From the NCBI GenBank assembly GCA_001828855.1, contig MHZT01000003.1:62001-126000 (forward strand): a DNA stretch of 64,000 nt, in the 5' to 3' direction. The notes under the pieces are model-generated. The model saw nothing but the letters and a program-made list of their open reading frames with translations, was not told the DNA's origin and did not search any database. The translations under genes were made by a program, and so were the position numbers. The number at the start of each line of letters is the position of its first letter. The first letter of the stretch is position 1. This document shows positions 1 through 64,000 of this stretch, in pieces. The DNA is from Rhodobacterales bacterium RIFCSPHIGHO2_02_FULL_62_130. Lineage in GTDB: Bacteria; Pseudomonadota; Alphaproteobacteria; Rhodobacterales; Rhodobacteraceae.

Positions 1-1383
1 GACGCCTTTGCGATTGCCCGCCTGCGCGCGGCGGGGGCGGTGCTGATCGGGCTGACCAATATGCCGCCGATGGCCAATGGCGGCATGCAGCGCGGGGTCT
101 ATGGTCGCGCCGAAAGCCCCTATAATGCCGACTGGCTGACAGCGGCTTTCGCCTCAGGCTCGTCCAACGGTTCGGGAACGGCGACGGCGGCCAGTTTCGC
201 GGCCTTTGGTCTGGGCGAGGAAACATGGTCCTCGGGCCGCGCCCCTGCCGCCAATAACGGGCTTTGCGCCTATACGCCCAGCCGCGGGGTGATCTCGGTG
301 CGGGGCAACTGGCCTTTGGTGCCGACGATGGATGTGGTGGTGCCACATACGCGCAGCATGGCCGATATGCTGGAGATTCTGGACGTGATCGTGGCGGATG
401 ACCCCGATACGCGCGGCGATCTGTGGCGGCGCCAGCCTTGGATTCCCATTCCCAAAGCCTCCGAGATCCGGCCCGCCTCTTATCCGGCGCTGGCCGAAGC
501 GGCCAGTCTGAAGGGCAAACGCCTTGGGGTTCCGGCGATGTATATCAACGCCGATCCCTTGGCGGGCAGCGCGCCGGGCGGCGGCATCGGCGGGCCGACA
601 GGGCAAAGGATCGAAACCCGCGCCTCGGTGCTTGCATTGTGGAAGGCCGCGCGGCAGGCAATGGTGGAAGCGGGGGCCGAGGTGGTGGTGGTCGATTTTC
701 CTGTCGTGTCGAACTATGAGGGCGACCGCACCGGCTGCCCCACGATCAGGACGCGCGGTCTGGTCAGCCCCGACTATCTGCAGCGCGAGATTGTGGACCT
801 GTCGGTCTGGGCTTGGGACGATTTCCTGCAGGCCAATGCCGACCCCAAACTGAGCCGTCTGGCGCAGGTCGATGGTGCGCGCATCAGCCCCGCCCCTTCG
901 GGCAGCCTGCCCGACCGTTACACCGGCTTTGGCGATGACATTGCCGACTACCCCGCCCATGCCCGCGCCCATCCTGTCGCTGATTTCCGCGAGATTCCGC
1001 ATCTTGAGGCGGGGTTAAGGGGGCTGGAGGCCACACGCCGCCTAGATCTTGAGGCTTGGATGGACCATTTGGGTCTGGATGCGGTGGTGTTTCCTGCCGT
1101 GGCCGATATTGGCCCTGCGGATGCCGATGTGAACCCTGCTTCGGCCGATCTGGCATGGCGCAATGGCACTTGGGTGGCCAATGGCAATCTTGTCATCCGT
1201 CACCTTGGCATTCCCACCGTGACCGTGCCGATGGGGATCATGGCCGACACCCATATGCCCGCAGGTCTGACGATTGCGGGCCGCGCTTGGGATGACACGG
1301 CCCTGTTAAGCCTTGCCATTGCCTTCGAGGCGATGGGCCGCTACCGCCAAGCCCCACAGCGCACGCCGGAACTGCCCGCCTGA
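1..1383 (+). CDS. Amidase-signature family protein, 5' end outside window
   Basis: The reading frame is open from base 1 (DAFAIARLRAAGAVLIGLTN), so the listed start at 40 is only an internal GTG and the gene begins left of the window. About 460 residues are visible. The Gly/Ser-rich stretch GSSNGSGTATAASF followed by GEETWSSGRAPAANNG matches the amidase-signature core, where a Ser-cisSer-Lys triad hydrolyses amide bonds; the first catalytic Lys would lie in the missing part. The C-terminal half keeps the usual TVPMG and PAGLTIAGRAWDD elements. The substrate cannot be told, since this family covers many amides. It converges on the next gene with a 4-bp gap, so it is not part of that unit. Confidence 0.85.
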   Translation, partial: DAFAIARLRAAGAVLIGLTNMPPMANGGMQRGVYGRAESPYNADWLTAAFASGSSNGSGTATAASFAAFGLGEETWSSGRAPAANNGLCAYTPSRGVISVRGNWPLVPTMDVVVPHTRSMADMLEILDVIVADDPDTRGDLWRRQPWIPIPKASEIRPASYPALAEAASLKGKRLGVPAMYINADPLAGSAPGGGIGGPTGQRIETRASVLALWKAARQAMVEAGAEVVVVDFPVVSNYEGDRTGCPTIRTRGLVSPDYLQREIVDLSVWAWDDFLQANADPKLSRLAQVDGARISPAPSGSLPDRYTGFGDDIADYPAHARAHPVADFREIPHLEAGLRGLEATRRLDLEAWMDHLGLDAVVFPAVADIGPADADVNPASADLAWRNGTWVANGNLVIRHLGIPTVTVPMGIMADTHMPAGLTIAGRAWDDTALLSLAIAFEAMGRYRQAPQRTPELPA

Positions 1384-1387
1384 TGCG

Positions 1388-1999
1388 TCAGACGGGTCGC
1401 GGTGTGGCTTCTGAAATCTCGTGCTGCAATCGTGCGCGGAACACATCCGGCATTGCCCAATTCGGTTGATGACCCAGCAGAAGTTGCAGGAAGCCCACGG
1501 AAAAGCCGTTGTCCTGCCGGATATTCTCGCGGAAGGACCACCATTGCCGCAGGTCGTCAAAGGCAGGGGCGACATCGGGGTGGTCGTGGAATTCCTGCTC
1601 GGCGGCGGCGGCATGCACCGTCAGGCAGAACAAGGTGCAGACATAGCCCTCGGGCCAGAAGGCGGCTGCCGAGTCTGCGGCAACATTGCGGGGGGCTGAC
1701 AGCGCCTTTAGCGGCAGATCGGCGGTGAATTCGCGCAGCATCAGACCGGCGGCAAATTCGAAATAATCCTTGCGTGCGGATTTATCGGCCGGCTTTTGCC
1801 GTTCAATGGCGCGCAGCCAGCGCACAAATATCTCGGCCAGCTTTGGCTCATCAAGGTGAAACACGCAGCCGATTTCCGCGCCCAGATCCTGCGTGAATTT
1901 CTGAAAGGCCGCGCGGAACCAGCGCAGGCGGCGCACCGAAATCCGCAGCGGTTCATTGGTGGGGGGCAGATGATATTCGGGATGCGACAGATCAGACAT
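1388..1999 (-). CDS. Conserved hypothetical protein (about 203 aa)
   Basis: I do not recognise a family. The start MSDLSHPEYHLPP overlaps the stop of the upstream gene by 8 bp (ATGTCTGA), which suggests translational coupling and makes this start more likely than the ORF-track start at 2017. The protein is helical and rich in aromatic residues, with no signal peptide and no membrane segment. It holds two His-containing stretches (EQEFHDHPDV and LLLGHQPNW) but no motif I can tie to a known enzyme. It is probably transcribed with the 1992-2660 gene. Confidence 0.6.
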   Translation of the reverse strand: MSDLSHPEYHLPPTNEPLRISVRRLRWFRAAFQKFTQDLGAEIGCVFHLDEPKLAEIFVRWLRAIERQKPADKSARKDYFEFAAGLMLREFTADLPLKALSAPRNVAADSAAAFWPEGYVCTLFCLTVHAAAAEQEFHDHPDVAPAFDDLRQWWSFRENIRQDNGFSVGFLQLLLGHQPNWAMPDVFRARLQHEISEATPRPV

Positions 2000-2660
2000 G
2001 GCTGGCAAATTCGGCATAAAGCGCGGCCAAGGCGGCAGGATCGCGGGCGGTGCAGGCGGTAGTGATATCTGCGGCCAGTGCTACAGCCAGATCGGTTGCG
2101 GCATCAAGGGCGGCCTCATCCTCGGCCTCTGGGCGCTGCGATTGCAGCCACAGCATGACGGCAAACAAAGTCACAGGCCCAATCGCGGAAGGTGTGACAC
2201 GCGCGGTCAGATCGGCGTGGCCTTTCAGGGCCTTGGCATCCTGCAGCGCCAGCGTCAGCGCTGCAGCCACTTCGGCATCGGGGGCGCTGGGCAGGCTCAG
2301 ATTCTGAAAGGCCTTGCGCGCTGCGGCCTCGCTGATGAAAAGGCCGGGCGCGTCCAGCCGCTTCAGCACGGCTTGGGTGGCGGCATAAAAGGCGGCGGCA
2401 AAGGCAAGGTCGCCATCCTGCTGGCCGGTGATCCGATGCAGGGACGGCGCTGCGGGATCGGGATTGCCCAGCACCTTTTTGGCCAGACCCGAGGCCGCGT
2501 CATCCATGCCCTTGGCAATTGCTTCGACCTCGCGCAGCACCGCTCCGGCCAGTCGGGCGGCAGGCGGCGGCAGGGTATCGACCGTCATGGTTTCCTTGAG
2601 CGTTTCGCCGCCTTTGCGAAGGACATGCCGCAGCCCGCGCAGGGCTTCGCGCAGCGGCAT
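1992..2660 (-). CDS. Conserved hypothetical protein (about 222 aa)
   Basis: I chose MPLREALRGLRHVLRKGGE as the start because the ORF-track extension to 2804 runs into the 3' part of the kinase gene and reads as non-protein-like, Arg/Cys-rich sequence. A start at MTVDTLPPP (2588) is also possible. The product is Ala-rich and helical, with no signal peptide. It overlaps the following gene by 8 bp, so the two form a pair of unknown function. Its link to the sugar-uptake operon upstream is doubtful, since about 90 bp separate it from the kinase stop. Confidence 0.55.
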   Translation of the reverse strand: MPLREALRGLRHVLRKGGETLKETMTVDTLPPPAARLAGAVLREVEAIAKGMDDAASGLAKKVLGNPDPAAPSLHRITGQQDGDLAFAAAFYAATQAVLKRLDAPGLFISEAAARKAFQNLSLPSAPDAEVAAALTLALQDAKALKGHADLTARVTPSAIGPVTLFAVMLWLQSQRPEAEDEAALDAATDLAVALAADITTACTARDPAALAALYAEFASHV

Positions 2661-2751
2661 GGCATCGGGTAGCAAAGGTGACTGGCTCGACACAGGCGCA
2701 CTCCGGGTTCGGTGGCGGCAGCATAGCCCAGCTCTGCCGCCACAGGAAGCG

Positions 2752-3711
2752 TTACGCGCAACCGCGCTGCGGGGTGCGGCGGATGAAGTCAAGCGTGGCG
2801 GCATAGTCCTTCACCCCCGCCTGACTGCCCAATCCCGTCGCATTCTGCGCCGACGAGGCCTGCGCCAATTGCACTGCCTCTTGCGGCGAAAGCCCCTTGG
2901 CCAGCCCCGTGGCAAAGCCGCCGTTAAAGCAATCGCCGCAGCCGCAGGTGCATTTCACATCGACCCGAAAGGCGGGCGTGTGAAAGCTGGTGCCATCCTG
3001 CGCCAGATAGAATGCGCCCTCGGCCCCCAAGGTCAGGATCACGCAACCCGCCCCGCGATCCAGCAGAAATTGCGCCAGCGCGCGATTGTCCTGCAACCCC
3101 GACAAGGCGCAGGCTTCTTCCTCGGATGGCATGAAGTAATCGGTATAGGGCAGCAGCCGTTCCACCTTGGGCAGATCGGCTGCGGTCGAGGCGAACACAT
3201 CCAGCGTGGTGATCACACCCCGGCGTTTTGCCTCGGCCATCACCTCGGCGGTGCGGCCCGCATCATCCATCCGGTTCATCAGCCCGACACCGCCCACATG
3301 CAGGATTTTGGTATCCAGCACACGGTCGATCTGGTCATCGGACACGAAAAACCCGTCCGTCGCCCCACGTTTGTGCAGCGCGGGGCGCGCACCATCGGGC
3401 CGCGTGGTGACGATGGAACTGGAGGTGCTGAACCCCTCGCAGCGCTGCATCAATTCGGTGTCGATGCCAAAGCGCGCCAGTTTCATAAGCACCCAATCGC
3501 CCATATCGTCATGGCCGATGCCGCCAATTGCCTGCACCTTCAGCCCGTGCTTGGCCGCCACGATGCTGGCCGATCCGGCGGCACCGGACACGGCAAGGGT
3601 GAAATCCTCGACGAAATAGGTATCCCCGCCCGGCGGGATCTGCGTGACCGGACGGCAGAGGGCGTCAAAGGTGTAAAACCCCATGCAGGAGAAATCGAAA
3701 CGCGGACTCAT
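2752..3711 (-). CDS. PfkB/ribokinase-family carbohydrate kinase
   Basis: This is a 319-residue protein of PfkB length. It has the Gly-rich N-terminal substrate region (AVSGAAGSASIVAAKHG) and the C-terminal ATP/anion-hole signature, here CTCGCGDCFNGGF, where most members have DTxGAGDxF. The catalytic Asp is kept, but Cys residues replace the usual Thr and Ala. The family phosphorylates a sugar or sugar-alcohol hydroxyl with ATP. Its start overlaps the stop of the ABC ATPase gene as ATGA, so it is the last gene of the uptake operon and probably phosphorylates the imported substrate. In the model proposed here the substrate is a methyl-tetritol or a deoxy-pentulose; that is inference. Confidence 0.85.
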   Translation of the reverse strand: MSPRFDFSCMGFYTFDALCRPVTQIPPGGDTYFVEDFTLAVSGAAGSASIVAAKHGLKVQAIGGIGHDDMGDWVLMKLARFGIDTELMQRCEGFSTSSSIVTTRPDGARPALHKRGATDGFFVSDDQIDRVLDTKILHVGGVGLMNRMDDAGRTAEVMAEAKRRGVITTLDVFASTAADLPKVERLLPYTDYFMPSEEEACALSGLQDNRALAQFLLDRGAGCVILTLGAEGAFYLAQDGTSFHTPAFRVDVKCTCGCGDCFNGGFATGLAKGLSPQEAVQLAQASSAQNATGLGSQAGVKDYAATLDFIRRTPQRGCA

Positions 3712-4754
3712 GCCGCCCCCCGGATACGCTCGCCATCCTCGCCAAAGAAATACAGCCGCGCAGGGTCAAAGCCGATGCCGATGGCCACATCGATGTCTGA
3801 CCGATAATCGCGTGCGGCCTTCACTTCGACCTGTTTGCTGCCTGCCATGACCGTCAGGTAGGTCACGTCGCCAGTGGGTTCGACGCCATAAACCAAGCCC
3901 TGCACATTATCGCCCCCGACGCGGCAATCTTCGGGCCGGATGCCAAGCGTGACCTTGCCGCGCAGATGGGCGGGGCAGGGCGCGGTGATACCGGAGGCGG
4001 TAAACTTGCCATTCTGCGCGGTGCCTTCGATCAGGTTCATCGGCGGGCTGCCGATAAAACCCGCGACAAAGGTGTTGGCCGGATCGGAATAGATCTGGTC
4101 CGGCGTGCCAACCTGCTGGATCGCGCCTTGGTTCATGATCACGATGCGGTCGGCCAAAGTCATCGCCTCGATCTGGTCATGGGTCACATAGACGGTGGTG
4201 ATCTTCAACTGGCGCTGCAGATGCTTGATCTGCACCCGCATCGAGGCCCGCAGCTTGGCGTCAAGGTTGGACAGCGGCTCGTCCATCAGGAACACCTGCG
4301 GCTCGCGCACCACGGCGCGGGCAAGGGCGGCACGCTGGCGCTGACCGCCCGACAAAGCGCCGGGCTTGCGATCCAGATAGCTGCCCAGTTCCACCATATC
4401 GGCGGCGCGGCGGATCAGCTTGTCATGCTCGGAGGCCGGAACTCCGCGCATCCGCAAGGGAAAGCGGATGTTTTCGTAAATCGACATATTAGGGTAAAGG
4501 GCATAGCCCTGAAACACCATCGCCACGTCGCGGTCGCGGGCGTCAACCTCGTTCATCACCTCGGTGCCGATGATGACCTCGCCTTCGGTGGGGTGTTCAA
4601 GCCCCGCGATCATCCGCATCGTGGTGGTCTTGCCGCAGCCCGAGGGACCAAGCAGCACAAGGAACTCTTCGTCGTTGATGTCCAGAGACATGTGGCGCAC
4701 GCCGGTGAAGGCCCCATAGCGCTTGACGATATTTTGCAGGTGGATCGAAGCCAT
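3708..4754 (-). CDS. Carbohydrate ABC transporter ATP-binding protein (MalK/UgpC type)
   Basis: The 348-residue protein has Walker A GPSGCGKTTT (about residues 36-45), the signature LSGGQRQRAALARA, Walker B VFLMDEPLSNLDAKL and the switch His in YVTHDQ. A C-terminal OB-fold regulatory extension (about 235-348, with IRPEDCRVGG) is typical of the MalK/UgpC group, which energises sugar and polyol importers. It lies between the permease gene (3-bp gap) and the kinase gene (4-bp overlap). It should act as a homodimer at the cytoplasmic face of the two permeases. The transported substrate cannot be read from this subunit. Confidence 0.95.
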   Translation of the reverse strand: MASIHLQNIVKRYGAFTGVRHMSLDINDEEFLVLLGPSGCGKTTTMRMIAGLEHPTEGEVIIGTEVMNEVDARDRDVAMVFQGYALYPNMSIYENIRFPLRMRGVPASEHDKLIRRAADMVELGSYLDRKPGALSGGQRQRAALARAVVREPQVFLMDEPLSNLDAKLRASMRVQIKHLQRQLKITTVYVTHDQIEAMTLADRIVIMNQGAIQQVGTPDQIYSDPANTFVAGFIGSPPMNLIEGTAQNGKFTASGITAPCPAHLRGKVTLGIRPEDCRVGGDNVQGLVYGVEPTGDVTYLTVMAGSKQVEVKAARDYRSDIDVAIGIGFDPARLYFFGEDGERIRGAA

Positions 4755-4757
4755 TGC

Positions 4758-5618
4758 TTATCCTTTCACGGCGCCCATGGTCAGACCGCGCGACAGATGC
4801 TTCTGGATCAGGATCACAAGGATCAGGATCGGAGCGAACGCAAGGAAGGACACAAGGGCGATTGCATTGTAGATCACGCCGTCCGAGCCGCCGGTGAAAT
4901 TCGCAAGCGCCACCGACATGGTGTAGGCTTTCGAGGTCGAGGCGATAAGCAGCGTGAAGAGGAATTCGTTGATCGCAAAGATCGTGGCGATGACAGCCGC
5001 CGTGATGATACCGGGCAGGCAGGCGGGTACGATGATCTCCCACAGGATACGCAGATCACCGGCCCCGTCGGTGCGGGCGGCGTCTTCCAGTTCTTTGGGA
5101 ATATCCAACATGTAGCTGCGGATGATCCATGTCACGAGGCTCAGGTTGATCGCCGCATAGACCAGCATCAAGGCCCAGACGGTATCCAGCAACCCCATGC
5201 TGCGGAACAGAAAGAAGATCGGCACGGCCACGATGGCAGGGGCCATCATGCGGGTGGACAGGATGTAGAAGCCGATATCCTCGCGGCCCTTGAACTCGTA
5301 CCGCGACAGTGCGTAGGCGGCAGGGATCGCCAGCGCAAGGTCGATGATCACAGACCCCGACACCGCGAAGAACGAGTTCCGCATATATTGCGCGATGGGC
5401 CAATCGCTCATCAGCAGGTGCCAGGCGTCCAGGCTGAAACTGGGCCAATAGATCGGGGAGGGGGTGATGATCTCGGTACGCGGGCGGAAGGCGATGGTCA
5501 GGAACCACAGGATCGGCAGCAGGCAACACGCCGCCCATGACCCCAGCACCAGATAGCGCAGCAGCATGCTTTCGCCGCGGGATTTGCGTTTTGTGGCCGT
5601 TTTCAGGGTTTGTGGCAT
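4758..5618 (-). CDS. Carbohydrate ABC transporter permease (MalG type)
   Basis: The 286-residue inner-membrane protein has about six hydrophobic segments. The cytoplasmic EAA loop reads ELEDAARTDGAGDLRILWEI, the docking helix for the ATPase. The N-terminus (MPQTLKTATKRKSRGES) is basic and cytoplasmic. It abuts the MalF-type permease gene with no gap and precedes the ATPase gene by 3 bp, so the two permeases and the ATPase form one importer. Length and motif order fit the MalG (binding-protein-dependent transport inner membrane) family. Confidence 0.93.
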   Translation of the reverse strand: MPQTLKTATKRKSRGESMLLRYLVLGSWAACCLLPILWFLTIAFRPRTEIITPSPIYWPSFSLDAWHLLMSDWPIAQYMRNSFFAVSGSVIIDLALAIPAAYALSRYEFKGREDIGFYILSTRMMAPAIVAVPIFFLFRSMGLLDTVWALMLVYAAINLSLVTWIIRSYMLDIPKELEDAARTDGAGDLRILWEIIVPACLPGIITAAVIATIFAINEFLFTLLIASTSKAYTMSVALANFTGGSDGVIYNAIALVSFLAFAPILILVILIQKHLSRGLTMGAVKG

Positions 5619-6557
5619 TTATTTCTTCCCCGAATGGAAGGCGCGTTTCACGACTGTCTGCGCGATGACAACCGTCATCACCAGCATCAGCACCGAAGCC
5701 GCCGAGGCATAGCCAAAGTTGAACATGCGGAAACCTTGGCGATAGATGAAAAAGCTCATGGTTTCGGTGGCACCGCCGGGGCTGCCTTGGGTCATGATAT
5801 AGACGTTGGTGAACATGGTGGTGATGTCGATGCCGCGCAGGGTGATGGCGACCACGATGATCGGGCGCATCATCGGCAAAGAGATATTCCAGAAAATCGC
5901 GGGCCAGCTTGCCCCGTCAAGGCGGGCTGCCTCTTCGATCTCTTGATCCTGCCCCTGAAGGGCGGCGACAAAGATGATGAACAGGAACGGCGTCCACTGC
6001 CAGACATCGGCCACGATCAGCGTCAGGCGGGCAAGCCAGATCGACCCCAGCCAGTCGACATTCTTTGAAACGATGCCAAGGCCCAACAGGATATCCGAAA
6101 TCACCCGACCATCGTTGAAGCCCAGCTTCCAGATGAAGGCCACCGCCGAGGGCATGAACAGCATCGGCATCAGGAACACGATGCGCCAACCTTTGATCAT
6201 CGGATCACGGTAGGAAAAATAGGCCATCGTCATTGCGATAACCGTTTGCAGCACAAGAGAAATCCCGCCGATAACCGCGGTGTTTCCCAGTGCCGCCCAG
6301 AACTCTCGGTCGCCCAGAAGGCGGGTATAGTTGTCAATTCCTGCCCAGTCCCAGCCCTTGAAGGTCACCACGAACAGGCTTTGGTAAATCGCAAAGGCAC
6401 CCGGATAAAGCGTGATCGCCATCAGGTATAGAAGCGCCGGAGCTACCAGCAAATAGGGGAAAGCCTTCCGCAAAGCGGGCGACCGGCGACGCGGAGCGCG
6501 GTTGGGGGCGGCTTGCGCCACCCCCCCGGTCCGATGTGCGGGAGCAATCGCGGCCAT
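5619..6557 (-). CDS. Carbohydrate ABC transporter permease (MalF type)
   Basis: The 312-residue inner-membrane permease starts MAAIAPAHRTGGVAQ, with a basic cytoplasmic tail (PRRRSPALRKAF) before the first membrane helix (YLLVAPALLYLMAITLYPG). The EAA loop is QEIEEAARLDGASWPAIFWN. It is the second gene of the uptake operon, 3 bp after the binding-protein stop codon. The short periplasmic P2 region makes it more like UgpA-type than E. coli MalF. It pairs with the MalG-type subunit. Confidence 0.93.
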   Translation of the reverse strand: MAAIAPAHRTGGVAQAAPNRAPRRRSPALRKAFPYLLVAPALLYLMAITLYPGAFAIYQSLFVVTFKGWDWAGIDNYTRLLGDREFWAALGNTAVIGGISLVLQTVIAMTMAYFSYRDPMIKGWRIVFLMPMLFMPSAVAFIWKLGFNDGRVISDILLGLGIVSKNVDWLGSIWLARLTLIVADVWQWTPFLFIIFVAALQGQDQEIEEAARLDGASWPAIFWNISLPMMRPIIVVAITLRGIDITTMFTNVYIMTQGSPGGATETMSFFIYRQGFRMFNFGYASAASVLMLVMTVVIAQTVVKRAFHSGKK

Positions 6558-6560
6558 CGG

Positions 6561-8114
6561 TCAGAACGGCAGCGCTTTGCCGCCGCCGACGTAAGTGCCG
6601 GCTTTGACATCCGCGTATTGCACCGGTGCCTTGTCGGTGCCGAAGCCGTTCTTCGCCATGATGGCTTTCCAAGCCGCCTGACCGTTTTCAAGCGCCTCTT
6701 TGCCGGTGATCTGTCCGGTGATCGCGCGGTTGATCTCGTTGCCCAAGGCCTGTTCCATCTCGAACATGCCGGGTAGACGCGGGCTGCACCATGCATGTTC
6801 AAGGCTGTCGGACCAGACCTTCATTGGCTGCGAGACTTTCCGCAGGTTTTCGTTGGTCAGCACCGATTTATAGCCCGGAGCCACGCCATTGGCATTGGCT
6901 TCGTTCATCGCCATGATCGAGGAGGTGGTCAGGAAGGCCAGCATCAGGAAGGCGCCTTCGGGGTTCTGGCTGGTTGCCGTCACCACCGAGGTGGAACCCG
7001 CGATATTCGGCGGGGCAAAGACGCCACCCGCGATGCGCGGCTCGTAGATCGTGACGAAATCATCAACGATCTGGCTTTGGTCGGGCCGCATCGCCTGCGT
7101 GCCGCTGTCTTGCCAGCTGATGTTCGCCGCAACCTGACCGCCCAGCCAAGCCGCACGGTTCTCGCCCCAGCCTGCGCCTGCCACACCTTCGATGGCGTTC
7201 TTGGACAGCGCCAGCAGCGTATCCAGACCCTTCATCGAAGCCTCGGAGGTCAGCAGCGGGTCGAAGTTTTCGTCGAACAACTGCATTCCGGCCTGTGCTG
7301 CGATATGCTCCCATGAATAGGTGGACCAGAAGCCGCGCGCGCCCAGAAGGCCGATGCCCGCCACGCCGCCGCCCAGCTTGTTGGCTTCGGCGGTGATGCG
7401 GATCAATTCGTCATAGGTCGGAACCGAGTTCACCAGATCGATCGGGCCGCCCAGAATCGGTTCAAGCACCGATTTGCGAAGGTGGACCATCTGAATGTCG
7501 CAGTCGAACGGAATACCAACCAGTTTGCCGCCGAAATAGCCGTAGTTCAGCCGGTAGGTGTCGTGGAAATCATCCAGCGGCAGCGCCCATTTGGCGGCAT
7601 AATCGTCCAGCGGAGCCAGAAAGCCGGGACCCGCGAAATCACCCAGCCATGCCGAGAAGAACTGCAGCGCGTCGAACGAGGCATTGCCCGAGATGAATTC
7701 GGAAATCGCCTTGTCATAGATGCTGTCATCCGGGATCGGCACCAGCTCGACCTTGATACCCGACAGCGCCTCGAAGGGGGCAATCGCCACGGCAGCAGAT
7801 TCCTGATCCGCCGCACCGATGGCGAAGCGCACCGTTGTTCCGGCCAGTTCCGAGCGCACCTTTTCCCAATCGACGGTGCGAATCCAGTCTTTCGCAGGGT
7901 CCCACAGCGGGGTGTTATCCATGTTGTAAAGCTTGCGATAATCCTCGCGGACATAGCCCTCGACCGAAATCCCGTCGAGAATCGCCTGAATGTCGCCAAG
8001 GCCCGATTGGGCGAAGGCGGGCGTCTTCAGCCCGGTCACGCCAGCAGCAAGGCCAAAAGCGGTGCCGGTTCTCAGGAACGAGCGGCGGGACAGCCCACCC
8101 AGTTTCATTGTCAT
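6561..8114 (-). CDS. Tat-exported extracellular solute-binding protein (family 1)
   Basis: I chose MTMKLGGLSRRSFLR as the start. It sits behind GGGAGGATTACGA and begins a textbook Tat signal: twin-arginine RRSFLR, hydrophobic TAFGLAAGVTG and a cleavage-like AFAQ. The ORF-track start at 8273 adds sequence from the promoter region. The mature protein binds a carbohydrate-like ligand in the periplasm and delivers it to the two permeases. At 517 residues it is longer than common family-1 binding proteins (about 430). The C-terminal PGMFEMEQALGNEINRA region is typical of sugar-binding members. It is the first gene of the leftward operon and diverges from the catabolic operon. Tat export implies folding before secretion. 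Confidence 0.92.
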   Translation of the reverse strand: MTMKLGGLSRRSFLRTGTAFGLAAGVTGLKTPAFAQSGLGDIQAILDGISVEGYVREDYRKLYNMDNTPLWDPAKDWIRTVDWEKVRSELAGTTVRFAIGAADQESAAVAIAPFEALSGIKVELVPIPDDSIYDKAISEFISGNASFDALQFFSAWLGDFAGPGFLAPLDDYAAKWALPLDDFHDTYRLNYGYFGGKLVGIPFDCDIQMVHLRKSVLEPILGGPIDLVNSVPTYDELIRITAEANKLGGGVAGIGLLGARGFWSTYSWEHIAAQAGMQLFDENFDPLLTSEASMKGLDTLLALSKNAIEGVAGAGWGENRAAWLGGQVAANISWQDSGTQAMRPDQSQIVDDFVTIYEPRIAGGVFAPPNIAGSTSVVTATSQNPEGAFLMLAFLTTSSIMAMNEANANGVAPGYKSVLTNENLRKVSQPMKVWSDSLEHAWCSPRLPGMFEMEQALGNEINRAITGQITGKEALENGQAAWKAIMAKNGFGTDKAPVQYADVKAGTYVGGGKALPF

Positions 8115-8234
8115 TCGTAATCCTCCCTTTGCGCTACATTTGTCTGTTCTGCGGTCTGCCCTGCAACCCTTGCTTTGCCGAGATCTCCTCAATCGCGGCA
8201 AAAGGTTTGGAAGACCGTGAGTGAACTTTCGTTT

Positions 8235-8251
8235 CACATTGATATAATGTG
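8235..8251. promoter_or_regulatory. Palindrome CACATT-GATAT-AATGTG in the divergent promoter region
   Basis: Perfect 6-bp arms with a 5-bp spacer are seen directly. On the minus strand a TTGACA (bases 8274-8269) lies 19 bp from a CATTAT box (8249-8244), so the palindrome would overlap the -10 box of the ABC operon promoter. A candidate operator for the SorC-family regulator or another repressor; inferred. Confidence 0.45.
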
Positions 8252-8319
8252 TGCAGGCACATGCACCTGTCAATCACGATTTTTAGTGCAAAATGCCGCA
8301 ATGCAGCGAGAACTAAACA

Positions 8320-8346
8320 TTGACATAAGAACAAATGTTCAAATAA
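8320..8346 (+). promoter_or_regulatory. Promoter/operator of the DRL-acoABC-like operon with palindrome GAACA-AA-TGTTC
   Basis: TTGACA (8320-8325) is followed by the palindrome GAACAAATGTTC (8329-8340) and then the AT-rich AAATAAC, a weak -10 candidate. An operator between -35 and -10 would give repression. The SorC-family gene at the end of the same operon is the natural candidate to bind it. The sequence is visible; the promoter role is inferred. Confidence 0.5.
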
Positions 8347-8377
8347 CTTGGGCGAAATTGCCCAGAGGAGGAATGCA

Positions 8378-9697
8378 ATGCCCACCAATGTCGCCCTGAC
8401 GGGTTTGGCCAAAGATCTTGCCGCGCGTGCTGAAACGGGCCGTCCGATTCGGATCGGGCTTGTGGGTGCGGGTGAGATGGGGACGGATATCGTCAGCCGG
8501 GTTGCCCATATGCAGGGCATTGAAATCGGGGCGATCAGTGAGCTGAAGGCGGGGGCCGCGCGGAAGTCGGTCGAGATTGCTTATGGCAATGCGGATCTGG
8601 TGCGCGAAGTGTCAACCGCCGACGCCGCCAATGCCGCGATGGAAGATCGCCGAATCGCCGTCACCGACAATGTGGATGCCTTGCTTGAGGCGGGCCTGAT
8701 CGACGTGGTGGTGGATGCCACTGGCGTGCCGTCGGTGGGGGCAGAAATCGGCCTGCGCGCGATGGAGCGCGGCAAGCATCTGGTGATGATGAACGTCGAG
8801 GCCGACGTGACCATCGGGGCCTATCTGCGCGCCGAGGCCGAACGTCTGGGCGTGGTCTACAGCCTTGGCGCGGGGGATGAGCCGTCCTCCTGCATGGAGT
8901 TGATCGAATTTGTCTCGGCGATGGGGCATCGCATTGTCTCGGCGGGCAAGGGCAAGAACAATCCTCTGAACATAGACGCGACGCCCGATGTCTATCTGGA
9001 AGAAGCCGTGCGGCGACACATGAACCCGCGCATGCTGGTCGAATTTGTCGACGGCTCGAAAACCATGGTGGAGATGGCGGCCATTGCCAATGCCACCGGC
9101 CTTACGCCGGACAAGCCGGGCATGCACGGCCCTGCCTGTTCGCGGGAGGAGTTGAACTCGGTGCTGGTGCCGCAATCGGCGGGCGGGGTGCTGTCCTCGG
9201 GCGAGGGCCGCGTGGATTATACCATTGGCAAGGGCGTTGCCCCCGGCGTGTTCGTGGTGGCCGAGATGGATCACCCCCGTGTGCGCGAGCGGATGGAAGA
9301 CCTGAAGATGGGCAAAGGCCCGTATTTCACCTTCTTCCGTCCCTACCATCTGACCTCGCTTGAAGTGCCGCTGACCTGCGCCCGTGTGGCTTTGTATGGC
9401 AAGGCCGACATGGTGCCGATGCCGGTGCCGGTGGCCGAGGTCTGCGCCGTGGCTAAAAAGGATATGGCGGTGGGTGAAAGCCTTGATCAGATTGGAGAAT
9501 ATTGCTACCGCGCCTGGATCATGACCGCGCCAGAAGCCCGCTCTGCGGGGGCGATCCCTTGCGGGTTGCTGGCAGGATCGAAGGTGACCGCGCCGATCAG
9601 GAAGGGCGATCTGATCACCCGCGCCAATGCTGCGGTGCCAGCCGACAGCAAGATTGCCCTGCTACGTGCGCGGCAAGACAAAATGCTGGGCCTGTGA
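8378..9697 (+). CDS. DRL/COG4091-type NAD(P)-dependent oxidoreductase with SAF domain
   Basis: The start is ATG 8378 (MPTNVALTG) behind AGAGGAGGAATGCA; the ORF-track start at 8348 lies upstream of this site. The 439-residue protein has a Rossmann motif GLVGAGEMG near residues 27-35, the substrate-domain stretch GAGDEPSSCMELIEF, and a C-terminal SAF-like domain (about 340-439). This layout is that of the predicted homoserine dehydrogenase group COG4091. That group includes the Brucella DXR-like enzyme DRL, which converts DXP and MEP into each other. It is the first gene of an operon with acetoin-dehydrogenase-like subunits. I infer an oxidising, catabolic role on a phosphorylated branched or deoxy sugar. 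Other COG4091 substrates remain possible. Confidence 0.8.
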   Translation: MPTNVALTGLAKDLAARAETGRPIRIGLVGAGEMGTDIVSRVAHMQGIEIGAISELKAGAARKSVEIAYGNADLVREVSTADAANAAMEDRRIAVTDNVDALLEAGLIDVVVDATGVPSVGAEIGLRAMERGKHLVMMNVEADVTIGAYLRAEAERLGVVYSLGAGDEPSSCMELIEFVSAMGHRIVSAGKGKNNPLNIDATPDVYLEEAVRRHMNPRMLVEFVDGSKTMVEMAAIANATGLTPDKPGMHGPACSREELNSVLVPQSAGGVLSSGEGRVDYTIGKGVAPGVFVVAEMDHPRVRERMEDLKMGKGPYFTFFRPYHLTSLEVPLTCARVALYGKADMVPMPVPVAEVCAVAKKDMAVGESLDQIGEYCYRAWIMTAPEARSAGAIPCGLLAGSKVTAPIRKGDLITRANAAVPADSKIALLRARQDKMLGL

Positions 9698-9699
9698 TC

Positions 9700-10698
9700 A
9701 TGACCCTGCCCGACAACCGCCCCTTTGCCATCCGCCACTTCGCGCCCGCCGCCCTGCGCGAGGCGTTGAAGAAGATGTATCTGATCCGCCGTTTCGAGGA
9801 GGGGGCCGAAGACAGTTATATGCGTGGCCTGATCCACGGCACCATGCACCTGTCCATCGGGCAAGAGGCCAGCGCCATGGCGACCTGCATGGAGTTGACC
9901 GATAACGACAAGATCACTTCGACCCACCGTGGCCACGGCCATTGCATCGCCAAGGGTGCCGAGGTTGGCCGGATGTTTGCCGAGTTTTTTGGCAAAGAGA
10001 CCGGCTATTGCCACGGGCGGGGCGGCTCGATGCATATCGCCGATGTGAAGACGGGCAATCTTGGGGCCAACGGAATTGTGGGCGGGGGCTTGCCGATTGC
10101 GGTGGGCGCGGCGCTTTCGGCCAAGCGGTTGGGCAAGTCCGATGTGACAGTCTGTTTCTTCGGGGATGGGGCCAATAACGAAGGCGCTTTCCACGAGGCG
10201 CTGAACATGGCTGCCGTCTGGAAGCTGCCGGTTATTTTTGTCTGCGAAAACAATGGCTATGGCATGTCCACCTCGACCGCGCGGTCAACTGCGGTCACGC
10301 ATATTGCCGACCGCGCGGCGGCCTATGCGATGCCCGGCGTCACGGTGGATGGCAATGACTTTTCCGCCGTGGCCTTTGCGATGCACACTGCCATTGCGCG
10401 CGCGCGGGCGGGCGAAGGGCCGTCCCTGGTGGAAAACCTGACATACCGCTGGCGTGGTCACTCCAAATCCGACCGCAACCGCTATCGCAGCAAGGACGAA
10501 ATCGAAGACTGGATGACCCGCGACCCGATCGCGCGGTTCCGTGCCGAATTGATCGCGCATGGCATTCTGGACGAGGCCGGTGCCGAAGCCGTAGCCGCCG
10601 AGGCGATTGCCGATGTGCAGGCTGGCATCGAATTCGCCAGATCCAGCACCGCGCCCAGCATTTCCGAAGTGACCCGCTACGTTTACGCCGAGGTTTAA
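9700..10698 (+). CDS. acoA: Thiamine-diphosphate dehydrogenase E1 alpha subunit (acetoin dehydrogenase-like)
   Basis: About 332 residues. The ThDP motif runs from [12 protein letters not shown] to CENNGYG, and the N-terminal [18 protein letters not shown] and RGGSMHIAD segments are typical of E1 alpha subunits. The listed ORF start at 9502 lies inside the preceding gene. ATG 9700 follows the TGA of that gene by 2 bp, and GTG 9694 would overlap it as GTGA. With the beta subunit it would decarboxylate a 2-oxo acid or cleave an alpha-hydroxy ketone, passing an acyl group to the lipoyl arm of the E2 at 11712. The hydrolase-type E2 points to ketone cleavage rather than pyruvate dehydrogenase. Confidence 0.88.
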
Positions 10699-10699
10699 G

Positions 10700-11710
10700 A
10701 TGAACGCCCAAGCCCCAACCGACCTCCGCACCCTGTCCTATGCCGAAGCCATCCGCGAGGCGATGGCGATTGCGATGGAGGCCGACCCGACCGTCATCCT
10801 GATGGGCGAGGATATCGGCGTCTATGGCGGCGCGTTTCAGGTGACGCTGGACCTGATCGACCGCTTCGGCCCCGACCGCGTAATGGACACACCTATCTCG
10901 GAACTTGGCGGGGCAGGCGTGGCGGTGGGCGCGGCTTTGACCGGGTTGAAGCCGATCTTTGAATTCCAGTTCTCGGATTTTGCCATGCTGGCGATGGAGC
11001 AGATCGTCAACCAAGCCGCCAAGCTGCGTTATATGCTGGGAGGCGAGGCTTCGGTTCCTGTCGTGTTCCGTCTGCCTGCGGGATCGGGAACGGGGGCCGC
11101 GGCACAGCACAGCCAAAGCATCGAGGCGTGGTTCGGCCATGTGCCGGGGCTGAAAGTGCTGCAACCAGCCACGCCCGAAGACGCCAAAGGCATGCTTCTG
11201 GCCGCGCTGGCAGACCCCGATCCGGTGATGATCTTCGAACACAAGCTGCTGTACAAGATGAAGGGCCATGTCCCTGCGGGCAGCTACCTTACCCCCATCG
11301 GCAAGGCCTTGCTGCGCCGCGCCGGAACCGATGTGACCATCGTTGCAGGTTCGATCATGCTGCACCGCGCGCTTGAGGCTGCCGAGAAACTGGCCGCCGA
11401 AGGCATCAGCGCCGAAGTGATCGACCTGCGCTCGATCCGGCCAATCGACCATGAGACGATTCTGGCCTCGGTGCGGAAAACCGGACGCCTGATGGTGGTT
11501 TACGAAGGGGTCAAGGCCTTTGGCGTGGGCGCGGAAATCAGCGCCATGGTGGCCGAAAGCGATGCGTTCGATTATCTTGACGCACCGATCCTGCGCTTGG
11601 GGGGGGCGGATGCGCCGGTGCCATATAACCCCGATCTGGAGCGCGCTTCGGTGCCGCAGGTTGACACCATCGAGGCCGCCGCCCGCCGCCTTGTCCGCCG
11701 CGAGGTTTAA
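10700..11710 (+). CDS. acoB: Thiamine-diphosphate dehydrogenase E1 beta subunit (acetoin dehydrogenase-like)
   Basis: The 336-residue protein has the transketolase-like core ([17 protein letters not shown]) and the C-terminal E1 beta features [15 protein letters not shown] and [12 protein letters not shown]. The conserved [17 protein letters not shown] segment lies at the alpha-beta interface near the active site. It starts right after the stop of the alpha gene and is followed 1 bp later by the E2 gene, so the three are co-translated. It provides half of the ThDP site. No separate lipoyl domain is fused to it, unlike some pyruvate dehydrogenase beta subunits of this order. Confidence 0.88.
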
Positions 11711-11711
11711 G

Positions 11712-13028
11712 ATGCCGGTCGAAGTCATCCTGCCCAAAGTCGATATGGACATGACCCACGGCACGCTTGCCGTCTGGCATGTGGCCGAGGGTGAAATGGT
11801 CCAGAAGGGCGCGGCCCTGTTCGATATCGAAACCGACAAGGCCGCGATGGAGGTCGAAGCCCCCGCCAGCGGCAGCCTGCACCACATCACGGCCCAACCG
11901 GGTGACAAGGTGGCTGTCGGCACCATCGTTGCATGGCTTTACGCGAAAGACGAGGCTGTGGGGGCAGCGCCTCTGACTGCCGCTGCCAAGCAGGATGCGC
12001 CGCCGCCTGTCACTGTGGCATTGCCTGCCGACATAACGCCACCGCTTTCCGCGCCATCCTTCCCCCCGCCGCAAGCCGAAGCCTTGGCCCAACGCGCCAC
12101 ACCTTCCGCACGCCATGCCGCTCGCAGTGCTGGGATCGCCTTGGAGCGCGTGAGGGGCAGCGGCCCCTTGGGGCGGGTGCAACGCGATGATGTCACGGCT
12201 TTCCTGCAGTCTGCGCCACAAACCCCTGCCACAGCCCCATGGGTGCCACAGTCCGGCCCCTTGCATATCAGCCGCCGCAAGGGTCAAGGCTTGCCTCTGG
12301 TGTTGTTTCACGGCTTTACCGCCGACAGCCAATCCTGGGCGCCCTTGGAAAAGGCGCTGGGGCCGCAGCAGCCCCTGATCCGCATCGATCTGCCGGGTCA
12401 TGGCAAATCGCCCCGCCGCCGCATTGCCGGTTTTGCCGAATTGGCCCGCATGGTGGTCGAAGCCTTTGACGAAGCCACCCGCGAGCATGACAAGGTGCAT
12501 CTCTTGGGTCATTCGCTGGGCGGTGCCATGGCGCTGGCTCTGGCCGATATTCGCGGGCGCAAACTGGCCAGCCTGTCGCTGATCTCGCCTGCCGGATTGG
12601 GGCCAGAGGTTGATGCCGATGCCCTTGCCGGCATTGTCCGCGCCAGCCGCGCCGAAAGTCTGGCACCTTGGCTGCGACGCCTGACAGCCACGCCAGACGG
12701 CATCAGTGATGACTACGCCCGCGCCGCTATGGCCCCGCGCAAAGACCCCGCCATGCGCGCCGCACAGGCGGACATGACAGCGGCGCTGTTTCCCGACGGG
12801 GTGCAGGCCTTTGACCTGCGCCCCGCCTTGCAGCGCATCGAGGCTCCGACGCAAATCCTTTGGGGGCGGCAGGATCACATCCTGCCCTATCGCCACGCCC
12901 TTGCCGCCGACGGCGATTTCGCTATTCATCTGCTGAAGGGTGCGGGCCACATTCCCCAGATCGAATGCCCCGACAGGGTGGCGCGGATTGTGCAGCGTCT
13001 GATTGCGGGGTGCGACGCGCCCGTCTAA
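11712..13028 (+). CDS. acoC: E2-like lipoyl / peripheral-subunit-binding / alpha-beta hydrolase fusion (AcoC type)
   Basis: ATG 11712 (MPVEVILPKVDMDM) lies 1 bp after the E1 beta stop; the ORF-track start at 11520 is inside that gene. Length is 438 residues. Domains: lipoyl, residues 1-80, with the lipoylated Lys in ETDKAAMEVE (K43); a Pro/Ala linker; a subunit-binding domain, about 131-167 (ARHAARSAGIALERVRGSGP); then an alpha/beta hydrolase from about 185. Its nucleophile elbow is GHSLGG (S268), with an Asp in WGRQDHILP and a His in GAGHIPQIE. A hydrolase fold in place of the usual acyltransferase domain is known from E2 proteins of acetoin-cleaving systems. It should move the acyl group to CoA. 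No E3 gene is nearby. Confidence 0.88.
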   Translation: MPVEVILPKVDMDMTHGTLAVWHVAEGEMVQKGAALFDIETDKAAMEVEAPASGSLHHITAQPGDKVAVGTIVAWLYAKDEAVGAAPLTAAAKQDAPPPVTVALPADITPPLSAPSFPPPQAEALAQRATPSARHAARSAGIALERVRGSGPLGRVQRDDVTAFLQSAPQTPATAPWVPQSGPLHISRRKGQGLPLVLFHGFTADSQSWAPLEKALGPQQPLIRIDLPGHGKSPRRRIAGFAELARMVVEAFDEATREHDKVHLLGHSLGGAMALALADIRGRKLASLSLISPAGLGPEVDADALAGIVRASRAESLAPWLRRLTATPDGISDDYARAAMAPRKDPAMRAAQADMTAALFPDGVQAFDLRPALQRIEAPTQILWGRQDHILPYRHALAADGDFAIHLLKGAGHIPQIECPDRVARIVQRLIAGCDAPV

Positions 13029-13047
13029 GCCACGGGAAGGAACACCC

Positions 13048-14016
13048 ATGCCGCCTGCCATGCCGTCCCTCGGACCCCAAAGCGAGACTGATCGGCTGCG
13101 CGCGCGGGCGGTCTGGCTTTACCACGTCGAAGGGCTGACCCAGAACGATATCGCCACGCAACTGGGGATCAATCGGGTGATGGTGGTGCGGCTTCTGGCC
13201 GATGCGCGGCGGCGCAACGAGGTGCGGGTGACGATCTCGGCCCCATTAAGCGAGCTTATCGAGATCGAGCGCGCGCTGGAACGTCGCCACGGCATCGGGC
13301 GGGTCATCGTGGCACCGTTTTCCGATCCCGAAGGCGATCCCGTCAAGGTCATCGCTGCCGCTGCGGGAGCGTTCATCTCGGCGGAAATGAAGGCGGGCAT
13401 GACCGTCGGGGTGGGTTGGGGCCGCACACTTTATAACACGTTGCCCTTCATCTCGGGCGCGACGCTGGACGATTTCCGCGTGGTGTCGCTTCTGGGCGGG
13501 ATCGCTGCGGCCCGTCGCTTTAACCCCGCCGAATTTGCGTGGCAATTTGCCGAACTGTTTCAGGCCGAGGGCTTTCTGATCCCCGCCCCGGCGGTGGTGG
13601 ACAGCCCTGAAACCAAACATGCCCTGTTGGAACGCTGCGGTCTTTCGGCGATTTTCGAGATGGCCGACAAGCTGGATATGGCGCTGCTGTCGGTGGGCGG
13701 GATTACGACGCTGACCACCAGCTACCGCACCGGCTATCTGTCCGAAGCCGACCGCCGCTCACTGATCGACGCAGGCGCGGTGGGCGATGTGCTTTACAAC
13801 TTCATCGATGCAGCAGGGCATCTGGTGGATCACGAGGTCAACGGCCGGGTGATTTCGGCCAACCTCGCCCGCCTGCGCCGCACGCCCGAGCGTGTGCTGA
13901 TTTCCGGCGGCAAAGACAAACTTGTGGCCCTCAAGGCGGCCATCCACACCCTATCGCCAACGGTTCTGGTCACCGACGAATGTTCCGCGCGCGCTTTGGC
14001 GCAGGACAAGGCCTAA
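13048..14016 (+). CDS. SorC/DeoR-type sugar-binding transcriptional regulator
   Basis: The start MPPAMPSLGPQSETD sits behind GGAAGGAACACCC; the ORF-track start at 13003 overlaps the E2 gene. Length is 322 residues. The helix-turn-helix spans about residues 20-57 (GLTQNDIATQLGINRVMVVRLL), followed by the SorC sugar-phosphate sensing domain (GVGWGRTLYNTLP). Members usually sense phosphorylated sugars and act as repressors or activators of the operon they sit in. As the last gene of the catabolic operon it probably controls both divergent promoters. This fits a pathway with a phosphorylated intermediate made by the PfkB kinase. Confidence 0.9.
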   Translation: MPPAMPSLGPQSETDRLRARAVWLYHVEGLTQNDIATQLGINRVMVVRLLADARRRNEVRVTISAPLSELIEIERALERRHGIGRVIVAPFSDPEGDPVKVIAAAAGAFISAEMKAGMTVGVGWGRTLYNTLPFISGATLDDFRVVSLLGGIAAARRFNPAEFAWQFAELFQAEGFLIPAPAVVDSPETKHALLERCGLSAIFEMADKLDMALLSVGGITTLTTSYRTGYLSEADRRSLIDAGAVGDVLYNFIDAAGHLVDHEVNGRVISANLARLRRTPERVLISGGKDKLVALKAAIHTLSPTVLVTDECSARALAQDKA

Positions 14017-14029
14017 GCCTGCGGACGCG

Positions 14030-14446
14030 TCAGGCCCGCTTGAGCCGGATTACCACATCCACCCGCGACACCGTCATGCCTTCGGGTGCGGCAGGCAGCG
14101 CAGAGATCACCAGATCTTCGGTGGGGGCATCGGTCAGCGCGTGGCTGTCCTCCCAATAGAAATGCGGATGATCGTCCAGCCGCGTATCGAAATAGCTGCG
14201 GCTGCCATCAACCACCACCTCATGCAGCAGGCCGGCTTCGCAAAAGGCGCGCAGGGTGTTGTAGACGGTCGCAAGGCTTACCTTGTCGCCTGCCTGTGCG
14301 GCGGCGGCGAACAGCCCTTCGGCGGTGACATGCCGGTCCATGCCGTCGCCCACCAACAGCCCCGCCAAAGCCAGCCGCTGCCGCGTCGGGCGCAAACCGC
14401 CCCGCGCCAGCCATTCCGTGCTATGCCGTTCCGTCGTGATATTCAT
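14030..14446 (-). CDS. irr: Fur-family iron response regulator Irr
   Basis: About 138 residues from MNITTERHSTEWL; a GTG at 14473 (MGNGKAGWP) is the alternative start. The winged helix (RPTRQRLALAGLL to KVSLATVYNTLRAFCEAGLLHEV) is Fur-like. The metal/heme region reads DTRLDDHPHFYWEDS, so the rhizobial HHH heme-binding motif is only HPH here, as in other Rhodobacter-type Irr proteins. There is no CxxC zinc site. It is divergent from fabA, a gene order I know from Rhodobacteraceae. It would control iron and heme genes elsewhere. A different Fur-family role cannot be excluded. Confidence 0.78.
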   Translation of the reverse strand: MNITTERHSTEWLARGGLRPTRQRLALAGLLVGDGMDRHVTAEGLFAAAAQAGDKVSLATVYNTLRAFCEAGLLHEVVVDGSRSYFDTRLDDHPHFYWEDSHALTDAPTEDLVISALPAAPEGMTVSRVDVVIRLKRA

Positions 14447-14592
14447 GGGCCATCCCGCCTTACCGTTCCCCACTATAAAGGACCGCCGCCCGGATATTCA
14501 AACGAAAACCCAACCGCGCCCCCGGCCTTGCTTCCCAACCCCCCCCGATGTTACAGACAAAATCAAAGGGCAGGGCTACTGGAGGGGCAGAC

Positions 14593-15102
14593 TTGGGCGG
14601 TTATCCAACTTCGTTCAGCAAGGACGATCTTCTGAAATGTTCGCGCGGCGAGCTGTTTGGCCCCGGCAACGCGCAACTTCCCGCGCCGCCCATGCTGATG
14701 ATGGACCGCATCACCGAGATTTCGGGCGATGGCGGCGAACATGGCAAAGGCCATGTCATAGCAGAATTCGATATCACCCCCGACCTATGGTTCTTTGACT
14801 GCCACTTCCCCGGCAACCCGATCATGCCGGGCTGCCTTGGCCTTGACGGGTTGTGGCAGCTGACCGGCTTCAACCTTGGCTGGCGCGGCTGGCAGGGGCG
14901 GGGCTATGCGCTGGGTGTGGGTGAGGTCAAGCTGACCGGCATGGTGCGCCCTGACCGCAAGATGCTGACCTACCGCGTCAATTTCACCAAGGCGCTGCAA
15001 ACCCGCCGCCTGACCATGGGTGTGGCGGATGGTATCGTCGAAGCGGATGGCGAAGTGATTTATATCGTCAAAGACATGAAAGTTGCGCTGTCGGAAAGCT
15101 GA
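14593..15102 (+). CDS. fabA: 3-hydroxydecanoyl-ACP dehydratase/isomerase FabA
   Basis: FabA dehydrates 3-hydroxydecanoyl-ACP and isomerises trans-2- to cis-3-decenoyl-ACP, the entry to unsaturated fatty acids. The active-site His and Asp are in [21 protein letters not shown]. The ORF-track start (14548) adds a non-conserved [19 protein letters not shown] at 14593 just after GGAGGGGCAGAC gives [11 protein letters not shown] and a length of 169 residues, which matches the family, so I take TTG as the start. It heads the fabA-fabB-fabI operon and diverges from irr. Confidence 0.93.
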
Positions 15103-15134
15103 TCCGGCCTGCATACAAGTTTAGGGAGAACGCC

Positions 15135-16364
15135 ATGCGTCGCGTCGTCATCACCGGTATCGGCATTATTTCCTCGATCGGCAACAATGCCACCGAGGTC
15201 GAGGCGTCGCTGCGCGCTGGCAAATCCGGCATCGTTTTTGCGCCGGACTATGCCGAGCATGGCTTCCGCAGCCAGGTCCACGGCATGCCGCAGATCAAGC
15301 TGGAAGATCATATCGACAAGCGCGACCTGCGGTTCATGGGGCCGGGGGCGGCCTATAACTTCCTTGCGATGCAGCAGGCGATTGCCGATTCCGGTCTGGC
15401 ACCCGAAGATGTGTCGAACGAACGCTCGGGCCTGATCATGGGGTCGGGCGGGCCTTCCACCTCGAACTTCTTTCAGGCCTTTGATGCGGTCATCAACAAG
15501 GGCGCACCCAAGAAGATGGGGCCGTTCATGGTCACGCGCTGCATGTCGTCGACCAACTCGGCCTGCCTTGCGACCCCGTTCAAGATCAAGGGCGTGAACT
15601 ATTCGATCACCTCGGCCTGCTCGACCTCGGCGCATTGCATCGGCAACGGCACCGAACTGATCCAGATGGGCAAGCAGGACATCGTTTTCGCCGGCGGCGG
15701 CGAGGAACTCGACTGGACGTTGTCTTGCCTGTTCGATGCGATGGGCGCGATGTCGTCGAAATACAACGACACGCCCGAAACCGCTTCGCGCACCTATGAT
15801 GCGACGCGGGACGGTTTCGTGATCGCAGGCGGCGGCGGTGTCGTGGTGCTTGAGGAACTCAACCACGCCCTTGCGCGCGGTGCGAAGATCTACGGCGAAG
15901 TCACCGGCTATGGTGCGACTTCTGACGGTTACGACATGGTTGCGCCCTCGGGTGAGGGCGGCGAACGCTCAATGCGGCTGGCGCTGTCCACGCTGCCCGA
16001 AGGTCGCCATGTGGACTATATCAACAGCCACGGCACTTCGACCATGGTGGGTGATGTCACCGAGATGGAGGCGATCCGCCGCGTCTTTGGCCGGGGCCAG
16101 ACCCCGCCCGTGGCTTCGACCAAATCGCTGACCGGCCATAGCCTTGGCGCGACCGGCGTGCATGAGGCGATCTATAGCCTGTTGATGATGCAGGGCAATT
16201 TCATTGCCGCCTCGGCCAACATCACCACGCTGGACCCGGCGCTTGATCCGTCGGAAATCGTGACCACGCTGCGCGAGGGCGTCGCTTTGGATTCGGTGCT
16301 GTCCAACAGCTTTGGTTTTGGCGGCACCAACGCGACCTTGGTGATGAGCAAGTATCTGGGCTGA
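15135..16364 (+). CDS. fabB: 3-oxoacyl-ACP synthase I FabB
   Basis: The 409-residue condensing enzyme has the Cys nucleophile in [12 protein letters not shown] and the two active-site His residues in [11 protein letters not shown] and [12 protein letters not shown]. It elongates cis-3-decenoyl-ACP with malonyl-ACP, which commits the chain to unsaturated products. It follows fabA by 32 bp with AGGGAGAACGCC ahead of the start. The fabAB pair marks the anaerobic-type unsaturated fatty acid route. Confidence 0.95.
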
Positions 16365-16408
16365 CCAGCCCGGATTTTTCGCAGAGAATCGTTTGATCGG
16401 AGGCGTCA

Positions 16409-17197
16409 ATGCCGGAACTGATGAAGGGCAAGCGCGGGCTTGTCATGGGCGTCGCCAATGAACGCTCGATCGCATGGGGCATCGCCTCGGCGCTTGCTGC
16501 CGAAGGCGCGGAACTGGCGTTTTCCTATCAGGGCGATGCGTTCGGCAAGCGGGTGCAACCGCTGGCGGCCTCGGTTGGCAGTGATTTTCTGGTCGATGTC
16601 GATGTGATGGACGAGGCGTCGATGGACGCCTGTTTTGCCGCGCTGAAAGACCGTTGGGGGACGATTGATTTCGTCATCCATGCCATCGCCTTTTCCGACA
16701 AGAACGAGTTGACGGGGCGTTTCATCAACACCTCGCTGGCCAACTTCAAGAATTCTCTGGCGATTTCCTGCTTTTCTTTCATCGATGTGGCCCGCCGCGC
16801 GTCCGAGTTGATGCCGGATGGCGGCAGCCTGATAACGCTGACCTATGCCGGTTCCAACCGCGTCACACCCAATTACAACGTGATGGGCGTTGCCAAGGCG
16901 GCACTGGAAAGCTCGACCCGCTATCTGGCCAATGACCTTGGCCCGCAGCAGGTGCGCGTCAACGCAATCTCGCCCGGACCGATGAAAACGCTGGCAGGTG
17001 CCGCCATCGGCGGCGCGCGCGCCACCTTCCGCCACACCGAAGCAAACGCGCCGATGCGGTCCAATGCGACGCTGGAAGCAATTGGTGGCACCGCTGTCTG
17101 GCTTTGTTCCGACTACGGCGCCTGCACCACGGGCGAGGTGGTGCATGTGGATTCGGGCTATCATGTGCTGGGTATGCCGCAGCAGGAAAACCTGTGA
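16409..17197 (+). CDS. fabI: Enoyl-ACP reductase (NADH) FabI
   Basis: The 262-residue short-chain dehydrogenase-like protein begins MPELMKGKRGLVMGVANERSIAWG, with the FabI-type nucleotide site GVANERSIAWG. The catalytic Tyr and Lys are in NYNVMGVAKAALE (Tyr-x6-Lys spacing), and the C-terminal SGYHVLGM is typical of FabI. It reduces trans-2-enoyl-ACP in the last step of each elongation cycle. It starts 44 bp after fabB behind GGAGGCGTCA, and a clear terminator follows it, so it closes the operon. FabI is the usual target of triclosan-type inhibitors. Confidence 0.95.
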   Translation: MPELMKGKRGLVMGVANERSIAWGIASALAAEGAELAFSYQGDAFGKRVQPLAASVGSDFLVDVDVMDEASMDACFAALKDRWGTIDFVIHAIAFSDKNELTGRFINTSLANFKNSLAISCFSFIDVARRASELMPDGGSLITLTYAGSNRVTPNYNVMGVAKAALESSTRYLANDLGPQQVRVNAISPGPMKTLAGAAIGGARATFRHTEANAPMRSNATLEAIGGTAVWLCSDYGACTTGEVVHVDSGYHVLGMPQQENL

Positions 17198-17213
17198 ACT
17201 GATACGATCTGGC

Positions 17214-17244
17214 AAAAGCGCGCCCCCGCTACGCGCGCTTTTTT
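17214..17244 (+). terminator. Rho-independent terminator after fabI
   Basis: The stem AAAAGCGCGC pairs with GCGCGCTTTT around a 9-nt loop and ends in a run of six T. It lies 17 bp after the fabI stop codon. Confidence 0.88.
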
Positions 17245-17308
17245 CTTGCCCGAAACGTCAGGCTCTTTGATAGTCACGGTCCAACGACCGGCCCGACAGG
17301 AGCAAGAC

Positions 17309-17713
17309 ATGCTGCGGATGATCTTCATCAGCCTGCCCGTTAGCGATATCGCGCGCAGTCGCGCCTTTTATCAGGGTTTGGGCTTTGCTCTCAACGAGGC
17401 GTTCTCGGACGACACGACCGCCTGTTTCGTGGTGTCAGAGGCGATCTATTTCATGATCTCGACGCATGAGAAGTTCCAAAGCATTTCGCCCAAGCCGCTG
17501 GTCCTGCCCAGCACCGGCGCGATGTCGCTGATCGCGCTGTCGTGCGACAGCCGCGCCGAGGTGGATGCAATGACAGAGGCCGCGCTGAGGGCGGGCGGCA
17601 AGGAGTTGCACGAGGCCGAGGATATGGGATTCATGTATTCCCGCGCCTTCGAGGACCCCGACGGCAACGGCTTTGGCCCCATGTGGATGGACCCCGCCGT
17701 ATCCGGTCAGTAA
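17309..17713 (+). CDS. VOC-family (glyoxalase/bleomycin-resistance-like) protein
   Basis: I chose MLRMIFISLPVSDI, which follows CAGGAGCAAGAC; the ORF-track extension to 17246 overlaps the fabI terminator. At 134 residues it is a two-module VOC protein: the first beta-alpha-beta unit has SRAFYQGLGFALNE, and the C-terminus has RAFEDPDGNGFGPMWM. Metal-dependent members include glyoxalases and extradiol dioxygenases. The variants here resemble the PhnB/YaeR-like group of unknown substrate. It stands alone between fabI and a tRNA gene. Confidence 0.8.
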   Translation: MLRMIFISLPVSDIARSRAFYQGLGFALNEAFSDDTTACFVVSEAIYFMISTHEKFQSISPKPLVLPSTGAMSLIALSCDSRAEVDAMTEAALRAGGKELHEAEDMGFMYSRAFEDPDGNGFGPMWMDPAVSGQ

Positions 17714-17733
17714 GGCGCAATACATGGGAATTC

Positions 17734-17807
17734 TGGAGCGGGTGACGGGAATCGAACCCGTGTCTTTAGCTTGGAAGGCTAAGGTCTTACCATTACACAA
17801 CACCCGC
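17734..17807 (-). tRNA. tRNA-Gly (anticodon UCC), CCA encoded
   Basis: The reverse complement folds as a cloverleaf. The acceptor GCGGGTG pairs with CACCCGC; the D-arm region is TGTAATGGTAAGAC; the anticodon loop is CTTCCAA with anticodon TCC; the T-arm is ACGGGTTCGATTCCCGT; and TCCA is at the 3' end, so CCA is in the DNA. It reads GGA and GGG codons. Confidence 0.96.
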
Positions 17808-17937
17808 ACTGGGCATCTGATAGCATCCCCTGCGGGCAGGCTCAACACCCCTTGCACAGGTTCTATGATTTGACCGCCAAGCCAAGGCTGCGCTTGGGCG
17901 CGCTATTTCCCGCCGGTGGGCTTGCCCATAGGGCGGG

Positions 17938-17965
17938 CCTCCGGCGGGGATATTTAAGAACAGAT
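17938..17965 (+). repeat. Dispersed Rhodobacterales intergenic repeat, copy A
   Basis: The 28-bp CCTCCGGCGGGGATATTT-type unit is followed by AAGAACAGAT. It lies between tRNA-Gly and the 3' end of the nucleotidase gene. Similar units recur at 21034, 29804, 40638, 54264 and 63359. Confidence 0.75.
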
Positions 17966-17970
17966 AACGC

Positions 17971-19467
17971 CTAGCGCCCGATGATCTTGATGCGCCCTTC
18001 CACGGCGGGGGCGACGGTGCCTGTCTTTTCGACATAAGCCATCACGTCATTGGCCAGAAGGTTGCCACCGCCCGAATTGGTCAGCACGCGTCCGCCACCA
18101 AGCGCATCATAGCCGTCGCCGCCGCCAAGGATGTAGTCGTTGACCGCCACCTTGTAGAGCGTATCTGCCGCCAAAGGTGCGCCGCCGATCATGACCTCTG
18201 ACACCCGCGCACCGGCAGGGGCCGAAACATCCAGCGTAAAGCTGACGCCTGAAACCTGCGGGAATCGCCCGCTGCCCTTTTCAACCTGACTGACGCCATT
18301 TTCCAGCGCCAGCAGCAGTTGCGCGCCCGGAAGTTCTGTCAGAACGGTCACATTGCCAAAGGGCAGTTCCGTCAGGATATCCCGCCGCGTCAGTTTCATC
18401 CCTGCGTCATAGGTGCGGTCGGCGCGGATGCCGCCACCGTTCATGATCGCCACATCCGCACCCGTTGCTGCCCGCATGGCATCGGTGATCAGGTTGCCCA
18501 TGGTCGATTCTTCGCCACGAACCACATTGCGGCGGCTGTCCATCGCGGTGGTCGTGGTGCCGATCTCGACGCCCAAGGTTGCGTCCAGATCAGCCTCGAA
18601 CTTGTCGGCCAAGGCCTTTGACTCCGGATCGGGTTCGACCGCTGCCGTGTCGATAAAGCGGAAATCCGGCACCCAAGAAATCGTCCGTTCTCCGTCCTTT
18701 TCACCGACTTCGACGATCAGATCGACTGGCGTCAGGAATTGCCCGTCAATCGAGGTTTCGACATAGGCCGTCACCCCGTCATAGGCGGTGGCATAGGAAT
18801 GGTCATCGCCCGACAGGATCACATCAAAGGCATGCGAGGCAATCAGCGCGCGGTCATTCTCCATATTGGTCTGCACGACGCCTACGACAATATCCGCACC
18901 AGCCTCGCGCGCGGCGGTGGCGGCGGCGACGCCCATTTCGACTGTGGGGCCGAACTTCAGGCTACCGGTCGAGGATACCTCGGGCGAGGTATCCTGCGCC
19001 ACGGGGATCAGCGCCACTTTCAGCCCGCCGACCTCTTTCACCATCACCCCGCCCAAACCCTCAATCGGTGATCCGTCGGCGCTGGTGATGTTGATCGCGG
19101 CCCAAGGGTATTTCGAGGCCTTCAGCTTTTCGGCAAAGTTCTCGGGGCCGAAGTCGAATTCATGGTTGCCCGGCACGGCAAGGTCAAAAGGGACAAGGTT
19201 GGTCAGATCAATGGTGTTCTGGCCCTTGTCAAAGCCCGACAAAAGCGAGGGGGACAGCATATCGCCGTCAAACAGGTAAAGCGTGTTCGGGTTGGCGGCG
19301 CGTTCGGCCTTTGCCACAGCGTTCAGACGGGCAAAGCCGCCGCGCCCGTCTTCCTCGGCAAAGTTATAGACATCGCCGACGCCCAGCAGGGTCAGTTTGA
19401 CCGTTTCAGCGGCAAGCGGGGCCGGAACCAGCACGGAAAGCGCAAGAAGGGAAAGCAGGCGACTCAT
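17971..19467 (-). CDS. Secreted 5'-nucleotidase/metallophosphatase (UshA-like)
   Basis: The 498-residue protein has an N-terminal signal peptide (MSRLLSLLALSVLVPAPLAAE) and should act in the periplasm. The calcineurin-like domain shows GDV, LFDGDMLSPS and PGNHEFDFG; the C-terminal 5'-nucleotidase domain has NGGGIRADR and NDYILGGGDGYDALGG. It would hydrolyse nucleotides or UDP-sugars to scavenge phosphate and nucleosides. The first metal motif is D-V-Y where UshA has D-x-H, and the usual distal His motif is GDDHSYA, so metal coordination may differ from E. coli UshA. It stands alone and is divergent from the DUF952 gene. Confidence 0.88.
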   Translation of the reverse strand: MSRLLSLLALSVLVPAPLAAETVKLTLLGVGDVYNFAEEDGRGGFARLNAVAKAERAANPNTLYLFDGDMLSPSLLSGFDKGQNTIDLTNLVPFDLAVPGNHEFDFGPENFAEKLKASKYPWAAINITSADGSPIEGLGGVMVKEVGGLKVALIPVAQDTSPEVSSTGSLKFGPTVEMGVAAATAAREAGADIVVGVVQTNMENDRALIASHAFDVILSGDDHSYATAYDGVTAYVETSIDGQFLTPVDLIVEVGEKDGERTISWVPDFRFIDTAAVEPDPESKALADKFEADLDATLGVEIGTTTTAMDSRRNVVRGEESTMGNLITDAMRAATGADVAIMNGGGIRADRTYDAGMKLTRRDILTELPFGNVTVLTELPGAQLLLALENGVSQVEKGSGRFPQVSGVSFTLDVSAPAGARVSEVMIGGAPLAADTLYKVAVNDYILGGGDGYDALGGGRVLTNSGGGNLLANDVMAYVEKTGTVAPAVEGRIKIIGR

Positions 19468-19603
19468 CGGGGAACCTTTCTATGGCGGATCAAATGCGAA
19501 AAGGGTCTGCCCAAGGTTCGGGCTTGTCAAAACCTTTCGCGCGGGCGCGTAACATCTGCATGACCCCGTTGACCAAAGCCGCCCAAAGGGGCATCACCGG
19601 CCC

Positions 19604-19942
19604 ATGCTGATATACAAGATCTTCCGCCGCCCCGAATGGGATGCCTTCCGCGCCGCAGGCCAGACAGTGGGTGCGCCCGTCGATCTGGCCGACGGCTTCA
19701 TCCATTTCTCTGCGTCACCGCAACTGGCCGAAACAGCCGCGAAATACTTCGCCGATATCAGCGATCTGGTGCTGGTGGCCTGTGACGCGGACCGTCTGGG
19801 CGAGTCGCTGAAATGGGAGCCATCGCGGGGCGGGGCGTTGTTCCCGCATCTGTATCGCAATCTGCGGCTGGACGAGGTGGTCTGGGATAAATCCCTGCCG
19901 TTGGGGGCGACAGGGCATATCTTTCCGGAAGGTGTATTTTGA
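19604..19942 (+). CDS. DUF952 family protein
   Basis: The 112-residue protein has the family features of this small domain: an N-terminal [12 protein letters not shown], then [20 protein letters not shown] and the C-terminal [14 protein letters not shown] know of no established reaction, although the fold resembles ADP-ribosyl-transferase-like proteins. Its TGA overlaps the TTG start of pyrD, so the two are translated together. This pairing with pyrD is common in the order. Confidence 0.85.
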
Positions 19943-21000
19943 GCCTGATCGAATCCTTGGGATTGGCGGCGCTGCACCGGCTTGACCCCGAACGCGCGCA
20001 TGGGCTGTCACTGCGGGCGCTGTCGGCGGGGTTGGTGCCGCTGTCCGGTGTCGTCACATCGTCGCGGCTGGCGACGCGGGTTGCGGGGCTTGATCTGCCC
20101 AATCCGGTGGGGCTTGCGGCGGGGTTCGACAAGAACGCCACCGCGATTGCGCCGCTGTCGCGCGCAGGCTTTGGTTTTATCGAGGTCGGGGCCGCCACGC
20201 CGCGCCCGCAACCGGGCAATCCGCAGCCGCGTCTGTTCCGGCTGACCGAGGATCGTGCCGCGATCAACCGTTTTGGCTTTAACAACGAAGGCGCCGATGC
20301 GATCGGCGCAAGGCTTGCCGCGCGCAAGCGGGGCGCGGTGCCGGTCGGGCTAAACCTTGGCGCGAACAAGGATAGCACGGATCGGGCCGCCGATTTCGCA
20401 CGGGTGCTGGCGGTCTGCGGGCCGCATGTCGATTTTGCGACCGTCAATGTCAGTTCCCCGAACACCGAGAAATTGCGCGACCTTCAGGGCCGCGCGGCAC
20501 TGTCGGCCTTGCTGGCAGGGGTGATGGAGACGCGGGCGGGGCTTGTCCGACCGATCCCGGTTTTCCTGAAAATCGCGCCGGATCTGACGCCGGATGAATT
20601 GGCCGAGATTGCCGAAGTTGCGCTGGCCGCAGGGTTGGCAGGGATCATAGCCACCAACACCACCCTGTCGCGCGAAGGTTTGAAAAGTGCGGATCGGACT
20701 CAGATGGGCGGGCTTTCGGGCGCGCCACTGTTCGAAAAATCGACGCGCATTCTGGCGCAGCTTTCCCAACTGACCGATGGCAAGCTGCCTCTGATCGGGG
20801 TGGGCGGCATTTCCACGCCCGAACAGGCCTATGCCAAAATACGCGCGGGCGCGTCTGCGGTGCAGTTCTACACGGCGATGGTCTACGAAGGCCTGTCGCT
20901 TGCGCCCCGCATCGCGCGCGGGCTGGATGCGCTTTTGGCGCGCGACGGATTTGCCAATGTGGCAGCGGCTGTCGGCACCGGGCGCGGCGAATGGCTGTAA
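19939..21000 (+). CDS. pyrD: Dihydroorotate dehydrogenase (quinone), class 2
   Basis: The 353-residue flavoprotein oxidises dihydroorotate to orotate in pyrimidine synthesis, passing electrons to membrane quinone. Features: [17 protein letters not shown] (N-terminal membrane-associating helix), [44 protein letters not shown] with the class-2 Ser base, and GVGGIST (FMN phosphate site). The start is TTG at 19939, overlapping the upstream stop as TTGA and preceded by GGAAGG at good spacing. Confidence 0.95.
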
Positions 21001-21033
21001 TCGCAAATCGCCCGTTTGCTCCGACTGTCGAAG

Positions 21034-21113
21034 CCTCCGGCGGGGATATTTGAACGAAGAGGATCGGGGGAACCAGATTTCCCCATCCTCTTCGCTTAAA
21101 TATCCTCGGGGGG
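21034..21113. repeat. Large hairpin made of two inverted repeat copies between pyrD and trpB (copy B)
   Basis: GATATTTGAACGAAGAGGAT (21045-21064) pairs with ATCCTCTTCGCTTAAATATC (21085-21104) at 18 of 20 positions, and the loop side carries GGGGAA and TTCCCC. It opens with CCTCCGGCGGG and closes with CCTCGGGGGG. It may stop pyrD transcription or be a mobile REP-like unit. Confidence 0.75.
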
Positions 21114-21203
21114 TGAGCGCGGAACGCGCGAGGGGGCCGACAGCCCCCTTTTCCCCAGCCGCCAAGGGCGCTACATCGGATAGCGGAACAAGGGAGATCA
21201 GCG

Positions 21204-22436
21204 ATGGCCGAGGACGGGATCAACAGCTTTATGACGGGACCGGATGAACAGGGCCGCTTTGGCATGTTCGGCGGGCGGTTTGTGTCGGAAACCCTGATGC
21301 CGCTGATCCTTGATCTGGAAGAGCGTTATGAGTTTGCCAAGACCGATCCGACCTTCTGGGCGGAAATGGACTGGTTGTGGAAGCATTACGTGGGCCGCCC
21401 CAGCCCGCTGTATTATGCAGAACGGCTGACGCAGCATCTGGGCGGTGCCAAAATCTACATGAAGCGGGACGAGCTGAACCACACCGGCGCGCACAAGATC
21501 AACAACGTGCTGGGCCAGATCATCCTTGCCCGCCGCATGGGCAAGACGCGGATCATCGCGGAAACTGGTGCGGGGCAGCATGGCGTGGCGACGGCGACGG
21601 TCTGCGCCAAGTTCGGCCTGCAATGTGTGGTCTATATGGGCGCGCATGATGTGGAACGTCAGGCACCGAACGTGTTCCGTATGCGCCTGCTGGGTGCCGA
21701 GGTGATTCCGGTCACCTCGGGCCGTGGCACGCTGAAGGATGCTATGAACGATGCGCTGCGCGATTGGGTCACCAATGTGCGCGACACCTTCTATTGCATC
21801 GGCACCGTGGCGGGGCCGCATCCATATCCGGCGATGGTGCGCGATTTCCAAAGCATCATCGGCAAGGAAGTCCGCTGGCAACTGGCGGAACAAGAGGGCG
21901 AGGGGCGTCTGCCCGATACCGTGATCGCGGCCATCGGCGGCGGGTCCAACGCGATGGGGCTGTTCTATCCCTTCCTTGACGACCCATCGGTAAACATCAT
22001 CGGGGTCGAGGCGGGCGGCAAGGGTGTTGACGACCGCATGCAGCATTGTGCCTCACTGACCGGCGGGCGTCCGGGTGTGCTGCACGGCAACCGTACTTAC
22101 CTGTTGCAAGACCCTGACGGGCAGATCTTGGAAGGCTTCTCGATCTCGGCCGGTCTGGACTATCCGGGCATCGGGCCAGAACATTCGTGGCTGCACGATA
22201 CGGGCCGCGCGCAATATGTCAGCATCACCGATGCCGAGGCGCTGGAGGCGTTCCAACTGTCCTGCAAGCTGGAGGGAATCATCCCTGCGCTGGAGCCGTC
22301 ACACGCTTTGGCGCATGTGATGAAGATCGCGCCGACCCTGCCGGCAGACCATATCATCGTGATGAATATGTGCGGGCGGGGCGACAAGGACATTTTCACT
22401 GTCGCCAAGCACCTTGACTTTGACATGAAGATCTAA
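21204..22436 (+). CDS. trpB: Tryptophan synthase beta subunit
   Basis: The 410-residue PLP enzyme condenses indole and serine to tryptophan. The PLP Lys is in [14 protein letters not shown], the substrate loop is [13 protein letters not shown], and the phosphate loop is [10 protein letters not shown]. The start MAEDGINSF follows AAGGGAGATCAGCG. No trpA or trpF lies next to it in this window, so the alpha subunit must be encoded elsewhere. A strong hairpin follows the stop. Confidence 0.96.
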
Positions 22437-22467
22437 ACTTTTGGCCGAGATTCGGCAAAGTGATGAC

Positions 22468-22503
22468 ATCAAAGGCCCCGCCGGAATCGGTGGGGCCTTT
22501 GAT
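22468..22503 (+). terminator. Terminator-like hairpin after trpB
   Basis: ATCAAAGGCCCCGCC pairs with GGTGGGGCCTTTGAT (15 bp, one G-T pair) around a 6-nt loop. There is no long T run, so it could also protect the 3' end. Confidence 0.75.
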
Positions 22504-22710
22504 GTTTCAGACCAACGTCCTAAAAAAATACGACTTTCGCCCCCAATTCCGCATAAACTCGGGTTTATTCGAACAAACCGCAGGCCCATTTCGGCTTCCT
22601 AAACGCCAGTTCAATTGGCAGCGCCGAAAATTCCCGGCTTTGTGACCTCACCGCCAACAACCGACGACCGGCGGATCGGATCGAAACCACACACATTTAC
22701 GGAGTTCAGC

Positions 22711-23190
22711 ATGAAGCGTATCTTTGCTCTGGCCGCAGCGTTTGCCCTGTCGGGCAGCATGGCCCTTGCCGCCATTACGGCAGAAGACGTCGTCAAGACC
22801 TATCAGGACGCGGGCTATGTCCGCATCGAGGTTGAAACCGGCCCGACCCAGATCAAGGTTGAAGCCTACAAGGATGGCGCCAAGATTGAAGTCGTCTACG
22901 ACAAGGAAACCGGTGCCGAACTGAAGTCCGAAAGCTATACGCTGGACCCCAGCATTCTGGTGTCGCCCGGCGTCGAGATGAAGACCGATGACGACGATTT
23001 CCTCGATGACGATGAAGATGACGAAGAGGATGATCTGGACGACGATCTGGATGATGATCTGGACGACGACAGCGACGACTCGGACGATGACAGCGACGAC
23101 GATTCGGACGATGACAGCGGCGATGACTCGGATGATGACAGCAATGACTCGGACGACGACAGCAATGACAGCGACGGCGACGACGACTGA
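22711..23190 (+). CDS. Secreted PepSY-like protein with Asp/Ser-rich tail
   Basis: I chose MKRIFALAAAFALSGSMALAA behind ACGGAGTTCAGC. The ORF-track start at 22615 only adds upstream sequence. The 159-residue protein has a signal peptide (residues 1-20), one PepSY-like module (about 22-80: VVKTYQDAGYVRIEVETGPTQ, then VVYDKETGAEL), and from about residue 90 a low-complexity tail of Asp with Ser and Asn (DDDSDD units). A tail this acidic could bind Ca2+ or other cations in the periplasm; that is inference. The next gene is a paralog of the same layout. Confidence 0.8.
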   Translation: MKRIFALAAAFALSGSMALAAITAEDVVKTYQDAGYVRIEVETGPTQIKVEAYKDGAKIEVVYDKETGAELKSESYTLDPSILVSPGVEMKTDDDDFLDDDEDDEEDDLDDDLDDDLDDDSDDSDDDSDDDSDDDSGDDSDDDSNDSDDDSNDSDGDDD

Positions 23191-23271
23191 TCACTGAATA
23201 AAGACGTTGTGCGGCCTCTGGACCTTGGCTATTGCCTAGGGGCAGGGGCCGCCTTTGTATGGAGTAAAACT

Positions 23272-23763
23272 ATGAAGCGCGGGCAATTTGTTGGCCTGTT
23301 ACTGGCGGGAGCCATGTGGGCGACCACCTCGTTTGCTGCGGGTTATGCCGACATGATCGTGCAGCAGTTGCAGGCTGACGGCTATTCAAACATCGTGGTC
23401 GAGTCGACGTGGCTGGGGCGTATCCGCATCACCGCGATGTCGGCAGATGGTGCGCGCGAGATTATCCTGAACCCAAGCACGGGCGAAATCCTGCGCGATC
23501 TGTGGCTTGCCGAGAGTGGCGCTGCAGGTGGGGTGCCGATCATAAAAGGCAGCCTGACGACCCCCGGAACAACGACTGGCACGACGACCGGAACAACCAC
23601 GGGAACAACGACTGGCACGACCACGGGTGGCACCACGGGAACAGGCACGGGAACCGGGTCGGTCGATGACGATACCGATGACGACTCGAGCGACGACGAT
23701 CAAGACGATGACTCGGATGATGACAGTGACGACGACTCGGGTGACGACAGCGATGAGGATTGA
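23272..23763 (+). CDS. Secreted PepSY-like protein with Thr/Gly repeats and Asp-rich tail
   Basis: The start MKRGQFVGLLLAGAMWATTSFAAG lies behind ATGGAGTAAAACT. The 163-residue protein parallels its neighbour: signal peptide, PepSY-like segment (MIVQQLQADGYSNIVVESTWLGR to LNPSTGEILRD), then a TTTG repeat region (about residues 102-125), then an Asp-rich tail. The TTTG repeat is also a DNA tandem repeat and could slip in length. It is followed 15 bp later by a membrane LuxR-type regulator. The two secreted proteins look like a duplication with different linkers. Confidence 0.8.
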   Translation: MKRGQFVGLLLAGAMWATTSFAAGYADMIVQQLQADGYSNIVVESTWLGRIRITAMSADGAREIILNPSTGEILRDLWLAESGAAGGVPIIKGSLTTPGTTTGTTTGTTTGTTTGTTTGGTTGTGTGTGSVDDDTDDDSSDDDQDDDSDDDSDDDSGDDSDED

Positions 23764-23778
23764 TCGGGGGCTGTCTGC

Positions 23779-24297
23779 GTGAGAAATCGTCTGGTCATAG
23801 GGTCCGTTCTGGCCGTTCAGTCCGCTTGTGCGTTTTTCTTTGTATCGGATATTTTGACGTCTGTGCTTGGGCTTGAAGTGCAGCCCCTTGCGTGGGAACT
23901 GCGCGAATTGCTTGAGATCGGTGCCTCGCTGGGCCTGATCCTTGGGGTCTTCTCGGGTGCGCTGATGCTGACCGCGACCATCCGCAGCCGCAATCTGGCC
24001 GAGGAACGCCTGCGCCGTGCGTCGGGCGTGTTCATGGACCTGCTGGAAGAACGCTTTACCGAATGGGGCCTGACCAAGGCCGAGCGGGATGTGGCGCTGT
24101 TCGCGATCAAGGGCATGTCGACGGCGGAAATCGCGGTGCTGCGCTCCACCTCCGAAGGCACCGTCAAGGCTCAGACCAATGCGATTTACCGCAAGGCAGG
24201 GGTCAGCGGGCGGTCACAACTTCTTAGCCTGTTCATCGATGACCTGATGCGGGACACCGGCACCCTGCGGCCGGCACAGCCTCAATCCGCAGCATAA
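23779..24297 (+). CDS. Membrane-anchored LuxR-type helix-turn-helix regulator
   Basis: The 172-residue protein starts with GTG (MRNRLVIGSVLAVQSAC). Two hydrophobic segments (about residues 5-27 and 43-65) are followed by a coiled stretch (IRSRNLAEERLRR) and a C-terminal LuxR/GerE-type helix-turn-helix (about 98-155: WGLTKAERDVALFAIKGMST, then GTVKAQTNAIYRKAGVSG). There is no receiver domain, so the signal probably comes through the membrane part. It lies 15 bp after the second acidic secreted protein and may be one unit with both. Its stop overlaps the convergent DUF2237 gene by 16 bp. Confidence 0.82.
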   Translation: MRNRLVIGSVLAVQSACAFFFVSDILTSVLGLEVQPLAWELRELLEIGASLGLILGVFSGALMLTATIRSRNLAEERLRRASGVFMDLLEERFTEWGLTKAERDVALFAIKGMSTAEIAVLRSTSEGTVKAQTNAIYRKAGVSGRSQLLSLFIDDLMRDTGTLRPAQPQSAA

Positions 24298-24650
24298 AGC
24301 CGCAGGATTTCCAGCGGCACGATATCCAGCGTGCGTTTATGGGTGGCCGCCAGCCGCACCTTGGGCGCGGCCCCTTCCTCATGTGCCTGATAGAAACGGG
24401 CGGCGCAAAGGCACCACTGGTCGCCCGCCTTTAGCCCTGCAAAGCCGTATTCGGGGCGCGGGGTGGACAGATCGTTGCCCAGATATTTCGACATCGCCAG
24501 AAACTCGTCGGTCATCAGGGCGCAAACCGTGTGAAGACCGCGATCCATCGGGCCGGTATCGCAGCAGCCATTGCGATAGAAGCCGGTGACGGGTGCTGTC
24601 GAGCAAGCCTTCAGCGTCCCGCCCAGCACGTTGATCGAGTCTTCCTTCAT
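24282..24650 (-). CDS. DUF2237 family protein
   Basis: About 122 residues from MKEDSINVLGGTLKACS. The ORF-track version to 24878 adds sequence that belongs to the globin gene in another frame. Conserved features are GFYRNGCCDTG, HTVCALMTDEFL and GDQWCLCAARFYQA, with several Cys residues that could bind metal. The function is not known to me. It ends inside the end of the membrane regulator gene, tail to tail. Confidence 0.82.
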   Translation of the reverse strand: MKEDSINVLGGTLKACSTAPVTGFYRNGCCDTGPMDRGLHTVCALMTDEFLAMSKYLGNDLSTPRPEYGFAGLKAGDQWCLCAARFYQAHEEGAAPKVRLAATHKRTLDIVPLEILRLYAAD

Positions 24651-24702
24651 GGCGTTGCCCCCTTTTGCGGCCACCCTAACGCCTTTGGGGGGCGGCGCAA
24701 CC

Positions 24703-25101
24703 TTAGCCAAATGTCGGCGGCCCTTCGCCTTCGCCCATTCCCATCCGCAAACCCCGCCCGATGCGATGCGCCAGCGCCGACCACGCCTGCGCCAGCTCGG
24801 GCGGCAATTCACGCCGCAGAACGGAGTCGAACAGGCCCAGCCAGACCTCGAACATCGGGCCATGCACATTGCCCGCATTGCGATGCACCATCAGCGGATT
24901 GCCGTCATAGCTGCGCTCGAACAGGATCGCGTTGCGCCAGAAGCGGGCAATCTTGGCCTCATGCGCGGGCCAGTCGCGGACATGGGCTGCGAAAACCGGA
25001 CCAAGGCCGGGATGGGTGCGGATCACGGCGTAGAATTCGGCCACCACGGCATCGATCTGGTCGGCTGAGATGGGAAAGCGGGGGGGCAGGGCGTTTGACA
25101 T
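24703..25101 (-). CDS. Group III truncated hemoglobin
   Basis: About 132 residues from MSNALPPRFPISAD; the ORF-track start at 25839 is an artefact of a shared frame with ileS. The region FWRNAILFERSYDGNPLMVHRNAG is characteristic of group III (TrHbP) globins, with the proximal His further on in the helical segment. Such proteins bind heme and small gases; their roles in the cell vary and are often unclear. It diverges from ileS. Confidence 0.86.
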   Translation of the reverse strand: MSNALPPRFPISADQIDAVVAEFYAVIRTHPGLGPVFAAHVRDWPAHEAKIARFWRNAILFERSYDGNPLMVHRNAGNVHGPMFEVWLGLFDSVLRRELPPELAQAWSALAHRIGRGLRMGMGEGEGPPTFG

Positions 25102-25341
25102 GGCCCTATGTTGCGCCAATCGGGCTGGGGGGCAACGTGGCCCCCCGTCGCAGGATGGCCGTCGCAGGATGGCCGCCGCACCTTTACCCCGCGCCGCCCT
25201 TTTTCTATAAGGCGGGCCATGAGCCGCATATCCGTGCCCCTCCATCGAATTATCGGCCCGGCGTCCTGATCCGTTCAGGCGCCGGGACATTGGCGCTTGC
25301 CGCCCTGCCGAACCCCAGACACCATGCCAAGGACCGCCCCG

Positions 25342-28329
25342 ATGTGCGCCGATACGCCTGACTACCGCGATACCGTTTTTCTGCCCGAAACCGAATTCCC
25401 GATGCGCGCAGGTCTGCCCCAGCGCGAGCCTGACTGGCTGGCCCGCTGGGAAAAGATCGGCGTCTATGACCGTCTGCGTGCAAAAACCGACCGCGCCGAT
25501 TTCACCCTGCATGACGGCCCCCCCTATGCCAACGGGCATCTGCACATCGGCCATGCGCTGAACAAGATCCTCAAGGATATGGTGGTGCGCAGCCAGCAGA
25601 TGATGGGCAAGAACGCCCGCTATGTGCCGGGTTGGGATTGCCATGGCCTGCCGATCGAATGGAAGATCGAAGAGCAATACCGCTCCAAGGGCCTGAACAA
25701 GGACGACGTTGATATCGTGGCCTTCCGTCAGGAATGCCGCGCCTTTGCCGCAGGCTGGATCGACATCCAGCGCGAGGAGTTCAAGCGCTTGGGCGTGACC
25801 GGCAACTGGGCCGATCCCTACAAGACCATGGATTACCACGCCGAAGCCGTGATCGCCGACGAGTTCATGGATTTCCTGATGAACGGCTCGCTGTATCAGG
25901 GGTCAAAGCCTGTGATGTGGTCGCCGGTTGAAAAGACCGCGCTGGCCGAGGCCGAGGTGGAATACCACGACCATACTAGCCACACGATCTGGGTGCGGTT
26001 TCCAGTGGTGGCACTGAAAGAAGGTGTCGGACAATTTTTAGCGCCGTTTGCCTTCGACGCACCGCCCGCAAATGTCGAAGGGGAAATTGTTGCCGACACG
26101 ACGCAGCCAATTGATCGTGGCATCTTGGCTGAGGCATCCGTGGTGATTTGGACAACGACTCCTTGGACCATCCCGCAGAATAGAGCTGTGGCCTTCAACC
26201 CAAGTATTGCTTACCAAGTAGTCAGGATCAACTCGGTAGCCGAAAACAGTTCTGCCAAAGTCGGTGAAGTAATCATCCTGGCGGAAAATTTGGTTGCTGC
26301 CGTGATGAGCGCGGCCCGCGTTGACGACTATTCTGCGCTCGCATACGTGCGGCCTGAAGCTATTGCGGCACTTGCCCACCCCTACCGCGGCATCGCCGAA
26401 GGGCGGGGGGAATGGGACTTTGACGTTCCGATGCTCGCCGGTGATCACGTCACCGACGACGCTGGCACAGGCTTTGTCCATACCGCGCCTTCCCACGGCG
26501 ATGACGACTATCAGATGGGTCTGAAATACGGCCTGCCGATGACCTATAACGTCGAACCCGATGGCAGCTATCGCAAAGACCTGCCGCTGTTCGGCGGGCA
26601 GACCATCATCAATCCCGATGGCAAGGAAGGCCCGGCCAACGTCAGCAATATCAAGGCGCTGCACGCGTCGGGTGCGCTGTTGGCGAAGGGCAAGCTGAAG
26701 CACAGCTATCCGCATTCGTGGCGTTCCAAAGCGCCGCTGATCTATCGCAACACCCCGCAATGGTTTGTTTCCATTGACAAACCGCTGGACGATGGTTTGG
26801 GCCAATACGGCAATACCATCCGCACCCGCGCGCTGACATCCATCGACCAACTGGTGCAATGGACCCCGCAAACCGGCCGCAACCGGCTGTATTCGATGAT
26901 CGAGGCGCGGCCCGACTGGGTGCTGTCGCGTCAACGCGCATGGGGTGTGCCGCTGACCTGCTTTACCAAGGTGGGCGCGAAACCGACCGACGCCGACTTC
27001 CTGTTGCGGAACGCCGAGGTGAACGCCCGTATCGTCGCAGCGTTTGAGGCAGAAAGCGCCGATGTCTGGTTCACCGATGGCTTCAAGGAACGCGTGCTGG
27101 GCGGCATCGTCGATCCGGCGGCCTACACAAAGGTTGATGACGTGCTGGACGTGTGGTTCGACTCAGGCTCGACCCATGCTTTCGTGCTGCGCGACCGTGC
27201 CGATGGCAACGCCGATGGCATTGCCGATCTTTATCTGGAAGGCACCGACCAGCATCGCGGCTGGTTCCATTCCAGTATGCTGCAAGCCTGTGGCACCAAG
27301 GGCCGCGCGCCCTATCGCGGCGTGCTGACCCACGGTTTCACGCTGGACGAAAAGGGCATGAAAATGTCCAAATCGCTGGGCAATACCGTGGCCCCGCAGG
27401 CGGTGATCGACGAATACGGCGCCGACATTCTGCGGCTTTGGGTGGCGCAGTCGGATTACACAACCGATCTGCGGATCGGGAAGGAAATCCTGAAGGGCGT
27501 GGCCGACAGCTATCGCCGCCTACGCAACACCATGCGCTTCCTGCTGGGCAACCTTGCGGGCTTCTCTGACGCCGAAAAGGTGGACGCGCAGGATATGCCG
27601 GAACTGGAGCAATGGGTGCTGCACCGTCTGGCGGAACTTGATGCCGAGGTGCGGGCAGGCTATGCGAAATACGACTTCCAGGGCGTGTTCCAAAAGCTGT
27701 TCACCTTTGCCACCACCGATTTGTCGGCGATCTACTTCGACATCCGCAAGGACTCGCTTTACTGCGATGCGCCGACCGCCCTGCGCCGCCGCGCCGCGCG
27801 CACCGTGCTGGATATCGTGTTCCACCGCCTGACCACATGGCTTGCCCCTGTGCTGGTCTTCACGATGGAAGAGGTCTGGCTGTGCCGCTTCCCCGGTGAT
27901 GCGTCCTCGGTGCACCTGGTCGATATGCCGGAAACCCCCGCCGCATGGCTGAACTCCGCCTTGGCCGCGAAATGGGAGGGCATCCGCGCCGCCCGCCGCG
28001 TGGTTACGGGTGCCTTGGAGGTGCAGCGAACCGCCAAGGTGATCGGTGCCAGCCTTGAAGCCGCCCCCGTGGTCCATGTGGCCGATACGGCCATCCTTGC
28101 CGCGTTGAAATCGGTGGATTTTGCGGAACTCTGCATCACTTCGGGCCTGCAACTGACCGCCGATCCCGAACCACAAGAGGCGTTCCGCCTGCCGGAAGTG
28201 CAAGGCGTTGGCGTGGTGTTCGAAAAGGCGGATGGCGAGAAATGCCAGCGTTGCTGGCAGATCCTGCCCGACGTGGGCAGCCACAAGCACGCAGGCACCT
28301 GTAAACGCTGCAACGACGCGCTGGGCTGA
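25342..28329 (+). CDS. ileS: Isoleucyl-tRNA synthetase
   Basis: About 995 residues. I prefer ATG 25342 (MCADTPDYRD) because AAGGA lies at a suitable distance; ATG 25324 is the alternative. Class I signatures are HLHIGHALNK and GMKMSKSLGN. The editing domain has WTTTPWTIPQN and GTGFVHTAPSHGDDDY. The C-terminal zinc ligands are CQRCWQ and CKRC. It charges tRNA-Ile and hydrolyses mischarged Val. Bases of about 26000-26350, inside the editing domain, have lower GC and use codons that are rare elsewhere in the window, as if replaced by recombination. Length and motifs are complete. Confidence 0.97.
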   Translation: MCADTPDYRDTVFLPETEFPMRAGLPQREPDWLARWEKIGVYDRLRAKTDRADFTLHDGPPYANGHLHIGHALNKILKDMVVRSQQMMGKNARYVPGWDCHGLPIEWKIEEQYRSKGLNKDDVDIVAFRQECRAFAAGWIDIQREEFKRLGVTGNWADPYKTMDYHAEAVIADEFMDFLMNGSLYQGSKPVMWSPVEKTALAEAEVEYHDHTSHTIWVRFPVVALKEGVGQFLAPFAFDAPPANVEGEIVADTTQPIDRGILAEASVVIWTTTPWTIPQNRAVAFNPSIAYQVVRINSVAENSSAKVGEVIILAENLVAAVMSAARVDDYSALAYVRPEAIAALAHPYRGIAEGRGEWDFDVPMLAGDHVTDDAGTGFVHTAPSHGDDDYQMGLKYGLPMTYNVEPDGSYRKDLPLFGGQTIINPDGKEGPANVSNIKALHASGALLAKGKLKHSYPHSWRSKAPLIYRNTPQWFVSIDKPLDDGLGQYGNTIRTRALTSIDQLVQWTPQTGRNRLYSMIEARPDWVLSRQRAWGVPLTCFTKVGAKPTDADFLLRNAEVNARIVAAFEAESADVWFTDGFKERVLGGIVDPAAYTKVDDVLDVWFDSGSTHAFVLRDRADGNADGIADLYLEGTDQHRGWFHSSMLQACGTKGRAPYRGVLTHGFTLDEKGMKMSKSLGNTVAPQAVIDEYGADILRLWVAQSDYTTDLRIGKEILKGVADSYRRLRNTMRFLLGNLAGFSDAEKVDAQDMPELEQWVLHRLAELDAEVRAGYAKYDFQGVFQKLFTFATTDLSAIYFDIRKDSLYCDAPTALRRRAARTVLDIVFHRLTTWLAPVLVFTMEEVWLCRFPGDASSVHLVDMPETPAAWLNSALAAKWEGIRAARRVVTGALEVQRTAKVIGASLEAAPVVHVADTAILAALKSVDFAELCITSGLQLTADPEPQEAFRLPEVQGVGVVFEKADGEKCQRCWQILPDVGSHKHAGTCKRCNDALG

Positions 28330-28356
28330 CATCATGGCAGGGGCGGGCGACATTTC

Positions 28357-28827
28357 ATGCAAGTAACCCGCCCTGACAGCCTTAAGCAAAGCCTGCAAAC
28401 TCCGCTGGGTCCGGTGACTTTGACCGAAACCGGCGGGGTCATCACTGCACTGGATTGGACCAATAGCCCGGCCACCGCCTCACCGTTACTGGCCGAGGCG
28501 ATCCTGCAGTTGCAGGCCTATTTCGACCGGCGCCTGACCCGCTTTGATCTGCCGCTGGATTTCGGCACAGGCTTTGCCGAACAGGTCCGCCGGGCCATGT
28601 CCGCGATCCCTTATGGCGAGACCCGCCGCTATGGCGATCTTGCGCGCGAGATCGGCGCCCCTGCCCAAGCGATAGGGCAGGCCTGCGGGGCCAATCCGCT
28701 GCCGATCCTGATCCCCTGCCATCGTGTGCTGGCAGCCAAAGGCTTGGGCGGATTTTCGGCGAAGGGCGGGGTGGAAAGCAAAGTCTTCCTGCTGCGGCTT
28801 GAAGGGGCGGCGTCGCTGTTGATCTGA
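28357..28827 (+). CDS. ogt: Methylated-DNA-[protein]-cysteine S-methyltransferase
   Basis: The 156-residue protein has the suicide Cys in ILIPCHRVL, the helix-turn-helix AMSAIPYGETRRYGDLAREIG and a C-terminal GGFSAKGGVESK. It removes methyl groups from O6-methylguanine by transfer to its own Cys. The N-terminal half (residues 1-70) is short and lacks zinc ligands, as in Ogt-type proteins rather than Ada. It lies just downstream of ileS but has its own start region. Confidence 0.9.
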   Translation: MQVTRPDSLKQSLQTPLGPVTLTETGGVITALDWTNSPATASPLLAEAILQLQAYFDRRLTRFDLPLDFGTGFAEQVRRAMSAIPYGETRRYGDLAREIGAPAQAIGQACGANPLPILIPCHRVLAAKGLGGFSAKGGVESKVFLLRLEGAASLLI

Positions 28828-28917
28828 TCTGGCCTTATTGCCCACCTTCGCACGGATATTGCCGTTGGGGCATCGGCGGCGTAACAGGTTTGTAACAAGA
28901 AGCAGGCGGGTCTGATC

Positions 28918-29778
28918 GTGACATTTGGTATTCTGTTGGCTGTCCTTGGCTCGGCCTTCCTGCATGCCCTGTGGAATGCTCTGATCAAGACCGGCACCTC
29001 GCGCTTGGGCGCAATGGTGATCTTGTCACTGGGCGAGGTGCCGATCGGGCTGGCGGTTGCCGCCTTTTGCCCCTTGCCCGCCCCCGAGGTGTGGAAATGG
29101 GTGCTGATGGCAGGCTGCGCGCATTTCTTCTACAAATCCTTCCTGACCTATGCCTATGAGCATGGCGACTTGAGCCGCGTTTACCCGATTGCGCGCGGAT
29201 CGGCCCCGCTGATCGTGGCGGTGATGGGACCGGTGCTGGCGCTGCTTTGGCCAAGCGCCATGCCCGCCGATGCGCTGACGCTGCACGAATATGCAGGTAT
29301 TTTTGTGCTGGGCCTTGGCATCCTGTTGATGGCGCAGGGGATTTTCTCGCATGGTGAAGATCGCAAGATGCTGCCTTACGCCCTTGGGTCGGCCTGTGCG
29401 ACCGCCAGCTACACGATGCTGGATGGCCACGGTGCGCGGGTGGCCGGGGATGCGATTGCCTATGTGGCATGGGTTTTCGTCGCAGATGGGCTGTTCTTTT
29501 CTATCGGCATGATCACATGGCGCGGGCTGGATGTGCTGCCGCGCAACAGGAAAGCCTGGGGAACCGGACTTCTGGCCGCCGCAGCCTCATATGGGGCTTA
29601 CGGCGTCTCGGTCTGGGCAATGACCAAAGCCCCCATAGCGGTTGTGGCGGCGGTGCGCGAAACCTCGATCCTGTTCGCCGTGCTGATCGGCTGGCTGGCC
29701 TTCGGCGAAAGGATGACCAAAGGCAAAGCCCTTGCCGCGGCAGTCATCGTCTCGGGTGTGGTGCTGACCCGCCTCTAA
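28918..29778 (+). CDS. EamA-family (DMT) transporter
   Basis: The 286-residue protein starts with GTG and shows about ten hydrophobic segments in two EamA halves (for example GILLAVLGSAFLHALWNALIK and LIGWLAFGERMTKG). The YPIARGSAPLIV motif and the FGERM near the C-terminus are typical of this exporter group. Its substrate is unknown. It is separated from ogt by 90 bp and converges on pcs. Confidence 0.85.
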   Translation: MTFGILLAVLGSAFLHALWNALIKTGTSRLGAMVILSLGEVPIGLAVAAFCPLPAPEVWKWVLMAGCAHFFYKSFLTYAYEHGDLSRVYPIARGSAPLIVAVMGPVLALLWPSAMPADALTLHEYAGIFVLGLGILLMAQGIFSHGEDRKMLPYALGSACATASYTMLDGHGARVAGDAIAYVAWVFVADGLFFSIGMITWRGLDVLPRNRKAWGTGLLAAAASYGAYGVSVWAMTKAPIAVVAAVRETSILFAVLIGWLAFGERMTKGKALAAAVIVSGVVLTRL

Positions 29779-29803
29779 ACCCCGACAATTTGACTAAAAT
29801 TGT

Positions 29804-29884
29804 CTTCATCTGTTCCTAAATATCCCACGGGGGTAGCGGCCTCTTGGCCGCGCGGGGGTGTGAAACCCCCGCTGCTGCGCGGAC
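29804..29884 (-). repeat. Composite dispersed repeat, copy E
   Basis: Read on the minus strand it carries a hairpin GCGGGGGTTTCACACCCCCGC (29872-29852) and ends in CCCCCGTGGGATATTTAGGAACAGATGAAG. The same two parts occur together at 54264-54316. It lies between the 3' ends of an EamA gene and pcs. Confidence 0.8.
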
Positions 29885-30583
29885 CTAGTGACCAGCCTTC
29901 GGCGGGATGATCTGCTGTGCAATGCCCGCAAAGCTGAGGTAAAGCGAGGTGATCACCAGCCCCCAATGCGCCAGTGACCCCTCGGCAAAGTTCATCCATG
30001 CCGCCCAGCCTGCAAAGATCACCCAAGCCAACGACATCGGCAGGGTCACCGACCGCCAGCGTTTCGTGCGGGTGGGGTGGACGAACTTCAGTCGCAGAAA
30101 CATCGACACGGTCAGCAGGATCACCGCCAGAAGAATGACCCAAGGCGCAGGCGATATGGCGAAGAGAACCAACACCACCATATTCCAGCAGGCCGGAAAG
30201 CCCGAGAAGGATTTGTCCTTGGTTTTCATGCGGGTGTCGGCGAAATAGATCACCGATCCATAGCAAATCGCGATGATCGCCAGCCAGCCCGTCCAGCCCG
30301 ACAGCATCCCCGATTTGAACAGCGCATAGGCGGGAATGAACACATAGGTCAGGTAGTCGACGATCAGATCCATCAACACCCCGTCATAGATCGGGAAATT
30401 GTGTGGCGTGTCATAGCGGCGCGCCAGTGGGCCATCAATGCCATCCACGATCAGCGCCACCACCAGCCACAGGAACATCAGGCTCCACTTGCCCTCAACC
30501 GCCGCCAGCATGGCAAACATCGACAGCACCGCGCCGGTGGCGGTCAGAAGGTGGACGGAAAGGGCTTTGATGCGGATATCCAT
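29885..30583 (-). CDS. pcs: Phosphatidylcholine synthase
   Basis: The 232-residue membrane protein has the CDP-alcohol phosphotransferase motif spread over DGIDGPLARRYDTP and YDGVLMDLIVDY (D-G-x2-A-R-x8-G-x3-D-x3-D type). About eight hydrophobic segments are seen. Length and the IVDYLTYVFIPAYAL segment match Pcs, which joins free choline with CDP-diacylglycerol to make phosphatidylcholine in alphaproteobacteria. This implies choline uptake. Other CDP-alcohol transferases are less likely. Confidence 0.88.
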   Translation of the reverse strand: MDIRIKALSVHLLTATGAVLSMFAMLAAVEGKWSLMFLWLVVALIVDGIDGPLARRYDTPHNFPIYDGVLMDLIVDYLTYVFIPAYALFKSGMLSGWTGWLAIIAICYGSVIYFADTRMKTKDKSFSGFPACWNMVVLVLFAISPAPWVILLAVILLTVSMFLRLKFVHPTRTKRWRSVTLPMSLAWVIFAGWAAWMNFAEGSLAHWGLVITSLYLSFAGIAQQIIPPKAGH

Positions 30584-30633
30584 GCGGCTTATTCACCTAA
30601 AAACGGGTTTGGTGCAATGGGGCGGGCCAATGG

Positions 30634-31557
30634 TCAGGCACGCGGATGGGATTTGTCATAAACCTCCATCAACCGCGCGGCATCTACGGCTGTGTAGGCT
30701 TGGGTGGTAGAGAGCGAGGCATGGCCGAGCAGTTCCTGGATCGCGCGCAGATCGCCGCCAGCCGACAGCAGATGCGTGGCAAAGCTGTGGCGCATGGCGT
30801 GGGGAGTGGCGGTGGCGGGCAGGCCCAGTTGCAGGCGGGCTTTTTCCATCACCAGCGCGATGAGGCGCGGGTTCAGCGCCCCCCCGCGTGCGCCACGGAA
30901 AAGCGGCGCATCGCTGGCCAGATTGAAGGGGCAAAGGCTGACATAGCGCGCCACAGCCTCATGTGCGGCGGGAAGGACGGGAACCAGCCGTTCTTTGCCG
31001 CCCTTGCCCTTGATCCGCAGCGTATCGCGAAGCGGATGCGCGGCCCCCGTCAGGCCCAACGCCTCGGAAATCCGCAGCCCACAGCCATACAGCAGCGTCA
31101 CCACGGCCATATCCCGCGCAGCGATCCAGCCGGTTTGCGACTGGTCCCCCACGGTGTCGATCATGTCGCGCGCACCGTCCACCGTCAGAGGGCGTGGCAG
31201 TTTGCGGCGGAATTTCGGGCCTCGGGCGGACAGGGTGGCGGTGGCATCCACGCCTTCACGGTCGGCGACCCAAGCCACAAAGCCTTTCACCGCCGACATG
31301 GCCCGCGCCAGCGAACGTGCCTGCAGCCCGCGTCCGCGTTCCCACGCCATCCATGCGCGCAGATCGGTTGCGTCCAGAGTGGCAATCGCCCGCAGCCCCT
31401 CGGGACCGCGATGATCTGCCATAAATCCCAAAAACCGCGCCACATCCGCCCCATAGGCGGTAATGGTATGCGCCGCCGCGCCGTCCAGCGCACGCAAATG
31501 ATCCAGCCAGCGCGTCAGCGCATCCCGCTGTGACGGCGGGATGAAAGCGGCTGTCAC
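30634..31557 (-). CDS. xerC: Tyrosine recombinase XerC
   Basis: About 307 residues. I place the start at GTG 31557 (VTAAFIPPSQRDAL), which overlaps the DUF484 stop as GTGA; the ORF-track start at 31920 lies inside DUF484. The catalytic residues are in LYGCGLRISEA (Arg), HAMRHSFATHLL (His-x2-Arg), GHASLSTTQAYTAV (His, and Tyr nucleophile). It resolves chromosome dimers at dif together with XerD and FtsK. The DUF484-xerC pairing is common in proteobacteria. Confidence 0.93.
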   Translation of the reverse strand: MTAAFIPPSQRDALTRWLDHLRALDGAAAHTITAYGADVARFLGFMADHRGPEGLRAIATLDATDLRAWMAWERGRGLQARSLARAMSAVKGFVAWVADREGVDATATLSARGPKFRRKLPRPLTVDGARDMIDTVGDQSQTGWIAARDMAVVTLLYGCGLRISEALGLTGAAHPLRDTLRIKGKGGKERLVPVLPAAHEAVARYVSLCPFNLASDAPLFRGARGGALNPRLIALVMEKARLQLGLPATATPHAMRHSFATHLLSAGGDLRAIQELLGHASLSTTQAYTAVDAARLMEVYDKSHPRA

Positions 31558-32246
31558 GACAGCCAGCGGCGCATCGTCCGCTCGAATACTCCGGCGAAAA
31601 AGGCCAAAAGATCGGTGCCGTGGGTCTGTTTGAACTGGTGCGGATCTTCGGCACCCAGAACCAGCATCCCCGGCAGACGGCCCTTGCCGAAATCCAGCTT
31701 CATCAGCGCCTCGGATCTGATCCAGCCCGCACGGTCGCCATAAAGCGCATCTGATTGCGGCAGAACCTGCCGCAGCACCACCGGGCGCACCGGAATATTC
31801 CGCCCGCCCGAGATGTAATCGCCAACAAACCCCGGCTCGGCCACATACAGCACATCGCCAAGTTTCCGCAGTGAGGGGTCTTCGCCCTCCTGCACTGATT
31901 CCAGCACAAGACGCGCGCAATCGACACGCAGCGTTTGCGCCACATCCCCCGCCAGCGTTTTCAGGAAATCCTCAAAACTCAGCGGGTCCAGCAGTTGCAG
32001 GATGGCGCGATGCACCTGATTGGTGCCCGCAAGATTTTCATAGGCCGCCGCAATCACCGTGCGATGGGTGTCCTCCAGCCGGTCAAGCCGGCCTTCCAGA
32101 CGCTCCATCGCGATGCCGCGCAGATCGACGATGTTCGACCCCATCAACCGTTCGTTTGCGCCGATCAGCGCATTCATCACATCGCGGTCCTCGAGAAGCG
32201 TCTCGGGTTCCGCGATGATACGGTCGCGCAAGTCTGGGTCGATCAT
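31554..32246 (-). CDS. DUF484 family protein
   Basis: The 230-residue protein begins MIDPDLRDRIIAEPETLLED, has a coiled-coil-like stretch (about residues 42-75) and a GAF-like C-terminal half (LESVQEGEDPSLRKLGDV to LGAEDPHQF). DUF484 proteins lie upstream of xerC in many genomes, but their role is not settled. Its stop overlaps the xerC start, so both are co-expressed. Confidence 0.88.
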   Translation of the reverse strand: MIDPDLRDRIIAEPETLLEDRDVMNALIGANERLMGSNIVDLRGIAMERLEGRLDRLEDTHRTVIAAAYENLAGTNQVHRAILQLLDPLSFEDFLKTLAGDVAQTLRVDCARLVLESVQEGEDPSLRKLGDVLYVAEPGFVGDYISGGRNIPVRPVVLRQVLPQSDALYGDRAGWIRSEALMKLDFGKGRLPGMLVLGAEDPHQFKQTHGTDLLAFFAGVFERTMRRWLS

Positions 32247-32294
32247 GCCGGTACTGCCCGTCTTTTGGTGATTTGCGGCGGAGTATAGCGCAGA

Positions 32295-32948
32295 TTACAG
32301 GATTTTCTGGCCAGTTTTCGCCCAGTCTTTCATGAACTGGTCGATGCCCTTGTCGGTCAGCGGGTGGTTGATCAGCGACTTGATCACCGAAGGCGGGGCG
32401 GTCATCACATCGGCACCGACCAGCGCGCATTGGGTGACATGGTTCACCGTGCGGATCGACGCGGCCAAAATCTGCGTGTCAAAGCCGTAGTTGTCATAGA
32501 CCTGACGGATGTCGGAAATCAGCTCCATGCCATCAAGGTTGATGTCGTCCAGACGGCCCACGAAGGGCGAGATGAAGGTCGCACCGGCCTTGGCGGCCAG
32601 AAGGGCTTGGTTCACGCTGAAGCACAGGGTCACGTTGACCATTTTGCCTTCGTCCGACAGCACTTTACAGGTTTTCAACCCGTCCCAGGTCAGCGGCACC
32701 TTGACGGTGATATTCGGAGCGATCTCGGCCAGTTTACGGCCTTCGGCGATCATCTCGTCGGCGGTCAGGGCGACGACTTCGGCGGAAACAGGGCCGGAAA
32801 CGATCGAGCAGATTTCCTTGGTCACTTCCAGAATGTCGCGGCCCGATTTCAGGATCAGCGAGGGGTTGGTGGTCACACCATCCACCATGCCAAGGGCGTT
32901 GAGTTCGGCAATCGCCGGAACATCTGCGGTATCGACAAAGAATTTCAT
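32295..32948 (-). CDS. Transaldolase family protein (fructose-6-phosphate aldolase/TalC type)
   Basis: The 217-residue short transaldolase-family protein begins [20 protein letters not shown]. The Schiff-base Lys is in [15 protein letters not shown], and [16 protein letters not shown] and [12 protein letters not shown] are conserved. It may act as transaldolase or as fructose-6-phosphate aldolase; sequence alone does not decide. It would link pentose phosphates and glycolysis. The start follows AGAGGACCAAGCC. Confidence 0.9.
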
Positions 32949-33023
32949 GGCTTGGTCCTCTGGATGGGTTGTAGGCGCTTGGGGCGGGGTTTACCCCAAA
33001 ACAGTGCAAAAGGGAAAGGGCGG

Positions 33024-35216
33024 ATGGTGGTTGAACGCGTTTACGAGGTGGGGGAGTTGGTGGCCGTGCTGACGACCGAGCCTTTGGGCCGCGTTCTGGA
33101 CTACAAGGCCCCCGAAGGCGGTTGCGGCGACGGCGATTTCGTCGAGGTGCCTTTGGGGCCGCGCAAAGTGATCGGCGTGGTCTGGGGCAAGGGAGAAGGC
33201 AAGTTTGATCCTGCCCGCATTCGCAGCATTTACCGCGTGCTGGATGTCCAACCGATGCGGGCCGAGTTGCGGTCGTTCCTGACCCGTGCCGCCGAATACA
33301 CGCTGACGCCGCTGTCCGCGATGCTGCGCCTTGCCACCCGCGCGCCGGGGCTGGGCGATGCGCCCTCGATGCGCAAGGTTTATCGGCTGTCCAATACCAT
33401 CCCCAACCAGATGACCGAGGCCCGCTTTCGCGTGGTCGAGGCGTTGCGGCGGTTTGGGGCCTCGCCGGTGACGCTTGGAGAGTTGGCCGAGGAAGCCGCC
33501 TGCGGGCCGTCGGTGGTGAAGGGCTTGGTCAAGCTGGGTGTGGTGCTGGAGCAGGACGCCCCGCGCGATCTGCCCTATCCGCCGCTTGATCCCAAAGGGG
33601 CCGCGACGCTGATGGGCGATCAGGTGGCTGCGGGGGATGCGCTGGTGGCCTCGGTGGTGCAGGGGGGCTATTCCTGCACGCTGCTTAAAGGCGTCACGGG
33701 TTCGGGCAAGACCGAAGTTTACCTTGAGGCGGTCGCGGAATGTCTGCGGATGGGGCGGCAGGCTTTGGTGCTGCTGCCTGAAATCTCGCTGACCGCCGAT
33801 TTCCTGACGCGGGTTGAGGCGCGCTTTGGCGCGCGGCCTGCGGAATGGCATTCCGGTGTCACCATGACCGAACGCCGCCGCTTGTGGCGGATGGTGGGGC
33901 AGGGGGATGCGTCTTTTGTAGTTGGCGCGCGCTCGGCGCTGTTCCTTCCCTTCCGTGATCTGGGGCTGATCGTGGTGGATGAGGAACACGACACATCCTA
34001 CAAGCAAGAGGAGGGCGTTTTCTACAACGCCCGCGATATGGCAGTGCTGCGCGCGGCGATTGTCGGCGCGCCGGTGGTTCTGGCCTCTGCCACGCCTTGC
34101 CTTGAGACTTGGGCGAATGTGGAATCAGGCAAATACGGGCGGCTTGATCTGGGGTCACGCTTTGGGGTGGCGGAACTGCCGCAGATGCAGGCCATTGATA
34201 TGCGGGCGGAAAAGCTGGCGCAGAACTCGTGGATTTCGCCAAAGCTCGCCGCCGAAGTAGCTTTGCGAATTGATCGCAAAGAGCAATCGCTGCTGTTCAT
34301 CAACCGCCGTGGCTATGCGCCGATCACGCTCTGCCGCGCCTGCGGGCATCAGGTCGGCTGCGATGATTGTGATGCGCGGATGGTGGAACATCGGTTCCTG
34401 AAACGGCTGGTCTGCCACCAATGTGGTGCCACCAAGCCGATGCCCGAAGCCTGTCCCGCCTGCAAGGTGGAAGGCAAGATGGCCGCCGTCGGTCCCGGCG
34501 TGGAACGGCTGGCCGAGGAAGTTACTGCGCGTTTCCCAGATGCGCGGGTGGCGGTGCTGTCCTCGGACCTGTTCGGATCGGCCCGTGCCTTGAAGGAACA
34601 GATCGGCATAATAGCCGAAGGCGGGGCCGATATAATTATCGGCACGCAGATCGTGGCCAAGGGGCACAACTTTCCGCTGCTGACGCTGGTGGGGGTGATC
34701 GATGCCGATCTTGGCCTGCAAGGGTCAGACCTGCGCGCAGCCGAACGCACGTTCCAACTGATGCGGCAGGTGGCGGGCCGGGCAGGGCGGGCGGAAAAGG
34801 CCGGTATCGCCCTGCTGCAAACCTTCCAGCCCGAGCATCCCGTGATCCGCGCGATTTTGGGCGGTGATGAAGAGGCGTTCTGGCGGGCCGAGGCTGCTGA
34901 ACGCCGCGCCGCAGGTGTGCCGCCCTATGGCCGCATGGCAGGGATCATCCTGTCCTCGCCCGATGTGGCGCAGGTCTTTGATGTGGGGGCGGAACTTGCT
35001 CGTCGTGACGAGCCTTTGCGCCGCATCGGCGCGCAGGTCTTCGGCCCCGCCCCCGCCCCCATCGCACGGGTGCGCGGGCGGCATCGGGTGCGCCTGTTGG
35101 TCAAGGCGGGCAAGGGCGTGGCGCTTCAGGCGGCGATTTCCGAATGGGTGGCGCAGATCAAGCTGCCCAATAACCTGCGCCTGTCGATCGACATCGACCC
35201 GCAAAGTTTCTACTGA
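33024..35216 (+). CDS. priA: Primosomal protein N' (replication restart helicase PriA)
   Basis: About 730 residues from MVVERVYEVGELVAVL; the ORF-track start at 32364 runs through the opposite-strand aldolase gene. Features: an N-terminal DNA-binding domain (about 1-110), Walker A GVTGSGKTEVY, DEEHDTSYKQEEG (Walker B), and zinc-binding Cys pairs in CRACGHQVGCDDCD and CHQCGATKPMPEACPAC. It reloads DnaB at stalled forks. Its 3' end overlaps the convergent gene by 7 bp. Confidence 0.95.
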   Translation: MVVERVYEVGELVAVLTTEPLGRVLDYKAPEGGCGDGDFVEVPLGPRKVIGVVWGKGEGKFDPARIRSIYRVLDVQPMRAELRSFLTRAAEYTLTPLSAMLRLATRAPGLGDAPSMRKVYRLSNTIPNQMTEARFRVVEALRRFGASPVTLGELAEEAACGPSVVKGLVKLGVVLEQDAPRDLPYPPLDPKGAATLMGDQVAAGDALVASVVQGGYSCTLLKGVTGSGKTEVYLEAVAECLRMGRQALVLLPEISLTADFLTRVEARFGARPAEWHSGVTMTERRRLWRMVGQGDASFVVGARSALFLPFRDLGLIVVDEEHDTSYKQEEGVFYNARDMAVLRAAIVGAPVVLASATPCLETWANVESGKYGRLDLGSRFGVAELPQMQAIDMRAEKLAQNSWISPKLAAEVALRIDRKEQSLLFINRRGYAPITLCRACGHQVGCDDCDARMVEHRFLKRLVCHQCGATKPMPEACPACKVEGKMAAVGPGVERLAEEVTARFPDARVAVLSSDLFGSARALKEQIGIIAEGGADIIIGTQIVAKGHNFPLLTLVGVIDADLGLQGSDLRAAERTFQLMRQVAGRAGRAEKAGIALLQTFQPEHPVIRAILGGDEEAFWRAEAAERRAAGVPPYGRMAGIILSSPDVAQVFDVGAELARRDEPLRRIGAQVFGPAPAPIARVRGRHRVRLLVKAGKGVALQAAISEWVAQIKLPNNLRLSIDIDPQSFY

Positions 35217-35500
35217 ACCCGCCACAGCCTGACAGGGGCAGGGGTGCGCGCGATGATGCCCTTGGCCTCAAGATCAAGCTGCACGCATTTCACCCACCAG
35301 CCGCAGGTTTCGCCCTGCGGGAAAAGAGTGTCTGACAGGCTGGGGCGCACGGCATCAATCACGTTGGCCACGGTCATCCCCGGCGGAGCATCCGGCAGCA
35401 CGTCCAGCATCCGTTCGCGCATTTCGGTGTATTTCGCGGCATCGACGCGGTATGTCTTGCTCGGTTGCCCTACGTTCAGCACCTCGATCTTGTCGGCCAT
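35210..35500 (-). CDS. Small conserved hypothetical protein (about 96 aa)
   Basis: I chose [20 protein letters not shown] as the start. It reads as a soluble single domain with helices ([18 protein letters not shown]) and a C-terminal strand region ([19 protein letters not shown]). It looks like a small winged-helix-like fold and may belong to the DUF6958 group, which I am not certain of. No function can be given. It overlaps priA by 7 bp tail to tail and is divergent from msrA. Confidence 0.65.
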
Positions 35501-35596
35501 GTCGCCCCCGCTATGTTGCAGCCCGATCACGCAGCCTTGGCTGGGCAAAGCCTGCCTTGCACCCTATATCTGCGTCAAGCACCACAGGAGGCCCGC

Positions 35597-36253
35597 ATGT
35601 TCTTCATAGACCGCCGCAAGATGGAAATGGTTTCGCCCGATCACGCGCTGCCAGGCCGCCCCGATCCTTTGCCCACTGCCGAGACGCATTTCGTCAGCGG
35701 CTTGCCGCTGAAATCGCCGGTGCCTGCGGGCATGGAGGAGGCGATGTTCGGCATGGGCTGTTTCTGGGGGGTAGAGCGGATCTTCTGGCAAACCTGCGGG
35801 GTCTGGCTGACAATGGTGGGCTATGCTGCGGGCTATACGCCGAACCCGACCTACAAGGAAACCTGCACGCAGTTGACCGGCCATAACGAGGTGGTGCGGG
35901 TGATCTTTGATCCTGCGGTCATCAGCTATGAGGAACTGCTGAAGGTGTTCTGGGAAAACCACGACCCGACGCAGGGCAACCGGCAGGGCAATGACGTGGG
36001 CTCGACCTATCGGTCGGGTATCTACACCTATTCCGATACGCAAGCCGATGCAGCCAAGGCCAGCAAGGCGCGTTACGGCGCAAGCCTGTCCCAAGCCGGT
36101 TTTGGCATGGTCACCACTGAAATCTTGCCCGCGCCGGTGTTCTACTTTGCCGAAGATTATCACCAGCAATATCTGGCCAAGAATCCCGACGGCTATTGCG
36201 GCATTTCCGGCACGGGCGTCACTTGCCCGATTGGCTTGGCCGTCAGGGCCTAG
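35597..36253 (+). CDS. msrA: Peptide methionine sulfoxide reductase MsrA
   Basis: ATG 35597 follows AGGAGGCCCGC exactly; the ORF-track start at 35465 is too far upstream. The 218-residue protein has the catalytic Cys in [13 protein letters not shown], then [23 protein letters not shown] and the [17 protein letters not shown] segment with a resolving-type Cys. It reduces methionine-S-sulfoxide in proteins with thioredoxin. No msrB gene is adjacent. Confidence 0.94.
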
Positions 36254-36488
36254 TTTGCCTCCTGCATCGGTCTTTGGTCGATGCGGGGATAAGGGCGCAG
36301 CAAAATCGGACGCAATCGCCCACGCAGGCATACTGGTCTTGCGCTGCGCTGTCGGCTTTGGCACACAGCAGTTGTTCCTTGTTGGTCTGCCTGCAAGGCT
36401 TCCGGCCCGCCACCAAAGTGGTGCCAATGACCTGTATCTGCTGATCCGGCCCTTAACAGCCGGTCAGCCCTTCTGACTGGAACCTGCG

Positions 36489-37361
36489 ATGCCCACCTTT
36501 ACCGCCCTGACCACCCTGATCGGCGAAGATGCTGCCAATGCCTTGGCCGAGGCCATCGAAAAGCTGGAACCGGAACCCACCGGCGTCGGCGTGTTCGAGA
36601 TCGAGGATGATTCGGGCCTTTGGGAGGTTGGTGCCTATTTCCTTGAAGCCCCGAACGAGGTGGTTCTGGATGTTCTGGCGATGGCCTTTGGTGCCAAGCC
36701 CTTTGCGATTTCGGAACTGCCCGAAGTGGATTGGGTCGCCAAGGTGCGGCGCGAATTGTCGCCGGTTGAAGCGGGGCGGTTCTTTGTGTTCGGCAGCCAT
36801 GACGCCGACAAGGTTCCCGCAGATCGCGTGGCCTTGCAGATCGAGGCGACGGTTGCCTTCGGCACCGGACATCACGGCACCACGCTGGGTTGTCTGCGCG
36901 CCTTTGACCGGCTCTATGAAGGTGGTTTCCGGCCTGCCAAGGTTGCCGACATCGGCTGCGGCACCGCCGTTCTGGCCATGGCCGCCGCTGCCGTGCTGCC
37001 TGATGCGCTGGTGATCGCCTCCGATATTGACGAGGTTGCGGTGGACGTGGCCGAGGCGAACGTGGCGATCAACCACCTTGAAGGCCGCATCGAATGTCTT
37101 GAGGCTGCGGGTTTCGCGCATCCGCGTCTGGCCGAGGCTGCTCCCTATGATCTGGTTTTCGCCAATATCCTGAAAGGTCCGCTGGTGGAACTTGCTCCGG
37201 CGATGGCGGCGCATGTGGCCAAGGACGGGCTGATCATTCTGTCGGGCCTTCTGGTTGTGCAGGCTGAAAGCATTACCGAGGCCTATGTCGCAAACGGCTT
37301 TACGCCGGTCTCGCGTGAAGATCTGGGGGAATGGTCGGCGCTGGTGCTGCGGCGAAACTAA
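36489..37361 (+). CDS. prmA: Ribosomal protein L11 methyltransferase
   Basis: The 290-residue protein has an N-terminal substrate-recognition domain (about 1-115) and a SAM-binding methyltransferase domain: ATVAFGTGHHGTTLGCL, VADIGCGTAVLAMAA, ASDIDEVAVDVA, and the catalytic-loop-like DLVFANILKGPLVEL. It trimethylates L11 Lys residues and the N-terminus. It stands between msrA and a small membrane protein gene. Confidence 0.92.
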   Translation: MPTFTALTTLIGEDAANALAEAIEKLEPEPTGVGVFEIEDDSGLWEVGAYFLEAPNEVVLDVLAMAFGAKPFAISELPEVDWVAKVRRELSPVEAGRFFVFGSHDADKVPADRVALQIEATVAFGTGHHGTTLGCLRAFDRLYEGGFRPAKVADIGCGTAVLAMAAAAVLPDALVIASDIDEVAVDVAEANVAINHLEGRIECLEAAGFAHPRLAEAAPYDLVFANILKGPLVELAPAMAAHVAKDGLIILSGLLVVQAESITEAYVANGFTPVSREDLGEWSALVLRRN

Positions 37362-37447
37362 GGTTGCGCTGCGACACTTGCCCTAGATTCGCCCTAGTCT
37401 TGACGTAAGTTGTGCCTCGGTGGGGGCCAACTTCGAGGAGACATGGC

Positions 37448-37798
37448 ATGTCCGACCCGAATTTGGTGGATTTCCATAGCCGTGTTGCCCGCGTGCAAAA
37501 GTCGCGGGCGAAGGGGGCAGGGTTCGATGCCCCGGGAACGCTGGGGCGATCCCAAAGTGTCAAACAGGTGCGGCCACGGTTGTCTTGGCTGGGACCAGTG
37601 CTGTTCCTGCTGATCTGCGCCTTTGGCCTGAAAGGCGCAATCTATCACAGCGTGGGGGCTGCGGCCTATGAGGACCGGGTGCAGCGCCTGCAAACGGCGC
37701 AGGGCTTTGACGCGCTGGGCGGCTGGTTGATGCAGGCAGATCCGGTGACAAAATTCGTAGCGGGTCAGATCAGCGCAGGCCTGCAAGAATTGCGCTGA
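37448..37798 (+). CDS. Small single-span membrane protein, hypothetical
   Basis: About 116 residues from MSDPNLVDFHSRVARVQ, preceded by CGAGGAGACATGGC. A basic cytoplasmic part of about 45 residues is followed by one membrane helix (WLGPVLFLLICAFGLKGAIYH) and a periplasmic tail of about 48 residues (EDRVQRLQTAQGFDALGGWLM). I recognise no family. A bidirectional terminator separates it from the DUF1127 gene. Confidence 0.75.
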   Translation: MSDPNLVDFHSRVARVQKSRAKGAGFDAPGTLGRSQSVKQVRPRLSWLGPVLFLLICAFGLKGAIYHSVGAAAYEDRVQRLQTAQGFDALGGWLMQADPVTKFVAGQISAGLQELR

Positions 37799-37811
37799 TC
37801 GCAAAGAAAAT

Positions 37812-37840
37812 GGCCGCTGTCCGGTTGGACAGCGGCCTTT
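37812..37840. terminator. Rho-independent terminator between convergent genes
   Basis: GGCCGCTGTCC and GGACAGCGGCC form a perfect 11-bp stem with a GGTT loop. TTT follows on the plus strand and an A-rich run (AAAGAAAAT) precedes, so it can serve both strands. Confidence 0.88.
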
Positions 37841-37863
37841 CCTGCAATCTCGGTGATGCGGCC

Positions 37864-38067
37864 TTAGCGGCCGATCAGGTCAACGTCGCCCCGGCACAGG
37901 CCGATGTCGTCCAACTCGCGGTCCGACAGTTTGCCAAGCGCATTGCGGGTGACGCGGGCGTCATTCCATGCGGCAAACTTCGATCCGGTCTCGCTGGCGA
38001 ACTGGACAAAGCGGAAAATCGAGATGGCGCCAAACGGCGCCGCGCGGGACGTCTCATAGGCGGCCAT
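37864..38067 (-). CDS. DUF1127 family small protein
   Basis: The 67-residue protein starts MAAYETSRAAPFG behind AGGATAACCGCA; the longer ORF-track start (38175) has no ribosome site. The C-terminus LSDRELDDIGLCRGDVD is the hallmark of DUF1127. Small Arg-rich DUF1127 proteins in alphaproteobacteria are linked to stress and to RNA or phosphate-related regulation, but this one has no assigned role. It is monocistronic. Confidence 0.88.
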   Translation of the reverse strand: MAAYETSRAAPFGAISIFRFVQFASETGSKFAAWNDARVTRNALGKLSDRELDDIGLCRGDVDLIGR

Positions 38068-38385
38068 TGCGGTTATCCTTTCAAACATACATCCGGCAAG
38101 CACCCTTGCTTCCGGTTGAGGCGTATTTAGTGATGCTGCAGGTGCGAAGCAATGGGGCCGCAAGCATGTCTGCATTGCGCCTATTGCATAGCCGGCTTCC
38201 GCAAATTTGCCCTTATTTATTAGGCAATTTGAAAACCCGTGTCGTTTGTGTCGCTTTTCGCTTGGCGACGGTCGTATTGCTGCGACTGCATAGTCGCCCC
38301 CGCCGCTGTTGCCAAGTCGGGAATTGTTCTTGGCGGATGTTCTTCTTTCGTGCTACTTCTTCCGCAAAAGAAAAAGGGGGCAGAG
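38068..38385. other. 318-bp intergenic region between the DUF1127 gene and ruvC
   Basis: No gene is seen. It is AT-richer than its surroundings and holds the perfect palindrome GCAAATTTGC (38201-38210), followed by the inverted pair TTGCC (38207-38211) and GGCAA (38223-38227) around TTATTTATTA. This is where promoters for both divergent genes should lie. Confidence 0.6.
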
Positions 38386-38904
38386 ATGCGCGTTTTGGGG
38401 ATCGACCCCGGTTTGCGGAATCTGGGATGGGGCGTGATCGACGTGGTGGGTGCGCGGCTGACCCATGTCGCCAACGGCATCTGCCATTCCTTCGGCAAGG
38501 ATGAGGAGGGCGATCTGGCGCAGCGTCTGGTCTCGCTTCACAGTCAGTTGACCGAGGTGCTGCGGACCTATGCGCCCGATGCGGCGGCGGTTGAACATAC
38601 TTTCGTGAACAAGGACGCGGTGGCGACACTGAAGCTGGGGCAGGCGCGCGGGATTGCGCTGCTGGTTCCGGCTCAGTTCGGGCTGACGGTGGGCGAATAC
38701 GCCCCCAACGCGGTGAAAAAGACGGTTGTGGGCGTGGGCCATGCCGACAAGGGGCAGGTCGATCACATGGTCAAGGTGCAACTGCCCGGGGTCAAGATCA
38801 ACGGGCCGGACGCGGCGGATGCGCTGGCCATCGCCATCTGCCACGCCCACCATCTGCAAAGCGCGGGGCGCTTGCAGGCAGCACTACGGAAGGCAGCGGG
38901 ATGA
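38386..38904 (+). CDS. ruvC: Crossover junction endodeoxyribonuclease RuvC
   Basis: The 172-residue protein starts [16 protein letters not shown] behind AAGGGGGCAGAG; the ORF-track start at 38239 is too early. Catalytic acidic residues are seen in GIDPG, AAVEHTF and [11 protein letters not shown]. It cleaves Holliday junctions held by RuvAB. The ruvA start overlaps its stop as ATGA. Confidence 0.96.
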
Positions 38905-39584
38905 TCGGGAAACTTTCGGGGAGGCTGGACTGGCGCGGCACGGATCAGGTGCTGATCGACGTGCGCGGCGTGGGCTATATCGTGCATGTCAGCGACCGCA
39001 CTTTGGCGGGCCTGCCTGCGGTGGGCGAGGCGGTGTCGCTTTATACCGACCTGCTTGTGCGCGAGGATTTGCTGCAGCTTTTCGGCTTTGCGACGCTGTT
39101 GGACAAGGAATGGCACAAGCTGCTGATGACGGTGCAGGGGGTGGGCGCCAAGGCCGCGATGGCGATCATGGGGACGTTGGGCGCGGATGGCGTGTCGCGC
39201 GCGATCACCTTGGGCGATCAGCGCGCGATTCAGGCCGCCCCCGGTGTCGGGCCGAAACTGGCGCAGCGGATCATACTGGAGCTGAAATCCAAGACCGCTT
39301 CGGTCATGGCCCAAGGGGTGAACCTGTCGGTTGTGGCCGAAGCGGATGATTCCGTGATCGAGCCGCTGACGCCCGCGCCTGCCCCGCGCAAACCCGCCGC
39401 CCCTTCGGCGGCTGCGGCACGGGCGGGCTATAGTGCGGATGCGCTGTCGGCGCTGCTGAACCTTGGCTATTCCCAAGGCGACGCCGCGCAGGCCGTGGCC
39501 ACCATCTCCGGCGAGGTGCCCGAGGCTGACACCGCCACCCTGATCCGTGCTGCGCTGAAACTTCTGGCCCCGAAGGCGCGCTGA
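38901..39584 (+). CDS. ruvA: Holliday junction DNA helicase RuvA
   Basis: The 227-residue protein begins [20 protein letters not shown]. It has the OB-fold domain I, helix-hairpin-helix motifs ([19 protein letters not shown] and [19 protein letters not shown]) and the C-terminal domain III ([20 protein letters not shown]) that contacts RuvB, after an Ala/Pro-rich linker. It binds four-way junctions. Overlaps link it to ruvC and ruvB. Confidence 0.96.
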
Positions 39585-40609
39585 TGTCATCCGACCCCAC
39601 CTTGCGCCCGCAGAAACTGCCCGAGGATACCGACCGCGCCTTGCGTCCGCAGGTGCTGGAGGAATTCGTCGGCCAGCAAGAGGCCCGCGCCAACCTGCGC
39701 ATCTTCATCGAAAGCGCCAAGATGCGCGGCGAGGCGATGGACCACACGCTGTTCCACGGCCCCCCCGGTCTGGGTAAAACCACGCTGGCGCAGATCATGG
39801 CGCGCGAGTTGGGGGTGGGCTTTCGCATGACATCCGGCCCCGTGCTGGCGAAACCGGGCGATCTGGCGGCGATCCTGACCAACCTTGAACCCAATGACGT
39901 GCTGTTCATCGACGAGATTCACCGCCTGTCGCCCGTGGTCGAAGAAGTGCTGTATCCCGCGATGGAGGATTTCGCGCTGGATCTGGTGATCGGCGAGGGA
40001 CCAGCCGCGCGCACGGTGCGGATTGATCTGCAACCCTTCACGCTGGTGGGGGCCACGACGCGTCTTGGCCTGCTGACCACGCCCCTGCGCGACCGTTTCG
40101 GCATCCCGACGCGGCTGCAATTCTACACCGAGGACGAGCTTGACCTGATCGTGACCCGTAGCGCGCGGCTTTTGGGCATCGAATCCGACCCCGACGGGAC
40201 GCGGGAAATCGCGCGGCGCGCCCGTGGCACGCCGCGCATCGCAGGGCGGTTACTGCGGCGCGTGGTGGATTTTGTGACGGTTGAGGGCGATGGCCGTCTG
40301 ACCCAAGCCATCGCCGACCGCGCGCTGACACGGCTGGGTGTGGATCACATCGGGCTGGATGGCGGCGACCGTCGTTACATGAGCCTTCTGGCCGACCATT
40401 ACGGCGGCGGACCGGTGGGCGTAGAAACCATCGCCGCTGCGCTTTCCGAGGCGCGGGATGCGATCGAGGAAGTGATAGAGCCATATCTTTTGCAACAAGG
40501 CCTGATTCAGCGCACCCCGCGCGGGCGGATGCTGGCGGCCCGCGCCTGGCGGCATCTTGGGCTGGAACCGCCACGGCCTGCGGGGCAAGCCGAGTTGTTT
40601 GACGGCTGA
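39584..40609 (+). CDS. ruvB: Holliday junction branch-migration ATPase RuvB
   Basis: The 341-residue AAA+ motor has Walker [15 protein letters not shown], Walker [11 protein letters not shown], sensor [18 protein letters not shown] and a C-terminal winged helix ([21 protein letters not shown]). It drives branch migration on RuvA-bound junctions. Its first base is the last base of the ruvA stop. Confidence 0.96.
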
Positions 40610-40637
40610 CTTCATGGTCCGGGGCAGGCGTGGGGTG

Positions 40638-40672
40638 CCTCCGGCGGGGATATTTTTGCAGAGAGGATCGGG
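40638..40672 (+). repeat. Dispersed intergenic repeat, copy C
   Basis: CCTCCGGCGGGGATATTT followed by TTGCAGAGAGGATCGGGGGA. It shares the AGAGGATCGGGGGA part with copy B at 21034. It sits between ruvB and the next gene. Confidence 0.75.
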
Positions 40673-40729
40673 GGAGGCGTTTCGCTTTCCGGCAAGGGGC
40701 GGTATCTGGAGGCAAAACGGGGGGCTGGG

Positions 40730-41344
40730 ATGACTCCAGAGCAGGTTCAGGGATTTTTCACGCGCGGCGACGGACAGTATCTGTTCGCGCGCTGGGGGCG
40801 ACCGATTGTGCCGGTGGTGTTCGGTGTCGATGATGCGACGCTGGCGGTGGTCAAGGGGGCTGTCGAGGCGGTGGTGACGCTGGCCGGTCACAAGATGGCC
40901 GAGACTGATCCCGAACTGGGGGCGAACCTGATGCTGTTCTTCTTCCGCGACTGGGCAGAACTGCCGCAGGTGCCGAACCTTGACCGTCTGGTGCCGGAAC
41001 TTGGACCGCTGGTGACGCGGTTACAGGCGGCGGGGGCGAACCAATACCGGATTTTCCGCTTTGATCCCGATGGCGCGATCAAGGCGGCCTTCGTGTTCTT
41101 GCGGATGGATGACCATCTGTCTGCCCTGCCTGCCGAGGATTTGGCCTTGGCGCAGGCGGCCCAGGTGATTTGCCTGTGGTCGGACCGCGCCTTTGTCGAG
41201 GCTTCGCCCTTGGGACAGGTTGAAGGCCGCGTGATCTTGCGGCCCGACGTGGCGGCGGTGATCCGCGCAGGTTATGATCGGATGCTGCCTGCGGTGGCAC
41301 ACGATGCCTCGCATGCCTATCGGCTTGCGGCGCGGGCGGCATGA
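40730..41344 (+). CDS. Conserved hypothetical protein between ruvB and DUF2161 gene
   Basis: The 204-residue protein (MTPEQVQGFFTRGDGQYLFARW) is soluble, with no signal peptide. I do not recognise its family. The segments ELGANLMLFFFRDW and QVICLWSDRAFVEASPL suggest an alpha/beta fold. Its stop overlaps the start of the DUF2161 gene (ATGA), and the run continues to ybgC, so it is probably co-transcribed. Confidence 0.7.
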   Translation: MTPEQVQGFFTRGDGQYLFARWGRPIVPVVFGVDDATLAVVKGAVEAVVTLAGHKMAETDPELGANLMLFFFRDWAELPQVPNLDRLVPELGPLVTRLQAAGANQYRIFRFDPDGAIKAAFVFLRMDDHLSALPAEDLALAQAAQVICLWSDRAFVEASPLGQVEGRVILRPDVAAVIRAGYDRMLPAVAHDASHAYRLAARAA

Positions 41345-42036
41345 AAGAGGCCGACCTTTACCCCGCGCTGAAGGCCTATCTTCAGGCGCAGGGCTATGAG
41401 GTGAAGGCCGAGGTTGGCGCCTGCGATCTGATGGCGCGGCGCGGGGACGAGCCTGCGGTGATTGTCGAGATGAAGCTGTCGTTCTCACTGTCGCTGGTGA
41501 TGCAGGGCGTGGCGCGGCAGGGGGTGTTCGATCACGTCTATCTGGCCGTGCCTGCGCCGAAAAAGGGCTGGCCGCAACGGTATAAGGACATCATCGCGCT
41601 GTGCCGCAGGCTGGGCTTGGGGCTTTTGGCTGTGACAGCGGAGCAGACTGTCGAGGCGCATCTCGACCCCGCCCCCTATACGCCACGCCGCAATCTGGCC
41701 AAGGCGGGGCGGCTGCTGCGTGAATTTGACCGACGGGTGGGCGATCCGAACATTGGCGGGACAACGGGGGTGCAGCGCATGACGCATTACCGCCAGGACG
41801 CGCTGCGCTGCGCTTTTGCCTTGCGGGAAGGGGCGCTGAAAGCATCGCTGGTGGCCAAGGCCGCAGGCGTTGCGCGGGCCGCGGGGTTGATGCGCGCCGA
41901 TCATTATGGCTGGTTTGAAAGGGTGTCCTTGGGTATTTACACCCTGACACCGAAGGGGCTGGAGGCACTTTTCGACCACGCCGCCGAACTGCACGCCCTG
42001 ACCCACGGACCGAAAGGCGACGCCGATGCCGCATGA
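41341..42036 (+). CDS. DUF2161 family PD-(D/E)XK nuclease-like protein
   Basis: The 231-residue protein has the nuclease-fold core near the N-terminus: YEVKAEVGACDLMAR (Asp) and VIVEMKLSFSLSL (E-x-K). The C-terminal half (RCAFALREGALKASLVAKAAG) looks like a winged helix. The family is predicted to cleave or bind DNA, but no function is shown. It overlaps the upstream gene by 4 bp and ybgC by 11 bp. Confidence 0.82.
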   Translation: MKEADLYPALKAYLQAQGYEVKAEVGACDLMARRGDEPAVIVEMKLSFSLSLVMQGVARQGVFDHVYLAVPAPKKGWPQRYKDIIALCRRLGLGLLAVTAEQTVEAHLDPAPYTPRRNLAKAGRLLREFDRRVGDPNIGGTTGVQRMTHYRQDALRCAFALREGALKASLVAKAAGVARAAGLMRADHYGWFERVSLGIYTLTPKGLEALFDHAAELHALTHGPKGDADAA

Positions 42037-42418
42037 GCTGACCCTGCGTGTCTATTACGAGGATACCGATCTTGCGGGCATCGTCTACTACGCCAATTAC
42101 CTGAAATTCATCGAGCGGGCGCGCAGCGAGTGGGTGCGTAGCCTTGGTATCGATCAGGTCGCTCTCAAGGCCGATGCGGGGATTGTCTTTGCCGTGCGGC
42201 GGGTCGAGGCGGATTATCTGCGGCCTGCCAAGTTCGACGATCTTCTGCGGGTGGAAACGGCGCTTGTGCAGGCCACAGGCGCGCGGATCGTGCTGGATCA
42301 GGACGTCTGGCGCGGGGATGAGCGGCTGTTTACCTCGCAAGTGACGCTGGTTTGCCTGACCGATCAGGGCGCCGCTGCGCGCATTCCTGCCAGTTTACGC
42401 GGCAGATTCGAAGTCTGA
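42026..42418 (+). CDS. ybgC: Tol-Pal system-associated acyl-CoA thioesterase YbgC
   Basis: The 130-residue hot-dog-fold protein begins MPHELTLRVYYEDTDLAG. The active-site Asp is in YYEDTDLAGIVYYANYLKFIERAR. YbgC hydrolyses acyl-CoA or acyl-ACP and is normally the first gene of the tol-pal locus, as here, followed by tolQRAB-pal-cpoB. It overlaps the DUF2161 gene. Confidence 0.94.
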   Translation: MPHELTLRVYYEDTDLAGIVYYANYLKFIERARSEWVRSLGIDQVALKADAGIVFAVRRVEADYLRPAKFDDLLRVETALVQATGARIVLDQDVWRGDERLFTSQVTLVCLTDQGAAARIPASLRGRFEV

Positions 42419-42538
42419 GAAGAAACAATTCCGGCGGCATCCCGCCTTTTGACGCAGTTGTGTTGGCAATCCCCTTCAAACTTGGATAGAATCAGCGCTA
42501 ACAGGCGGCCGTAGAGCTGTGAAACAAGAGCAGGCGTA

Positions 42539-43234
42539 ATGGAAACTGGCACCCTTGCGATGGCGCAAGAGATTGATTTCTCTTTGTTCGCCCTATTTGC
42601 ACGCGCAACGATCACGGTGAAAGTCGTGATGATCGGGCTGATGGTCATGTCCTTCTGGTCGTGGTCGATCATCATCCGCAAGCACATCATGTTCCGTAAG
42701 GCGCGGGCTGAGGCTGCTGTGTTTGACCGTGAGTTCTGGTCGGGCGAGCCGCTGGACGGGCTGTTTGAAAAGATCGGCGGCGATCCGCAGGGGCCATCGG
42801 AAAAGATTTTCTCGGCCGGTATGCTGGAATGGCGGCGCAGCCACCGGCAGGATGGCGGGCTGATCGCGGGGGCGCAGGCGCGGATTGATCGCGCGATGGA
42901 TGTTGCCATTGCGCGCGAGTCCGAGGCGCTGAACAAGGGCCTGTCGTTCCTTGCTACCACCGGTTCTACCGCGCCCTTCATCGGGCTGTTCGGCACGATC
43001 TGGGGGATCAAACACTCGTTCGAGCAGATCGCCATCAGCCAGAACACCAACCTTGCGGTCGTGGCCCCCGGTATCGCCGAGGCGCTGCTGGCCACCGGCA
43101 TCGGCCTGATCGCGGCTATTCCGGCGGTGGTGTTCTACAACAAGCTGAACTCGGACAGCGAACATATCCTTGGCGGCTACGAAGCTTTTGCCGATGAATT
43201 CGCCACCATCCTGTCGCGTCAGTTGGACGCCTGA
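42539..43234 (+). CDS. tolQ: Tol-Pal system protein TolQ
   Basis: The 231-residue inner-membrane protein has three membrane segments: an early one (about residues 16-40, TITVKVVMIGLMVMSFWSWS) and two in the C-terminal half, with GSTAPFIGLFGTIWGIKHSF and the Thr/Ala-rich ATGIGLIAAIPAVVFYN. With TolR it uses the proton motive force to energise TolA for outer-membrane constriction at division. It follows ybgC by 120 bp. Confidence 0.95.
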   Translation: METGTLAMAQEIDFSLFALFARATITVKVVMIGLMVMSFWSWSIIIRKHIMFRKARAEAAVFDREFWSGEPLDGLFEKIGGDPQGPSEKIFSAGMLEWRRSHRQDGGLIAGAQARIDRAMDVAIARESEALNKGLSFLATTGSTAPFIGLFGTIWGIKHSFEQIAISQNTNLAVVAPGIAEALLATGIGLIAAIPAVVFYNKLNSDSEHILGGYEAFADEFATILSRQLDA

Positions 43235-43237
43235 TCC

Positions 43238-43705
43238 ATGGGCGCGGGGGTGATGAAAAAGTCGGGCGGGGGCGGGCGGCGCAGGCGGCACCGCGGATCG
43301 TCTGCAGCCATGTCGGAAATCAACGTGACACCCTTTGTCGACGTGATGCTGGTGCTGCTGATCATCTTCATGGTCGCGGCCCCGATGCTGACGGTCGGCG
43401 TTCCGATCGAGTTGCCGGACACGGCGGCCAATGCCTTGCCGAACGAGGATGAGGAACCGCTGACGATCTCGATCTCGGCGGATGGGCTTTTGCTGATCCA
43501 AGGCACCGAGATCACGGATGAGGAACTGATCCCCAAGCTGACCGCGATTGCGGCGGAACGCACCAGCGACAAGGTGTTCCTGCGCGCCGACGGGGCGATT
43601 GCCTATGAGCGGGTCGCGCAGGTGATGGGCGCGCTGAACGCGGGCGGGTTTAACAATATCGGTCTGGTCACGGATGCGGGCGGACCGGCCTTTGGTGGCA
43701 ACTAG
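43238..43705 (+). CDS. tolR: Tol-Pal system protein TolR
   Basis: The 155-residue protein begins MGAGVMKKSGGGGRRRRH, has one membrane helix with the proton-path Asp (INVTPFVDVMLVLLIIFMV) and a periplasmic domain (DKVFLRADGAIAYERVAQVM). It partners TolQ. It lies 3 bp after tolQ. Confidence 0.95.
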   Translation: MGAGVMKKSGGGGRRRRHRGSSAAMSEINVTPFVDVMLVLLIIFMVAAPMLTVGVPIELPDTAANALPNEDEEPLTISISADGLLLIQGTEITDEELIPKLTAIAAERTSDKVFLRADGAIAYERVAQVMGALNAGGFNNIGLVTDAGGPAFGGN

Positions 43706-43713
43706 GGCGGTTC

Positions 43714-44916
43714 ATGGATCGCGGCACAACCATTTCCGGCGTCGGGCATCTGGGCCTGATCCTCTGGGTCGCTCTGGGGGACTGGCTGTTTGCGCCCTCG
43801 GACATGCCGCCGATGGAGGTGGCCGAGGTGTCGCTGGTGTCCGAGGCCGAGTTTGACGCCATGATGGCGGCTGCCCCCAGCACGCCGGAACCCGCGCCCG
43901 AACCCGCCGCCGAACCTTCCCAGCCCGAGGTTTCGGCCCCCGAACCGGTGCAACCCGATCTGCCCCCCGCCGAACCCTTGCCCGAACCCGCGCAGCCCGA
44001 GGCCGCCGTGGAACCGGCGCCGCAGCCCGAACTGCCCGCCGATCTGCCGGTTTCCGCCGATCCTCAGCCGGTTGAGGCCCCCGATCCGGTCGCTCCGATT
44101 GCCGAGGAAGAGCAGCCCATTCCGGTGCCCACCGCCGACAAGCGCCCGAAACCGCGCCCGATTGACCGTGTGGCACCGACTCCGGTGGACGTGACCGAAG
44201 ATGCGCCCGAAATCGCCGAAACCGTGACGCCCGAGGTCACAGATCAGCCCGCCCCCGATGCCCCCGTCGTGACCGAAGAAAAGCCCGCCGCCGCCCCCGA
44301 GGCCGCGACGACCCAGATTATCACCGAGGCTGTCGAGACCGAGGAAGACGCGCCGCAACTGGCACCGACCAGCAGCCGCCGACCGCAATCGCGCCCCGAG
44401 ACGCCTACCGAAGAGCCGGTCGAAGAGACGCCCACGGAAACCGCGACGGCACAGGATGCACCTGCCGAGGAAGCACCGGTCGAAGAAACCGATGCCGCAG
44501 CCGAAGCGATTGCCGCCGCCTTGGCCGAGGCAGCCGCCGAACCCGCGACCGAGGAAACACAGGACTCGGGCGGGCAAGACGCCCCGCAAGGCCCGCCGAT
44601 GACCAGCGGCGAACGCGATGCGCTGCGTGTGGCTGTGAAACAGTGCTGGAATGTGGGCTCTCTGTCGTCCGAAGCCCTTCGCACCACCGTCACCGTGCGG
44701 GTGGATGTGGGCGAGGATGGCAAGCCTGATGCGACCTCGATCCGCATGACGGGCTATGAAGGTGGCTCCGAAGCTGCCGCCAGCATGATGTTCGAAGTGG
44801 CCCGCCGTGCGATCATCCGCTGTGGCAAGAATGGCTACCCGCTGCCCGCCGACAAATATGACCAGTGGAAAGACCTTGAACTGGTGTTCGACCCCAACGG
44901 GATGAGGATGCGCTGA
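43714..44916 (+). CDS. tolA: TolA-like energy-transducing protein
   Basis: The 400-residue protein has one N-terminal membrane helix (ISGVGHLGLILWVALGDWLFA), a long Pro/Glu/Ala-rich periplasmic domain (about residues 45-275), and a C-terminal TonB/TolA-type domain (about 290-400) with VAVKQCWNVGSLSSEALRTT and VTVRVDVGEDGKPD. It would span the periplasm between TolQR and the TolB-Pal complex. The middle is of PE-type rather than the Lys/Ala-rich coiled coil of E. coli TolA. Position and architecture support the assignment. Confidence 0.9.
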   Translation: MDRGTTISGVGHLGLILWVALGDWLFAPSDMPPMEVAEVSLVSEAEFDAMMAAAPSTPEPAPEPAAEPSQPEVSAPEPVQPDLPPAEPLPEPAQPEAAVEPAPQPELPADLPVSADPQPVEAPDPVAPIAEEEQPIPVPTADKRPKPRPIDRVAPTPVDVTEDAPEIAETVTPEVTDQPAPDAPVVTEEKPAAAPEAATTQIITEAVETEEDAPQLAPTSSRRPQSRPETPTEEPVEETPTETATAQDAPAEEAPVEETDAAAEAIAAALAEAAAEPATEETQDSGGQDAPQGPPMTSGERDALRVAVKQCWNVGSLSSEALRTTVTVRVDVGEDGKPDATSIRMTGYEGGSEAAASMMFEVARRAIIRCGKNGYPLPADKYDQWKDLELVFDPNGMRMR

Positions 44917-45020
44917 TGCCCCTGATCCATTCGCGGGAAAGCCCCGCAACTTTCCCCGCCCCGATCCGCGCCAGAAATGGCAGACTGAACCAGACCGAAT
45001 AGTTGAGAATGAGGCCGATT

Positions 45021-46343
45021 ATGACCCTGCTCAGAACACTCGCCGCAGCACTGGCCTTGGGGCTGCTGGCCCCTGTCTTGCCCGCCGCAGCCCAGCCCTT
45101 GCGCATCGTCATCGACGAAGGCGTGATCGAGCCTTTGCCCTTTGCCGTGCCGGATTTCATCGCCGAAAACGGCGGGGCCGAGGAATACGCCCGCGACATC
45201 GCGCGGGTTGTTGCGTCCGATCTTGCCGGAACCGGCCTGTTCCGCGAAATCCCCGCCGAGGCGCATATCAGCCGCGTTACCAGTTTTGACGCACCGGTGG
45301 CCTATAACGACTGGCAGGCGATCAACGCGCAGGCGCTGATCACGGGGGCCGTGCAGGCCAGCGGTGACCGGATCGTGGTCAAGTTCCGCCTGTTTGACGT
45401 TTATTCCGGCCAGCAGATGGGCGAGGGGCTGCAATTTGCAGGCACACCGCAAAGCTGGCGGCGTATGGCGCATAAGGTGGCCGACGCCGCCTATTCCCGC
45501 ATCACCGGCGAGGGCGGCTATTTCGACAGCCGCGTGGTCTTCGTGGCCGAAAGCGGGCCGAAAAACCAGCGCCAGAAGCGGCTTGGCGTGATGGATTACG
45601 ATGGCGCGAATGTGCAATATCTGACCGACAGCAGCAGCATCGTTCTGGCCCCGCGCTTTTCGCCCACGGGTGACCGCATCCTGTTCACCTCTTACACCTC
45701 GGGCTTTCCGGCGATCTATCTGATGGATGTGGGGTCTTTGCAGACCCGCAGCCTTGGCGAGCAGCCCGGCACCATGACTTTCGCCCCGCGCTTTTCGCCC
45801 GATGGCAATACGGTGGTGTTCAGCCTTGAACAGGGTGGCAACTCGGACATTTACACGCTGGACATCGCGTCGGGGCAGCTTTCGCAACTGACCAACGCGC
45901 CGTCGATCGAAACCGCGCCTTCTTTCAGCCCTGACGGCAGCCAGATCGTGTTCGAATCCGACCGTTCCGGCAACCAGCAGATCTATGTTATGGGCGCGGG
46001 CGGTGGCGAGGCGCGGCGGATTTCCAACGGCAAGGGCCGCTACGGCACGCCCGTCTGGTCGCCGCGCGGTGACATGATCGCCTTTACCAAGCAGAACGAA
46101 GGCCGCTTCCACATCGGCGTGATGCTGACCAATGGCGAGGAAGAGCGTCTGCTGACCGCCTCTTTCCTTGATGAAGGCCCGACCTGGGCGCCCAATGGCC
46201 GCGTGATCATGTTCACCCGCGAAAGCGCAGGCGCTGGCGGCCAATCGGGGCTGTTCTCGGTCGATATTTCGGGGCGCAACCTGCGCCAGATCACCACCGA
46301 AGGCGCTGCCTCTGACCCGGCTTGGTCGCCGCTTCTGCCCTGA
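45021..46343 (+). CDS. tolB: Tol-Pal system beta-propeller protein TolB
   Basis: The likely start is ATG 45021 ([20 protein letters not shown]) because GAGGCCGATT precedes it; TTG 45003 and ATG 45009 are alternatives. The 440-residue protein has a signal peptide, an N-terminal domain (about 25-160) and a six-bladed propeller of repeats such as [19 protein letters not shown] and [18 protein letters not shown]. It binds Pal and TolA in the periplasm. Confidence 0.95.
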
Positions 46344-46427
46344 TTTTATCTTGCGCCGCCCGTTAACACGGGCGCGCAAAGCTGATACATTGGCCAAAAT
46401 CGAGCCAAAAACAAAAGGACATCGCGC

Positions 46428-46955
46428 ATGACGCTTCTTCCGAAAGCCCTTCTTCTGGTCGCAGCCCTTGGGTTGGCTGCCTGTAACAACCCCGACCGTT
46501 ATGGCGCGGGCGGCACCGGTGCCGATGGCATGAACGGTGCAGGTTCGGGCATCGACACCATGGGTCTGGGTGACCCCAACGACCCGCAATCCATCGCCTA
46601 TTTCAACCAGTCGGTCGGCGACCGTGTGCTGTTCGCGGTGGACCAGTCCACCCTGTCGCCCGAAGGCCGTGGCATCCTGGCCGGTCAGGCGCAATGGCTG
46701 CAAACCAACTCGGATTACGCCATCATCATCGAAGGCCACGCCGACGAGCAAGGCACCCGCGAGTATAACCTTGCCCTTGGTGCGCGTCGTGCTGCCGCCG
46801 TGCAGGATTTCCTGATCTCGCAGGGCGTCGCCCCCAGCCGGATGCGCACGATTTCTTACGGCAAGGAACGCCCGATCGAGGTTTGCTCGGAAGAGGCCTG
46901 CTATAGCCGCAACCGCCGCGCCGTGACGGTGCTGTCGATGGGCGCGGGGGCTTGA
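46428..46955 (+). CDS. pal: Peptidoglycan-associated lipoprotein Pal
   Basis: The 175-residue protein has a lipoprotein signal with lipobox LAAC (Cys near residue 19) and an OmpA-like C-terminal domain with IIIEGHADEQGTREYNLALG and the NRRAVTVL end. It is an outer-membrane anchor binding peptidoglycan and TolB. It lies 84 bp after tolB. Confidence 0.96.
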   Translation: MTLLPKALLLVAALGLAACNNPDRYGAGGTGADGMNGAGSGIDTMGLGDPNDPQSIAYFNQSVGDRVLFAVDQSTLSPEGRGILAGQAQWLQTNSDYAIIIEGHADEQGTREYNLALGARRAAAVQDFLISQGVAPSRMRTISYGKERPIEVCSEEACYSRNRRAVTVLSMGAGA

Positions 46956-46959
46956 TCTG

Positions 46960-47796
46960 ATGCGCTGGCTTGCCCTGTGCCTTATCCTGTTGCCCTTGCC
47001 TGCATTGGCGCAGGACAGGGCGCAGACGCTGGCCGACATCAAGGCCGAACTGACGCTGCTGATGGCGGATTTCAATGCCTTGAAGGCCGAGCTGGTGCAA
47101 ACCGGCGCGGCCTCGACGGGGGCTGCGGGCGGTGACGCCCTTCAGCGCCTTGACGCGATCGAGGCCGAGTTGATGCGGCTGACCTCGAAAACCGAAGAGG
47201 TCGAGATCAAGGTCAACCGCGTCGTCTCTGATGGCACCAACCGTCTGGGCGATCTGGAGTTTCGTCTTTGCGAGGCGACCGAAGGCTGTGACGTCGCCAA
47301 CCTGCCCGACACGCCCACTTTGGGCGGTGATGCAGGCGAACCCATCGCGGCAGATATGGGCGTGGTGGAAACCCCCACCGACCCTGCCGCCGATGAGGGC
47401 GGCGCAGAACTGGCTATTGGCGAGCAGATGGATTTTGACCGGGCCAAGGAGGTGCTCGCTTCCGGTGACTTTCGCGCCGCCGCGGACCAGTTTGCGACCT
47501 TTGCGAAATCCTATCCTGGCAGCCCGCTAAGTCAGGAAGCCTCGTTCAACCAAGGCGAGGCGCTGACCCAACTGGGTGAAACCGCGAATGCGGCCCGCGC
47601 CTATCTTGAGGCGTTTTCGGGCAAGCCTGACGGGCCTTTCGCGGGGGAATCCTTGCTGAAGCTGGGTCAGGCCTTGGGCGAATTGGGCCAGACCCCCGAG
47701 GCTTGCGTGACGCTGGGCGAGGTGGGAACCCGCTTTCCCGACACGCTCAACGCCACCAATGCACAGGTGGCCATGCAGGGGCTGGGGTGCCAGTAG
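46960..47796 (+). CDS. cpoB: Tol-Pal system-associated protein CpoB/YbgF
   Basis: The 278-residue protein has a signal peptide (MRWLALCLILLPLPALAQ), a coiled-coil segment (about residues 20-80) and C-terminal TPR-like repeats (FDRAKEVLASGDFRAAADQF to GLGCQ). It tunes the Tol-Pal and cell-wall synthesis machinery at division. It follows pal by 4 bp. Confidence 0.92.
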   Translation: MRWLALCLILLPLPALAQDRAQTLADIKAELTLLMADFNALKAELVQTGAASTGAAGGDALQRLDAIEAELMRLTSKTEEVEIKVNRVVSDGTNRLGDLEFRLCEATEGCDVANLPDTPTLGGDAGEPIAADMGVVETPTDPAADEGGAELAIGEQMDFDRAKEVLASGDFRAAADQFATFAKSYPGSPLSQEASFNQGEALTQLGETANAARAYLEAFSGKPDGPFAGESLLKLGQALGELGQTPEACVTLGEVGTRFPDTLNATNAQVAMQGLGCQ

Positions 47797-49016
47797 CACC
47801 CGTGCTTGAACGGTTTCTGACAGGCTTGGGGGATGCGGTGAACGCACCCTTGGGCCTTGCCGTTTCTGGTGGCGGTGACAGCATGGCGATGCTGTATCTG
47901 GCCGTTGACGCCGGATTACAGGTGCAGGCGGTGACGGTGGATCACGGCTTGCGCGCGGAAAGTGCCGATGAGGCGGCGATGGTCGCGCGGGTTTGTGCGG
48001 GGCTGGGGGTCGCGCATGCGACACTGCCGTGGCAGGGTTGGGATCACAAGGGTAACCTGCAAGACCACGCCCGCCGCGCACGGCGCAGGCTGATCGCGGA
48101 ATGGGCAAGGCAAGTGGGCTGCGCGGCGGTGGCGCTGGCGCATAGTCAAGACGATCTGGCCGAGACCTTTCTGATGCGGCTTGCGCGCGGGGCGGGGCTG
48201 GATGGCCTGTCTGCGATGTCTGCCCGCTGGACCGAGGGCGGTATCGCATGGCATCGACCGCTTTTGACCGTTTCGCGTGCGGAATTGCGCGGGGTTCTGA
48301 CCGCCAAGGCTGTGGTGTGGGTGGATGATCCCTCAAACGCGCTGGATCGCTTTGATCGGGTAAAGGCACGCAAGGCCTTGCAGGTTTTGGCACCCTTGGG
48401 CCTGTCCTCCCCGCGATTGGCCGATGTCGCGCGGCATTTGGGCGATGCGCGCGCGGCTTTGGACAGTGTGACCGACACGGCCGCGCAAGCACTTTTGCAG
48501 ATTGATGGCGGGGCGGTGCTGATCGGTTCGGGCTTTGCGCGCCTGCCCGATGAGGTGCAACGCCGCTTGCTGCTGCGGGTGCTGCTCTGGGTGGCCCCCA
48601 CAGATTACGGCCCGCGCGGGCCTGCGCTGCTGCGGTTGCGTCAAGCCCTGCTGGCAGGCAAGGCGGCAACGCTGGCGGGCTGCCGGTTTGTGCCGACCCG
48701 TGACGGGATTGTTATCTGCCGCGAGGCAAAGGCCGTGGCCGGACTGGTCGCACCCGTCGGGCAGGCTTGGGACGGATGGCAGCTTTGCGGCCCCGCCGCG
48801 CCCGGCCAGACGATCCGCGCTCTGGGGGCGGAGGGTCTGGCGCAATGCCCTGACTGGCGCGCAACGGGCCGACCCCGCGCGGCACTGTTGGCCTCGCCCT
48901 CCGTGTGGCAGGATGCGCGACTGATCGCCGCCCCTTTGGCGCAATTTGGCCCGGAATGGCGGGCAAGCCGCATTCTACCCCCCGAGGCGCTGATTCATTG
49001 CGCTTTATCGCATTGA
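47787..49016 (+). CDS. tilS: tRNA(Ile)-lysidine synthase TilS
   Basis: About 409 residues. The frame runs upstream to 47703, but GTG 47787 (VPVAPVLERF) just before the cpoB stop is the sensible start; GTG 47802 is possible. The PP-loop motif is LAVSGGGDSMAML, with DHGLRAESADEA and HSQDDLAETFLMRL after it. It converts C34 to lysidine in tRNA-Ile(CAU), so that it reads AUA. A long C-terminal tRNA-binding part follows. It overlaps cpoB by 10 bp. Confidence 0.93.
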   Translation: MPVAPVLERFLTGLGDAVNAPLGLAVSGGGDSMAMLYLAVDAGLQVQAVTVDHGLRAESADEAAMVARVCAGLGVAHATLPWQGWDHKGNLQDHARRARRRLIAEWARQVGCAAVALAHSQDDLAETFLMRLARGAGLDGLSAMSARWTEGGIAWHRPLLTVSRAELRGVLTAKAVVWVDDPSNALDRFDRVKARKALQVLAPLGLSSPRLADVARHLGDARAALDSVTDTAAQALLQIDGGAVLIGSGFARLPDEVQRRLLLRVLLWVAPTDYGPRGPALLRLRQALLAGKAATLAGCRFVPTRDGIVICREAKAVAGLVAPVGQAWDGWQLCGPAAPGQTIRALGAEGLAQCPDWRATGRPRAALLASPSVWQDARLIAAPLAQFGPEWRASRILPPEALIHCALSH

Positions 49017-49030
49017 ACCCGGACGACTTA

Positions 49031-49045
49031 TCTCTATCTTAGAGA
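49031..49045. promoter_or_regulatory. Inverted repeat in the ftsH promoter region
   Basis: TCTCTA-TCT-TAGAGA is a perfect 6-bp pair in the 81-bp gap between tilS and ftsH. It may be a regulator site or part of the ftsH promoter; nothing more can be said from sequence. Confidence 0.35.
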
Positions 49046-49097
49046 CAACTGCCGAATGTCGCCCAAAAGGGTGCTTGGCGTATCAAGGAGTGACTTC

Positions 49098-51011
49098 GTG
49101 GGTAACGCACGAAATATCGCATTTTGGGTCGTTTTGTTCCTGCTGATTCTGGCCCTGTTCCAGATGTTCAGTGGCAGCACCGCGACGCAATCATCCCGTG
49201 CGGTGGCCTATTCTGAATTTATTGCCCGTGTTGAATCGGGTGATGTCGCCTCGGTCACGCTGGACGGCGAACGGGTGAATGTGCGCGGCGCCGATGGTAG
49301 CCTTTACAGCACCATCGCCCCGCAAGACCCGTCGCTGACGGATCGTCTGATCGCCAAAGGCGTCGAAGTGCGCGCCGAAAGTCAGGAACAGTCGGGCTTT
49401 TTCTCGCTGATCTCGCTGTGGCTGCCGTTTATCGTGCTGATCGGCATCTGGATTTTCTTCATGAACCGGATGCAGGGCGGCGGCAAAGGCGGTGCGATGG
49501 GCTTTGGTAAATCGCGCGCCAAACTGCTGACCGAAAAGCAGGGCCGCGTGACCTTTGATGACGTGGCGGGTATTGACGAGGCCAAGGACGAGCTTGAGGA
49601 AATCGTGGAATTCCTGCGGAACCCGCAGAAATTCTCGCGGCTAGGCGGCAAGATTCCCAAAGGTGCGCTGCTGGTTGGTCCTCCGGGCACCGGTAAAACC
49701 CTGCTGGCCCGTGCGATTGCGGGCGAGGCTGGCGTGCCGTTCTTTACCATCTCTGGCTCGGACTTCGTGGAAATGTTCGTTGGCGTGGGCGCATCGCGTG
49801 TGCGGGACATGTTCGAACAGGCCAAGAAGAACGCCCCCTGCATCGTTTTCATCGACGAGATTGACGCCGTGGGCCGTGCGCGTGGCGTCGGCATCGGCGG
49901 TGGCAATGACGAACGCGAACAGACGCTGAACCAGCTTCTGGTGGAAATGGACGGCTTTGACGCCAACGAAGGCGTCATCATCGTGGCCGCAACCAACCGC
50001 CCCGACGTGCTGGACCCCGCGCTGCTGCGTCCCGGCCGTTTTGACCGCCAGATCACCGTGCCGAACCCCGATATCCGTGGGCGCGAGAAAATCCTGTCGG
50101 TGCATGCCCGCAAGGTTCCGCTTGGTCCCGATGTCGACCTGCGCGTGATTGCGCGCGGTTGCCCCGGTTTCTCGGGCGCCGATCTGGCCAACCTTGTGAA
50201 CGAGGCCGCTTTGATGGCCGCCCGCATCGGTCGCCGCTTTGTCACCATGGATGATTTTGAAAACGCCAAGGACAAGGTGATGATGGGCGCGGAGCGTCGG
50301 TCGATGGTGATGTCGGATGACGAGAAAAAGCTGACTGCATACCACGAGGCCGGCCACGCCATCGTTGGCCTGAACGTGCCGCAGCATGACCCGATCCACA
50401 AAGCCACCATCATCCCGCGCGGTCGTGCGCTGGGTCTGGTGCTGTCCTTGCCGGAACGCGACCAGCTTTCGGTCAGCTACACCAAGTACAAGTCGAAAAT
50501 CGCTATGGCGATGGGCGGCAAGGTGGCCGAAGAGCTGATCTTCGGGGCCGAGAATGTCACCTCGGGGGCGACCAGCGATATCCAGCAGGTCAGCCGCATT
50601 GCGCGGGCCATGGTAACGCAGTTCGGCTTCTCGGAACTTCTGGGTAACGTCGATTACGCCAATGAACGCGAAAGCTATCTGGGCGCGGCCAGCGGTGGCA
50701 CCAACCACTCGGGCAATACCCAAAAGCTTATCGACGACGAGGTGAAGAAGATCGTGGATGAGGGCTATGCCCGCGCCAAGCAGATCCTCACCGAGAAGAA
50801 CGACGATCTGCACCGTCTGGCCCAAGGCTTGCTGGAGTATGAAACCCTGACGGGCGACCAGATCCGCAAGGTGATCGCGGGCGAAAAACTGACAGGGCCG
50901 GAAGATGACGGCATGTCGCCAGATCAGGGTGGCGGATCGGGCGTGGTGTCCTTGCCCAAGACCCGAACCCGCAAGCCCAAAGGTGGCGAGCAGGTGGAGC
51001 CGACCGCGTGA
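49098..51011 (+). CDS. ftsH: ATP-dependent zinc metalloprotease FtsH
   Basis: I choose GTG 49098 ([15 protein letters not shown]), preceded by AAGGAGTGACTTC, over the ORF-track ATG at 49056; the length is then 637 residues. Two membrane segments are followed by the AAA module (Walker [14 protein letters not shown], Walker [30 protein letters not shown]) and the protease motif HEAGHAIV. It degrades misfolded membrane proteins and selected soluble ones. The methyltransferase start overlaps its stop as GTGA. Confidence 0.96.
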
Positions 51012-51784
51012 GCGGACCGCAAAAACAAGATTGGAACCCCGAAGCCTATGCAAGGTTTCGGGGTTTGCGTTTGCGCCCCGCGCTGGATTTGCTGAATGCG
51101 GTGGCGGATTTGCCCCAAGGGCCGGTGGTTGATCTGGGTTGTGGCGATGGGGCGCTGGCGCAGGCGCTGGCCGCGCGATTTGTCGGGCGCGATCTGGTAG
51201 GCGTTGATGCCTCGCCTGCGATGCTGGCCCGTGCCGAAGGCTATACGCGACTGGAGCAGGCCGATATCGCCCATTGGAAGCCCGCAATGCCGCCCGCGCT
51301 GATCTTTTCCAACGCGGCGCTGCACTGGTTGCCCGATCATGCCGCGCTGCTGCCACGGCTGGCAGGCTATCTTGCGCCCGCAGGTGTGCTGGCGGTGCAG
51401 ATGCCGCGTCAGTTCCTGTCACCGTCGCACCGCTTTCTGCGCGATATTGCGGCCTCGATGTTCCCCGACCGGTTTGATTTCGCCAGCTACCACCCGCCCG
51501 TCGCCCCCGCCGTGGACTATCACGCGCTGCTCTCGCCGCTTGGCACGGTGGATGCGTGGGAAACCGACTATGTGCAAAGGCTGGAGCCGACCGAGGGCAT
51601 CCACCCCGTGCGCGCCTTTACCGCCTCGACCGCGATGCGACCGATTGTCGAAAAGCTGACAGAGGTCGAACTCGCTGCGTTCCAGTCTGCCTACGACCAA
51701 GCCCTGACAGCGGCCTATCCGCTGCGTCCTGACGGATCGGTTCTGTTCCCGTTCCGCCGCATCTTCTTTACCCTGAAAGTCTGA
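51008..51784 (+). CDS. Class I SAM methyltransferase, trans-aconitate 2-methyltransferase-like
   Basis: The 258-residue protein starts with GTG and shows the SAM site [19 protein letters not shown], an acidic residue in [12 protein letters not shown], and [12 protein letters not shown]. Length and the [14 protein letters not shown] segment resemble Tam, which methylates trans-aconitate. The substrate is not certain. It overlaps ftsH by 4 bp and precedes the MOSC gene by 3 bp. Confidence 0.78.
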
Positions 51785-51787
51785 CCC

Positions 51788-52387
51788 ATGCCCGCGCTGA
51801 AGCCGACCGAGTTTTATGGCACGATCACTTGGTTGGGCCGCGTGATGAACCGCGAGGCGGCGCTTGAATCGGTGTCGGTGACCGAATTGCACGCCGGTTT
51901 CGACGGGCCGGAGGGCGAGGCGCATGGCGGGCTGACGCGGCCCTCGTGCAGTCGGGTGCTGGGGCTTTACAAACGCGATACCGAAATCCGCAATACGCGG
52001 CAATTCTCGGTGCTGTCAGCCGAAGAACTGGCCCAGATCGCCGCGCGCATGGGGCTGGACAGCCTTGATCCCGCACTGGTCGGGGCCAGCATGGTGATTT
52101 CCGGCATCCCCGATTTCAGCCGCCTGCCGCCCTCGTCGCGGCTACAGGCCGAGGGCGGGGCGACGCTGGTTGTCGATATGGAAAACCGGCCCTGCACGCT
52201 GCCCGCCCGCCCGATTGAAACCCGCCACGAAGGCTTTGGCCGCGCGTTCAAACCTGCCGCCGCGGGGCGCCGCGGTATTACCGCTTGGGTCGAGGCCGAG
52301 GGCGTTTTGCGTGTCGGTGCGCGGGTTCGGCTGCATATTCCTGATCAACGCGCATGGGCGAATCTGTCGCAGGCACGGCGCGACTGA
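51788..52387 (+). CDS. MOSC domain protein
   Basis: The 199-residue protein starts MPALKPTEFYGTITWLG. A MOSC-type stretch has VDMENRPCTLPARPIE, with the Cys that could carry a sulfur or ligate molybdenum, and the RGITAWVEAEGVLRVGARV end. Family members move sulfur or reduce hydroxylated compounds. No molybdenum genes lie nearby. Confidence 0.82.
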   Translation: MPALKPTEFYGTITWLGRVMNREAALESVSVTELHAGFDGPEGEAHGGLTRPSCSRVLGLYKRDTEIRNTRQFSVLSAEELAQIAARMGLDSLDPALVGASMVISGIPDFSRLPPSSRLQAEGGATLVVDMENRPCTLPARPIETRHEGFGRAFKPAAAGRRGITAWVEAEGVLRVGARVRLHIPDQRAWANLSQARRD

Positions 52388-52572
52388 CAGCCTGAGTCAT
52401 GGAACGTGCGTTCTAAAAACGGAAAAATTTCCGCTAACGTTCTATTTTTTCCCATCGGAAACATGGGCTGGCGAATTTGGTGGGGAAGAAGTCGGAAAAG
52501 CGCACCCGATGGCGCGTTTTGTCCGCTATCACGTCGCCAATGGGACAATCCACGCCCCTTTGGGAGATACCA

Positions 52573-54249
52573 ATGGCCTTCAAAACCGACATCGAGATTG
52601 CACGCGAAGCCAAGAAAAAGCCGATCATGGAGATCGGCGCAAAGCTTGGCATCCCCGCCGAGCATCTGCTGCCCTATGGCCATGACAAGGCCAAGGTTGG
52701 GCAAGAGTTCATCAAGTCGCTTGCGGATCGCCCCGATGGCAAGCTGATCCTTGTGACCGCAATCAACCCGACGCCGGCTGGCGAAGGCAAGACCACCACC
52801 ACAGTCGGCTTGGGCGATGGCCTGAACCGCATCGGCAAAAAAGCTGTGGTCTGCATCCGCGAAGCCTCGCTTGGCCCGAACTTCGGCATGAAGGGCGGCG
52901 CTGCGGGTGGCGGTTACGCCCAGGTCGTTCCGATGGAAGAGATGAACCTGCACTTCACGGGTGACTTCCACGCCATCACCAGCGCCCACAACCTGCTGTC
53001 GGCCATGATCGACAACCACATCTACTGGGGCAACGATCTGGAGATCGACGCCCGCCGTATCGTGTGGCGTCGCGTGATGGACATGAACGACCGCGCGCTG
53101 CGGGACATCGTGGTGAACCTTGGCGGCGTGTCCAACGGCTTCCCGCGCCAGACCGGCTTTGACATCACCGTGGCCTCGGAAGTCATGGCGATCCTGTGCC
53201 TGTCGAACGATCTGGACGACCTGCAAAAGCGTCTGGGCGACATCGTTGTGGCCTATACCCGCGCCAAGACCCCGATCTATGCCCGCGACATCAAGGCTGA
53301 CGGCGCTATGACCGTTCTGCTGAAAGACGCGATGCAGCCGAACCTTGTGCAGACGCTGGAAAACAACCCCGCCTTCGTGCATGGCGGCCCGTTTGCCAAC
53401 ATCGCCCACGGCTGCAACTCGGTCATCGCGACCAAGACTGCGCTGAAACTTGGTGAATATGTCGTGACCGAAGCTGGCTTCGGGGCCGACCTTGGTGCCG
53501 AGAAGTTCTTTGACATCAAGTGCCGCAAGGCTGGCCTGAAACCGGCGGCTGCCGTGATCGTGGCCACCGTGCGCGCCATGAAGATGAACGGCGGCGTTGC
53601 CAAGGCCGATCTGGGTGCGGAAAACGTGGCGGCTGTGCAGAAAGGCTGCCCGAACCTTGGCCGCCACATCGGCAACGTCAAATCCTTCGGCGTGCCGGTT
53701 GTGGTCGCCATCAACCACTTCTTCAGCGACACCGATGCCGAAATCGCAGCCGTAAAGGCCTATGTGGCCGAGCAGGGCGCCGAAGCCATCCTGTGCAAGC
53801 ACTGGGCGCATGGTTCGGCCGGGATCGAGGAACTGGCGAACAAGGTCGTGCAACTGGCGGAATCGGGCGCTGCGAACTTTGCCCCGCTTTACCCCGATGA
53901 CATGCCGCTGTTCCAAAAGCTGCAAACCATCGCCAAGCGCATCTACCACGCAGATGACGTGATCGCCGACAAGTCGATCCGGGATCAGCTGAAGGCTTGG
54001 GAAGCGGCTGGCTATGGCCACCTGCCGATCTGCGTTGCCAAGACGCAATACTCCTTCACCACCGACCCGACCGTGCGCGGCGCGCCGACCGGTCACACCG
54101 TTCCGGTGCGCGAAGTGCGCCTCTCGGCAGGGGCTGGCTTCATCGTCGCGATCTGCGGCGAGATCATGACCATGCCGGGCCTGCCCAAGGTGCCGTCGGC
54201 CGAAGTGATCCGCCTGAATGCGGAAGGCAACGTCGAAGGTCTGTTCTGA
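52573..54249 (+). CDS. fhs: Formate-tetrahydrofolate ligase
   Basis: The start is [20 protein letters not shown] (ATG 52573, behind GGGAGATACCA). The 558-residue enzyme has the ATP loop [18 protein letters not shown] and [21 protein letters not shown]. It makes 10-formyl-THF from formate and ATP. The genes after it supply a chorismate mutase and two FolD paralogs, so the locus joins formate to the folate one-carbon pool. The 185-bp leader (52388-52572) contains CGGAAAAATTTCCG but no riboswitch that I recognise. Confidence 0.95.
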
Positions 54250-54263
54250 TATCAGCCGCGGAA

Positions 54264-54316
54264 CCGGGGGTTTCACACCCCCGGACATCCGTGGCATATT
54301 TAGGAACAGATGAAGG
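54264..54316 (+). repeat. Composite dispersed repeat, copy F
   Basis: The hairpin CCGGGGG-TTTCACA-CCCCCGG is followed by ACATCCGTGGCATATTTAGGAACAGATGAAG. It matches the reverse complement of copy E at 29804. It lies between fhs and the chorismate mutase gene and may also end transcription of fhs. Confidence 0.8.
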
Positions 54317-54375
54317 GGCTTTTCGCGGCTTTGGCATTGGCTTAGGGAGTGCCGGATGCTGCGAGGACGAGAGCG

Positions 54376-54678
54376 ATGCGAAAGCCCCAAGACTGTGCGA
54401 CGATGGCCGAGTTGCGGGTCGAGATTGATCGGCTGGATGGCGAGATCGTTGCACAACTGGTGGCGCGGGCGGCTTTTATCGACCGCGCTATCGTGTTGAA
54501 ACAAGGCGAAAACCTGCCCGCCCGTATCGATGATCGGGTCGAGGATGTGGTGACCAAAGTGCGGGCGCGGGCCGCTGCCCAAGGGCTGGACCCCGCCTTG
54601 GCAGAAGACCTCTGGCGGCGGATCATCGATTGGTCCATCACGCGTGAGGAACAAGTTCTGGGGCCGGATCGCCCCTGA
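54376..54678 (+). CDS. Chorismate mutase (AroQ type)
   Basis: About 100 residues from MRKPQDCATMAELRVEID; ATG 54349 is also possible. The helical AroQ pattern is visible: LRVEIDRLDGEIVAQLVARA, VLKQGENLPARIDDRVEDV and the C-terminal WRRIIDWSITREEQVLG. It turns chorismate to prephenate for Phe/Tyr synthesis, or serves another isochorismate-type reaction. It sits between fhs and folD, and ends 9 bp before folD. Confidence 0.85.
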   Translation: MRKPQDCATMAELRVEIDRLDGEIVAQLVARAAFIDRAIVLKQGENLPARIDDRVEDVVTKVRARAAAQGLDPALAEDLWRRIIDWSITREEQVLGPDRP

Positions 54679-54687
54679 AAGGGTGCT

Positions 54688-55566
54688 ATGACGGCCACGC
54701 TGATTGACGGAAAAGCCATCGCCGCGCGGATGCGGGCGGAAACCCTGATCGAGGCGCAGGCCTTGGCCGATGCCGGATGGGCGCCGAAACTGGTGTCGAT
54801 CTCGGTGGGCGATGTGGCGGCGGCAGAGCTTTACGTCCGCAACCAGCAGAAACAGGCCGAGGCGGCGGGCGTCGGTTTTGAGTCGCGCAATTATCCCGAA
54901 ACCATCTCACTAGAGCAGTTGGTGGGCGTGCTGTCCGGCCTGAACGCCGATCCGCGCGTGAACGGCATTATCATCCAGCGCCCTTTGCCCGCGCATATTC
55001 CGGTGAAGGCGCTGCAAAAGGCCGTGCATCCGTTGAAAGACGTGGAAGGCATGCACCCCGCCAGCATCGGCAATATCGTCTACAACGATCTGGCGCTTGG
55101 GCCCTGCACCGCCGTTGCTGCGGTGGAAATCCTGAAAACTTTGCCGCTGCGGCTGGAGGGCTTGGATGTCTGCGTGATCGGGCACTCTGAGATCGTGGGC
55201 AAGCCGATTGCCTTTCTGATGATGGGCTTGGGGGCGACGGTGACTGTCTGCCACCACATGACGCGTCAGGTCGCCGTTCATTCCCGCGCCGCTGATGCGG
55301 TGTTCGTCGCCGTGGGCAAACCCGGCCTTGTGACCGGCGAGATGCTCAAGCCCGGTTCGGCGCTGATCGACATCGGGATCAACCGCGTTGAAGGCAAGAC
55401 CGTGGGCGATGCCGATTTTGAAAGCTGCTCGAAGGTGGCGGGTTGGATCACGCCGGTTCCGGGCGGCGTTGGCCCTGTAACGGTTGCCACCTTGATGAAA
55501 AACGCGGTTCTCGCGACCCGCATGCAAATGGACCATTATCGCAGCGCCTTCGCGGCGGCTGTCTAA
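54688..55566 (+). CDS. FolD paralog 1 (methylene-THF dehydrogenase-like, catalytic Lys replaced)
   Basis: The 292-residue protein has the FolD fold with IIIQRPLPAHIPVKAL, VIGHSEIVGKPIA and the C-terminal [16 protein letters not shown]. The catalytic Lys after the conserved Tyr (Y-V-R-N-K in the next gene) is Gln here (YVRNQQK, Q53), and DVDGF is DVEGM. In the human and E. coli enzymes that Lys is needed for cyclohydrolase activity, so this protein may be a dehydrogenase only, or have changed substrate. The intact paralog follows 9 bp later. Confidence 0.88.
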   Translation: MTATLIDGKAIAARMRAETLIEAQALADAGWAPKLVSISVGDVAAAELYVRNQQKQAEAAGVGFESRNYPETISLEQLVGVLSGLNADPRVNGIIIQRPLPAHIPVKALQKAVHPLKDVEGMHPASIGNIVYNDLALGPCTAVAAVEILKTLPLRLEGLDVCVIGHSEIVGKPIAFLMMGLGATVTVCHHMTRQVAVHSRAADAVFVAVGKPGLVTGEMLKPGSALIDIGINRVEGKTVGDADFESCSKVAGWITPVPGGVGPVTVATLMKNAVLATRMQMDHYRSAFAAAV

Positions 55567-55575
55567 GGAGAGAAC

Positions 55576-56466
55576 ATGACCGCTAAAGTGATCGACGGCA
55601 AAGCCTTTGCTGCCAATGTGCGCGCCCAAGTTGCCGCTCATGTCGCCAAGCTGAAGGAAACCCACAACATCCAGCCCGGTCTGGCCGTGGTGCTGGTGGG
55701 CGAAGATCCGGCTTCCCAAGTCTATGTCCGCAACAAGCACGCCTCGACCATCGAAGTTGGCATGGCCTCGTTCGAACACCGGCTGCCGGTGGATACCTCC
55801 GAGGCCGATCTGCTGGCGCTGGTGAAATCGCTGAACGCCGATCCGAAAGTGCATGGCATTCTGGTGCAACTTCCGCTTCCGGCGCATCTGAACTCGGAGT
55901 TGATCATCAACACGATTGATCCGGCCAAGGATGTGGACGGCTTTCATATCTCGAACGTCGGGCTGCTGGGAACGGGACAGAAGTCGATGGTTCCCTGCAC
56001 GCCGCTGGGCTGCCTGATGATGCTGCGCGACCATCACGGCAAGCTGGCAGGGCTGAATGCGGTTGTCGTGGGGCGATCCAACATCGTGGGCAAGCCGATG
56101 GCGCAATTACTGCTGGGCGATAGCTGCACCGTCACCATCGCGCATAGCCGCACCAAGGATCTGGCCGCAGTCTGCCGTGGGGCCGATATTCTGGTCGCCG
56201 CCGTGGGCCGCCCCGAGATGCTGACCGGCGACTATGTGAAACCCGGCGCAACCGTGATCGACGTCGGCATCAACCGGATCGAGCGTGACGGCAAGGCCAA
56301 GCTGGTGGGCGACGTGCATTACGAATCGGCCGCCGCCGTGGCCGGAGCCATCACGCCGGTTCCCGGTGGCGTTGGGCCCATGACCATCGCTTGCCTGCTG
56401 GCCAATGCGCTGACCGCCTGCTGCCGCGCCAATGGCCTGCCCGAACCCGAAGGCCTGACAGCCTGA
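55576..56466 (+). CDS. folD: Bifunctional methylene-THF dehydrogenase/methenyl-THF cyclohydrolase
   Basis: The 296-residue protein has all canonical residues: Tyr and Lys in [12 protein letters not shown] (Y50, K54), Gln in [10 protein letters not shown], the DVDGFH segment, and the Rossmann [14 protein letters not shown]. It interconverts methylene-, methenyl- and 10-formyl-THF. It follows the altered paralog by 9 bp behind AAGGAGAGAAC and ends the one-carbon operon. Confidence 0.95.
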
Positions 56467-56575
56467 CGCCAGCCCCACAAATTGCACCCGCCAGCCTGCC
56501 GTAAGGGCAAGCTGGCGATTGCGCTTGTGTTTCCAAGGCATTATGACTTGGCCATTGGGGTCGCACGCTAGGGCC

Positions 56576-57349
56576 ATGTCGGCATTTCTTGATGAGTTGA
56601 AATCGGATCTTCGGTCTCGCGTGCCTTTGGTGCTGTGGCTGGTTTGTGCGATGTCTTTGGCCGTTTCCGGGCCATTTGGAAGCTATGGTATCTTTAGTTT
56701 CTGGCAGCGTTTGCTGATCTGGTTGCCGGTCACGGCCTGCGCGATTGCAACAATTACCCTTGTGCGGGCCTTGGTCTATGGCACTTGGGGGCTGCGTGAC
56801 GTGCCGCGCGGGGCTATCCTGATCGCCGCGCTGTCCTGTCTGGTGATTTGCCCGCCGGTTTACGCGCTTGCCAATGGACCGTTTCTGGTGCCAACGGTCA
56901 AAGGCGCCGGATGGGCGGAATTGATCCTGTTGGTTGGTTCGATCACGCTGGGAATCAGTTCGCTGCGCCATTCGATCCAGCCAATGATTCCCGCCACGGC
57001 CCCCGAGACCCTGACGGAAACGGTCGAGAGCGGGCCACTCCCCCGCCTGATCGAGCGTCTTGATCCGGATCTGCGCGGCAAACTGCAATCAATTTCTGTG
57101 CGGGATCATTATGTTGACGTGTCCACGAGTCTGGGCGTCGGCAGTCTTCTGATGCGGTTTTCCGATGCAATTTCCGAGGTGTGGCCGGTTGAAGGCGCAC
57201 AGGTGCATCGCTCGCATTGGGTGGCGTGGGACGCGGTTGAAGCTGTTGAGCGGGAGGGCGGAAAGCTGTTCCTGCGCCTGCCATCCGGTGCGCGCATTCC
57301 TGTGAGCCGCAATCACCGCGACAAGCTTGAGGCACGCGGTTTGGTCTGA
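56576..57349 (+). CDS. Membrane-anchored LytTR-domain DNA-binding regulator
   Basis: About 257 residues from MSAFLDELKSDLRSRVP; the ORF-track start (56519) adds upstream sequence. Four hydrophobic segments fill residues 15-145 and a LytTR-like domain follows (about 160-257: ISVRDHYVDVSTSLGVGSLLM to RLPSGARIPVSRNHRDKL). There is no receiver domain, so sensing is probably by the membrane part. Its 3' end overlaps pdeM by 37 bp on the other strand. Confidence 0.82.
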   Translation: MSAFLDELKSDLRSRVPLVLWLVCAMSLAVSGPFGSYGIFSFWQRLLIWLPVTACAIATITLVRALVYGTWGLRDVPRGAILIAALSCLVICPPVYALANGPFLVPTVKGAGWAELILLVGSITLGISSLRHSIQPMIPATAPETLTETVESGPLPRLIERLDPDLRGKLQSISVRDHYVDVSTSLGVGSLLMRFSDAISEVWPVEGAQVHRSHWVAWDAVEAVEREGGKLFLRLPSGARIPVSRNHRDKLEARGLV

Positions 57350-57999
57350 CTGCGGCCAATCTTGCCAAGCGGCACGGGCAGGGCATGGTTTCCGGTCAGG
57401 ACCGCAATCGCGTCGGGGGCCATCACGGCGGCAAGCGTAGGGTCGTCAGCCCAAAGCCCGCCGGTATAGGTGCCAAAAGCAGGCAGGATCACACGCGTGG
57501 CATCAATCAGAAAACAGGGGCGGGCGCGACCGGCCAATTTTGCCTTCGGATGGTAATGCCCTGAAATTTCGTTATTTTCTTTTGATGCGATGTGGCGCAG
57601 GATGATCCCGCCCACCGCCATTTCTGCGCGATGGTTTCCCTTGATCGGGGTTGGCCCGGCGTCGTGATTGCCTTCGATCCAGTTCCAATCGCGCCCTGCC
57701 ATCAGCCGTGCAAGCCATTGCAGATCATCTTCGTGCATCTCTGACGAGGCGGCCAGATCGTCAAAACTGTCACCCAGACAGACCACCTGCCGCGCGGCGG
57801 TTGCAGACAGTTCGGCCTCCAGTCGGGCCAGAGTGGCGCGAGTCTCATAGGGGGGGAGCAAAACACCGCCCCGTCGGGCGATGCGTTCCGATTTGCCGAA
57901 GTGCAGATCCGACACGATCAGCATGGCGTGATCGGGCCAGAACAATGCGCCCGAACGGCGTGCGACAAGATGGGCATGGGCAAGATCGAAGTGATACAT
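57313..57999 (-). CDS. pdeM: Ligase-associated DNA damage response endonuclease PdeM
   Basis: About 228 residues from MYHFDLAHAHLVARR. The calcineurin-like metallophosphoesterase motifs are SDLHFGKSER, LGDSFDD, EGNHD and GHYHP. Genes of this kind sit with an Lhr-type helicase, an ATP-dependent DNA ligase and an exonuclease. Here only the helicase gene is next to it (66 bp upstream). Its 3' end overlaps the LytTR gene. Confidence 0.86.
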   Translation of the reverse strand: MYHFDLAHAHLVARRSGALFWPDHAMLIVSDLHFGKSERIARRGGVLLPPYETRATLARLEAELSATAARQVVCLGDSFDDLAASSEMHEDDLQWLARLMAGRDWNWIEGNHDAGPTPIKGNHRAEMAVGGIILRHIASKENNEISGHYHPKAKLAGRARPCFLIDATRVILPAFGTYTGGLWADDPTLAAVMAPDAIAVLTGNHALPVPLGKIGRSQTKPRASSLSR

Positions 58000-58065
58000 A
58001 GCCAAGCTCTGCCTTCAGCGCAGGCCAGTTTCAAGCGGGTTTGGCAGGGCGGTTTCCTGCGCGGC

Positions 58066-60522
58066 CTATTCCAGCCCGGCATCGCGCATCAACTGCGCGG
58101 CAGCGTCGGCGGCAAGCCTGTCGCGCCCAACACCATCGACCGGAATTTTCCCCGGTTCAAGGAACAGGGGGGCGGCCAAGGGTGAAGGGCGGTCAAGCCG
58201 CTGAATGTCAATTCTGGGTCCAATCCGGTCAATCATTCCTTCGATCCGCGAAAAATCCACCAACCCCCGCATCGCCTCTTCGCGGGTGATCGCCAGCATC
58301 AGATGGTTCTGGTCGTATTTTCGCAGCGTTTCGTAAAGAATGTCTGAAGAAAACGTGGCTTGCCGACCCGATTTGCGCCGCCCCTGATGCGTCCGCTCGA
58401 TCAGCCCTGCAATGATCGCGGCAGACCGGAAGGTGCGCTTCATCACCGCATTGCCCGAAAGCCAGCTTTCCAGATCGGAACGCAGGTTGGTCGGGTCCAG
58501 CAGGCTGGCCGGATCGGCCACGGGTTCCAGACCCCAGATCAGCGTCGCGTAGTCGGTGGCGACAAATCCCAAAGGGGCAAGCCCTTGATCCTCCATCCGT
58601 TTTGTCAGAAGCAGGCCCAAAGTCTGCTGCGCGTTGCGCCCCGCAAAGCCGTAAAGGCACAGGTGATGTCGCCCCTCATAGGGGAAGGTTTCGATCAGCA
58701 GCCGGTCGGGTTCGGGCAGGCGCGACACTTGCCGTTGCAGCGCAAGCCAATGCGCGGTGTGGGCGGGCAGGCTGGGCCAGTCAGGCTGTTGGAAAATATC
58801 TAAAATCCGCTGGGTCAGCAGGGTCGAGGTTGCAAACTTCGTTCCCGAGAACACCGCCACCTTGGGATCGCGACCCGGTTGGCGGGTGACCTCGACCGTC
58901 ATCTCGTTCAGCCCCTCATAGCGCACCACCTGACCGCCGATCAGGAAGGTGTCACCGGCGGTCAGGGTGCTGGCGAAAGCCTCTTCAATCTCGCCCAAGG
59001 GGGTGCCGCCCATCCGGCCTTTCAGCCGCACTTTCAGGGTTTCGGTGTCGATGATGGTGCCAAGGTTTTGACGGATCACGGCGGCGGTTCGGGGATCACG
59101 AAGTTGCCATTTATCGTTGCGTTTCAACAGCCTTTGCCATTTGTCATAGGCGCGCAGGGCATAGCCGCCGGTGGCGGTGAAGTCGAGGCAGGCGTCGAAT
59201 TCGGCGCGGGTCAGGGCGGCGTAGGGGCCAGCGGTGATGACCTCGGCGTAAAACTGATCGGCGTCGAAGGGGGCCGAGCAGGCGGTCATCAGGATATGCT
59301 GGCACAGAACGTCGCGGGGGCCGGTGCCGCGGGGTTCGCCGTCCAATGTGCGGGCCTTTACGGCATCAAGGGCTGCCTGACATTCCACCACCTCGAACCG
59401 GTTGGCAGGCATCAGCAGCGCCTTGGACGGGGCGTTGTAGCGGTGGTTGGCGCGGCCTATTCGTTGGACTAAGCGCTTGATATTCTTGGGCGCGCCGACC
59501 TGAATGACCAGATCGACATCGCCCCAGTCTATCCCTAGATCAAGCGAACCGGTGCAGACGATGGCGCGCAGTTTCCCGTCTACCATCGCCTGTTCCACCC
59601 GGTCGCGCTGTTCGCGCGACAGGCTGCCGTGGTGGATGCCGATGGGCAGGTCTTCGGTATTGGCAAGCCAGAGGTGGTGAAAGAAAATCTCGGCCTGCGC
59701 GCGGGTGTTGTGAAAGATCAGGGTGGTTTTGTGGCGAGAAATCTCGTTCAAAATCTGCGGGATAGCATAGCGCCCGCCGCCGCCCGCCCAAGGTGGGGGA
59801 GCAGGGGTTTGCAGCATCTGGATGTCGGGATCGGGTCCGGCATCGGCTTGAAGGATGTCCGTTTCGGGGCCAAGAAAGCGCGCCAAGGCGGGCGGATCTT
59901 CGACGGTGGCGGACAGGCCGACTCGGCGGATATGGGGGGAGAGGGCGGTCAGGCGCGATAGGCACAGCATCAACTGATCGCCGCGTTTCGATTCTGCCAG
60001 AGCGTGAATTTCGTCCACTATCACGCGGGAAAGATTGGAGAATATGCGGGGGGCGTCTTCGTAGGATAACAGCAGCGCAAGGCTTTCGGGCGTTGTCAGC
60101 AGGATATGCGGTGGATCGGCGCGCTGGCGGCGGCGGGCGGTATAGCTGGTGTCGCCGGTGCGATCCTCGATGCGGATCGGCAGGTCTGCGCCCTCGACCG
60201 GCGTGCGAAGGTTGCGGCGGATGTCGGCGGTCAGTGCCTTGAGCGGAGAAATATACAGCGTGTGCAAGCCCTTATGGGTTCCATCCGCCAATTCGGCAAG
60301 GCTGGGCAGGAACCCCGCCAGCGTCTTTCCGCCCCCCGTGGGCGCGATCAAAAGCGTCGATTTCGCCCCCGAACAAGCCAGCATATCCATCTGGTGCGGG
60401 TGCAGGGACCAGCCTTTTTCGGCGAACCATCGGGACAGGGGAGCGGGCAATTCCATGCCGTCAAGATAGGCGGGCAGGCCCGCGCGTCCAGCCGGAAACG
60501 GCGTGTGTTTTGCGTGGTGCAT
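58066..60522 (-). CDS. Ligase-associated DEXH-box helicase (Lhr family)
   Basis: About 818 residues if it starts at MHHAKHTPFPAG (60522). The frame is open to 60678, with alternative starts at 60624 (MATGLGRTL) and 60456 (MELPAPLSRWF). Helicase motifs are LIAPTGGGKTLAGFLPSL, RVIVDEIHALAESKRGDQL, VGLSATVEDP and QRIGRANHRYN. The C-terminal Lhr core follows (RSAAIIAGLIERTHQG). It unwinds 3'-tailed DNA in the family's proposed repair role. A ligase and exonuclease, expected neighbours, are not in this window. Confidence 0.9.
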   Translation of the reverse strand: MHHAKHTPFPAGRAGLPAYLDGMELPAPLSRWFAEKGWSLHPHQMDMLACSGAKSTLLIAPTGGGKTLAGFLPSLAELADGTHKGLHTLYISPLKALTADIRRNLRTPVEGADLPIRIEDRTGDTSYTARRRQRADPPHILLTTPESLALLLSYEDAPRIFSNLSRVIVDEIHALAESKRGDQLMLCLSRLTALSPHIRRVGLSATVEDPPALARFLGPETDILQADAGPDPDIQMLQTPAPPPWAGGGGRYAIPQILNEISRHKTTLIFHNTRAQAEIFFHHLWLANTEDLPIGIHHGSLSREQRDRVEQAMVDGKLRAIVCTGSLDLGIDWGDVDLVIQVGAPKNIKRLVQRIGRANHRYNAPSKALLMPANRFEVVECQAALDAVKARTLDGEPRGTGPRDVLCQHILMTACSAPFDADQFYAEVITAGPYAALTRAEFDACLDFTATGGYALRAYDKWQRLLKRNDKWQLRDPRTAAVIRQNLGTIIDTETLKVRLKGRMGGTPLGEIEEAFASTLTAGDTFLIGGQVVRYEGLNEMTVEVTRQPGRDPKVAVFSGTKFATSTLLTQRILDIFQQPDWPSLPAHTAHWLALQRQVSRLPEPDRLLIETFPYEGRHHLCLYGFAGRNAQQTLGLLLTKRMEDQGLAPLGFVATDYATLIWGLEPVADPASLLDPTNLRSDLESWLSGNAVMKRTFRSAAIIAGLIERTHQGRRKSGRQATFSSDILYETLRKYDQNHLMLAITREEAMRGLVDFSRIEGMIDRIGPRIDIQRLDRPSPLAAPLFLEPGKIPVDGVGRDRLAADAAAQLMRDAGLE

Positions 60523-60622
60523 CCGTGGTTTTTCCGTGGTCACAGCCGTGGGTGGCGCGGGCGGGCCAAGTTTGTCGCCTTTGGGCTTGCGGGCGGGCAG
60601 GGTGCGGCCTAATCCGGTCGCC

Positions 60623-61435
60623 ATGAAACTCCTCTTTCTTGGCGATGTGATGGGGCGCGCGGGGCGTGCTGCGATCACCGAGCGGCTTCCCAGTCTGCGG
60701 ACTGCGTGGGGCCTCGATTTCGTGGTGGTGAATGGCGAGAACGCCAGTCAGGGCGCGGGGCTTACCGGCGAACATGCGCGGCTGTTGCTACAGGCGGGGG
60801 CGGATTGCATCACGCTGGGCGATCATGCCTTCGATCAGAAAGACATGCTGCAATTCATCGAGCAGGAACCGCGCATCATCCGGCCGCTGAACTTTTCCAA
60901 GGTGGCACCGGGGCGCGGGGTGAAGATTTTTGACGCCACGCAGGGGCGCAAGGTTCTGGTGGCGCAGGTCTTGGGGCAGGTCTTTATGAAGCGGCCCTTC
61001 GATGATCCGTTTTCCGCGATCGAGCAGGTCTTGAAAACCCACCGCATCGGCGGGTCGGTGCAGGCGGCGATTGTCGATGTCCATGCCGAGGCGACATCCG
61101 AGAAGATGGCGATGGGGCATTGGATGGACGGGCAGGCCAGTTTGGTCGTTGGCACCCATACCCATGTGCCGACAGGGGATGCGATGATCCTGCCGAAAGG
61201 CACGGCCTATCTGACCGATGCCGGGATGTGCGGCGATTACAATTCGGTCATCGGGATGGAAAAGCTTGAACCGCTGCGGCGGTTCATCACCGGCATGGCA
61301 TCCTCGCGGTTCGAGCCTGCGAATGGCCCTGCGACGCTGTCGGGCGTCTATGTCGAAACCGACGACAAGACCGGCAAGGCGGTGAAGGTCAGGATGATCC
61401 GGCAAGGTGGCGTGCTGGAGCAATCGGCCCCATGA
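60623..61435 (+). CDS. ymdB: TIGR00282-type metallophosphoesterase (YmdB-like)
   Basis: The 270-residue protein starts MKLLFLGDVMGRAGR. Metal ligands are seen in GDVMGR, VNGENASQG, ITLGDHAFDQ and VVGTHTHVPTGD. Members hydrolyse 2',3'-cyclic nucleotides in some bacteria and are linked to developmental choices; the alphaproteobacterial role is unclear. It diverges from the Lhr helicase gene and overlaps the downstream EamA gene by 4 bp. Confidence 0.92.
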   Translation: MKLLFLGDVMGRAGRAAITERLPSLRTAWGLDFVVVNGENASQGAGLTGEHARLLLQAGADCITLGDHAFDQKDMLQFIEQEPRIIRPLNFSKVAPGRGVKIFDATQGRKVLVAQVLGQVFMKRPFDDPFSAIEQVLKTHRIGGSVQAAIVDVHAEATSEKMAMGHWMDGQASLVVGTHTHVPTGDAMILPKGTAYLTDAGMCGDYNSVIGMEKLEPLRRFITGMASSRFEPANGPATLSGVYVETDDKTGKAVKVRMIRQGGVLEQSAP

Positions 61436-62340
61436 AAGAGCGGCGCTTCTATCTGCTGATGCTGGCGGGGCTTGGCATCGGCTGGGGCAGCACGCAGCCT
61501 TTGGGCAAGATTGCAGCCTCGACTGGCCATGCGCCGTTCGGGCTGATCTTCTGGCAATTGGTGATCTGTTCGGTGGTGCTGGGCGCGCTGACGCTGCTGC
61601 GGGGCAAGCGGTTGCCGCTGACGGCGGCGGCGCTGCGGTTTTATGTGGTGGTGGCGTTTCTGGGCACACTGGTGCCGAATTACACGTTCTACGTCTCGGT
61701 GGCGCGGTTGCCGTCGGGGATCATGTCGATCCTGATCTCGATGGTGCCGCTGCTGGCCTTTCCGCTGTCAATGGCGGTGGGGACGGACCGGTTTTCGGGC
61801 AAGCGGCTGGCGGGTCTGGGGTTGGGCCTGCTGGGTGTGGCGCTGATCGCGCTGCCGGGGACAAGCCTGCCCGATCCGGCGATGGTGGCGTTCTTGCCGC
61901 TGGCGATGGTGGGGCCGCTGTTTTACGCGATGGAAAGCACCTATGTCGCCAAGGCAGGCACGCCGGGGATGGACGCGGTGCAGGCGATGTTTGGCGCATC
62001 GCTGGCGGGGCTGGTGTTCTGCGCGCCGGTGATGCTGGCGCTGGGGCACTGGTTTCCGATGACGCTGCCGCTGGATCGGGCCGAAGGCGCGCTTATTGTC
62101 AGCTCGGCCTTGCACGGGCTTTTGTATGCGACCTTCGTGTGGCTGGCCTCGAAGGCGGGGGCGGTTTTTGCGTCGCAATCGTCCTACATCGTCACGGCCT
62201 CGGGCGTGGTCTGGGCGATGGTGCTGCTGGGGGAGAGGTTCAGCCCTTGGGTCTGGGCGGCGGCGGCGGTGATGCTGGCGGGGATCAGCCTTGTGCAGCC
62301 GCGACCTGCCGCAGCTTCCAACAGGCGGCGCGCAGCCTGA
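61432..62340 (+). CDS. EamA-family (DMT) transporter
   Basis: The 302-residue inner-membrane protein has about ten hydrophobic segments. It has [19 protein letters not shown] at the start, [21 protein letters not shown] in the middle and [18 protein letters not shown] in the second half. The substrate is unknown. It starts inside the ymdB stop (ATGA) and precedes yebC by 76 bp. Confidence 0.86.
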
Positions 62341-62416
62341 AGCGCGCGGGGTTGCGGGCAGGGGCGGGCATGGTGTAGATGGCCCCATCACCCAATCAGG
62401 GATCGGAGTAAGGGTC

Positions 62417-63157
62417 ATGGCAGGCCATTCAAAATGGGCAAACATCCAGCACCGCAAGGGCAAGCAGGATAAGCTGCGCTCGAAGATGTTTTCCAAGCTG
62501 GCGAAGGAAATCACCGTCGCCGCCAAGATGGGCGACCCCGATCCCGACAAGAACCCGCGCCTGCGTCTGGCGGTCAAGGCGGCCAAGGCCGTTTCCATGC
62601 CGAAAGACGTGATCGACCGCGCCATCAAGAAATCGGTGGGCGGCGATGCGGCGGATTACACCGAGATCCGCTATGAAGGCTATGGCGTCAACGGCATCGC
62701 CATCATCGTCGAGGCTATGACGGATAACCTGAACCGGACCGCGTCGAACGTGCGCTCGTATTTCTCGAAATGCGGCGGCAATCTGGGGCAGACCGGATCG
62801 GTCAGCCACAGTTTCGACCGCGTGGGCGAGATCACCTATCCGGCCTCGGCGGGGTCATCCGATGACGTGATGATGGCCGCATTGGATGCGGGTGCGGATG
62901 ACGTGGAATCGGATGAAGACGGCCATTTCATCTATTGCTCGGTCGAGGCGCTGTCGGAAGTCTCTGACGCGCTGGAAAAGGCGCTGGGCGAGTCGACGGA
63001 ATCCAAGCTGATCTGGAAAGCGCAAACCCTGACCGAGGTGGATCTGGACACCGCACAGAAACTGATGCGCCTGATCGACATGCTGGAAGAGGATGACGAC
63101 GTGCAGGCGGTGACGCATAACTTCGACATCCCCGAGGATGTAGCGGCACAGCTCTGA
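62417..63157 (+). CDS. yebC: YebC/PmpR-family regulator/translation factor
   Basis: About 246 residues from [20 protein letters not shown]; the ORF-track start at 62291 is inside the EamA gene. The N-terminus and the GPNGSGIAxxVEA-like [19 protein letters not shown] segment are diagnostic. The family acts in DNA-binding regulation or, as shown for some members, in relief of ribosome stalling at proline motifs. A terminator hairpin follows. Confidence 0.94.
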
Positions 63158-63160
63158 CAC

Positions 63161-63424
63161 AGGTGCGTGAGGATCACGCACCCTACACCCGTTCTGGAAA
63201 CGCGCAGGCCAAGCCCTGCGCGTTTTGCTTTGCGGTTTCATCTTGGCTTAAGTACTCCCGCCGGAGGCTTCCTCTATCTGCGGCCCACCTGCCCCGCGAC
63301 GCGCGGGGCGTTCGACGCTGAAAAGGGTCCACTGAACCCTTTTCCGGGCGCGTCTCACCCTCCGGCGGGGATATTTAGACCAAGATGAAGCCCAAAGGGT
63401 AGGGTGCGTGATCCTCACGCACCT
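63161..63424. repeat. Nested inverted-repeat element downstream of yebC (copy D inside)
   Basis: The outer arms are a perfect 25-bp inverted repeat: AGGTGCGTGAGGATCACGCA (63161-63180, continuing CCCTA) and its reverse complement at 63400-63424. Each arm is also a small hairpin (GTGCGTGA-GGA-TCACGCAC). Inside, TCATCTTGGCTTAAGTACTC (63239-) pairs imperfectly with the repeat copy D at 63359-63388. Further internal stems are AAAAGGGT and ACCCTTTT (63321-63343). The right arm runs 10 bp into the argP-like gene. Confidence 0.85.
63198..63226 (+). terminator. Rho-independent terminator after yebC
   Basis: AAACGCGCAGG pairs with CCTGCGCGTTT around a 6-nt loop, followed by TTTTGCTTT. It lies inside the nested repeat element. 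Confidence 0.78.
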
Positions 63425-64000
63425 TTGGTAAGGGGCAGCAGCACCGTTGCGGCGGCGCTGCGGATGGCGCGGGTGACGGGCTGCAGGGCTTGGGCGGTCA
63501 ATCGGGTGAACTGCCAGTGCAGGGCGACGTCGAGCGGGTGGTCGGGCGACAGGTCGGTCAGGCGGCCTTCTGCAAGGTGGTTTGCCACAAGCGCCTCGGG
63601 GTTCATACCCCAGCCAAGCCCGGCGAGGCTGGCATCTATGAAGGCCTGGCTGGAGGCCATGCGGTGGGTTGGCAGCCCCGCGCGGCGTGGGGGTGGGTTG
63701 GGCAGGCTGGCGGCCCAGAGGTCTTGCAGGCGGTCCTTGTCCGAAAAGGTCAGGGCGGGGGCGGCGGCAAGGGCTTGCGGGGTCGGCCCGTCGGGCATCC
63801 AGCGCGCCATATAGGCGGGGCTGGCGGTGGCACGGTAGCGCAGGCGGCCCAAGGGGAGGGTGTCGCAGCCTTGCAGCGGGCCGGGGTGGGCGGTGATGGC
63901 GGCGGCCACCTCGCCGCGTTTCAGCCAGTCCTGACTGACATCCTGATCGTCGATCACCAGATCGAACAGGAAGCCCTCTGCCGCGGCAAGTGCGGGGATC
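63415..64000 (-). CDS. argP: LysR-family regulator ArgP-like, 5' end outside window
   Basis: The frame is open to base 64000 (IPALAAAEGFLFDLVIDDQ), so the ORF-track start at 63957 is only an internal GTG. About 195 residues of the effector domain are visible. The segment QGCDTLPLGRLRYRATASP with WMPDGPTP is close to ArgP/IciA, which controls the arginine/lysine exporter argO in response to lysine. The HTH domain would lie to the right of the window. An argO-type LysE gene would be expected next to it, but lies outside. Confidence 0.8.
   Translation of the reverse strand, partial: IPALAAAEGFLFDLVIDDQDVSQDWLKRGEVAAAITAHPGPLQGCDTLPLGRLRYRATASPAYMARWMPDGPTPQALAAAPALTFSDKDRLQDLWAASLPNPPPRRAGLPTHRMASSQAFIDASLAGLGWGMNPEALVANHLAEGRLTDLSPDHPLDVALHWQFTRLTAQALQPVTRAIRSAAATVLLPLTKGA

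Follow-up and report, generated by a model that had tools for sequence, protein, structure and literature searches.

Here we present evidence that a gene cluster in Rhodobacterales bacterium RIFCSPHIGHO2_02_FULL_62_130 probably encodes a pathway for the catabolism of 2-C-methyl-D-erythritol, or of a close stereoisomer, arranged around a type II DXR (DXR-II, or DRL). The cluster lies in a 64,000-nucleotide stretch of contig MHZT01000003.1, which we refer to as the window. In the pathway that we propose, an ABC importer would take up 2-C-methylerythritol, and a PfkB kinase, replaced elsewhere by a PTS, would convert the polyol to 2-C-methylerythritol 4-phosphate (MEP). DRL running in reverse would then oxidise and rearrange MEP with NAD+, giving 1-deoxyxylulose 5-phosphate (DXP) and NADH. 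Finally, an AcoABC-like complex, together with a housekeeping E3, would cleave DXP with CoA and NAD+ into acetyl-CoA, glyceraldehyde 3-phosphate and NADH, so that all five carbons would enter central metabolism with no CO2 lost, while a SorC-type regulator would control both divergent operons. Because the DXR equilibrium favours MEP, the irreversible AcoABC step would have to pull the reverse reaction.

Judged by its sequence characters, the central gene is confirmed as a true type II DXR, which is in line with the DRL-family identity suggested in the initial annotation. The reading frame (8378..9697, + strand) is intact, encodes 439 amino acids, and its product is a predicted MEP:NAD+ oxidoreductase (isomerising). 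The product scores 224 bits with the PF21135 (DRL_cat) profile, whose cut-off is 27, and the source genome has no other PF21135 gene. Its structural relatives in the PDB are solely the Brucella DRL entries 3UPY and 3UPL (E=1e-199), and it is 70.1% identical to 3UPY over the whole length. The substrate-anchoring and dimerisation residues described for DXR-II, which in Brucella numbering are E174, F178, K191, K193, T229, R320 and Y322 (PMC3847144), are all found in the window enzyme, and the same seven are invariant in 93 of 93 aco-linked copies. The DLO1/DLO2 oxidoreductases (PMC3847144) share the PF21135 fold family, but T229 is absent from the sampled DLO members, as are K193 and R320 from most of them. 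In the trees, the window enzyme falls within DXR-II, where its neighbours are aco-linked copies of the Rhodobacter group, and not among DLO or homoserine-dehydrogenase-like sequences; a placement among the latter would have told against the original proposal. Homoserine dehydrogenase was rejected as an identity, since the NF004976 match reaches 19 bits against a cut-off of 205. The closest known enzyme is the DRL of Brucella abortus (3UPL, 3UPY; PMC3847144), which has the same catalytic, substrate-anchoring and dimer residues; however, that enzyme groups with copies unlinked to aco genes and serves isoprenoid synthesis in the absence of DXR-I, whereas the window DRL sits in a catabolic-type operon of a genome that also has DXR-I.

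The surroundings of the gene agree with the earlier description of a catabolic-type operon beside a sugar importer. On the + strand, DRL is followed by an E1-alpha gene (AcoA-like, from a predicted DXP-cleaving thiamine-diphosphate complex; 9700..10698 with its ATG at 9700; PF00676, 298 bits), an E1-beta gene (AcoB-like; 10700..11710; PF02779/PF02780; NF006667, 402 bits), an E2 gene (AcoC-like; 11712..13028) with lipoyl (PF00364), E3-binding (PF02817) and alpha/beta-hydrolase-fold (PF12697) domains, and a SorC/DeoR-type regulator with a sugar-binding domain (13048..14016; PF04198, 174 bits), whose best NCBIfam matches, DeoR and LsrR, both fall under their cut-offs. Divergent from DRL on the - strand are an ABC solute-binding protein of CUT1 type (6561..8114; PF01547), a UgpA-like permease (5619..6557), a MalG/UgpE-like permease (4758..5618), a UgpC/MalK-like ATPase (3708..4754) and a PfkB-family carbohydrate kinase (2752..3711; PF00294, 137 bits), the predicted 2-C-methylerythritol 4-kinase, and after these come two conserved genes, hypY (1992..2588, in an open reading frame that extends to 2804 with the start probably at 2588) and hypX (1388..2017). 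The cluster joins uptake and phosphorylation modules to SorC-type regulation in the manner of operons for polyol catabolism that have a CUT1 importer or a glucitol-type PTS (Gut); where those operons continue with a dehydrogenase and an aldolase, it continues with a reductoisomerase and a predicted acyloin-cleaving complex. In the divergent region of 263 bp, the inverted repeat TGAAC-N4-GTTCA occurs twice, with one or two mismatches; both copies are kept in close relatives and are putative SorC operators, GTGAACTTTCGTTTCAC at 8221..8237 and GAACAAATGTTC at 8329..8340, shortly after a TTGACA box at 8320. These putative operators are conserved across the Rhodobacter-group loci and not beyond, and a universal SorC operator was rejected as the repeat is clear in that group only. 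Further along the window, at 14030-17197, a Fur-family regulator (-) is followed by fabA-, fabB- and fabI-like genes (+), which are ordinary fatty-acid genes outside the cluster.

Among other genomes, the 80 nearest loci include about 68 with the order DRL-acoA-acoB-acoC, a recurrence that makes chance linkage untenable. For a fuller count of gene context, we compared 72 linked loci, each with at least 5 kb on both sides, with 41 unlinked DXR-II loci and 11 DLO loci; the survey drew on nearest relatives with some redundancy among them, so the counts should not be taken as independent. Around the constant core, the uptake module changes: 16 of the 72 linked loci have an ABC importer with PfkB, 30 a glucitol-type PTS (in many cases including a dedicated enzyme I), three a PTS with PfkB, eight PfkB alone and one an MFS transporter with an FGGY kinase, and in 14 none was seen within the stretch available. 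Neither a PTS nor ABC with PfkB was seen in any of the 41 unlinked loci, three of which have an FGGY kinase, and none of the 11 DLO loci has aco, PTS, ABC+PfkB or any such module as neighbours. Annotated plasmids tell a similar story of exchange, with DRL-aco beside ABC+PfkB, lpdA and lipA in Agrobacterium and S. meliloti, and beside a PTS in Pseudoroseomonas, Terrarubrum and R. rhododendri, in the last of which the cluster adjoins thiC-O-S-G; lpdA, lipA and thi genes thus join some of the DRL-aco clusters. In Priestia, DRL is found with MFS, FGGY and E1/E2/E3 genes, the E1/E2 genes lying several genes upstream. This swapping of uptake and phosphorylation modules around a constant DRL and E1/E2 is the pattern expected of a catabolic pathway whose common starting point is a phosphorylated polyol.

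One set of loci speaks against the model. In the Firmicutes, which were sampled through plasmid records only, four loci from Listeria, Ligilactobacillus and Enterococcus carry DRL with a glucitol-type PTS and SorC-type regulators, and no aco or E1/E2 genes were found nearby, so that the disposal of DXP is not accounted for there. In the Ligilactobacillus locus, genes for fructose-6-phosphate aldolase and transketolase come next. A further variant occurs in M. amorphae and Pararhizobium, in which a DRL of 54-55% identity lies by an FGGY kinase and a SorC-type regulator without aco genes.

Besides the enzymes, one protein family travels with the DRL-aco pathway. The hypX product belongs to a family of about 210 amino acids with no Pfam or NCBIfam match, and it is encoded in 55 of the 72 linked loci, in none of the 41 unlinked loci and in none of the 11 DLO loci. 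Across 398 genomes of the phylum, hypX was found in 11, all of which have DXR-II; six of these are verified as aco-linked, and in four more hypX and DXR-II share a contig, some 5-12 kb apart. Its AlphaFold model is confident (pLDDT 85.7) and helical, and a fold search against the PDB gave no match below E=1.4. The adjoining hypY, likewise with no Pfam or NCBIfam match, is more variable and is conserved in many linked clusters of the ABC type.

The E1 and E2 genes resemble those of an acetoin dehydrogenase closely enough that the operon could be taken for an ordinary acetoin or sugar operon with DRL as an unrelated passenger. The window has the full architecture of such a complex (E1-alpha, E1-beta, and an E2 with lipoyl and hydrolase-fold domains), as represented by the AcoABC genes of Acinetobacter, and its E2 scores above the acetoin dehydrogenase cut-off (NF011457, 339 bits against 307). 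The E1-alpha, however, does not group with genuine AcoA. In the tree, 33 DRL-linked E1-alpha sequences form their own clade (96/96), apart from the PDH of the source genome, from a second E1 of the same genome and from an AcoA encoded beside an acetoin reductase gene; the members of this clade were all taken from DRL loci, and one AcoA with acetoin neighbours (Acinetobacter) is in the tree. The DRL-linked sequences share the basic residues R42, H46, H165, K256 (K or R) and R259, of which K256 and R259 are within the GHSxSD loop, and their group-specific columns include six basic residues against two acidic ones. A phosphate on the substrate may explain these residues and could bind at the GHSxSD loop. 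Moreover, no acetoin or butanediol genes were seen near the window operon, and the linkage is kept across families with three different uptake modules. Taken with the clade, these observations leave hardly any probability to the passenger explanation. For the DXP-cleaving complex that we favour, there is a chemical precedent in the opposite direction: 1-deoxyxylulose is a product of purified PDH acting on pyruvate and glyceraldehyde (PMC3424233), and acetoin dehydrogenase is cited in the same paper for the formation of 1-deoxyketoses, which makes the reverse cleavage of DXP plausible chemistry.

A different explanation would keep DRL in isoprenoid synthesis as a second enzyme, for dosage or for fosmidomycin tolerance, with AcoAB helping to make DXP. 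For eleven members of the DXR-II family, complementation of a dxr mutant has been reported (PMC3847144), and in three genomes an aco-linked copy is present alone, with no dxr. The source genome, though, encodes a canonical dxr in an intact frame on another contig (TIGR00243, 413 bits), just as had been expected from the window, and it has ispG as well; the window DRL is not its sole DXR, and isoprenoid synthesis should not need it. The earlier view that the gene is accessory also holds, because a genome of the same genus lacks DRL, and carriers are patchy in the family: when one genome per genus was sampled later, 18 of 299 carried DRL, the window genome included. Linkage to an importer, a kinase or PTS, a SorC regulator and an E2, and the NAD-type site described below, further count against a second biosynthetic enzyme, and we hold that explanation to be very improbable.

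The division of labour with DXR-I can be followed across genomes. In a set of 55, DXR-II is exclusively aco-linked in 16 of the 17 genomes with DXR-I, and an unlinked copy is present in 35 of the 38 without it (Fisher 5e-10, kinship ignored). The 17 other carriers of the family sample follow the same rule, with a linked copy in 11 of 11 that have DXR-I (one with a partial dxr) and an unlinked copy in six of six that do not. In phylogeny-corrected tests, two to four independent pairs agree and none is contrary; with so few pairs, significance was not reached. The Brucella DRL is 93% identical to unlinked Ochrobactrum copies and about 75% to linked ones. Two functional DXR-II paralogs each have been described in O. 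anthropi and M. loti (PMC3847144), and in the sampled relatives of both, one of the two copies is aco-linked. The initial annotation had also raised the idea that the aco-adjacent sequences form their own clade, and here the tree gave a different answer, as linked and unlinked copies are interleaved. A single clade of aco-linked DRLs was rejected, at least 11 switches being forced by the starred branches; the clade signal belongs to the partner E1-alpha, not to DRL.

What does follow linkage within DRL is the cofactor site. In Rossmann folds, the residue directly after beta-2 is the usual determinant of NAD or NADP use. Since the AlphaFold model of the entire window DRL is poor (pLDDT 58), we used only its confident N-terminal Rossmann part, in which beta-2 spans 48-54. 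An acid at 55 followed by an aliphatic residue at 56 is found in 61 of 61 copies linked to aco or PTS (E55-L56 in the window DRL), and this NAD-type pair is missing from 27 of 37 unlinked copies (Fisher 3e-16, uncorrected for kinship). Here, too, two to four independent pairs agree and none is contrary, which is short of significance. The Brucella enzyme carries the NADP-type A55-R56-R57, residues that the window DRL does not have, and other unlinked examples are T-R-R in Mesorhizobium and T-R-T in two genomes of 1.5-1.6 Mb (G125 and G404). The ten unlinked copies that keep the NAD-type site, which weigh against the model, are mostly Phyllobacterium near-duplicates (E-L). We read the acid at 55 as a probable sign of NAD+ use in the catabolic direction.

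The same pathway logic might apply to another substrate, such as a different 2-C-methyltetritol (2-methylthreitol, for example) or a branched polyol such as apiitol, and we consider this unlikely while giving it some weight. The identity and stereochemistry of the polyol are not readable from sequence; a close characterised relative of the kinase was looked for and none was found, and the binding protein has distant sugar-binding relatives only, its best in the PDB including 5iai and 4rya, the latter annotated for sorbitol. In addition, isoprene aerosol contains both 2-methylthreitol and 2-methylerythritol (PMC5765163). Set against this, the window DRL has the same residues at the DXP site as proven DXR-II, and a methyl-ketose is a fitting substrate for a complex of acetoin type. 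In Phyllobacterium genomes without DXR-I, the linked copy hardly differs from the unlinked copy of its own genome, which argues for the same DXP/MEP chemistry. The complete genome G323 has ispG and no DXR of either type apart from its aco-linked copy, which makes DXP and MEP the probable substrates of the linked enzymes.

We found neither a methylerythritol catabolic pathway nor a catabolic role for DXR-II described in the open-licence literature. The 2013 paper on DXR-II raised the question of how an enzyme redundant with DXR-I could have arisen and noted DXR-II in bacteria without other isoprenoid genes (PMC3847144), and a 2026 review describes its distribution as without a defining pattern beyond overrepresentation among certain pathogens (PMC13001223). 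A catabolic role, if true, would answer both the redundancy and the distribution questions, and may explain why bacteria with the ordinary enzyme keep DXR-II. On balance we favour the broader view that DXR-II is catabolic at its root, part of a widespread and horizontally mobile 2-C-methylerythritol pathway with NAD+, hypX and a dedicated DXP dehydrogenase complex, and that it was recruited several times to isoprenoid synthesis, with a shift to NADP, where DXR-I was lost. The presence of DXR-II alone would then not reveal the isoprenoid route of a bacterium. The pathway, if real, would be a new sink for the 2-methyltetrols formed from isoprene in aerosol (PMC5765163) and for plant methylerythritol (PMC11049974 cites papers on hemiterpenoid glycosides of leaves), and many annotations of acetoin dehydrogenase and homoserine dehydrogenase would be wrong.

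Several other E1/E2 clusters were seen along the way. The source genome has a second E1-alpha/E1-beta cluster (contig C10, 8000-22000) with a GlpD-like oxidase, a stand-alone E2 catalytic domain, a class II aldolase, a SorC regulator, an FGGY kinase, a lipoyl-synthase-like gene and a binding protein of a Peripla_BP_4-type importer, and this is perhaps a sister pathway that cleaves another ketose phosphate. In Agrobacterium, S. meliloti and Shinella, the DRL-aco cluster is itself followed by GlpD-like genes. A C. difficile plasmid encodes E1/E2/E3 with a SorC-type regulator, its E1-alpha having three signatures in common with the DRL-linked clade (HGT, FHE and GHSKSD), and this complex may not be an acetoin dehydrogenase. 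Finally, one operon of a Shinella plasmid, located near a sugar importer, combines E1-alpha/E1-beta with a transaldolase-family gene, an AcoC-type E2 and lpdA, and is a candidate for another sugar-linked acyloin-cleaving complex.
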